In this document: in pieces, positions 1 to 36,020 of the stretch
Position numbering within the stretch: the first letter of the stretch is position 1
How the letters are laid out: every line of letters begins with the position of its first letter
From: an uncultured Chitinophagales bacterium
GTDB lineage: Bacteria; Bacteroidota; Bacteroidia; Chitinophagales; JAHDHT01
Direction of reading: 5' to 3'
Assembly: GCA_938023075.1 (NCBI GenBank)
Contig: CALHDG010000256.1
Location: 1-36,020, forward strand
Length of the DNA stretch: 36,020 nucleotides
Made by a program: the position numbers and the translations under genes
Notes under the pieces: model-generated
Told to the model about the DNA's origin: nothing
Database searches by the model: none
Seen by the model: only the letters and a program-made list of their open reading frames with translations

Positions 1-512
1 ACAAAAGCAGCGCCATCGCCGGTTAAAGGAGTAGCCGTAAAAGAGGGCACAATGTTTTTCAAATTTTCTGTTAAATCGCCATTGCCTTGCCGCTCAATAA
101 CTTCAGCTACAAAATTGTCAATTGGTGCAACTGATGAAATGGCAGTACGCGGTCTTGAACGGGTTCCGGTTACCACGATGTCTCCTAATAAAATCCCTTC
201 CGACAGGGTAAAATCGGCAGATGTTTTTGCATTGGCACCAACCGTTAATAAACTTTGTTGAGTTTCGTATCCAATGTAACGCACTTCAATTGTCACGTCT
301 CCCGGATCGACTTGCAAAGTATATTTTCCGTCTATATCGGTACTTGCTCCATTGGTTGTACCTACTTCAATTATACTGGCTCCAACCAAGGGACCATCTT
401 TGTCGGTTATTACACCGGTAATAGTTGCCTTTTGACTTAATACAGTAAGGCTTATGCAGCTTAGCAGTATTATTAAGGTGCCTTTTGTAAAATCGTACAA
501 ATTTTTACTCAT
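1..512 (-). CDS. TonB-dependent outer-membrane receptor, N-terminal part
   Basis: Reading leftward from an ATG at 510-512, the frame stays open to the window edge for about 170 codons, so the barrel lies outside. Visible in order are a hydrophobic signal peptide ending near LTVLSQ (about residue 27), a carboxypeptidase-D regulatory-like domain (about 29-105, with the motifs ITGVITDKDG, GASTDIDGKYTL and YIGYETQ), then the beginning of the plug (DIVVTGTRSRPRTAISSVAPIDNF). This order is standard for TonB-dependent receptors of Bacteroidota, which import siderophores, cobalamin, oligosaccharides or peptides across the outer membrane using TonB energy. The missing part prevents naming a substrate. 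The plug start looks like a classic receptor rather than a SusC protein, and no SusD partner is visible on this side. Family assignment is firm; substrate is unknown. Confidence 0.9.
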   Translation of the reverse strand, partial: MSKNLYDFTKGTLIILLSCISLTVLSQKATITGVITDKDGPLVGASIIEVGTTNGASTDIDGKYTLQVDPGDVTIEVRYIGYETQQSLLTVGANAKTSADFTLSEGILLGDIVVTGTRSRPRTAISSVAPIDNFVAEVIERQGNGDLTENLKNIVPSFTATPLTGDGAAF

Positions 513-1075
513 CTTTTTTATTGGTTTTGTTATTAAAAGATTTTTTATTTATTTATGAGTATTGATTAAGTCTTCAAATATTTTTAATTGGGTAAGATAT
601 AAAATTATTTTTGTTTAGATTCTTATAAAAATTATGAAGTGGATTTTTTATTGAAATTCAGCCTAATCAAGTATGATTTCTATTTCAATTTACTTAGCTT
701 TTTACTATTAATCCGGTTAATCATATAGATATAAAGCGTTTTTTGTTGTAATATCAACGTCAAGTCCTTTTCCTTCGAACTCACCTACTTTGCAATAGGT
801 GGTAGTTGGGTTTTTTCATTCAATTCAAATTATGCTTTAAAAGGTATTTGATTTCTTATTAATTTTCATACATTAGTCGAAATGCAGAAATACCAAATTA
901 ATAACGATGAAATAATAACTTAAGGCATATCAACTATACTTTAAGGAATAATGAGAATATCAAAGTAAAAAATGGACAGTTTTTTTTGAATTATTCCTAA
1001 CCCTCCTTAAGAGTTTTTAATCGAGTAAAAAACAAATATTAAAATTGTTGAAATACTAAAAGTTGTAGATTAAAG
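513..1075. other. Intergenic region between divergent genes
   Basis: This AT-rich stretch separates the leftward receptor from the rightward DUF2520 gene and should hold both promoters. I see no convincing coding frame. The only strong structure is a hairpin with a T-run at 778-816, listed separately. A TAnnTTTG box lies at 606-613 on the plus strand, but its -33 partner is poorly spaced. Confidence 0.5.
778..816 (+). terminator. Orphan hairpin followed by T-run
   Basis: The arms AACT-C-ACCTA (778-787) and TAGGT-GGT-AGTT (796-807) flank a short CTTTGCAA loop, followed by GGG and six T (811-816). It looks like a rho-independent terminator in the plus direction, yet no plus-strand gene precedes it. 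It could end a small RNA, or it may be a chance palindrome. Confidence 0.35.
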
Positions 1076-1849
1076 ATGAAACTAACTATCAATTTGATTG
1101 GTGCTGGAAATGTTGCTTGGCATTTGAGTAATGCCTTAACCAATACAGACTATTCCATAAAGCAAATATATAGCCGTACTTTAAATAACGCACAGCGGCT
1201 TGCCAATACATTTGGCTATGAGGCAGTAAGAAAACCCGCAGATTTTGATGAGGCAGAAGCAATTATATTGGCGGTAGATGATAATCAAATAGAAGCAGTT
1301 GCCAATGAGCTGCCTAACCCATTTAACGCGGTGGTTATTCATACATCGGGTTCGGTTTCTATTGATGTTTTACAAGCACATCAACATAGAGCTGTGTTTT
1401 GGATGATCGAATCGTTAACCACCGGAAAAAAAGTGAATTATAGTAACATACCTATTATAGTACATTATGCTGATACCAAGGCAAATAATCTAGTGAATGA
1501 ATTAGCCAGAACCATCAGTTCGAAAGTACATATTTTGGCAGATACCGAACGACGGAAACTACATTTGGCTGCGGTGATGGCAAATAATTTTACCAATCAT
1601 TTATTTGGTTTGATGAAACAATACACGCATCAAAACAACTTAGATTTTAATCTTTTACATCCTATTATTGACACTACTATTGAAAGTGCTGTTGAAGGAG
1701 ATCCATTGAAATTGCAAACCGGTCCCGCCATTAGAAGAGATCATAAAACCTTGCAAGCTCATTTAGATTTACTAGCTCAAAATAAACCGGTGGCAACTAT
1801 TTATGAAGCACTAAGTAACAGCATTCAACAAACCCATAAAAACCTGTAA
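1076..1849 (+). CDS. Rossmann-like / DUF2520 domain protein
   Basis: A 257-residue protein. The N-terminus shows a Rossmann dinucleotide-binding start (INLIGAGNVAWHLSNAL, about residues 5-21) followed by a strand with ILAVDDNQIEAVANELP. The C-terminal half matches the helical DUF2520 domain found with this Rossmann domain (HLAAVMANNFTNHLF, then a stretch ending in LQTGPAIRRDH). The fold is that of F420/NADP-dependent oxidoreductases and pyrroline-5-carboxylate reductase-like enzymes, but no substrate is established for the family as far as I know. Its stop is six bases before the ATG of the KdsC-like phosphatase, so the two are probably co-transcribed. This pairing is, from memory, common in Bacteroidota. 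Cytoplasmic; no signal peptide. Confidence 0.85.
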   Translation: MKLTINLIGAGNVAWHLSNALTNTDYSIKQIYSRTLNNAQRLANTFGYEAVRKPADFDEAEAIILAVDDNQIEAVANELPNPFNAVVIHTSGSVSIDVLQAHQHRAVFWMIESLTTGKKVNYSNIPIIVHYADTKANNLVNELARTISSKVHILADTERRKLHLAAVMANNFTNHLFGLMKQYTHQNNLDFNLLHPIIDTTIESAVEGDPLKLQTGPAIRRDHKTLQAHLDLLAQNKPVATIYEALSNSIQQTHKNL

Positions 1850-1855
1850 CTGTCT

Positions 1856-2359
1856 ATGCAATTTTATGAACGTTTAAAAAAAATAACCACTTTTTGCTTT
1901 GATGTTGATGGAGTGTTGACTAATAGCAGTTTGCTAATTGCTGATGACGGAAAGTTATGGCGGACCATGAATGCCCGCGATGGTTTAGCCATGTTTATGG
2001 CACAAAAAGCAGGCTATAACTTATGTATTATTAGTGGTGGTAGCAACGAAAAAGTGGCAGATAGATTAAAAGGCTTAGGTATTAAAGAAATTTATCTCGG
2101 TGCATATAACAAGGTGGAAGTGTTAAAAACCTATGTAGAAAAACAAAACTTAACTTACGAAGAAATACTATATATGGGAGATGACTTAAACGATTATGAA
2201 GTCATACAAAAAGTTGGCTTAGCTACTTGTCCTGCTAATGCAACTGTTGAAATTAAATCTGTGGCTCATTACATTTCACCTCAAAAAGGTGGAGAAGGTT
2301 GCGTTAGAGACGTTATTGAAAAAACTTTGCGGTTAAACGACAAATGGTTTTATTCATAA
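1856..2359 (+). CDS. HAD-IIIC phosphatase, KdsC-like
   Basis: A 167-residue HAD phosphatase of the cap-less KdsC type. Motif I is DVDGVLTNS (nucleophile Asp at about residue 17, acid/base Asp two further), motif II is the Ser of IISGGSNE, motif III Lys lies in the KGLGIKEIY region, and motif IV is GDDLNDYE. KdsC removes the phosphate from 3-deoxy-D-manno-octulosonate 8-phosphate in the Kdo branch of lipopolysaccharide synthesis. The length fits the tetrameric enzyme. Related members act on other acidic sugar phosphates, so the substrate is inferred. It follows the DUF2520 gene by six bases. No other Kdo gene is adjacent. No terminator is visible before the repeat element that starts at 2403. 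Confidence 0.85.
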   Translation: MQFYERLKKITTFCFDVDGVLTNSSLLIADDGKLWRTMNARDGLAMFMAQKAGYNLCIISGGSNEKVADRLKGLGIKEIYLGAYNKVEVLKTYVEKQNLTYEEILYMGDDLNDYEVIQKVGLATCPANATVEIKSVAHYISPQKGGEGCVRDVIEKTLRLNDKWFYS

Positions 2360-2402
2360 TCGGAGGTTTCAAGGTTTGTCCTTATACTTTTAAACAAAAA
2401 AT

Positions 2403-2648
2403 ACAAGTTTATCTAAACAATAAAAGTAGTTGAAACTATTTTGATTTTTTTTGAAGCGAAACCTTGTAGCATGATAATAACGTGGGTCCCGCTTTCCGCT
2501 CAAATGCTGCGGCTCTGCTTCATAATCAACGCTTCAGGCAGCATAACCGCTGCAATCGGGGCTAGTTTAAAAACGTCGGTTCTTCGTAAAACAAAAAAAA
2601 CGGTGACATTCCAAAACAAGAACGTATCAACCATTTTGATAAACTTGT
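2403..2648 (-). repeat. MITE-like element, long version, copy A
   Basis: A 246-bp element bounded by ACAAGTTTATC (2403-2413) and its exact reverse complement GATAAACTTGT (2638-2648). Inside is the GC-rich hairpin core shared by all five elements here: on the minus strand AGCCCCGATTGCAGCGG, then TATGCTGC, later GCAGCATTTGAGCGGAAAGC, then GTTTCGCTTC. It lies in the gap between convergent genes. In the core direction it is downstream of the polyprenyl synthase. No target-site duplication is obvious and no transposase is present. The strand given is the one carrying AGCCCCGAT. Confidence 0.85.
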
Positions 2649-2704
2649 TGTTTTTTACATAAGTAGCAGTAGTAAATCAAAATATAAAATGTGCTGGTAC
2701 TTCG

Positions 2705-2794
2705 TGTCATTTCGAGTGAAACGAGAAATCCAACTTATAGTAAAAGGTAAATCAATTCATTAGGCAAGTTCTGTCCCTTCAGTCGAGATGACAT
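2705..2794. repeat. REP-like palindromic intergenic hairpin
   Basis: The arms TGTCATTTCGAGTGAA (2705-2720) and TTCAGTCGAGATGACA (2779-2794) are inverted repeats, 14 of 16 bases pairing, enclosing about 58 bases. It resembles the TGTCATTTCGA...TCGA(A/G)ATGACA intergenic repeat I remember as very common in Bacteroidota genomes. Sitting between convergent genes, it could serve as a bidirectional transcription stop, but it has no long T-run. Confidence 0.7.
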
Positions 2795-2802
2795 GATTTC
2801 AC

Positions 2803-3777
2803 TTACCGCTTCCTTTCTGTTGTATAGGCAATTAATTGTTGCAAACCGGCTCTTCCTTCATTATCAGGAAAGGTTTGTAAAATCTCTGCTGCTTCTTTTT
2901 CATATTGCTGCATCACTTTTTTGGTATACTCAATACCACCGCTTTGATGGATAAAGTCAATTACTTCGGCAACTTTACTTTTGTTTTTATGATGTTTCCT
3001 AATTAAATTTTTAATATGTTTTTGTGTAGCTTTCTCTGCTTTTGACAGGGCATAAATAATAGGTAAGGTCAATTTTTTTTCTTTGATATCAATACCGGTT
3101 GGTTTGCCGGTGTTTTCTTGCCCTAAGTCAAACAAATCATCTCGCATTTGAAAAGCGATACCTAGTTTTTCACCAAAAAGCCGCGCCTTTTCAATCAAAG
3201 TATCATCATTAGTAACAGAGGCTATACCAACCGAACAAGCCGAACTAATTAAAGAAGCTGTTTTTTGCCGGATAATATCAAAATATACAGCTTCATCAAT
3301 ATTGAGTAAACGCGCTTTTTCCATTTGCAGCAATTCGCCTTCGCTCATATCTTTTACGGCACTCGACATTATTTTTAATAATTTTATATTGTCAGAATCA
3401 ATTGAAAGTAATAAACCTTTTGCTAATAAGTAATCACCTACTAAAACAGCTATTTTATTTTTCCATAAAGCATTTACCGAAAAGAAACTTCTTCGTTTCA
3501 TCGAGTCGTCCACCACATCATCGTGCACTAAGGTTGCCGTATGCAGCAATTCAATTAAGGCAGCACCAATGTGCGTATTTTCGTTGATATCGCCCATCAT
3601 TTTAGCACAAAAAAATACAAACATCGGGCGCATTTGCTTACCTTTGGTTTTTACAATATAATAAGTTATTCTATCTAATAAAGGTACATTGCTCTTCATC
3701 GATGCTCTAAAGCGGTATTCAAACAGCTTTAATTCTTCTTCAATAGGAGCCTTTATTTTTGAAAGCGATAATGCCAT
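2803..3777 (-). CDS. Polyprenyl diphosphate synthase
   Basis: A trans-isoprenyl diphosphate synthase that extends allylic diphosphates with isopentenyl diphosphate, giving the side chain of menaquinone or a C20-C40 product. The first Asp-rich motif is DDVVDDSMKRR and the second is DDLFDLGQ, both magnesium-diphosphate sites; GKQMRPMFVFF is the upstream substrate-binding region. GKPTGIDIKEKKLTLPI follows as expected. From the ATG at 3777 the protein has 324 residues, the usual family length. I chose this start because MALSLSKIKAPIEEEL begins where homologues do; an in-frame ATG at 3792 would add five residues. Cytoplasmic. The product length cannot be read safely from the sequence. It runs convergently to the KdsC-like gene. 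Confidence 0.9.
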   Translation of the reverse strand: MALSLSKIKAPIEEELKLFEYRFRASMKSNVPLLDRITYYIVKTKGKQMRPMFVFFCAKMMGDINENTHIGAALIELLHTATLVHDDVVDDSMKRRSFFSVNALWKNKIAVLVGDYLLAKGLLLSIDSDNIKLLKIMSSAVKDMSEGELLQMEKARLLNIDEAVYFDIIRQKTASLISSACSVGIASVTNDDTLIEKARLFGEKLGIAFQMRDDLFDLGQENTGKPTGIDIKEKKLTLPIIYALSKAEKATQKHIKNLIRKHHKNKSKVAEVIDFIHQSGGIEYTKKVMQQYEKEAAEILQTFPDNEGRAGLQQLIAYTTERKR

Positions 3778-3891
3778 AATATAGTTGAGCAATATCTCAA
3801 ATTAATAGGCAATTACAAACTTTAGCTTGGCTTTGTTACTAATAAGGTTTCATATCTTTTGCTCCCTGTCTATTTTATACACAAGATTGTT

Positions 3892-3899
3892 TACTTTTG
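3892..3899 (+). promoter_or_regulatory. Candidate -7 box TACTTTTG
   Basis: Matches the Bacteroidota -7 consensus TAnnTTTG and ends nine bases before the ATG at 3908, which would give a leaderless or nearly leaderless transcript for the HAD gene. No well-placed -33 TTG was found, so this is tentative. Confidence 0.35.
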
Positions 3900-3907
3900 G
3901 TCGAATT

Positions 3908-4537
3908 ATGGAAAAAAAGATAACTGCCATTGTTTTTGATCTTGGTGGCGTATTTATAGATTGGAGCCCGCTTCGTGTTTATGTAGAAGCTTTTGATGGA
4001 GATAAAGAAAAAGCTGAATGGTTTTTAAATACTATTTGCACCATGGAATGGAACGAAGCTCAGGATGCAGGCAGAAGCTTAGTAGAAGGTACCAAGCTTA
4101 AAATTGAAGAATTTCCTCAATACGAACATTTCATTAGATTATACTACGATAAATGGGAAGATATGTTAACGGGTTTAATTGATGATTCTATAGACTTGCT
4201 TCAACGTTTAGCGTCTCAAAATCAACATCAATTATTTGCACTAACAAATTGGAGTGCCGAAACCTTTCCTATTGCTTTACAACGATATCCTTTTTTACAA
4301 ATATTTGAAGAAATAGTAGTTTCTGGAAAAGTGAACATGCGAAAACCATTCCCTGAAATTTATCAATATAGTTTACAACAGTTTAATATTGCAGCCAGCA
4401 ATACCCTCTTTATTGATGATAACTTGCGAAATGTGGAAGCTGCCCGAAAAGAAGGAATTGAATCTATTCATTTTGTTACGCCAACCCAATTGGAACAAGA
4501 ATTAATGGCATTGAATGTTCTTAATTTCAAACATTAA
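3908..4537 (+). CDS. HAD-IA family phosphatase (YihX-like)
   Basis: A 209-residue HAD hydrolase. Motif I reads FDLGGVFIDW: the nucleophilic Asp is followed by LGG, as in YihX (alpha-D-glucose-1-phosphatase) relatives. Motif II is LTNWSAETFP, motif III the Lys of MRKPFPEIY, and motif IV FIDDNLRNVEAA. The region between motifs I and II forms the small helical cap of type IA enzymes. I start at ATG 3908 because the MEKKITAIVFDLGG start places motif I near residue 10, as in the family. The open frame extends to 3827, but that stretch looks non-coding. The substrate is probably a small sugar phosphate; it is not determined. The gene stands alone between the divergent synthase and the surface-protein gene. 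Confidence 0.85.
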   Translation: MEKKITAIVFDLGGVFIDWSPLRVYVEAFDGDKEKAEWFLNTICTMEWNEAQDAGRSLVEGTKLKIEEFPQYEHFIRLYYDKWEDMLTGLIDDSIDLLQRLASQNQHQLFALTNWSAETFPIALQRYPFLQIFEEIVVSGKVNMRKPFPEIYQYSLQQFNIAASNTLFIDDNLRNVEAARKEGIESIHFVTPTQLEQELMALNVLNFKH

Positions 4538-4837
4538 AATTTTATGTTAATTGATTTTTGTAAAAACGTGATTGTATAAACGAAACTGCACTCATAACAT
4601 ACATAAAAAAACATGTATATTACATTGGCATTTCAAATAAAAATCATTAATTATTGGTTGAATATGTTTCATATAAGATAAGCACATTTTAAAATATCAA
4701 ATTCAACCTTACAAAAAATTAGAACAAGTAAGAATAAGACAATAATTGGGCGATATATGTAAGCATTTCATAATGCTGGTTTCAATTAATAATTTATATT
4801 TGTGGAGATTTAAGTTAAATCAATCCAATTATTGTTT
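4538..4837. other. Intergenic upstream region of the surface-protein gene
   Basis: About 300 AT-rich bases without a coding frame. Apart from the candidate -7 box at 4795-4802, I see no hairpin or repeat that stands out, and no clear terminator for the upstream HAD gene. Confidence 0.4.
4795..4802 (+). promoter_or_regulatory. Candidate -7 box TATATTTG
   Basis: Exact TAnnTTTG match 35 bases before the ATG at 4838. The -33 region is unconvincing. It would give a leader of roughly 30 bases for the repeat surface protein. Confidence 0.4.
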
Positions 4838-7800
4838 ATGAAAAGATTAATGTATTTTATTGCTCTAATTATCCCATTTACCTTTTTTAGTTTTTCCACT
4901 TTTAGTCAATGTGATATTAATGCGGGTTGTGCAAGCACCCCCATTTTAACAATTGATCCGCCAACATTTGATGTAGCTACTTCTACCATAATTTTAGACA
5001 ACATCTCTTTTGGTGAATTTGAATGTACAGCTACTTTTTATCAATCTGGTATAGTCGTGTATATTTATCAATTATTACCTAATGGAAATAGAATGGAATT
5101 GTGTAATGTAGTAAATCCTGCCCCTTATAATATAGTGGGGAGTGCCGCCTTCGGTTTTGGACAAACAAGCTTTTGCGGATCGGGAACCATCAATATAGGA
5201 ACTATACCGATTGGTCCGGGTGAAGGCTTCGAAGCTTGCGATGGTGCATTATTGGAGGTTGAGGCAGTATTGTTCGTAACCGATAACATGATGTTTGATT
5301 CTGCTTTAGCTTCCGTCTATTCAGAATTAAGTGCTAATGAATTTATCTCAATAGATCTCGGCACAATTGAAATAGATATAAACAACGAATTTCCAGCAAA
5401 TGGAGCACCCTTAACTTCTGCAATTATTAATGAATTTGCTACTGGCTCAAATGGACCTATAACAGCTAACTGTGGCGAAGATGTAGATTTATATGTAGAA
5501 GGCTTAAGTAGATTAGCGAATTGTTTGCCTTATGATGATATATCTACAGGCATCGCCTCTGAGTTGAGTAATGAATTATATTATACTGTTAATGGAGGAG
5601 CTCCTGTTTTTGTGGCAAATACTGCAACAGGTGCAGCTGGAGGACAATTAACCGGTCCTGACCCTGCTCTCGGTGGTAATTGCTATGCCGGCATTTTAAC
5701 CACCTCAGATAATCCTTATACATTTGAATGGGCTAATTTAGATCCTAATTTATGTGATGGTTCAACTGTAGTTGTAACCATTACAACAACTGATATATTT
5801 ACAGGTGTTACCCTGTCAGATGAAATTACGATTAATTATACTGGCGCAGCATGTCAATCTTGTGGAGTGCAAGGTTGTACCGATATGACTGCATGCAACT
5901 TTAATCCGGCAGCAACCGAAGACGATGGCTCGTGCATACCACAGCCAACTTGTAACACCGATCCTTGTGCGGGAGATGTAGAAATTGTCAATCCGAATGA
6001 TGCTTGTGTTTGTATAGTTGATACACCTCAGGTTTTAGGTTGTACCGATGCAACGGCGTGTAATTATAATGCATCAGCAAATTGTGATGATGGTAATTGT
6101 TTATCCGTTCCAACTTGCAACATCGATCCTTGTATGGGCGATATAGAAATTATTGATCCGAATGATGCTTGTGCTTGTATAGTGGATACACCACAGGTTT
6201 TAGGTTGTACCGATGCAACGGCGTGTAACTATAGTGCTACAGCAAATTGTGATGATGGTTCTTGTGATGCTGGTAATGCCGCTTGTGCCGATCCTTGTAA
6301 TCCGGTAATGGGTTGTACCGATGCTACCGCTTGTAACTTTGATGCGGCGGCATGTGTTGATGACGGTTCTTGCGCTGCACCTCCTTGTAATCCTGGTTGT
6401 ACTGATCCTTGTGCCCCTAATTACGATATCACTGCCGATGAAGATGATGGTTCTTGTATGCCATATGATGATACTTGTAATACCGATTGTGCAGCAGGTC
6501 CATTTGGTGGTACTTGGGATGCCACAACTTGCGCTTGTATTAACGAAACCACGCCGGTAAATGGTTGTACCGATGTTGCTTTTTGTGAATATAATCCTGC
6601 AGCCAACTGTGATGATGGTAGCAGTTGTGTAACTCTAAATCAAGATCCTGGTTGTAATGATGGCGATTGTACTAATGGTTTAGAATCTTGGGATAGTACA
6701 ACTTGTTCTTGTATTACCAGTCCACCAACAGGTATCAATGGTTGTACTGATGCTGCTTTTTGCGAATATGACCCTAATGCAGATTGTGATGATGGTTCTT
6801 GTATTACTGTTTTACCAGTTGCTGCAACCATTGCTGGTGGTCCCTTTTCATTCTGTGTAGGCGATGGTATTCCAGATTTTGTCTCTGGTATTACTGTTAC
6901 AGGAGGAACTGGAGCAAATACTGCTTGGGTTATTACAGATGATGCATTAAATATTTTAGGTTTACCGGGCATGCCGGGTGAAGTTGATTTTGATGGAGCC
7001 GGTTTTGGAACCTGCTTAATATGGTACCTTACTTTCGAAGATATTACCGGAGCAGAAGTTGGCATGAATGCAGCCAATTTAAGCGGGTGCTTTGCACTTT
7101 CCAATTCTATTGAGGTAATTAGGGAAGATTGTACAGACCCATGTACCGCTTCAGCTGCCACAATTGCCGGTGGTCCGTTCCAATTTTGTGTGGGCGATGG
7201 TTCGCCTGACTTTGTTTCTGGTATTACAGTTTCTGGTGGAAGTGGCGCGAATTCAGCTTGGGTAATTACAGATGATCAATTAAATATTCTCGGTTTACCA
7301 GGTATGCCCGGCGAGGTAGATTTTGATGGAGCCGGTTTTGGAACCTGCTTAATATGGTATGTTACTTTTGATGATATTGCCGGAGCAGAAGTTGGCATGA
7401 ATGCAGCCGATTTAACCGGATGCTTTGCGTTATCTAATTCAATAGAAGTACTTAGAGAAGATTGTGGACCTTGTGAGGAAGAAATTACAGGAGCCATTAC
7501 TGTACCTGATGAAGGATGTGATGTGAGTGGAATAACCATTTCCATTATTGCGCCAGACAATACCATCATTAATGTAGTTACAGCAGCAGATGGAACGTTC
7601 TCCGTTCCGGGAGGACCTTTTCCTTGTGGAACTTATACGGCAGCATTTTTTGATCCGAGTGAAGTGCCGGCGTGTTATGCGGAAACCGGTTCAACAGAGC
7701 CAATCAATTTTGAATTAGATGGAAACGATGAAGGCAATAATGATTTTGAATTTGTTTCCAATCCCGCTATACCAACCTTATCGCAGTGGGGCTTAATTGT

Positions 7801-7876
7801 TTTAGCCTTATTGTTAATGAGTATTGGAGGCATTCAATTATTTGCTTCCAATGGGCGTTTTGCGGTTAGAATCTAA
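4838..7876 (+). CDS. Cys-rich repeat surface protein with IPTL-CTERM
   Basis: A 1012-residue secreted protein. The ATG at 4838 is preferred over an in-frame TTG at 4832 because it begins the signal peptide MKRLMYFIALIIPF, cleaved near FSQC. Residues about 25-345 are an unrecognised extracellular region. About 345-665 hold seven acidic Cys units of the form GCTDATACNYN...CDDGSC, a repeat common in secreted Bacteroidota proteins and possibly calcium-binding. About 665-880 contain two copies of a module of about 100 residues (GGPFxFCVGDG, WVITDDxLNILGLP, VDFDGAGFGTCLIWY, GCFALSNSIEV). A prealbumin-like domain follows. The tail IPTLSQWGLIVLALLL plus a short basic end is an IPTL-CTERM sorting signal. 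No sortase-like processing enzyme is in the window. It probably sits on the cell surface as an adhesin or matrix protein; ligand unknown. Confidence 0.85.
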   Translation: MKRLMYFIALIIPFTFFSFSTFSQCDINAGCASTPILTIDPPTFDVATSTIILDNISFGEFECTATFYQSGIVVYIYQLLPNGNRMELCNVVNPAPYNIVGSAAFGFGQTSFCGSGTINIGTIPIGPGEGFEACDGALLEVEAVLFVTDNMMFDSALASVYSELSANEFISIDLGTIEIDINNEFPANGAPLTSAIINEFATGSNGPITANCGEDVDLYVEGLSRLANCLPYDDISTGIASELSNELYYTVNGGAPVFVANTATGAAGGQLTGPDPALGGNCYAGILTTSDNPYTFEWANLDPNLCDGSTVVVTITTTDIFTGVTLSDEITINYTGAACQSCGVQGCTDMTACNFNPAATEDDGSCIPQPTCNTDPCAGDVEIVNPNDACVCIVDTPQVLGCTDATACNYNASANCDDGNCLSVPTCNIDPCMGDIEIIDPNDACACIVDTPQVLGCTDATACNYSATANCDDGSCDAGNAACADPCNPVMGCTDATACNFDAAACVDDGSCAAPPCNPGCTDPCAPNYDITADEDDGSCMPYDDTCNTDCAAGPFGGTWDATTCACINETTPVNGCTDVAFCEYNPAANCDDGSSCVTLNQDPGCNDGDCTNGLESWDSTTCSCITSPPTGINGCTDAAFCEYDPNADCDDGSCITVLPVAATIAGGPFSFCVGDGIPDFVSGITVTGGTGANTAWVITDDALNILGLPGMPGEVDFDGAGFGTCLIWYLTFEDITGAEVGMNAANLSGCFALSNSIEVIREDCTDPCTASAATIAGGPFQFCVGDGSPDFVSGITVSGGSGANSAWVITDDQLNILGLPGMPGEVDFDGAGFGTCLIWYVTFDDIAGAEVGMNAADLTGCFALSNSIEVLREDCGPCEEEITGAITVPDEGCDVSGITISIIAPDNTIINVVTAADGTFSVPGGPFPCGTYTAAFFDPSEVPACYAETGSTEPINFELDGNDEGNNDFEFVSNPAIPTLSQWGLIVLALLLMSIGGIQLFASNGRFAVRI

Positions 7877-8045
7877 AATCAATAACTAATAACTTAAGGT
7901 TTTGGTAATAAAATAAATGCTGTTCCAATGGAACCTGTTCTATTGTATCTGCTAAAGTAGGAGTAAGGCAATTTTGCTACAACATGTGATCAGGTTCACT
8001 TGTATGATTTATTGCTTTATAATTTTAAGTTAGTTGATTTAATGT

Positions 8046-8295
8046 GACAAGTTTATCAAAGTGGTTGATACTTGCTTGTTTAGAATTGTCACTGTTTTTT
8101 TCTTTCAACGCAGCACCGAAGTTTTTAAACTAGCCCCGATTGCAGCGGTTATGCTGCCTGAAGCGCAAGATTTTGAAGCGTTGGCGCAGCATTTGAGCGG
8201 AAAGCGGGACCAAGGTTATTATAATGCTACAAAGTTTCGCTTCAAAAAAAATCAATGCAAAAGTGTCAGTACTTTATGGTTTAGATAAACTTGTC
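8046..8295 (+). repeat. MITE-like element, long version, copy B
   Basis: A 250-bp element with perfect 12-bp terminal inverted repeats: GACAAGTTTATC at 8046-8057 and GATAAACTTGTC at 8284-8295. The similarity of the ends continues imperfectly inward (GTTGATACTT on one side, ACTGACACTT on the opposite strand of the other). The core AGCCCCGATTGCAGCGG lies on the plus strand from about 8130. The element starts 170 bases after the stop of the IPTL-CTERM gene and reads in the same direction. It is the best preserved copy of the long version. Confidence 0.9.
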
Positions 8296-8392
8296 AACTT
8301 TTATGAATCAAAAACTTCTACCGAAACTTGAGTTAATAAGATAAGTATAGTATGAAATTTTTGTTCATGAATAAATCAGATAACAATTTAAC

Positions 8393-10059
<1,667 letters not shown>

Positions 10060-10077
10060 GTCATCTGATTTAAATGA

Positions 10078-10105
10078 AAATACAAAAAATTAGTATTTGT
10101 TTTTT
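10078..10105 (+). terminator. Weak terminator after the ABC-F gene
   Basis: AAATAC (10078-10083) pairs with GTATTT (10093-10098), followed by GTTTTTT. The stem is only six AU-rich pairs, so termination here is plausible but weak. Confidence 0.35.
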
Positions 10106-10341
10106 CAACGTATCTATTTATTTCTACAACTTTCTTCAGCCATAAAATTTCCTGATGTAGCATCATTTTGAATGACTATATGTTTTCAGAAGCCTGTATA
10201 AAACCGGTATCTTTTGTTTCTTTTATAGCATAAGAGAAATCCAAGCTCTATTTTCGAAAATCAACACTTCCAGCAGTATAGTTCGCAATATAGCATGCAA
10301 TGTTTTTGCATTAAGAATGATGAGAAAAACGACAACACAAT

Positions 10342-10377
10342 AAAAAAAGCATAACAGTTGTGATACTGCTATGCTTT
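10342..10377 (-). terminator. Rho-independent terminator of the S9 peptidase gene
   Basis: On the minus strand AAAGCATA-GCAG pairs with CTGT-TATGCTTT, followed by a run of seven T. It lies 25 bases beyond the stop codon of the peptidase gene. Confidence 0.8.
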
Positions 10378-10401
10378 CAAATTTAATATTCTGTTGAATC
10401 T

Positions 10402-13089
10402 TTATTTTCGGGTTTGAGTCATTTTTGCATTACCCATTGCCGGTATAACAGATTCTATTTTAACGGCTTCTTTCTTAGCCGGATCAATCCAAATTTTTGT
10501 CATTTCACTTTCATTTTCAGGATTAGTGATCATAAAAATAGTACATGCTTCGCCATCATCCATAGTTTCTGTGCCCATATGCTCTAATACAACTTGTTTC
10601 GCTTTTACAGTTGCTAAATCTGCCACATAATAAGAGATTTTATCAGACTCTTTTAAATCTAAAGAAGCCAACATCATATCATAACCGGCACCGTCACAAA
10701 AGGCAATGCCATCCTCCAATTTAATATCCATATCTTTACCCATTGCCTTAATTTTTACATTGTCTGCACCATAATCAAATGAATACTTTTGTCCGCCCTG
10801 TTCACCCGATCTGCCGAGCACTTTAAAATTAGCATCGTAGGTAGTTTCGTCAACAATGGCTCCCATGGCACTGCTGCTTTCTTCTTTAACTATCCAATTA
10901 TCACCATCTTTACTAACTGTTCTGGTCATACTCATCGGTATTTTTTGACCTTGTACTTCAATTAGCATGTCATACGCTGTTTTACTTTCTTTCCAATTAT
11001 AAGTTGCCTTTGGTATTTCAGATAGTACTGCAATATCTTCTTTTTCTTTTAACTCTACTGTGGCAATATCAATGGTTAATTTTTTCAGGGTTTCAGCTAC
11101 ATCATCTGGCATATCTTTCTGAAGGTTCCCTCCAATATGCTTTGATAGAAATTGTTCAACCCTTGCATACATCGCCATGTTGTTTAACGGTTTCCTAAAA
11201 CCATGCCCTTCATCTTCAGCTAACAAGTATTCAACAGGATGCCCATTTTCTCTTAAAGCCATTACAATTTGGTCGGCTTCGGCTTTTTTAACTCTCGGGT
11301 CGTTTGCTCCTTGAACCACTAACAAAGGTTTTGAAATTTTGTCGGCACTAAATAAAGGGCTAGCTTCGCGCATCAGCTTTTGACCTTCCTCAGTTTCGGG
11401 ATCGCCAACCATTTCATATAATCGTATTCTACCGGCTTCCCAATAAGGTGGTATCGATTCCATGAGGGTAAATAAATTACTCGGACCAACAATATCTACG
11501 CCGCAGGCATACAAATCTGGTGTGTAAGCTAAACCTGCCAAGGTAGCATAACCTCCATATGATATACCCATAATGGCAACCCGGTCTGCATCCGTAATAC
11601 CTTCATCTATCAAATATTTTACGCCCCAGGTAATATCATCTTGCATTAACTTGCCCCATTCTTTATCGCCGGCATTCATAAAGGCTTTGCCATAACCACC
11701 GCTGGCTCTAAAGTTAGGCTGCATAACCGCATATCCCCGGCTCGATAAAAATTGAACGATGCTTCGGTAACCCCAAGTGTCTCTTGGTCCTTTTGGTCCA
11801 CCGTGTGGTAAAATTACAGTTGGTAAATTTTTAGCTTCAACACCGCTCGGTAAAGAAAGGTAACCGGGTATGTCTAAACCATCGCTACTTTTATAGCTAA
11901 TGGGTTTCATAGCTGATAAATGTTTTTCAATTTCTTTTAATCTCGGTCGGGGCGTATATTGATGAATTAATTCTTTACTTGCCGGATCAAAATAATAAAC
12001 GTCCGATGCATATTTATCACCATAGGCAACTACTAACATTTTGCTGTAATCTTTGGTAAAACTAGTAAACCCAACTTCTTTACCAGGAAACTCTTTTTGT
12101 AAATACTTAAAATTTGCCTCCCATTTTTTATCTTTAAAATACCGTTTTCTCTTATCGTAAGTATAGGAAGTAGCTATAATTTCACGTGTATTGTCGTTTA
12201 CAAATAAGCTACCGAAATCAACTTTGTTTTCCGGGTCACTTTCAATTTTTACAACTTCACCAGTATTGGGGTTAAGCGTATATAACGTTCTAAGATTTAC
12301 ATCGCCTTTGTCAGAAACTAAGTAACAAAGTTCATTATCTTTAGTCCAACCAGAAACATAAGCCGTTTCTTTAGTATTGGTAGAATAGATATCTTCAAAA
12401 GTACCATCCGGTTCTAGCCTTAATATTTGATTGTTGCCATCTTCATCTGTTCGGCTTGCCATTCTAAGGTTCTCCTCCCAATCGAAATAATAGCCGGTGT
12501 AACGATTGTCATTTTCTAATAATTTTTCTAATTCGCCGGTTGAGATAGTCAACTTATACAAATCGTGCCAGGCTTTATCTCTGTCGTTTATACCTACCAT
12601 CAATTCATCAGGGTTCTTTTTGGAAACCTGATAAATAAATATGCGTACTTCCTCCATAGGGGTTAAGTTTTTTGATATTGGAGCCACTTCATCTGCAGAA
12701 ACTTCCGCATTGGGGTTTACCGCGTAAATGTTGAAATTCTCATCTCCTTTATTATCATTTACATAAAGGATGTATTTTGAATCATCGGTCCAAAAATATC
12801 CTGGAATTGGCGATTCGCTGGCAGTTAACAATTTTGCCTCCTCAAATTTAGCATCAATAGCTTTTACCCAAACATTCATAATACCGTCGTGTTCTTTCAT
12901 AAAGCTCACTTTCATGCCATCAGGACTTAACTGCCCGGCAGCAATTTCAGGATTGTCGAAAAAGATTGCTCTATCTACCACCTCACTTTTAATTTTTTGA
13001 ATTTCGGAAGGTGCTTTCGTCATAGTTGCTTGTGAAAAGCCAGTTAAAAAAAGAAAAAGACTTAATGTTGTAGTTAATAATTTTAGCAT
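10402..13089 (-). CDS. S9 family peptidase with C-terminal extension
   Basis: An 895-residue exported serine peptidase of the prolyl oligopeptidase clan. A signal peptide ([21 protein letters not shown]) is followed by a beta-propeller region (about 40-400) and an alpha/beta hydrolase domain (about 410-660). Catalytic residues are visible as Ser in GISYGGYA (about 508), Asp in GANDPRV (about 597) and His in DEGHGFRKP (about 628). It should cleave peptides in the periplasm or at the surface, probably for nutrition. The usual family protein ends soon after the His; here about 230 more residues follow, with many strands and motifs such as [15 protein letters not shown] and [15 protein letters not shown]. 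These recall DUF3108-like or lipoprotein-carrier-like beta domains; that is an inference from pattern only. It is a single-gene unit with its own terminator. Confidence 0.9.
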
Positions 13090-13459
13090 ATGGTAAAAAT
13101 TTAATGGTTTGAAAAAATGATTTTATGTGTTGATAATTTAATTTTTAAGGTTGGCTTTACAAAGAGATACATATGTTTGAATACAAATTTAACAATTACC
13201 ACATTTCTTTTAAAACAATAAATAATAATGTATGTTAACGGATGGGATGATCGATTAAGGTACTATTAACATGGCGGCTATATATTTAGAATGTATATAA
13301 AAAGTGATGACGTTGGAAGTTTAGCCCCGATAGCAGTGGTTATGCTGCTTGAAGCGTTTGCTCTTGTGCGTTGGCGCAGCATTTGAACGGATAGCGGGGA
13401 GCCCGTTTCTAAATTCTTTCAGTGTTTCGCTTCTAAAACAATAATTATATGCCAGGTTA
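13090..13459. other. Intergenic region with repeat copy D
   Basis: It holds the upstream region of the S9 peptidase gene (candidate -7 box at 13184-13191) and the short-version MITE-like element at 13265-13463. Nothing else is supported. Confidence 0.5.
13184..13191 (-). promoter_or_regulatory. Candidate -7 box for the S9 peptidase gene
   Basis: On the minus strand the sequence is TAAATTTG, an exact TAnnTTTG match, about 95 bases upstream of the ATG. A CAA on the plus strand at 13216-13218 gives a TTG with a rather long spacer of 24 bases. Confidence 0.35.
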
Positions 13460-13463
13460 CTAA
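13265..13463 (+). repeat. MITE-like element, short version, copy D
   Basis: An element of about 199 bp with imperfect inverted ends: ATTAACATGGCGGCTATAT on the left and, read inward from the right, TTAGTAACCTGGCATATAA. The middle carries the shared hairpin core (GTTTAGCCCCGATAGCAGTGG at about 13319, GGTTATGCTGC, GCGCAGCATTTGAACGG, GTTTCGCTTC). The right end overlaps the stop codon of the TetR gene. From GTTGG to CTAAAT the core is nearly identical to copy E. No transposase or clear target duplication is visible. Confidence 0.8.
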
Positions 13464-14026
13464 CTTTTCAATTGGTTTACCCAAGCATCTAAAACACCTT
13501 GAACATAAGGCTTAACCTCTTCATTTTTGAATTTAATTTGCTGGTTGACCAACAACAATATGAAGCCGTGCATAAAACACCACAGGGTTCTTGAAAATTC
13601 TAAAGGAGGAATACGCCTGTTTTTATGAATTTTAAGAACATCGGCAATTCTGTCTTCTATAAACCGATTGACAGGTTGGCGGTATTTTCTATTTTTCTTC
13701 GTTTCATTTTTATGTATGGCATGATCAATTTGAAACATCAGACTATACAAACTAAACTCTTTTATACCAAAAGCAATATAGGCATTTAAACAGGCTTTTA
13801 ACCGTTTTTCGGCATTCGGCTCATTTAATGAAGTGGTTAAAGTTTTCATTAAACGCTGAAAACCTATTTTCACCAATTCCTCTACTATGGCATCTTTATT
13901 TGCAAAATGTCGATATAAGGCGGTCGCACTTACCTCCAACTCTATGGCAATATTTCGCATGGAAATACCCTCAAAACCAACATCTTCCAATATTTCATTG
14001 GCTACATTTATGATGTCGTTTTTCAA
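13460..14026 (-). CDS. TetR/AcrR family transcriptional regulator
   Basis: A 188-residue repressor-type protein. The N-terminal TetR helix-turn-helix covers about residues 5-48: ANEILEDVGFEGISMRNIA, then LEVSATALYRHFANKDAIVEEL, with the typical ALYRHF recognition segment. The rest is an all-helical ligand/dimer domain. It follows the TlpA-like lipoprotein gene after only three bases, so the two probably form a transcript; the regulator may control this unit or a distant efflux or lipid gene. The ligand is unknown. The stop codon TAG lies inside the terminal repeat of element D, so the last residues may have been altered by the insertion. Confidence 0.9.
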   Translation of the reverse strand: MKNDIINVANEILEDVGFEGISMRNIAIELEVSATALYRHFANKDAIVEELVKIGFQRLMKTLTTSLNEPNAEKRLKACLNAYIAFGIKEFSLYSLMFQIDHAIHKNETKKNRKYRQPVNRFIEDRIADVLKIHKNRRIPPLEFSRTLWCFMHGFILLLVNQQIKFKNEEVKPYVQGVLDAWVNQLKS

Positions 14027-14029
14027 AAA

Positions 14030-15283
14030 CTATTCATTTAACAGCAATTGAAGAAAGTCATTCAATTCTTCAACATAAGGTGCATAGGCATGGGTAGCTG
14101 GTCCTGAAAAACCGGTGTGTATTTTTCGTACCGTTCCTTTTTTATCAATAAAAATAGAAGTTGGAAAAGACATGACATGGTTAAGCATCGGTAACTTTTC
14201 GGCAGCAATTTTCTTACTGGCTTTGCCTGCCCATAATATGTCATAAGCTAAACCCATTTGCTGTTTATATCGTTTTAAAATGGCTTGTATTTTTTCAAAA
14301 TCGTCCGGTCTTTCAAAAGCGAGACCAATAATTTCTAATCCCTTATTAGTGTATTGTTGGTACAAATTAGCGTACAAACGGCTTTCGTCCATACAGTTGG
14401 GGCACCAACTTCCGAGAATTTGAACAATGACCACTTTATCTTTATAAGCAGTACTTGGAAAAGAAATGGTGTCTCCTTTTACATTTGGAAAAGCAAAGGT
14501 GACTTCATCGTAGCCTTCTTTTAAATAAGTCAACTCATCGGCACTTCGAAGTGTGAACGTTTCATCTCTTTCAGCTTCCCAAGGTTCTTGCCAATGACTA
14601 CCAGAATAAAATTGTCCGTTTAAATGTTCATTTTGGTAAGATGCGGTGAATAAAAAAGCATGGGCTCCATCAAAAGCTGCCAATCTTAATTGGTTGCCTT
14701 CCACCCAACCGCTTAAAAAACGATAGTCGCCAGTTTCAGTTAAAAAAGTGCCGGTTATTTGATTATCCTGTTGAGAAAAATCGGCTATGGCAGGGTAGGC
14801 GTCATCCGTATTGTTTGAAAACATCACCTTCCATTTTCCACTAAAATTAGCCGATGGTTTTTCTATATTTTTATTTGGATTTTGTGGTACTGCTTCAAGT
14901 GGCAATTTATACGTACTGCTTTTTGCATAATTATACCAATCACCTTGTAGCATTTTTCCATTGAAGGTTCCGATAAATTCATTATCGAACAGAGGTAACT
15001 TAAACTTTAGCTGCTCTCCTTTTTGTTCAATTTCTTTAATGGCAATTTTTTCTTTTCCATTTATAATACGCAATGCCTCAATTATATAGTTGTTCTTATA
15101 AGAAAGCTCCATTTGAAAGGGTAATATTTCTTTGCCTAAGTTTAAATGAGCGTACCATATTTGATTGTCAAACGCCTTGACTTTATCTTGATTTGTATTA
15201 TTGGTGTTGGATGACGTGACCTCTATTTTATTGGTACAGGAAATACTACTTAATAAAGTTAGTATGATGATTGTGTATTTCAT
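14030..15283 (-). CDS. TlpA-like thioredoxin-domain lipoprotein
   Basis: A 417-residue predicted lipoprotein: the leader MKYTIIILTLLSSISC ends in a Cys that fits a lipobox (SIS-C, residue 16). Residues about 40-250 are a beta-rich region with the family pattern GTFNGKMLQGDWYNYA and later FSGKWKVMFSN, comparable to N-terminal regions of Bacteroidota TlpA relatives. The thioredoxin domain follows (about 275-410): VVIVQILGSWCPNCMDESR contains the CxxC active site WCPNC, then GLEIIGLAFERPDDF, and the cis-Pro region at FPTSIFIDKKGTVRKI. It should act as a thiol-disulfide reductase in the periplasm, for example on cytochrome c maturation or protein folding. The partner is not visible. Co-oriented and almost contiguous with the TetR gene. 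Confidence 0.88.
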   Translation of the reverse strand: MKYTIIILTLLSSISCTNKIEVTSSNTNNTNQDKVKAFDNQIWYAHLNLGKEILPFQMELSYKNNYIIEALRIINGKEKIAIKEIEQKGEQLKFKLPLFDNEFIGTFNGKMLQGDWYNYAKSSTYKLPLEAVPQNPNKNIEKPSANFSGKWKVMFSNNTDDAYPAIADFSQQDNQITGTFLTETGDYRFLSGWVEGNQLRLAAFDGAHAFLFTASYQNEHLNGQFYSGSHWQEPWEAERDETFTLRSADELTYLKEGYDEVTFAFPNVKGDTISFPSTAYKDKVVIVQILGSWCPNCMDESRLYANLYQQYTNKGLEIIGLAFERPDDFEKIQAILKRYKQQMGLAYDILWAGKASKKIAAEKLPMLNHVMSFPTSIFIDKKGTVRKIHTGFSGPATHAYAPYVEELNDFLQLLLNE

Positions 15284-15333
15284 TTTGTTGGAAATTGGTT
15301 ATATTCGAATGATTAAAAATACTATAAATAAGG

Positions 15334-16623
15334 TTATACATACCTGCTTTCTAGTTTTTTGAATTTTTCTTTATTCTTATAAGCATAATCCGTATTTGCC
15401 ATTGCAAAACCATTTTTTATCAAATGTGCATTTATAAAAGTTTTATTTTTCAGATATAAATAGACCATCAAATTACCCTCGTTATCGTGTTTAGTTTCAT
15501 CATATTTAAGAAATACTTTTTGCCCCTTCGTTTTAAGTTGCAGAAACTCCATAGCATGGTAGTTTGCTTCCTTTTTTTCTTTTATACCAATTAATCTTAT
15601 AATTGAATCATTATTTAGTTTTATTAATTCTGTACTTATTATTTCTTTTACAGCATAATATTCTTCTTTTTTCTTTGATCCATTTTTATCCAATTTTGAA
15701 CCATACTGTAATTTTTTAGGATCTAGTTTCTTATCAAAGTTGTGAAAATCTTTAAAAATATAAGAATGATTTTGAATTGCTGCTTCAAAGTTGGTATTTA
15801 TCTTTTGTGTATGGAAATCAATCTGGTGTTTCTCAATTTCAGGTTGTCTAACACCCAACTTTTTCTCTATAAAAACTTTAAAGTCGGTATTGATCTCATA
15901 ACCAACCGAGTTGCGATTCAATTTTTTAGCAGCAAGTGAAGTTGTTCCACTTCCAAGAAAAGGATCAAGAACAGTATCACCAACAAAAGAAAACATTTTA
16001 ATTAAACGGTGTGGTAATTCTTCTGGAAACATCGCAATGTGTCCATCTTGTTTGGCGCCACCAAAATTCCAATGCCCTTGAAAATATTGTTTCCATTCCT
16101 CCTTGGTCATACTGGATTGTGCTTTTATTGCTTTGCTTACTTTTTTAGGAGTTCCCAATTTCTTAAAAAGTAAAATAAACTCATAATCAATAGATAAGAT
16201 GCCATTACGCGGATTTGGATAACTACCCATTAGTGAAGCACCACCGGTGGTATTGGTAGTAGTTTTTTTCTGCCAAATAATCGCTCCCATATAATCGAAC
16301 CCAACACTTTCGCAAAACTTAATGATTTCCGTTCGTATTGGAATGACCTTATATCTGCCATAATAAACTGCTCGTGCAAATTGATCCCCAATATTGATGC
16401 ACAGTCTACATCCATTTTCAAGAACACGATAACATTCTTTCCAAACGAGATTTAAGTTGTTGATATACGCTTCATAACTTTGATGATAGCCGATTTGATT
16501 TTCTGATCCATAATCTTTAAGTTGCCAATAGGGTGGGGAAGTAATAGCCAAATGCACAGACTCGTTTGCAAGAAAATCCATCTGCCTGCTATCGCCGATT
16601 ATAATGTCGTGTTTTATACCCAT
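15334..16623 (-). CDS. DNA methyltransferase with SNase-like C-terminal domain
   Basis: A 429-residue amino-methyltransferase (N4-cytosine or N6-adenine) of the beta order: catalytic motif IV is TSPPYW (residues 28-33) and the S-adenosylmethionine motif I is DPFLGSGTTSLA (about 219-230), with the target-recognition part between. No restriction endonuclease gene is adjacent, so it looks like an orphan methylase. Residues about 325-429 resemble a staphylococcal-nuclease fold: IIRLIGIKE, AMEFLQLKTKGQKVFLKYDE, EGNLMVYLYL, FINAHLIKNGFAMA, KFKKLESR. Compared with the nuclease, the Arg in the RLxGI strand remains, but the DTPE segment is KEKK and the Arg of YGR is Asn, so catalysis is unlikely. A small palindrome AACTT-ATGC-AAGTT (16628-16641) lies just before the start codon. 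The SNase call rests on pattern reading only. Confidence 0.88.
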   Translation of the reverse strand: MGIKHDIIIGDSRQMDFLANESVHLAITSPPYWQLKDYGSENQIGYHQSYEAYINNLNLVWKECYRVLENGCRLCINIGDQFARAVYYGRYKVIPIRTEIIKFCESVGFDYMGAIIWQKKTTTNTTGGASLMGSYPNPRNGILSIDYEFILLFKKLGTPKKVSKAIKAQSSMTKEEWKQYFQGHWNFGGAKQDGHIAMFPEELPHRLIKMFSFVGDTVLDPFLGSGTTSLAAKKLNRNSVGYEINTDFKVFIEKKLGVRQPEIEKHQIDFHTQKINTNFEAAIQNHSYIFKDFHNFDKKLDPKKLQYGSKLDKNGSKKKEEYYAVKEIISTELIKLNNDSIIRLIGIKEKKEANYHAMEFLQLKTKGQKVFLKYDETKHDNEGNLMVYLYLKNKTFINAHLIKNGFAMANTDYAYKNKEKFKKLESRYV

Positions 16624-16699
16624 TTACAACTTATGCAAGTTAAAGTTTTACAAAATAATAAGTTGGGTTTAGGGTATTATTTTGTTAACAATATAATAT

Positions 16700-18193
16700 T
16701 TACAAATTATAAATACCAGCATATTTATTTTTGGCATAATCCATAAAATGACTGAAATCTAAAGATTTACCGGTTACCTTTTTACATAGTTCATCGGCAC
16801 TATACATTTTGCCATATTGATGAATATTGGTACGTAACCAAGCTAACAGTTCTAATAGATTACCTTGTTCAATTTGCGATTCTAAACCAGGAATATCTTG
16901 TTTGGCTTTATCAAAAAACTGTACGGCATAAAAGCTACCCAATGAGTAAGTAGGGAAATAACCAAAAGCCCCATGCGACCAATGAATATCTTGTAAAACC
17001 CCTTGGGCATGGTCAGGCACTTCAATATTTAAATAGTCTTTGTATTTAGCATTCCAAACTTCGGGTAGTTCACCTACTGCAATATTGCCTTCAATTAATT
17101 CTTTCTCTATTTCGTATCTGATTAAAATATGAAAATGATAGGTCAACTCATCAGCATTCGTTCTAATTAAAGAAGGCTGTACTTTGTTTATGGATTTGTA
17201 GAAATCTTCTACGCTAATACCCTTTAAATTTTCACCAAATAAGTTTTGCAAATTATGATAGTTGGCTTTCCAATAAGCTAAGGATCTGCCAACATTGTTT
17301 TCCCATAATCGGGATTGGGATTCGTGGATGCCCAGAGAAATAGCGTTTCCTGTGGGTAAACCATAATCTTCTATTAACAAACCCTGTTCATACAACGCAT
17401 GCCCGCCTTCGTGTATACAACTCCAGGTCATTTCATTAAAATCGTTTTCATTAATGCGGGTAGTTACCCGTACATCACTAGCACCAAAACTTGTAGTAAA
17501 AGGATGCGGAGAAAGATCTTGTCTACCAGAATTGAAATCGTAGCCCATTTGTTTAAGCAAGTCAATACCAAAATTCCATTGCTTATCTTTATCATAATTA
17601 TAATACAACCACTTGTCTTCTACTTGTTGTTGCTTAGCCAATATTTGTACAAAGTCAACTAATTGATTTTTTACATCTTTAAATAGTACATCTAAATCTT
17701 TGGTTTTCGCATTGGGTTCAAATTCATCTAACAAAGCATCATAAGGATGATCATCAAAGCCAATCAATTCTGCCTCCTCCAATTTTAAGTCCACTAACTT
17801 ATTTAAAGCCGGTTCAAAAATTGAAAAATCATTGCTTTCTTTGGCTTTATGCCATGCAAAATAGGCTTTTGAAACCGACTCAGATAGTTTTACTACAAAA
17901 GCATTGGGTTTTTTCTTATATTTTATATACGTCTTCTTCGCTTCAGTTACATTGGCTCGTTCTCTTTCGCTTAAGCCATTTTTTGCACTGAGGTCTTCCA
18001 ATAAATCGCCCATTTCATTATTGGTAAACTGCTCGTGTGCTAAACCACTTAAGGTTGCCAATTGTTTCGACCGGATTTTGGCAGCGTTTGGCGGTAAGTT
18101 TACTTCTTGATCCCAATTTAATACAGAGGTCGCAAAATTAATATCCGCAATTTTGCTCATCTTTTCTTTAAATATAGTATAATTATTATTCAT
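16700..18193 (-). CDS. M32 family metallocarboxypeptidase
   Basis: A 497-residue zinc carboxypeptidase of the Thermus aquaticus (Taq) type, which removes C-terminal residues from peptides in the cytoplasm. The zinc motif HEGGH (CIHEGGHALYEQG, about residue 258) and the downstream HESQSRLWEN (about 289), which supplies the third ligand region, are both present. The N-terminal segment DINFATSVLNWDQEVNLPP and the C-terminal HWSHGAFGYFPTYSLGSFYAVQ segment are characteristic of the family. Length is normal. Its start lies one base after the stop of the DUF423 gene, implying a shared transcript. No signal peptide. Confidence 0.93.
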   Translation of the reverse strand: MNNNYTIFKEKMSKIADINFATSVLNWDQEVNLPPNAAKIRSKQLATLSGLAHEQFTNNEMGDLLEDLSAKNGLSERERANVTEAKKTYIKYKKKPNAFVVKLSESVSKAYFAWHKAKESNDFSIFEPALNKLVDLKLEEAELIGFDDHPYDALLDEFEPNAKTKDLDVLFKDVKNQLVDFVQILAKQQQVEDKWLYYNYDKDKQWNFGIDLLKQMGYDFNSGRQDLSPHPFTTSFGASDVRVTTRINENDFNEMTWSCIHEGGHALYEQGLLIEDYGLPTGNAISLGIHESQSRLWENNVGRSLAYWKANYHNLQNLFGENLKGISVEDFYKSINKVQPSLIRTNADELTYHFHILIRYEIEKELIEGNIAVGELPEVWNAKYKDYLNIEVPDHAQGVLQDIHWSHGAFGYFPTYSLGSFYAVQFFDKAKQDIPGLESQIEQGNLLELLAWLRTNIHQYGKMYSADELCKKVTGKSLDFSHFMDYAKNKYAGIYNL

Positions 18194-18194
18194 A

Positions 18195-18581
18195 TTATTT
18201 ATTTTTTAAATTATTAATTAAGAGCCATAACCAACCTGCAATAAATAGTACGCCTCCAATAGGCGTTAATGGACCAATTAAACCGCTCGGTAAATTAGCT
18301 ACTCTATTAAAAGCTAATAAATATAGCGAACCTGAAAATAATAGAATGCCAATTAAAAAAAGACATCCAGCAGTTTTGATAAATCTTCTGGTCTCTATTT
18401 TATAATATAAAGCACAAAATAACAGAGCCAAACCATGATAAAACTGATATCGTACGCCAATTTGAAAAGTGGATATGGCTTTAGCATCTATTAAATTCTG
18501 TAAGCTATGTGCGGCAAAAGCACCTAGTATAACACTTATCATACAGTTTAGTATGCCTGCGTTTAACAAAAATCTATTCAT
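18195..18581 (-). CDS. DUF423 small membrane protein
   Basis: A 128-residue protein with four hydrophobic segments. The conserved features of DUF423 (YgdD/TMEM256-like) are present: LGAFAAHSL, STFQIGVRYQFYHGLALL, LFSGSLYLLAF and GPLTPIGGVLFIAGWLWL. It is an inner-membrane protein with no established function. It precedes the M32 carboxypeptidase gene and is almost fused to it in the transcript. Confidence 0.9.
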   Translation of the reverse strand: MNRFLLNAGILNCMISVILGAFAAHSLQNLIDAKAISTFQIGVRYQFYHGLALLFCALYYKIETRRFIKTAGCLFLIGILLFSGSLYLLAFNRVANLPSGLIGPLTPIGGVLFIAGWLWLLINNLKNK

Positions 18582-18673
18582 TCAATTTTTATGGATATCA
18601 AATGGATTTAAAGATATTTAATGCACAAAGATAGCCAAATTTGACGGGCTAAACTTAAAAAACCGGCTTTGTT

Positions 18674-19006
18674 TTATAGTGATTTTTTTTCATAAGAATC
18701 CGGTAAATAGTGACAATGTTTATATTCAGTAGGAGAATTTATTAATTCAATGTTCTTTGTTAGAAGTCCACTATATAGATTTTCGTATTGTAGTAGTGTA
18801 AGCATCCATCCTCTATAAATTCCGAATTCCTTATCTTTAGTTTCTGTTACAAATTTCAAAGCCAATGCTATATCATCATCTATTAACTCTTCAAAGCTGA
18901 TCAAAGAAAAGTCGAAACCAGCTTTAACGGCAGCACTTTTTTCTTCTTCATAATCGGGCTCAATTATTTTTTGATCAAATACGCTATCACAATATATGAT
19001 TCTCAT
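18674..19006 (-). pseudogene. Truncated ATP-grasp protein, N-terminal domain only
   Basis: A 110-residue frame. The sequence MRIIYCDSVFDQKIIEPDYE, YRGWMLTLLQYENLYSGL, INSPTEYKHCHYLPDSYE matches what I remember as the N-terminal domain of a family of about 290-residue ATP-grasp proteins, in which the HCHYLP segment is directly followed by the ATP-grasp domain. Here the frame ends a few residues later, after an eight-base A run (EKKSL, stop), and the 90 bases before the DUF423 gene do not contain the rest. The catalytic part is therefore missing. It is either a decayed gene or a free-standing domain. The call as a remnant is an inference and could be tested by comparison with relatives. Confidence 0.6.
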
Positions 19007-19048
19007 TATTATCTTTCAGTATTCTATTAAAAATTAGACAAAACAAAC

Positions 19049-19298
19049 GACAAGTTTATCCAAACAGCAAATTAGTTGACACTTTTACATTGTTTTTTTG
19101 AAGCGAAACTTAATAGCATCATAAGAACACCCGTCCCGCTTTCCGCTCAAATGCTGCGGCCAGGCTGCAAAATCATGCGCTTCAGGCAGCATAACCGCTG
19201 CAATCGGGGCTAGTTTAAAAACGTCGGTTCTTCGTAAAAAAATAACAAACGAAGGCACACGAAAACAGGAAAGTATCAACCACTTTCATAAACTCGTT
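19049..19298 (-). repeat. MITE-like element, long version, copy C
   Basis: A 250-bp copy with left end GACAAGTTTATC (19049-19060) and a slightly decayed right end ATAAACTCGTT (19288-19298). Most of the interior matches copy A, including a run of about 60 bases from GCTTCAGGCAGCATAACC to the TTCTTCG segment. In the core direction (minus) it lies 69 bases downstream of the giant T9SS gene, as copy B does after the other repeat protein. On its other side it is immediately upstream of the truncated ATP-grasp frame. Confidence 0.88.
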
Positions 19299-19311
19299 AA
19301 ACATATATAAC

Positions 19312-19346
19312 AAAAAAGCCGGCAACTTTTATTGTTACCGGCTTTT
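19312..19346 (-). terminator. Strong terminator of the giant T9SS protein gene
   Basis: On the minus strand AAAAGCCGGTAAC pairs with GTTGCCGGCTTTT, one mismatch, followed by six T. It lies 20 bases beyond the stop codon. Because of flanking A and T runs it might work in both directions. Confidence 0.88.
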
Positions 19347-19366
19347 CAATAATTTAAAAACTTGTT

Positions 19367-22300
19367 TTATTGTTTAATAAATTGGCTGGTTTGAATATTA
19401 TCTCCTTTTTCAGCTACGAGGTAATATACACCATTATCAAAATTTCTGATATCGAAAATGTACACAGAAGACTTTTCATTTTCATGATTAATTGCTTCAA
19501 CCTGAACCAATTGACCATTCGTGTTATAAATCTTAATATCTGATCCTTTCATTTCTTCACTCACGGTAACGTAAATCACACCCGAACTTGGTACAGGGAA
19601 AATGTGAGGATTATTATCTAAAGCCAAGGTCTTATCGCTAGGGTTTTGGCTTTCAATTAATAATTCTTGCTCTAAAACATTTATAGGTTGTACAATATTA
19701 ACTGGTTGCCCACTTTGGTCAACAGCAGCCTGTCCGCCACCGTCGCAGCCAACTTCTAAAATATCTACAATAATTTGCACTACATTGCAATTATTAGCAG
19801 GGTCGCAGTATTCAACCGTTACAATATCCGGACTATAATTTTGCAATAATGGAAGTGGTTTGTAAGAGAAACAACCTGGCTTATCATCATCTAAATCATC
19901 AATACCGCATTCAAACAAACTATTTACATCTACTATAGTTCCATCGAAACTACCATCAATTATACAAGGGATACATATCTCAACTGAAGGATCGGGTGTT
20001 GCTTGAGTAAAGGCTGGAGAGCAAGTTTGTAAGTTTGTTGCACAATCTGTAACTGGTGGCGGTGGTGGTGCACATGCTTCTCTAAGCACCGTAATAGAAT
20101 TAGAAAGCGCAAAACAGCCTGATAAATCTGCTGCATTTAAACCTACTTCGGCACCAGAAAGATCATCGAAGTTTACATACCATATTAAACAAGTGCCAAC
20201 ACCCGCGCCATCAAAATCTACTACACCAGGCATTGGGGGTAAGCCTAAAATGTTTAATTGATCATCAGTAATTACCCATGCGGCATTTGATCCTGAACCT
20301 CCACTTGCGGTAATGCCAGAAACAAAGTCGGCAGTATCATCGCCTACGCAGAAAGTAAACGGACCACCAGATAGTGTAGAAGGCGTAACCGCACACGCAG
20401 GTGCACAAGGTTCTCTTTCTACAGTAATAGAATTAGAAAGCGCAAAACATCCTGATAAATCTGCGGCATTTAAACCTACTTCAGCTCCTTCAATATCATC
20501 GAAGTTTACATACCAAATTAAACAGGTACCAATACCAGCACCATCAAAATCTACTACACCTGGCATTGGAGGTAAGCCTAAAATGTTTAATTGATCATCG
20601 GTTATTACCCATGTAGAATTAGTACCGGAACCTCCACTTACCGTAATGCCCGAAACGAAGTCGGCAGTACCATCATCTACACAGAAAGTAAATGGTCCTC
20701 CAGAAAGTGTAGCAGGTGAAGCTGAACAGGCAGGTGTACAAGGTTCTCTTTCGACCGTAATAGAATTAGAAAGCGCAAAACATCCTGATAAATCTGCGGC
20801 ATTTAAACCTACTTCAGCACCAGAAAGATCATCATAGTTTACATACCATATTAAACAAGTGCCAATACCAGCACCATCAAAATCTACTACACCAGGCATT
20901 GGAGGTAAGCCTAATATGTTTAATTGATCATCGGTAATTACCCATGCAGAATTAGTACCGGAACCTCCACTTACCGTAATGCCCGAAACGAAGTCGGCAG
21001 TACCATCATCTACACAGAAAGTAAACGGACCACCGGCAAGTGTAGCAGGTGAAGCCGCACAAGCAGGTGCACAAGATTCTCTGAGTACAGTAATTGAATT
21101 AGACAAAGCAAAGTTACCAGATAAATTAGCCGCATTCATACCTACTTCAGCGCCAGAAAGATCATCAAAACTAATATACCATATTAAACAAGTACCTACA
21201 CCCGCACCATCAAAATCTACTACACCTGGCATTGGAGGCAAGCCTAATATATTTAATTGATCATCAGTTATGACCCAAGCAGAATTCGATCCTGAACCTC
21301 CACTTGCGGTAATACCCGATACGTTGTCTGGTATGCCGTCTCCAACACAAAATTGGAATGGACCACCAGCAATAGTAGCCGGAGTAACAGGTATAATGTC
21401 AGGAGTACATTCGATTCTGTTAACCATAATTGGATTAGACAAGTCGTAACAGCCTTCAAAATTATCGGCATTGGCACCTTGGGATAGTCCTGTTACGTTA
21501 TTGTAACTAATATTCCAAATTAAACAAGTACCTGAACCTGCACCATTAAAATCAACATCAGAAAGAGAACCTGGTAAGCCTAAAACATTATTTTGATCAT
21601 CGGTAATTACCCAAGCAGAAAAACCACCTGAATTACCAGCCACACTTACGCCAGTAGCATAATCTGGCGTACCGTCGCCAACGCAAAAATTAAATGGTCC
21701 GCCTGTTAAGGTTCCGCCGTTCACATTGCAAACCGGGGGATTAGGAGGATCAACTACACCACCACTGCAATCATCTACAATGTCAATATTTACAATTGTG
21801 CTCATACAATCATTGGTGCCTGGAATACAGTAAACTACAGTTAACTGCTCTGGACTGTACAATTCCATTAAAGGTACAGGTAAGTATGTGAAGCATGCTT
21901 GATTACTATCATCTAAGTCTTCAATTGAGCAGAAGAATAGAGACTCTACATCTACTATCTCAGCGCCGTAACTTCCATCCTCAATGCAATCAATACATAT
22001 GTTTAATGGAGCAGCAGAAGCAAAATCAACAGTTGGTGTAGTACATAAATTTAATACTTGAGGGCAAGGTGTTATTCCATCGCCACAGTTAGGATCTATA
22101 TCAACGATGACCAAAATTGTCCAGCATTGTCCGGTTCTTGGAGTACAATATTCTACCACCACTTCACTTGGGCTTTCAGCCAAGGGTAAAGGCGTATAGG
22201 TAAAACAAGCTACATTTTCATCGTCTAAGTCAGTAATTTCACATTGATCAAACAAGGCATCAACCTCGGTAATTTCAGCATCTAACTCACCGCTTAAAAT

Positions 22301-25003
22301 ACAAGGTAAGCAAATTTCAATTGGTGTTTGAGGAGCTGTGCATACTCTCATTTTAGGAGGGCAAGGACTTGGATACGTACACGAACCATCATTACAATTG
22401 GCATTGGCATCGTAATTATCGGCAAGCGGATCGTTACAACCTAAATTCTGTGGTTCAACTACTACGCAGTCACAACCTTCTAGTTTAGTTATATCACCCC
22501 AACAAGGGTTAGTGTTACACTCTGGAACTGGTAAACATGAATCATCTTCACAATTGGCATCAGCATTATAGTTGCAAGCAGTTGGATCGGTACAACCTAA
22601 AACCTGAGGGGTTACAACATCGCAAGAACAGCCGTCTGCACTTAATGTTGTTATATTACCTATACAAGGATCTGTATTACAAGTTGGTATCGGCATACAG
22701 GTTCCATCATCACAAGTGGCTGCTGCATTAAAGTTGCAAGCAGTTGGATTGGTACAACCATCAATACAAGCTATTTCGAATATAGCACCGTCGTGATCAT
22801 CTTCATCATCATTTGTATTGTCGGTCACATCATCTGTATTATTATCATTAGTAGGATCGTTATCAGGTGTGGAATCGATATCTTCTCCTGGATTTCCGTC
22901 TTCATCTTCAGCCGAAGAAATTTCCGCAAAATTTTCAAACGAACCAGGTCCAGCATCGGTAGGTATAGTAAAGGTTATATCTACACTTTCATCCGCACCA
23001 GGAGCAAGTGGACCAGCAATAGTAGTTGTTGCAGTGCCATCGCCTTGGTCTGTCCATGCTGCATCATTTAAAATTAAACCTGCAGGAGAATAATCGGTAA
23101 TTTCAATATTTTGGGCAGCAACATTACCTTGATTAAATACCGTTATGGTAAATGTTATATCGTCGCCGGGTGCAAAAGGCCCACTTGAAGCCAAAACTTT
23201 AATAAGTGCTAAATCAAATATTACTGCTACACAACTTCCATCGTCACAATTTGCATTTGGGTCATAATTTATAGCTTCAGAATCGGTACAACCTGAAACT
23301 TGAGGTTCTACTAAATCACAAGTACATCCATTTGCACTTAGCGTAGTAATATCGCCAACACACGGATCGTCGTTACACGTTGGCACTGCCATACAACTAT
23401 CATCATCACAAGTGGCTGTTGCATCAAAATTACAAGCTGTAGGATCGGTGCAACCATCTATACAAGCTATTTCAAATATAGCACCGTCGTGATCATCTTC
23501 GTCACCATCCGTATTATTGGTAACATCATCTACATTAGTATCATTATCTGGGTCATTATCTGGTGTTGAGTCAATATCGTCTCCTGGATTTCCGTCTTCA
23601 TCTTCGGCAGCAGATATTTCTGCGAAATTCTCAAACGAGCCTGGAGCAGCATCTGCTGGAATCGTAAATGTTATATCAACACTTTCGTCTGAACCAGTTG
23701 CGAGTGGTCCCGCTATTGTAGTTGTAGCTGATCCATCCCCTTGGTCTGCCCAATTGGCATCATTTAAAATTAAACCGGCAGGTATATAATCGGTAATTTC
23801 TATATTTTGAGCAACAATAGTTCCTTGGTTAAAAACAGTAATGGTAAAAGTAACATCGCCGCCTGGACTAAATGGCCCGGTGGAAGCGAGCACTTTTATT
23901 AACGCTAAATCAAATACGCCAAATTCGCAGGAATTATCATCACAATTAGCATTAGCATTAAAGTTATCTGCCTCTGGGTCGGTACAACCTAAAACTTGTT
24001 CTTCAACAATTTGGCATTCGCATTCTCCTGGAAGTGGATCAGCAAGAATATCACCTTCACAAATATCTTGGTTAGAGCAGTCTGCAGGACATTCAACTAT
24101 TATGAGTTGATCTTTAGTAGTTGCATTTCCACAACCATCAACCGCACCCCATCTTTTGGTGTAAGTTGTAGAGCCGGGGCAAGGAGTGTTTTCCATTGTA
24201 AGATCGGTCACAATTCTACCTTGAACCATAACTGCTGCATCTTCACATTCATCAAATCCATCCGTTACGTCTCCAGTTAACGTGGTATCATTTGGATCGG
24301 ATTCACATGGAATAGTAATGTCATCAGGCACGGTAAACTCTGGACCGGTCTCATCTAAAATTGTAATGGTTTGAGTTTGCGGGTCATTGGCATTACCACA
24401 AGGGTCTGTAGCTGTCCACGATCTAACAAAAATTTTCTCTCCAGCACAAGCACCTTGAGTAGGCGGTGCGTCAGATTTGTTTACATTATCAAACGTTAAG
24501 TCAGGGCAACCATCATTTGGCGTAATATCTGGAAATCCAGTTATTTCAGGCTCAGTTCCCATTGCGCAAGTGGTACTGATATCGCCTGGTGCAGTAAATT
24601 CAGGTGCGGTTGTATCTGGCTCCGTTGAGATAGTAAAAGTACAAATAGAAACTTCCTCTCCTGGTGTATATTGAAAGTTAAAGTCGGCATCATTGTAAAC
24701 GATAACTTCTCTGGTTACCTCTCTTGCATCTGATTCGCAATAAAATACAACATCAGAATCAATAGTAGTAACACCAGTTTCAGTTAAGGCACCTGCAATT
24801 TCAATACCATAAATAGCCGTTGCATCATCTAATGAGTTTACTTGGATAGGTACATCTTGAATGGTATTGCAATCAAAAAGACCCAAGTCTAAATTGGCAG
24901 GGCAGGTTACTGTTTGTGCATTGGTGGTTAAAAAAAACGACCAACAAATAGCACAAACAAACAAAAGTTTTGTTTGCTTTAGTAATTTGTAAGTATTCAA
25001 CAT
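19367..25003 (-). CDS. Giant modular T9SS-secreted surface protein
   Basis: A 1878-residue exported protein. After the signal peptide (LFVCAICWSFFLTTNAQ) come HYR-like Cys domains (about 130-330; ATDPCGNANDPQTQTI), then two near-identical 232-residue units (about 365-830), each with a DUF11-type domain (LALIKVLAS, VTFTITVFNQG), an acidic Asp/Asn linker and GCTDPTACNFN...DDGSC units (six in all). Two Cys-rich repeats of about 85 residues follow, with a third near 1660-1745 (EICIPCI, FECGIDDLDD, VEYCDP). Between them, about 1090-1640, are five modules with GGPFTFCV, WVITDDQLNILGLPPMPG and GTCLIWYVNFDD, the same as in the IPTL-CTERM protein. The C-terminal 80 residues (IFPVPSSGVIYVTV, DIKIYNTNGQLV, FDNGVYYLVAEKGDN, SQFIKQ) are a type A T9SS sorting domain. 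It is probably a surface adhesin or filament; the partner is unknown. Confidence 0.92.
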   Translation of the reverse strand: MLNTYKLLKQTKLLFVCAICWSFFLTTNAQTVTCPANLDLGLFDCNTIQDVPIQVNSLDDATAIYGIEIAGALTETGVTTIDSDVVFYCESDAREVTREVIVYNDADFNFQYTPGEEVSICTFTISTEPDTTAPEFTAPGDISTTCAMGTEPEITGFPDITPNDGCPDLTFDNVNKSDAPPTQGACAGEKIFVRSWTATDPCGNANDPQTQTITILDETGPEFTVPDDITIPCESDPNDTTLTGDVTDGFDECEDAAVMVQGRIVTDLTMENTPCPGSTTYTKRWGAVDGCGNATTKDQLIIVECPADCSNQDICEGDILADPLPGECECQIVEEQVLGCTDPEADNFNANANCDDNSCEFGVFDLALIKVLASTGPFSPGGDVTFTITVFNQGTIVAQNIEITDYIPAGLILNDANWADQGDGSATTTIAGPLATGSDESVDITFTIPADAAPGSFENFAEISAAEDEDGNPGDDIDSTPDNDPDNDTNVDDVTNNTDGDEDDHDGAIFEIACIDGCTDPTACNFDATATCDDDSCMAVPTCNDDPCVGDITTLSANGCTCDLVEPQVSGCTDSEAINYDPNANCDDGSCVAVIFDLALIKVLASSGPFAPGDDITFTITVFNQGNVAAQNIEITDYSPAGLILNDAAWTDQGDGTATTTIAGPLAPGADESVDITFTIPTDAGPGSFENFAEISSAEDEDGNPGEDIDSTPDNDPTNDNNTDDVTDNTNDDEDDHDGAIFEIACIDGCTNPTACNFNAAATCDDGTCMPIPTCNTDPCIGNITTLSADGCSCDVVTPQVLGCTDPTACNYNADANCEDDSCLPVPECNTNPCWGDITKLEGCDCVVVEPQNLGCNDPLADNYDANANCNDGSCTYPSPCPPKMRVCTAPQTPIEICLPCILSGELDAEITEVDALFDQCEITDLDDENVACFTYTPLPLAESPSEVVVEYCTPRTGQCWTILVIVDIDPNCGDGITPCPQVLNLCTTPTVDFASAAPLNICIDCIEDGSYGAEIVDVESLFFCSIEDLDDSNQACFTYLPVPLMELYSPEQLTVVYCIPGTNDCMSTIVNIDIVDDCSGGVVDPPNPPVCNVNGGTLTGGPFNFCVGDGTPDYATGVSVAGNSGGFSAWVITDDQNNVLGLPGSLSDVDFNGAGSGTCLIWNISYNNVTGLSQGANADNFEGCYDLSNPIMVNRIECTPDIIPVTPATIAGGPFQFCVGDGIPDNVSGITASGGSGSNSAWVITDDQLNILGLPPMPGVVDFDGAGVGTCLIWYISFDDLSGAEVGMNAANLSGNFALSNSITVLRESCAPACAASPATLAGGPFTFCVDDGTADFVSGITVSGGSGTNSAWVITDDQLNILGLPPMPGVVDFDGAGIGTCLIWYVNYDDLSGAEVGLNAADLSGCFALSNSITVEREPCTPACSASPATLSGGPFTFCVDDGTADFVSGITVSGGSGTNSTWVITDDQLNILGLPPMPGVVDFDGAGIGTCLIWYVNFDDIEGAEVGLNAADLSGCFALSNSITVEREPCAPACAVTPSTLSGGPFTFCVGDDTADFVSGITASGGSGSNAAWVITDDQLNILGLPPMPGVVDFDGAGVGTCLIWYVNFDDLSGAEVGLNAADLSGCFALSNSITVLREACAPPPPPVTDCATNLQTCSPAFTQATPDPSVEICIPCIIDGSFDGTIVDVNSLFECGIDDLDDDKPGCFSYKPLPLLQNYSPDIVTVEYCDPANNCNVVQIIVDILEVGCDGGGQAAVDQSGQPVNIVQPINVLEQELLIESQNPSDKTLALDNNPHIFPVPSSGVIYVTVSEEMKGSDIKIYNTNGQLVQVEAINHENEKSSVYIFDIRNFDNGVYYLVAEKGDNIQTSQFIKQ
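20079..21745 (-). repeat. Tandem 333-bp coding repeats (five units)
   Basis: Inside the T9SS protein gene the same DNA recurs with a period of exactly 333 bases: equivalent positions are 20091, 20424, 20757 and 21090, and then a more diverged unit about 336 bases further. Each unit encodes the 111-residue GGPF/DDQLNILGLP module. The three units nearest the C-terminus are almost identical at DNA level, indicating recent duplication or gene conversion. Confidence 0.9.
22520..23912 (-). repeat. 696-bp direct repeat (two DUF11 units)
   Basis: Two in-frame units lie 696 bases apart, for example GCTAAATCAAAT at 23208 and 23904, and CAAGCTATTTC at 22767 and 23463. Each encodes 232 residues: a DUF11-like domain, an acidic linker and one or two GCTD-DDGSC units. 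The two copies differ at many third positions, so they are older than the 333-bp units. Confidence 0.85.
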
Positions 25004-25413
25004 AATGTAATTATTTTAATTTTTTAAATTTTAATAGCAGTTTGATATAGTTTAAGTTTTGTAAGTTTTTTTTAATATCGCGTAAAGATCGATATTTTTT
25101 AGAATTAAAAAAAGTTTTGATTTTAAAATATGCTTGATTTGCAAAAGTTTTATGAAAAAAATATAAATAATAAATTTAAAAATTAAATAAAGTTTAAAAA
25201 ATATATAATTATCATTGACAGTCAATGCATTGTAAAATCTTCTTTTGAAGGTATTTTTCTTAAAAATAATCTACAAAAATCACTCCATTTTAGTGTTTAA
25301 ATCCAAATCATATTAATTTAAAACACAAATATTCTAAGAAATGATTGAATTTCAAAATTACATTGTATTGTTACTATATTTAATATTGAATTTATGAGTA
25401 ATAAAACTAAGGC
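25004..25413. other. AT-rich upstream region of the giant gene
   Basis: About 410 very AT-rich bases with no coding frame I can support. It should contain the promoter of the T9SS protein gene and the end of the deoxynucleoside kinase transcript. A minus-strand TAATTTTG (25354-25361) matches the -7 pattern but is about 350 bases from the ATG and lacks a -33 partner. I see no clear terminator for the kinase gene. Confidence 0.4.
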
Positions 25414-26046
25414 TTATAGTTTGATGGTATGAAGACCTGGTGAATATTCTTTTTCGATTAGATTTACGATTTTATCAAAATCTGCTGGATTGTTGACAAA
25501 ATCAATATCATCTGCCTGTAAAATCAAAATTTTTAAATTGGGTTTTTGCTTAAAATAATTGAAATAAGCCTGTTGAATTTTAAGTAAATACGATTCACTA
25601 ACCGATTGTTCAAAATTTCTGCCTCTCTTTCTAATATTTTTTATAATACGATTAACAGAAGAATGAATATATACCAATAAATCAGGTTCGGGTAAATTGG
25701 GGTACATGATACTAAAAATGCGCTGAAAGAGTTTAAACTCATCATCTGTTAAATTTACACGCGAATAAAGCAATGATTTTACAAAAACATAATCTGAAAT
25801 TGTTCGTTGATTAAACAAGTTAAACTCTTTAAGCTGCTCATGTAGTTGCTGGTAACGGTCTGCTAAAAAAAAGAGTTCTGCAGAAAAAGCATATCGTTTT
25901 GCATCTTCAAAAAATTTAGGCAAAAAGGGGTTTTCTGCAAAAGTTTCCAGTATTAACTTAGCATCGAAATGCTGTCCCAATAGTTTTGCTAATGAAGTTT
26001 TACCTGCTCCAATATTTCCTTCTACAGTTATAAACTTATATTTCAT
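25414..26046 (-). CDS. Deoxynucleoside kinase
   Basis: A 210-residue kinase of the dNK/deoxyguanosine kinase family that phosphorylates salvaged deoxynucleosides. The P-loop GNIGAGKTS is at residues 10-18. ETFAENPFLPKFFEDAKRYAFSAELFFLADRY carries the conserved Glu and substrate pocket, with the DR motif in LADRYQQL. The Arg-rich lid region IRKRGRNFEQSV follows. It overlaps the end of folK by 11 bases (25414-26046 versus 26036-26533), so translation is probably coupled. From memory the folK/dNK pair is conserved across Bacteroidota. Substrate preference (dA, dG or dC) cannot be read. Confidence 0.92.
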   Translation of the reverse strand: MKYKFITVEGNIGAGKTSLAKLLGQHFDAKLILETFAENPFLPKFFEDAKRYAFSAELFFLADRYQQLHEQLKEFNLFNQRTISDYVFVKSLLYSRVNLTDDEFKLFQRIFSIMYPNLPEPDLLVYIHSSVNRIIKNIRKRGRNFEQSVSESYLLKIQQAYFNYFKQKPNLKILILQADDIDFVNNPADFDKIVNLIEKEYSPGLHTIKL

Positions 26047-26533
26047 TAGCTGCTGTTAGTTTTTCTACCAATAAATTATCTGTTGAATTTTTTAACAATT
26101 GTTGTACACTAAGTTCAAATTGAGGATGTATATAATCGGGAGCAATTTCAGACAATGGGTATAACACGAAATTTCGTAAATGCATTAATTTATGTGGAAT
26201 ATGTAAACGATCAGATTTAAATATTAGGTCATCAATAAAAATAATATCGATATCTATCATACGTGCAGCCCAACGTTCTTCGTGTTCACTCCCAATTTGT
26301 TTTTCTATTTTTTTTACAATTTCTAAAAGTTCGAGAGGTTGATAATTAGTCGAAAAACAAACTGCCTGATTATAAAAATTTTGCAGATTTTCTCTTCCCC
26401 AGGCTTGGGTCTCATAAATTTCCGATACTTTTTTTGGTAAGCCAAAAAAATCGCTTAATAAACTAATAGCAAGTTTTAAATTTTGAAGTCTGTCTCCAAT
26501 ATTGCTACCATTCAATAAATATAAATCTGCCAT
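26036..26533 (-). CDS. folK: 2-amino-4-hydroxy-6-hydroxymethyldihydropteridine diphosphokinase
   Basis: A 165-residue enzyme that transfers diphosphate from ATP to 6-hydroxymethyl-7,8-dihydropterin in folate synthesis. Family motifs are present: LLNGSNIGDRLQNL, YETQAWGRENLQNFYNQAV, EERWAARMIDIDIIF (substrate and magnesium Asp pair in DID) and IPHKLMHLRNFVLYPLSEIAPDYIHP. I start at ATG 26533; the open frame could begin at a GTG two codons earlier. Only five bases separate this ATG from a TAnnTTTG -7 box, so the message may be leaderless. It overlaps the deoxynucleoside kinase and is divergent from sppA. Confidence 0.93.
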   Translation of the reverse strand: MADLYLLNGSNIGDRLQNLKLAISLLSDFFGLPKKVSEIYETQAWGRENLQNFYNQAVCFSTNYQPLELLEIVKKIEKQIGSEHEERWAARMIDIDIIFIDDLIFKSDRLHIPHKLMHLRNFVLYPLSEIAPDYIHPQFELSVQQLLKNSTDNLLVEKLTAANEI

Positions 26534-26538
26534 TGGCA

Positions 26539-26546
26539 CAAAAATA
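26539..26546 (-). promoter_or_regulatory. Candidate -7 box for the folK-kinase operon
   Basis: The minus strand reads TATTTTTG, an exact TAnnTTTG match, ending five bases before the folK ATG. This spacing would put the transcript start at or next to the ATG. The -33 element is not clear. Confidence 0.4.
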
Positions 26547-26614
26547 ATTATATTCTGTATGCTTTTTGAGATTATTTTTAAAGCAACGGAATTAAATTGT
26601 TTAATTTTCGGTTA

Positions 26615-26644
26615 TTTGAATATTATTTAATAATTTTAAATTTG
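26615..26644 (+). promoter_or_regulatory. Promoter of sppA
   Basis: TTTG at 26615-26618 and TAAATTTG at 26637-26644 are separated by 18 bases, fitting the Bacteroidota -33/-7 pattern. The ATG is 164 bases downstream, so the leader would be long. The leader is AT-rich and shows no obvious riboswitch. Confidence 0.55.
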
Positions 26645-26807
26645 TGGCAAATTGATTATTTCATTACCTTGTAAATTCGGTTTAGAACAACAACAAATAA
26701 AAAGTATAGTTAGTTTGAATTTCAACTTCACTTGCTAAATTGAATTCTAAATTTTAATATTACTATTTAAAACAAATTGGTTAAACACAAAAACAAACAA
26801 TTAATAC

Positions 26808-28577
26808 ATGAAATTTTTAAAGTATGTTTTAGCTACTATTGTTGGGCTATTCACTTTTTTTGGAATTCTAATGGTAGCACTTTTTATAATTGGTGCTATA
26901 GCCAGTGCCTTTAGTGGAGGTAAAGATGCTGTAAAACCTAATAGTGTTATTTACGCTACTTTTGGCAACACTATTGTTGAAAAAGCTGACAAATCGCCTT
27001 TTGGAGATTTTGATCCGATAAGCTTTCAACCGGAAAAAAAAGATGGTTTAAATGATTTATTAGCCGGTATTGCTGCCGCCAAAGAAGATGAAAATGTAAA
27101 TGGTATTTTTATGGAACTCAAATCAATACCCAGTGGTTTTGCAACTGTTGAAGCTATCCGAAATGAATTACTCAACTTTAAAGAAAGTGGAAAATTTATA
27201 TATACTTATGGTGAATTGTACAGCCAACAAGCCTATTATTTAGCTTCTGTTGCCGATTCTATTATGCTAAACCCAAAAGGTTTGATAGATATGCGTGGCT
27301 TTGGAACGGAAATGATGTTTTTTAAAGGCGCATTAGATAAGTTGGAAATTGAACCTCAGGTTTTTAGAGTTGGTGGTTTTAAAAGTGCTGTTGAACCTTT
27401 TACTCTTACAAAAATGAGTGAAGAAAACCGTATGCAAATCAAAGAATTTTTAAGTGATTTCTACGAAATATTTTTAAACGGTATTTCAGAACAAAGAGGG
27501 ATGAGTGTTGATAACTTAAATAATATTGCCAATGACTTAAAAGTACGAAGAGCAGAAGATGCCTTAACTTATAAATTAGTAGATAAATTAACCTACAAAA
27601 ATGAAGCACTTAGTATTTTAAAAGAACGATTAGGCTTAGAAGAAGATGATAAACTGAACACCAAAAGTTTGAGTGCTTATGCCGCAAATGCCGCTAAAAA
27701 AACTAAAAAAGGCACTGGTAAAGATAAAATTGCAGTAGTGTATGCCTATGGTGGTATTGTTGACGGACCGGGTAAAAATGGCAGCATCGGTTCATACGAT
27801 TATGAGAAAGTTATTAGAAAGATAAGAGAAAAAGATAATATTAAAGCCATTGTTTTAAGAGTTAACTCGGGTGGTGGAAGTGCCTTAGCATCGGAGGTGA
27901 TTTGGAATGAAATGGAAATGGCTAAAGCCGAAGGCTTGCCCCTAGTAGTTTCTATGGGTGATGTGGCAGCCTCAGGCGGTTATTATATCGCTTGTAATTC
28001 AGATTATATTTTTGCAGAAGAAAATACCATAACCGGCTCTATTGGCGTATTTGGATTATTGCCCAATATGAAAGGCTTTTTCAATAACAAACTAGGAATT
28101 ACTTTCGATACTGCTAAAACTACAGAATATGCCGATTTAGCTAGCCCTAACCGAGCCGTTAATCCAGCCGAAAGAGCCATTATTCAGCAAAGTGTAGATG
28201 ATATTTATGATACTTTTTTAAACCGGGTTGCCAATGGACGAAATATGACTGTTGAAGCCGTGCATGAGGTTGCTCAAGGCAGAGTTTGGTCAGGTATAAA
28301 AGCCAAGCAATTAGGTTTGGTTGATGAAATTGGAGATTTAGACAAAGCCATTGAAAAAGCTGCCGAGTTAGCTGATTTAGAATCTTATAAAATTTCTAAT
28401 TATCCTGCCAGTGAAGACCCATTTACTAAGTTGATGAAAGACTTACAAGGACAAACCAAGCAAAACCTAATAAAAGAAGAATTAGGTAGCTATTACACTT
28501 ATTACAAACAAATTAAAGAAATGATAGATATGGAAGGCGTTCAAATGCGCATGCCTTATGAAATTACTATTGAATAA
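26808..28577 (+). CDS. sppA: Signal peptide peptidase SppA, 67K type
   Basis: A 589-residue inner-membrane serine protease that degrades cleaved signal peptides. One N-terminal membrane segment (FLKYVLATIVGLFTFFGILMV) is followed by two tandem S49 domains, the long form. The catalytic dyad is visible: Lys192 in GGFKSAVEPF in the N-terminal half and Ser389 in GDVAASGGYYIA in the C-terminal half. Flanking family motifs VLRVNSGGGSALASE and ITGSIGVFGLLPN are intact. It is divergent from folK and ends in a strong terminator. Confidence 0.95.
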   Translation: MKFLKYVLATIVGLFTFFGILMVALFIIGAIASAFSGGKDAVKPNSVIYATFGNTIVEKADKSPFGDFDPISFQPEKKDGLNDLLAGIAAAKEDENVNGIFMELKSIPSGFATVEAIRNELLNFKESGKFIYTYGELYSQQAYYLASVADSIMLNPKGLIDMRGFGTEMMFFKGALDKLEIEPQVFRVGGFKSAVEPFTLTKMSEENRMQIKEFLSDFYEIFLNGISEQRGMSVDNLNNIANDLKVRRAEDALTYKLVDKLTYKNEALSILKERLGLEEDDKLNTKSLSAYAANAAKKTKKGTGKDKIAVVYAYGGIVDGPGKNGSIGSYDYEKVIRKIREKDNIKAIVLRVNSGGGSALASEVIWNEMEMAKAEGLPLVVSMGDVAASGGYYIACNSDYIFAEENTITGSIGVFGLLPNMKGFFNNKLGITFDTAKTTEYADLASPNRAVNPAERAIIQQSVDDIYDTFLNRVANGRNMTVEAVHEVAQGRVWSGIKAKQLGLVDEIGDLDKAIEKAAELADLESYKISNYPASEDPFTKLMKDLQGQTKQNLIKEELGSYYTYYKQIKEMIDMEGVQMRMPYEITIE

Positions 28578-28603
28578 ATCCTGAAATTTTGAGCATTACT
28601 TTT

Positions 28604-28638
28604 GATGGGCTTTGCTTTAAATAGTAAAGCCCATTTTC
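28604..28638 (+). terminator. Rho-independent terminator of sppA
   Basis: ATGGGCTTT (28605-28613) pairs perfectly with AAAGCCCAT (28626-28634), then TTTTCG. It lies 27 bases after the sppA stop. Confidence 0.82.
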
Positions 28639-28660
28639 GTATTATTATATAAGGTAAGCC

Positions 28661-28724
28661 GGACTAATTCCCCTTCAAATGTTGAAGGGGTGAGCTTTTT
28701 CGAAAGAAAAAGGTCGGGGTAGTT
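28661..28724. repeat. Intergenic double-hairpin repeat
   Basis: Two perfect stem-loops in tandem: CCCCTTCAA/TTGAAGGGG (28670-28678 and 28682-28690, ATG loop) and CTTTTTC/GAAAAAG (28695-28701 and 28706-28712, GAAA loop). The flanks ACTA (28663-28666) and TAGT (28720-28723) can close both into a three-way junction. The layout recalls a widespread CCCC...GGGGTG...GGGGTGGTT-type intergenic repeat that I remember from Bacteroidota. It appears once in this window. Confidence 0.65.
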
Positions 28725-28981
28725 TAAAACTCATAAAAAATTGGTCCATACCGCCAATTACAATCATAGTAGAACTGATAATCTTACCATTTTCTCGAAA
28801 CTTTGCTGGATGAGATTTAAGAAAACGAAGTTAATTTAAAACGATTTTTTTAACAAATAGCGTGACAAGATTTGCAAAGCACTTTCCATTCAATTACTAC
28901 TAAAGCTAAACCCATTAAAATCCTTTTTCGGTATAGAAAATGTAAATTGAACATCAAAAAAAGATTAATACAACCAACACA

Positions 28982-29012
28982 TTGCATCAAACTAAATTAA
29001 ACCTTACATTTG
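28982..29012 (+). promoter_or_regulatory. Promoter of hmgA
   Basis: TTG at 28982-28984, a 20-base spacer, then TACATTTG at 29005-29012. The ATG at 29029 is 17 bases further, giving a leader of only about ten bases. Confidence 0.68.
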
Positions 29013-29028
29013 ATGTTAAAAGATTGAT

Positions 29029-30225
29029 ATGCCACATTATCAGAAAGCGGGTAAAATACCTCATAAACGTCATATACAATTTAGGCAACCAAATGGAGCG
29101 TTGTATAAAGAGGAGCTATTTTCTACCGAAGGGTTTTCTAACATTTATTCTACTTTATATCATATACATCAGCCAACTGCTATTATAAATGTGGGTGAAC
29201 CATATTCTGTAGCTCCCAAGCCTGCTTTTAAAAAACATATGTTGCCTAGAAGTTTTAAAGGTTTTCAAGTGCAACCTCAAAGCGATTTTTTGGCTGCTCG
29301 TGTGCCGATGTTAATGAATAGCGATGTGCAAATTACCATTGCGGCTCCTCAGCACTCAATTACCGATTATTTCTATAAAAATGTAGATGCCGATGAAGTT
29401 TTATTTATTCATAAAGGCAGTGGTACTGTTAAAACAATGTATGGGCAAATTGATTTTGAATATGGAGATTATGTGGTAATTCCGAGAGGAACAATTTATC
29501 AAATTGACTTTAACGCAGAGGATAACCGTTTGTATATTATTGAATCTTTTAGTCCTGTTGTTTATCCTAAACGATATAGAAATGAATTGGGTCAATTGTT
29601 AGAGCATTCACCGTATTGTGAAAGAGATATAAAAGTACCTGCCGACTTACCTACATATGATGAAGAAGGAGAATTTAAGTTGTTAATAAAAAAAGAAAAT
29701 ATTATTTATCCTTATGTATATAAATATCATCCCTTCGATTTAATTGGTTGGGATGGATTTCATTACCCTTATGCATTAAGTATACATAATTTTGAACCCA
29801 TTACAGGAAGAATTCATCAACCACCTCCAGTGCATCAAACATTTGCTGCACGCGGGTTTGTTATTTGCTCTTTTTGTCCACGTAAATATGATTATCATCC
29901 ACAAAGTATTCCAGCTCCGTATGCACATAGCAACATTGATAGCGATGAAGTGATGTATTACGTAGATGGACAATTTATGAGCAAAGGTAAAGTTGATAGA
30001 GGTCAAATTAGTTTACATCCAGGTGGTATTCCTCACGGACCTACACCCGGAGCTGCTGAAAAGAGTATTGGAAAAGAAGGAACAGAAGAATTAGCGGTAA
30101 TGGTAGATACGTTTAAACCACTTTTAATTACTGAGGATGCTTTGCCATATGAAATGGCAGATTACCATTTAAGTTGGGTAAATAAAGAAAAAGATATACA
30201 CATTTCAGCTAACTTGTCTTCATAA
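29029..30225 (+). CDS. hmgA: Homogentisate 1,2-dioxygenase
   Basis: A 398-residue cupin dioxygenase that opens the ring of homogentisate to maleylacetoacetate in tyrosine and phenylalanine breakdown. The start MPHYQKAGKIPHKRHIQFR is typical of the bacterial enzyme. The iron ligands are expected in YAHSNIDSDEVMYYVDG (His and Glu) and HPGGIPHGPTPG (His). The preceding FAARGFVICSFCPRKYDYHP segment also fits the family. It stands alone: fumarylacetoacetase, maleylacetoacetate isomerase and 4-hydroxyphenylpyruvate dioxygenase are not in the window, so the pathway is encoded elsewhere. It has its own promoter and terminator. Confidence 0.95.
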   Translation: MPHYQKAGKIPHKRHIQFRQPNGALYKEELFSTEGFSNIYSTLYHIHQPTAIINVGEPYSVAPKPAFKKHMLPRSFKGFQVQPQSDFLAARVPMLMNSDVQITIAAPQHSITDYFYKNVDADEVLFIHKGSGTVKTMYGQIDFEYGDYVVIPRGTIYQIDFNAEDNRLYIIESFSPVVYPKRYRNELGQLLEHSPYCERDIKVPADLPTYDEEGEFKLLIKKENIIYPYVYKYHPFDLIGWDGFHYPYALSIHNFEPITGRIHQPPPVHQTFAARGFVICSFCPRKYDYHPQSIPAPYAHSNIDSDEVMYYVDGQFMSKGKVDRGQISLHPGGIPHGPTPGAAEKSIGKEGTEELAVMVDTFKPLLITEDALPYEMADYHLSWVNKEKDIHISANLSS

Positions 30226-30253
30226 ATTATTGATTATTAATAGCCAAAACACT

Positions 30254-30301
30254 AAAAAGCAAAATAGTACGATCATAACCTAAACTTTTTTTTGCTTTTT
30301 T
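30254..30301 (+). terminator. Terminator of hmgA
   Basis: AAAAAGCAAAA (30254-30264) pairs with TTTTGCTTTTT (30290-30300) around a 25-base loop, with T-runs inside and after the stem. The loop is long, so it is less certain than the sppA terminator. Confidence 0.6.
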
Positions 30302-30516
30302 CGTATGTAAGTAAGAGTGGTTTTTTAGTAGAGTGTAAGAAATATAGTAATCTTATTTTGAATAATAGATTTTGGTTTTCAAACAAAACATTATTATTTA
30401 AAAAAGAGTTATATTTCATAATTATTTTTTTGAAAAAAGTATATCACCTATTTTTATTCAGATTAATCAGGTTATCCCTCCACTAAGGTTACCAATAGAT
30501 GACTAACTTACTTAAT

Positions 30517-30554
30517 CTATTATTATTGCTAATCACTATTATTATTGTTAATCA
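30517..30554 (+). repeat. Two tandem 19-bp direct repeats before the FIST gene
   Basis: CTATTATTATTGCTAATCA (30517-30535) is immediately followed by CTATTATTATTGTTAATCA (30536-30554), 18 of 19 bases identical. The pair ends 15 bases before the ATG at 30570. It could be a regulator-binding site, a leader element or a simple tandem duplication. Confidence 0.75.
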
Positions 30555-30569
30555 AAAAACATTAAGCAT

Positions 30570-31721
30570 ATGAAGGCAAGTTCATTTTACGTTGATTCTG
30601 TTTCGGAAATTAAATCAAAATTAGAGGAAATAAAATCTAACGATTTTAAGCCTAGTTTAGCAATCGTTTTTGCTTCTATAAAGCATAATTTGCAAGAAAT
30701 ATCAGCTCTTTTTTACAGTTTAAATATTGATTTAATTGGATGCAGTAGTTCTGGTGAAATTATAAATGAAACCATAACAGATGAAGGGATTAGTATTTTG
30801 GCTTTAGATATGAATAAGAATTACTATAAAATAGTGCATCAAGAAATTGAAGACGAAAAAAATTACTCTAAACTCAAATTGTTCGGTGAAAAAATTGTTG
30901 ACATTTATGAGAATCCTGCCGTAATTCTTTTTACCGGAGGAATTACCTTAGACGGGGTTAAAGTTGTAAACCAAATAAAAAATTCAAAAAAAACCGATTT
31001 TCCAATATATGGAGGTTTAGCAGGTGATGATCTTAAATATGAAAGCACTTTTTCGTTTACTAACAAATGGATGTCGAACAATGGTGCAGTAGCATTAGTT
31101 ATTAATGATGATAAAGTAAGGGTAAAAGGTAAGTGCGTAAGTGGTTGGGAAGGCATGGGAGTCACCCATCAAATTACCAAATCAAAAGGTAATATATTAT
31201 ATGAAATTGATCATAAACCCGCTTTGGAAGTCTATAAAAAATATTTTCATTTTCATACACATTTTAGAAAGGATGTATTAGAGAACAATGAAACATTTCA
31301 ATCTATATCGGGGCAATATCCTCTAATTATTAATAAGCCTGATGACTACACCATTATGCGTTCGCCGTTGGTGAGCGATTTTGAAAACAACACGATTGTT
31401 TTAGCGGGCAGTATTACAGAAGGAGAATATTTTCAATTCGGTATTGCTCCTGATTTTGAACTATTAGAAAAAACAACAGAAGAATTCAAGGGTCTTAAAA
31501 ATGAAATGCCTCAAATAGATGCTGCTTTACTAATTAATTGCAAAGGAAGACAAACTGCGTTAGGACCTGAAATTTCTGAAGAAATTGAAGCTATTCATGA
31601 TTTATGGCAAGCCCCAATTATTGGTTTTTTTAGTTATGGAGAAATTGGAAATGTGGATAATGGACCTTGTGAATTTCATAACGTTACCTGCACCTTGGCT
31701 ACATTAACCGAAGTTTATTGA
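30570..31721 (+). CDS. FIST domain sensor protein
   Basis: A 383-residue protein with the FIST_N and FIST_C architecture, a sensory module thought to bind small ligands such as amino acids. The N-terminal domain shows LAIVFASIKHN, LIGCSSSGEI and ILFTGGITLDG; the C-terminal part shows FQFGIAPDFELLEKT, AALLINCKGRQTALG and IIGFFSYGEIG, the typical FIST_C end with a GExG. No signal peptide or membrane segment, so it is cytoplasmic. Its stop overlaps the ATG of the histidine kinase (TGATG), so the two are translated together and it is likely the input subunit of that kinase. The ligand is unknown. Confidence 0.9.
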   Translation: MKASSFYVDSVSEIKSKLEEIKSNDFKPSLAIVFASIKHNLQEISALFYSLNIDLIGCSSSGEIINETITDEGISILALDMNKNYYKIVHQEIEDEKNYSKLKLFGEKIVDIYENPAVILFTGGITLDGVKVVNQIKNSKKTDFPIYGGLAGDDLKYESTFSFTNKWMSNNGAVALVINDDKVRVKGKCVSGWEGMGVTHQITKSKGNILYEIDHKPALEVYKKYFHFHTHFRKDVLENNETFQSISGQYPLIINKPDDYTIMRSPLVSDFENNTIVLAGSITEGEYFQFGIAPDFELLEKTTEEFKGLKNEMPQIDAALLINCKGRQTALGPEISEEIEAIHDLWQAPIIGFFSYGEIGNVDNGPCEFHNVTCTLATLTEVY

Positions 31722-32677
31722 TGTATAATATTGGTAAAATCGAAAATTTAATTAGCACTTTAAAAATTTCTGACAATGAAAAAGATGAAATTTTTGAAGA
31801 AATTAACTATCTCAAAAAAAAAATAGAAATCCTGCAGTTTAAACAAAAACGAATTCAACGAGATAAATATATTGTTACCAATGTACTTAATAGTACCATA
31901 GATGAGTTAGAAATTAATAAAATTATAGTTGAAAAACAGGTAATTGAGTTAGATAATAGTTACAAAGAATTAAAAACGGCATATGCCGAATTAGAAAAGT
32001 TTAGTTATATCGTTTCGCACGATTTAAAGAGCCCCCTAAGGAGTATTGCAGGTTTTACCCAATTGTTAGAGAGAAATCAGCTGATTCAATCAGATAAAAA
32101 TTCTAATAAATATATGAAGTATATTGTAACTGGAGTAAACCAAATGGCAGTTACAATTGATGATTTACTTACTTATGCCAAAGTAACGAATGAGTCGCAT
32201 AATGTTCAACTCTCCTTGGTTGATTTTAATGAGGTTATAGAGAAAGTGAAAATGCTGCTGAAGAACATGATTGAGCTAGAAAATGTGACAATAGAAGTAT
32301 TAGATGTTTTACCCGTTATTTTTGCCGCAGAATCTGCTATATTACAATTGTTTCAAAACTTAATAGGTAATGCTATTAAATTTAAAAAAGATGAGCCGCC
32401 AATAATAAAAATAATGGCGCAAGAAACCTTACCGAATATATGGGAGTTTATTGTTACGGATAATGGAAAGGGAATGAACAACGAGTTTCAAAAAAATGCC
32501 TTTAAAGCTTTTGAACGGGAAAAAAATCATGATGTACCCGGCACCGGTTTAGGCTTGGCAATTTGTAAAAAAGTAGTAACAATGCATCAAGGAGATATCC
32601 ATTTAGTTTCAAAATTAGGTAAGGGAACTGCTTTTACTTTTACAATTAATTCAGCAAAAGTTAAGTCTGCATTATAG
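31721..32677 (+). CDS. Soluble sensor histidine kinase
   Basis: A 318-residue kinase without membrane segments. Residues 1-95 are a long predicted coiled coil rich in Glu, Lys and Ile. The dimerisation/phosphoacceptor domain contains FSYIVSHDLKSPLRSIAGF with His at about residue 100. The ATP-binding domain has the N box NLIGNAIKFKK, G1 VTDNGKGM, F box FKAFERE and G2 GTGLGLAICKKVV. I start at the ATG overlapping the FIST stop; the frame could extend to a TTG one codon earlier. It has no sensory domain of its own, which fits dependence on the FIST protein. No response regulator gene is adjacent, so the phosphate acceptor is elsewhere. Confidence 0.92.
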   Translation: MYNIGKIENLISTLKISDNEKDEIFEEINYLKKKIEILQFKQKRIQRDKYIVTNVLNSTIDELEINKIIVEKQVIELDNSYKELKTAYAELEKFSYIVSHDLKSPLRSIAGFTQLLERNQLIQSDKNSNKYMKYIVTGVNQMAVTIDDLLTYAKVTNESHNVQLSLVDFNEVIEKVKMLLKNMIELENVTIEVLDVLPVIFAAESAILQLFQNLIGNAIKFKKDEPPIIKIMAQETLPNIWEFIVTDNGKGMNNEFQKNAFKAFEREKNHDVPGTGLGLAICKKVVTMHQGDIHLVSKLGKGTAFTFTINSAKVKSAL

Positions 32678-32810
32678 TTAAGAGTCTTCTGCTAGAGACG
32701 CTAAAAGTAGAGAATTTTACTATGCCGTTTTCACATCTTTTCTATTGATAACATATTCCTCAAGTATTCCATCAATGTTTTTCAAATAATCACCAAAAAA
32801 TGATTCATCT

Positions 32811-33689
32811 TTACAAAAACAACTCTGAACTTAAATAACGGTCTCCTCTATCGCAGGTAATGCAAACAATAACACCATCGTTAATTTCTTGGCTTAGTTT
32901 GATGGCTGCGGTTAAAGCACCTCCGCTACTCATACCGGCCATAATACCTTCTTCTTGCGCCATTCTTCGGGTCATGGTAATGGCTTCTTCGCGGCTAACA
33001 TCAATAATGCGATCTACCCGCTGTGGTTCGTAAATTTTAGGTAAGAACTCAGGCGACCAACGCCGGATACCTGGAATATTTGAACCGTCGGTGGGTTGCA
33101 CACCCACAATTTGTATGTCTTTGCGCTGTTCTTTCAAATAACGCGAAACGCCCATAATGGTTCCTGTTGTACCCATAGAAGAAACAAAATGCGTAATCCT
33201 TCCTTTGGTATCTTTCCAAATTTCTGGACCGGTAGTTTTGTAATGCATTTTATAATTGTCGGGATTAGCAAATTGATTCAACATAAAATACTCACCAGAA
33301 TCCGACATTTCTTGCGCCAATTGCCTGGAATATTCTATAGTTTTTTCACCAGATGTTAGCATAACCTCGGCACCATAGGCTTTCATGGTTTTCACTCTTT
33401 CGGGTGTCGCAGTTTCTGGCATAATCAGCGTCATCCGAACATCCATAGACTGAGCGATCATAGCAAGAGCGATACCAGTATTTCCGCTGGTTGCTTCTAC
33501 TAGTTTTGCTCCGGTTTTAATTTCTTTTCTGTCTAAAGCAGATTTAATCATGTTGAAAGCTGCCCGGTCTTTAACACTACCGCCTGGGTTTTGACCTTCT
33601 AATTTACAATATACTTGAACCGATTTATTTTGGTTGATCGTTTTTAATTTAACCAAGGGCGTATTACCGATTAATTGTTCAATTTTCAT
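32811..33689 (-). CDS. cysM: Cysteine synthase B (O-acetylserine sulfhydrylase)
   Basis: A 292-residue fold-type II pyridoxal-phosphate enzyme that makes cysteine from O-acetylserine and sulfide or thiosulfate. The cofactor Lys is in GGSVKDRAAF (about residue 41), SGNTGIALAM binds the substrate and SSMGTTGTIMG the phosphate. The short length and the C-terminal CDRGDRYLSS favour CysM over CysK. It starts 12 bases after the cysE stop and forms an operon with it. Confidence 0.93.
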   Translation of the reverse strand: MKIEQLIGNTPLVKLKTINQNKSVQVYCKLEGQNPGGSVKDRAAFNMIKSALDRKEIKTGAKLVEATSGNTGIALAMIAQSMDVRMTLIMPETATPERVKTMKAYGAEVMLTSGEKTIEYSRQLAQEMSDSGEYFMLNQFANPDNYKMHYKTTGPEIWKDTKGRITHFVSSMGTTGTIMGVSRYLKEQRKDIQIVGVQPTDGSNIPGIRRWSPEFLPKIYEPQRVDRIIDVSREEAITMTRRMAQEEGIMAGMSSGGALTAAIKLSQEINDGVIVCITCDRGDRYLSSELFL

Positions 33690-33701
33690 CTTCGTAGTTG
33701 A

Positions 33702-34493
33702 TTATTGTTTTTGATTAGATTGATAATAAATTTTCGATTCGGGTGGTACGCTTCGGGTAATCCATGTATTTCCACCAATAATGCTGTTAGCACCAATAAC
33801 GGTTTCACCACCTAATACAGTTGCACCAGAATACAGTACTACATGATCTTCAATAGTAGGATGCCTTTTAGTTTGTGCCAATTCTTTTGTTACACTTAAA
33901 GCACCAAGTGTTACCCCTTGGTAAACTTTTACATATTCTCCAATGTTGGCAGTTTCACCAATCACTACACCCGTTCCATGATCGATACAAAACCCTTTTC
34001 CAATAGTTGCTCCCGGATGAATATCAATACCCGTTCTGGAATGTGCCATTTCGGCAATCATTCTGGGTATCACTTTAATAGATAATTTATATAATTCATG
34101 AGCTAACCGGTAACTGGCAATGGCATAAAAACCGGGGTAAGACCGGATAATTTCTTTTTCACTTAAAGCCGCCGGATCGCCTGCAAACATGGCTTGTACA
34201 TCAGTTTTTAACACCGTATAAACCACTTCTAATTGATCAAAAAATAACTTGGTTTTGTTGTCTGCATTAATAGACTCTCTATTGGGATACATAAACAACA
34301 TCTCATAAAGTTCGGATTTTAAATTTAACAGATCAAAAGACAATTCATCTTCGGTGTTGTATAATTTATTGGTTAGATCAGGAAATAGAATACCCAGTAA
34401 CCGGTTTGTAAAATCTTCTACTTGTTCAATAGTAGGACCTTTGGGGCTATCCTGATGTGTATCAAATAGTATTTTTATAAATTGATCTTTCAT
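33702..34493 (-). CDS. cysE: Serine O-acetyltransferase
   Basis: A 263-residue left-handed beta-helix acetyltransferase that makes O-acetylserine from serine and acetyl-CoA, the substrate of the cysM product encoded next. The hexapeptide part includes [64 protein letters not shown] and [12 protein letters not shown]; the catalytic His is expected in the CIDHGTG segment. The N-terminal helical region is longer than in Escherichia coli CysE, as in many Bacteroidota (EpsC-like) forms. I prefer the ATG at 34493 ([14 protein letters not shown]); an upstream ATG at 34508 adds five residues. Confidence 0.9.
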
Positions 34494-34568
34494 AAATATT
34501 TTTCGCATCTAACTAAACCCATCATATTGTTTTTTGTTTTGTTAGGACATATTTTGCTGCTAAATAAA

Positions 34569-34576
34569 CAAATATA
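34569..34576 (-). promoter_or_regulatory. Candidate -7 box for cysE-cysM
   Basis: The minus strand reads TATATTTG, an exact TAnnTTTG match 75 bases before the preferred cysE ATG. A -33 element is not clear; that position falls at the border of element E, so the insertion may have changed it. Confidence 0.4.
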
Positions 34577-34605
34577 AATGAAATTGAGGGTTAAAAAATT
34601 GATGG

Positions 34606-34811
34606 TATTAACCTGGTGGCTATATATTTGGCATGTATTTAAAGCGTGATGATGTTGGAAGTTTAGCCCCGATAGCAGTGGTTATGCTGCTTGAAGCGTT
34701 TGCCCTTGTGCGTTGGCGCAGCATTTGAACGGATAGCGGGAAGCCCCTTTCTAAATGGTTTCACCGTTTCGCTTCTAAAAAAAATATAGTTATTTACACG
34801 CCATATTAACA
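34606..34811 (+). repeat. MITE-like element, short version, copy E
   Basis: An element of about 206 bp with imperfect inverted ends: TATTAACCTGGTGGCTATAT on the left and, read inward from the right, TGTTAATATGGCGTGTAAAT. The core is almost identical to copy D, with GTTTAGCCCCGATAGCAGTGG, GGTTATGCTGC, GCGCAGCATTTGAACGG and GTTTCGCTTC. It ends 23 bases before the stop codon side of the formyltransferase gene. Confidence 0.8.
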
Positions 34812-34834
34812 AGATATTCAATAACTAAATATTA

Positions 34835-35740
34835 TTAGTGTTTTATAGATTCATCATAAGAAGTTAACCGCGTTCTAAATTGCTCAAAAGGCAATACACT
34901 TTCACCACTTTTATCATCAATAGCATGGGTAATTTTAAGTAAACCTTTACCACAAACAATAACCGGTTGCTGATCTCTTACAAAAATAACTTTCCCTACA
35001 TCGCGGTTAACAATTTGAACATCCGGTTCAATATGGGCATCTATAATTCTGATCTTCTTCAAGCCATTTATAAAAGTGGCTGCCCCCTTATAAGGAGATG
35101 AAACCACATAAATAAAATTCAAGATGTCTTCGGCAGTTTGATTCCAATCAATTAAATAATCGGCTTCATTACGCCATAAACTGTAGGTGGCTTCGGTATG
35201 ATTTTGTGGAGTCGATTGAATAGATTCCCCGGCTTTAATTTTAGTGAAAATATCAAGAGCAAGTTGAATATACAGCGGAACAATGCGCTCAATAACCGTT
35301 TTAACTTTCACCGGATACACAACAGGTAATTGACTTTGTGCAATAATTGCTCCTTCATCATAATAATCGCTGGCGAATAAAGCCGTTACCCCTACGGCTG
35401 GTTCTTTATTTAACAAGGCATTCACCAAAGGTGCGAACCCCCGGTATTTAGGCAACAACGAATCGTGCAACACGATCAATTTCAAGTTGGGTTTATGTAT
35501 AATCCAACGCCAGGAAACTGCTATCGCATATTCGGCAGTAATTTCGGCAGCATCTGCTCTTTTGCCAAAAGCAATACCTTCATCTATACAGAGTCGTTTG
35601 ATCTCCTCCGAATAATCATTAGCAACTTGTTGATCGCTCCCTATAATTACCCGGTCAATTAGGTTGTTAAACCCATGCTTTACTACTGCTTGTAAAACCT
35701 CGTACCCCTTTTGAGTTAACAGGTATAATGCTATTTTCAA
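34835..35740 (-). CDS. Formyltransferase-like protein
   Basis: A 301-residue protein of the methionyl-tRNA/sugar formyltransferase superfamily. The catalytic loop region reads VLHDSLLPKYRGFAPLV (His92), and the downstream segment VGVTALFASDYYDEGAIIAQ supplies the Asp. The well-known formyltransferases have an Asn two residues before the His (NxHxSLLP); here that position is Val90, and the usual His of GVTxH is Leu. A C-terminal beta domain (about 210-295) resembles the FMT C-terminal domain. It may be a nucleotide-sugar formyltransferase or a non-catalytic relative. No sugar-nucleotide genes are adjacent. The preceding AVSWRWII segment fits this formyltransferase subfamily as I remember it. 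Cytoplasmic. Confidence 0.82.
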   Translation of the reverse strand: MKIALYLLTQKGYEVLQAVVKHGFNNLIDRVIIGSDQQVANDYSEEIKRLCIDEGIAFGKRADAAEITAEYAIAVSWRWIIHKPNLKLIVLHDSLLPKYRGFAPLVNALLNKEPAVGVTALFASDYYDEGAIIAQSQLPVVYPVKVKTVIERIVPLYIQLALDIFTKIKAGESIQSTPQNHTEATYSLWRNEADYLIDWNQTAEDILNFIYVVSSPYKGAATFINGLKKIRIIDAHIEPDVQIVNRDVGKVIFVRDQQPVIVCGKGLLKITHAIDDKSGESVLPFEQFRTRLTSYDESIKH

Positions 35741-35765
35741 ATTGACTAATGAATTAAATGGATCG

Positions 35766-35773
35766 CAAAAATA
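35766..35773 (-). promoter_or_regulatory. Candidate -7 box for the formyltransferase gene
   Basis: The minus strand reads TATTTTTG, matching TAnnTTTG, 25 bases before the ATG at 35740. No clear -33 partner. Confidence 0.4.
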
Positions 35774-35892
35774 TACAATTTTTGATATTTGTTTTGAAAG
35801 GCTTATCTTTATGTTGGATTGATCTTATTTATTCCTTTTACAAGAATAGTTGTATTTTTAACTCCAGTAAAATTCTGTTATTAAAAATAATT

Positions 35893-36020
35893 ATGGACGA
35901 CATATTTATTACCAAAATTGACATTGAAAAATCAAGAAATCTTGAAAATGTAAGCATACCGCTTTCGGAAACGGAACGGAAGCATTTGATATTGACTGGG
36001 CGGAATGGGAGTGGGAAGAC
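35893..36020 (+). CDS. P-loop ATPase, N-terminal fragment
   Basis: From the ATG at 35893 the frame is open to the window edge (42 codons). It begins MDDIFITKIDIEKSRNLENV, then ISGL-type spacing to LILTGRNGSGKT, a Walker A motif in the position expected for AAA/SMC-like ATPases (an AAA_23/RecF-type start in which a strand pair precedes the P-loop). The sequence ends inside the motif, so the family and length cannot be determined. It could be an anti-phage, DNA-repair or recombination ATPase. Confidence 0.75.
   Translation, partial: MDDIFITKIDIEKSRNLENVSIPLSETERKHLILTGRNGSGK

Follow-up and report, generated by a model that had tools for sequence, protein, structure and literature searches.

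The stretch of DNA analysed here (the window: 36,020 nucleotides, contig CALHDG010000256.1, from an uncultured Chitinophagales bacterium) carries a FIST gene and a histidine kinase gene, one directly behind the other, with the following features:

30570-31721, forward strand: FIST sensor protein with FIST_N and FIST_C and without an output domain (Pfam, AF2, PDB fold match)
31719-31723, forward strand: TGATG, in which the FIST stop and the kinase start share one base (sequence)
31721-32677, forward strand: soluble HisKA/HATPase_c histidine kinase, 318 aa (Pfam, invariant residues)
31721-31912, forward strand: A1 segment, a FIST-partner segment formed by the first ~64 residues of the kinase, proposed as signalling helix and docking site for FIST (alignment, genome scans, leave-family-out, out-of-sample adjacency, helices 4-13 and 18-118)
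31991-32191, forward strand: HisKA dimerisation/phosphoacceptor domain, residues 91-157 (Pfam)
32330-32650, forward strand: HATPase_c catalytic domain, residues 204-310 (Pfam)

The first gene encodes a 383-aa protein matching FIST (residues 30-216, E 1.5e-33) and FIST_C (218-361, E 6.4e-24) with no third domain in Pfam, which bears out the initial annotation of a FIST protein lacking an output domain; both halves score well above their family cut-offs (PF08495, 116.7 vs. 23.2 bits; PF10442, 85 vs. 28.5 bits), and the gene is present in a single copy in this genome. The AF2 model of this protein is confident (pLDDT 93.3, pTM 0.92), its best fold match in the PDB is FBXO22 (8ua3, E 8.4e-9), and four FBXO22 chains are its only matches at E <= 0.001, so that the fold assignment is sound while no particular ligand is suggested. 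Upstream (29029-30225) lies a gene for an HgmA-like cupin protein, with a clear HgmA_N match and an HgmA_C match below cut-off.

The kinase reading frame runs from an ATG at 31721 to a stop at 32677, with nothing above the Pfam cut-offs beyond HisKA and HATPase_c. This is an orthodox HisKA kinase, having a phosphoacceptor histidine and an HATPase_c domain with N and G boxes, and residues His100, Asn217, Asp247, Gly249 and Gly251 are invariant across 16 aligned kinases. The FIST stop (TGA, 31719-31721) and the kinase start (ATG, 31721-31723) overlap by one base, exactly as initially annotated, and an alternative TTG start at 31718 proposed by the ORF caller would give an overlap of 4. Promoter and terminator scans yielded no more matches than in shuffled sequence, and zero Rfam families matched. 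The AF2 model of the kinase, built from 16 sequences only (pTM 0.64), predicts a helix at residues 4-13 followed by one uninterrupted helix (18-118) running through the A1 segment to His100, an arrangement that, as far as a model from few sequences goes, would fit a signalling-helix mechanism.

By protein search, 15 of the 59 relatives have a FIST homologue at E <= 0.001, and 82 of the 395 class genomes have one at E <= 1e-25. Gene calling on the DNA around the listed class matches and most of the relatives' matches (the four weakest relatives' rows came without wide flanks) gave 97 FIST loci, window included (G, C and L numbers below are our handles for genomes, contigs and loci). In 92 of the 97, the gene downstream is on the same strand and no more than 150 nt away, and a gene bearing one of two N-terminal segments, A1 or A2, lies immediately downstream in 89, with 47 of these at -4 to +5 nt; given these counts, the tight spacing is not a matter of chance. 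This is the gene-neighbourhood survey for which the initial annotation had called, and it shows the FIST-partner adjacency to be conserved. That annotation had also held that a conserved separate sensor for the kinase in relatives would speak against a joint receptor; none was seen, although two A-lineage relatives (L056, L059), out of nine that have a partner, carry a PAS domain between segment and HisKA.

The exceptions are eight loci without a segment-bearing gene directly downstream (L058, L066, L083, L117, L148-L151): the FIST gene of L058 and L083 lies at a contig end on its downstream side, that of L066 is broken across frames with an A1 kinase farther downstream, and in L148-L150 an unrelated gene follows. 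The 89 partners divide, by our own profiles, into 47 HisKA, 16 hybrid and 5 HisKA_2 kinases, 20 SpoIIE-type phosphatases and 1 unassigned protein, and Pfam confirmed SpoIIE, HisKA and HisKA_2 examples among 20 proteins from FIST loci. The SpoIIE-type (PP2C-like) partners, 20 of 89, bear the A2 segment (L067, L079, L081, L084-L087, L120, L127, L137, L141 and others), and FIST may feed phosphatase-based signalling besides phosphorelay. Elsewhere, two or three diverged FIST genes stand in tandem before one A1 kinase or phosphatase (L062-L065, L303-L306, L308-L310), with very long kinases (1116-1667 aa) on the flanks of several; these arrays may be multi-input receptors.

The first ~65 residues of the partners form two families, A1 occurring with the FIST lineage of the window and A2 with its sister lineage. 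The A1 alignment holds 10 sequences, that of the window included, with F40, R44, K49, L56 and L63 invariant, and the A2 alignment holds 63, with Q10 invariant. No homology between the two was detectable (hhalign probability 7%); we therefore dropped a joint family and kept them as two, with no common mode of docking implied. The initial annotation had credited the kinase with no sensory domain except a coiled coil: the lack of a sensor domain stands by Pfam, and what was called a coiled coil is this conserved, FIST-associated segment. Searched one by one against Pfam, the 63 A2 rows gave only scattered matches (at most 4 rows per family), the A1 region had no match above cut-off when the whole kinase was searched, and neither segment had a convincing match in a PDB sequence search. 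Nor did we find such a segment described in the titles and abstracts of open-access literature on FIST, NosP, SpoIIE and kinases.

Both profiles were trained on survey genomes, and the held-out tests are the leave-family-out runs and the phylum scan given below only. With each taxonomic family left out, A1 recovered 10 of 10 partners (worst E 5.1e-5), including the window kinase directly behind its FIST gene (E 5.9e-11 with its own family left out), and A2 recovered 79 of 79. Among the 636 other locus genes, A2 matched one, the second SpoIIE of a FIST operon (L067_5), while in every fold A1 matched L066_3 best, a kinase that had been entered among the negatives but is FIST-adjacent too. The window kinase is the sole A1 match in its own genome (next E 0.7).

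Across the 395 genomes of the class, 8 have an A1 match at E <= 1e-11, and in all 8 a FIST gene lies immediately upstream; the training set included 7 of them, the one outside it being G417 (E 2.5e-12). The other 10 A1 rows, at E 1.7e-4 to 0.009, appear to be noise. A2 gave 91 matches in 81 genomes. For 69 of these matches, the gene immediately upstream is a FIST match of the class survey (E <= 1e-25), and 4 more stand behind FIST genes that the survey missed or that a contig end cuts (G261, G283, G356:C8, G080). The remaining 18 have no known FIST neighbour, among them G071:C44 and G114:C1:1753722, for which no DNA was fetched, and the match of G354, at a contig start. By genome, A2 is present in 72 of 75 with an A2-type FIST vs. 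9 of 320 others (3 of the 9 have a FIST), counts that ignore relatedness; three genomes have FIST without A2 (G103, G336, G364), and six, G354 among them, have A2 without any FIST by PF08495. Proteins with A2 that are not FIST-adjacent were seen at L221, L223, L224, L227, L229-L234, L236-L240 and L300-L302.

With cut-offs of E <= 1e-3 for A1 and E <= 1e-5 for A2, a phylum scan of 316 genomes, some of them also in the class set, found A1 in 8 new genomes (G487, G510, G524, G547, G582, G641, G649, G659), directly behind FIST in all 8. Six of these A1 proteins are kinases and two are SpoIIE-type phosphatases; Pfam confirmed both phosphatases and two of the kinases. A2 was found in 28 new genomes, with FIST directly upstream in 26 (exceptions G549 and G651), and G687 has a second, unlinked A2 match. 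Over 66 residues, the N-terminus of a kinase (G151) shares 65% identity with that of a SpoIIE phosphatase (G659), and the window segment aligns to that of G659 with a z of 7.6 over shuffles. A2 is likewise exchanged between kinases and SpoIIE phosphatases in the sister FIST lineage.

In a tree of 103 FISTs (a quick search, supported by SH-aLRT alone), the window falls within a set of 18 with SH-aLRT 100, whose partners all bear A1 except that of L058, at its contig end. Over this tree, segment type requires 1 change and output class 9. In the genomes G001 and G379, where both FIST lineages are present, each FIST is paired with the segment type of its lineage. We lean slightly towards reading A1 and A2 as transferable, lineage-specific FIST-docking plugs, through which one FIST type would drive interchangeable enzymes in trans (histidine kinases, hybrid kinases, HisKA_2 kinases and SpoIIE-type phosphatases) with mutually exclusive specificity, allowing two systems per cell. 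Co-inheritance within an operon could, however, make FIST and segment lineages match without physical contact.

Outside the phylum, FIST matches occur in 22 plasmid records; a further search was started from the FIST of Azospirillum, and 8 neighbourhoods were read in all. A kinase follows FIST on plasmids of Azospirillum, Nostoc, Calothrix, Microvirga (where it is annotated as an ATP-binding protein) and Sinorhizobium, and the Azospirillum partner carries A2 (E 9e-10). On an Aliiroseovarius plasmid, the gene directly behind FIST encodes a guanylate/adenylate cyclase of 278 aa whose N-terminus is helix-like (L249:5061-5897), and the Legionella anisa FIST has no same-strand partner. The A1 profile was tried on the Nostoc and Aliiroseovarius partners and gave no match; their N-termini resemble each other weakly (E 0.015). 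In Sulfurovum mangrovi, FIST, HisKA and HATPase are naturally fused in one 664-aa chain (L250:3644-5635) that neither the A1 nor the A2 profile matches, which is what would be expected, in this one case, of a segment that docks in trans.

These results bear on a rival account, which takes the segment for a dimerising coiled coil of the ordinary kind, retained by gene co-travel, and has FIST act elsewhere on the kinase or on a different protein. The segment is predicted to be fully helical and A2 occurs in proteins without a FIST neighbour, as such an account would have it, but three findings make it improbable: the sequence is strongly conserved between taxonomic families and between outputs that are unrelated, A1 lies behind FIST in 8 of 8 cases outside the training class, and a natural fusion does without the segment.

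We consider it quite probable, from sequence and structural models, that FIST and kinase form a two-gene, two-protein cytoplasmic receptor, the split receptor of the initial annotation. This reading is favoured because adjacency is conserved, the segment tracks the FIST lineage and a natural fusion exists, and because NosP, in the distant NosP-NosK pair, is reported to bind the kinase NosK and to inhibit its autophosphorylation (excerpts of PMC12570481). The FIST protein would be the ligand-binding half and would dock on A1, the first ~64 residues of its partner kinase; ligand binding would then shift the kinase helix (18-118) and change the balance of autokinase and phosphatase activities, and the phosphoryl group would pass to a regulator encoded elsewhere.

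As to the ligand, one rival holds that the window FIST is a divergent NosP that binds heme, senses NO (or heme) and controls its kinase as NosP does NosK/NahK. The gene order and the domain-poor type of kinase are common to both, FIST-heme/NO biochemistry is on record (excerpts of PMC12570481 and PMC8846402), and the NosP model is the sole NCBIfam match of the protein. That match, at 58.9 bits, is nonetheless far under the NosP equivalog cut-off of 450 (NF041558), and membership was rejected; all 10 other FIST proteins tested also fall below it (24-95 bits), so the score reflects distance rather than ligand. With zero invariant histidines in the 18-row alignment of window-lineage FISTs, we regard a divergent NosP as rather unlikely.

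Sensing of small molecules such as amino acids or metabolites was the original proposal for FIST domains. That the window FIST senses such a molecule seems to us a tentative possibility, in line with a fold search in which FBXO22 chains, and no heme protein, reached E <= 0.001, and with the description of FIST as a possible small-ligand domain (excerpt of PMC4398556). Against it, the genes nearby (HgmA-like, PALP-family cysteine synthase-like, hexapeptide transferase) are not part of the FIST-kinase pair.

The target regulator, as first annotated, is not encoded nearby: among the 27 called genes of the window, searched with our own kinase, receiver and FIST profiles, FIST and the kinase alone matched. 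Such an absence is ordinary, since 29 of the 69 kinase-type partners (counting the one unassigned partner) have no receiver in the same directon. Receiver domains match 30 times in the genome at E <= 0.001, and 28 of these matches also pass the Pfam cut-off. Of the 20 among these 30 that were compared with the regulators encoded beside the kinase in A-lineage relatives (L059, L066), the receivers at G000:C36:76241 and C54:6483 are the most similar, and each of the two adjoins a different kinase (the kinase and single-receiver pairs at L252:2122-4679 and L253:2175-3879). These single-receiver regulators are candidate trans targets by cross-talk only, and we predict from sequence that the kinase would cross-phosphorylate one of them.

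To our knowledge, how FIST proteins communicate with their partners is poorly understood. A conserved segment shared by kinases and phosphatases names a probable contact site and predicts partners from sequence; it would also explain kinases that seem to lack a sensor, and could serve as a plug for building or rewiring receptors. A FIST protein with a sensor-less kinase is already known (excerpts of PMC12570481, PMC8846402, PMC11237717 and PMC4398556), so what is new here is the lineage-specific, output-independent partner segment as the probable contact.

The window pair is closest in layout to the NosP-NosK/NahK(-NosR/NarR) NO systems, where a stand-alone FIST protein likewise sits beside a sensor-less kinase, and this direct adjacency is conserved in relatives of the window. 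In NosP systems FIST controls autophosphorylation in trans (both points from excerpts of PMC12570481 and PMC8846402). The FIST protein of the window differs in scoring 58.9 of 450 bits on the NosP model, and no regulator was found in the window. In VpsV-VpsS of Vibrio cholerae, too, a FIST gene lies upstream of a cytoplasmic kinase as its proposed sensing partner (excerpt of PMC4398556), but VpsS is a hybrid kinase feeding LuxU/LuxO and the window kinase lacks a receiver. Membership in the H-NOX/HnoK type was set aside, there being 0 PF07700 (HNOB) matches in the genome. HnoX (H-NOX)-HnoK nevertheless resembles the proposed pair in that a separate cytoplasmic sensor controls a kinase in trans (excerpt of PMC8846402), the sensor there being an HNOB domain and that of the window FIST.
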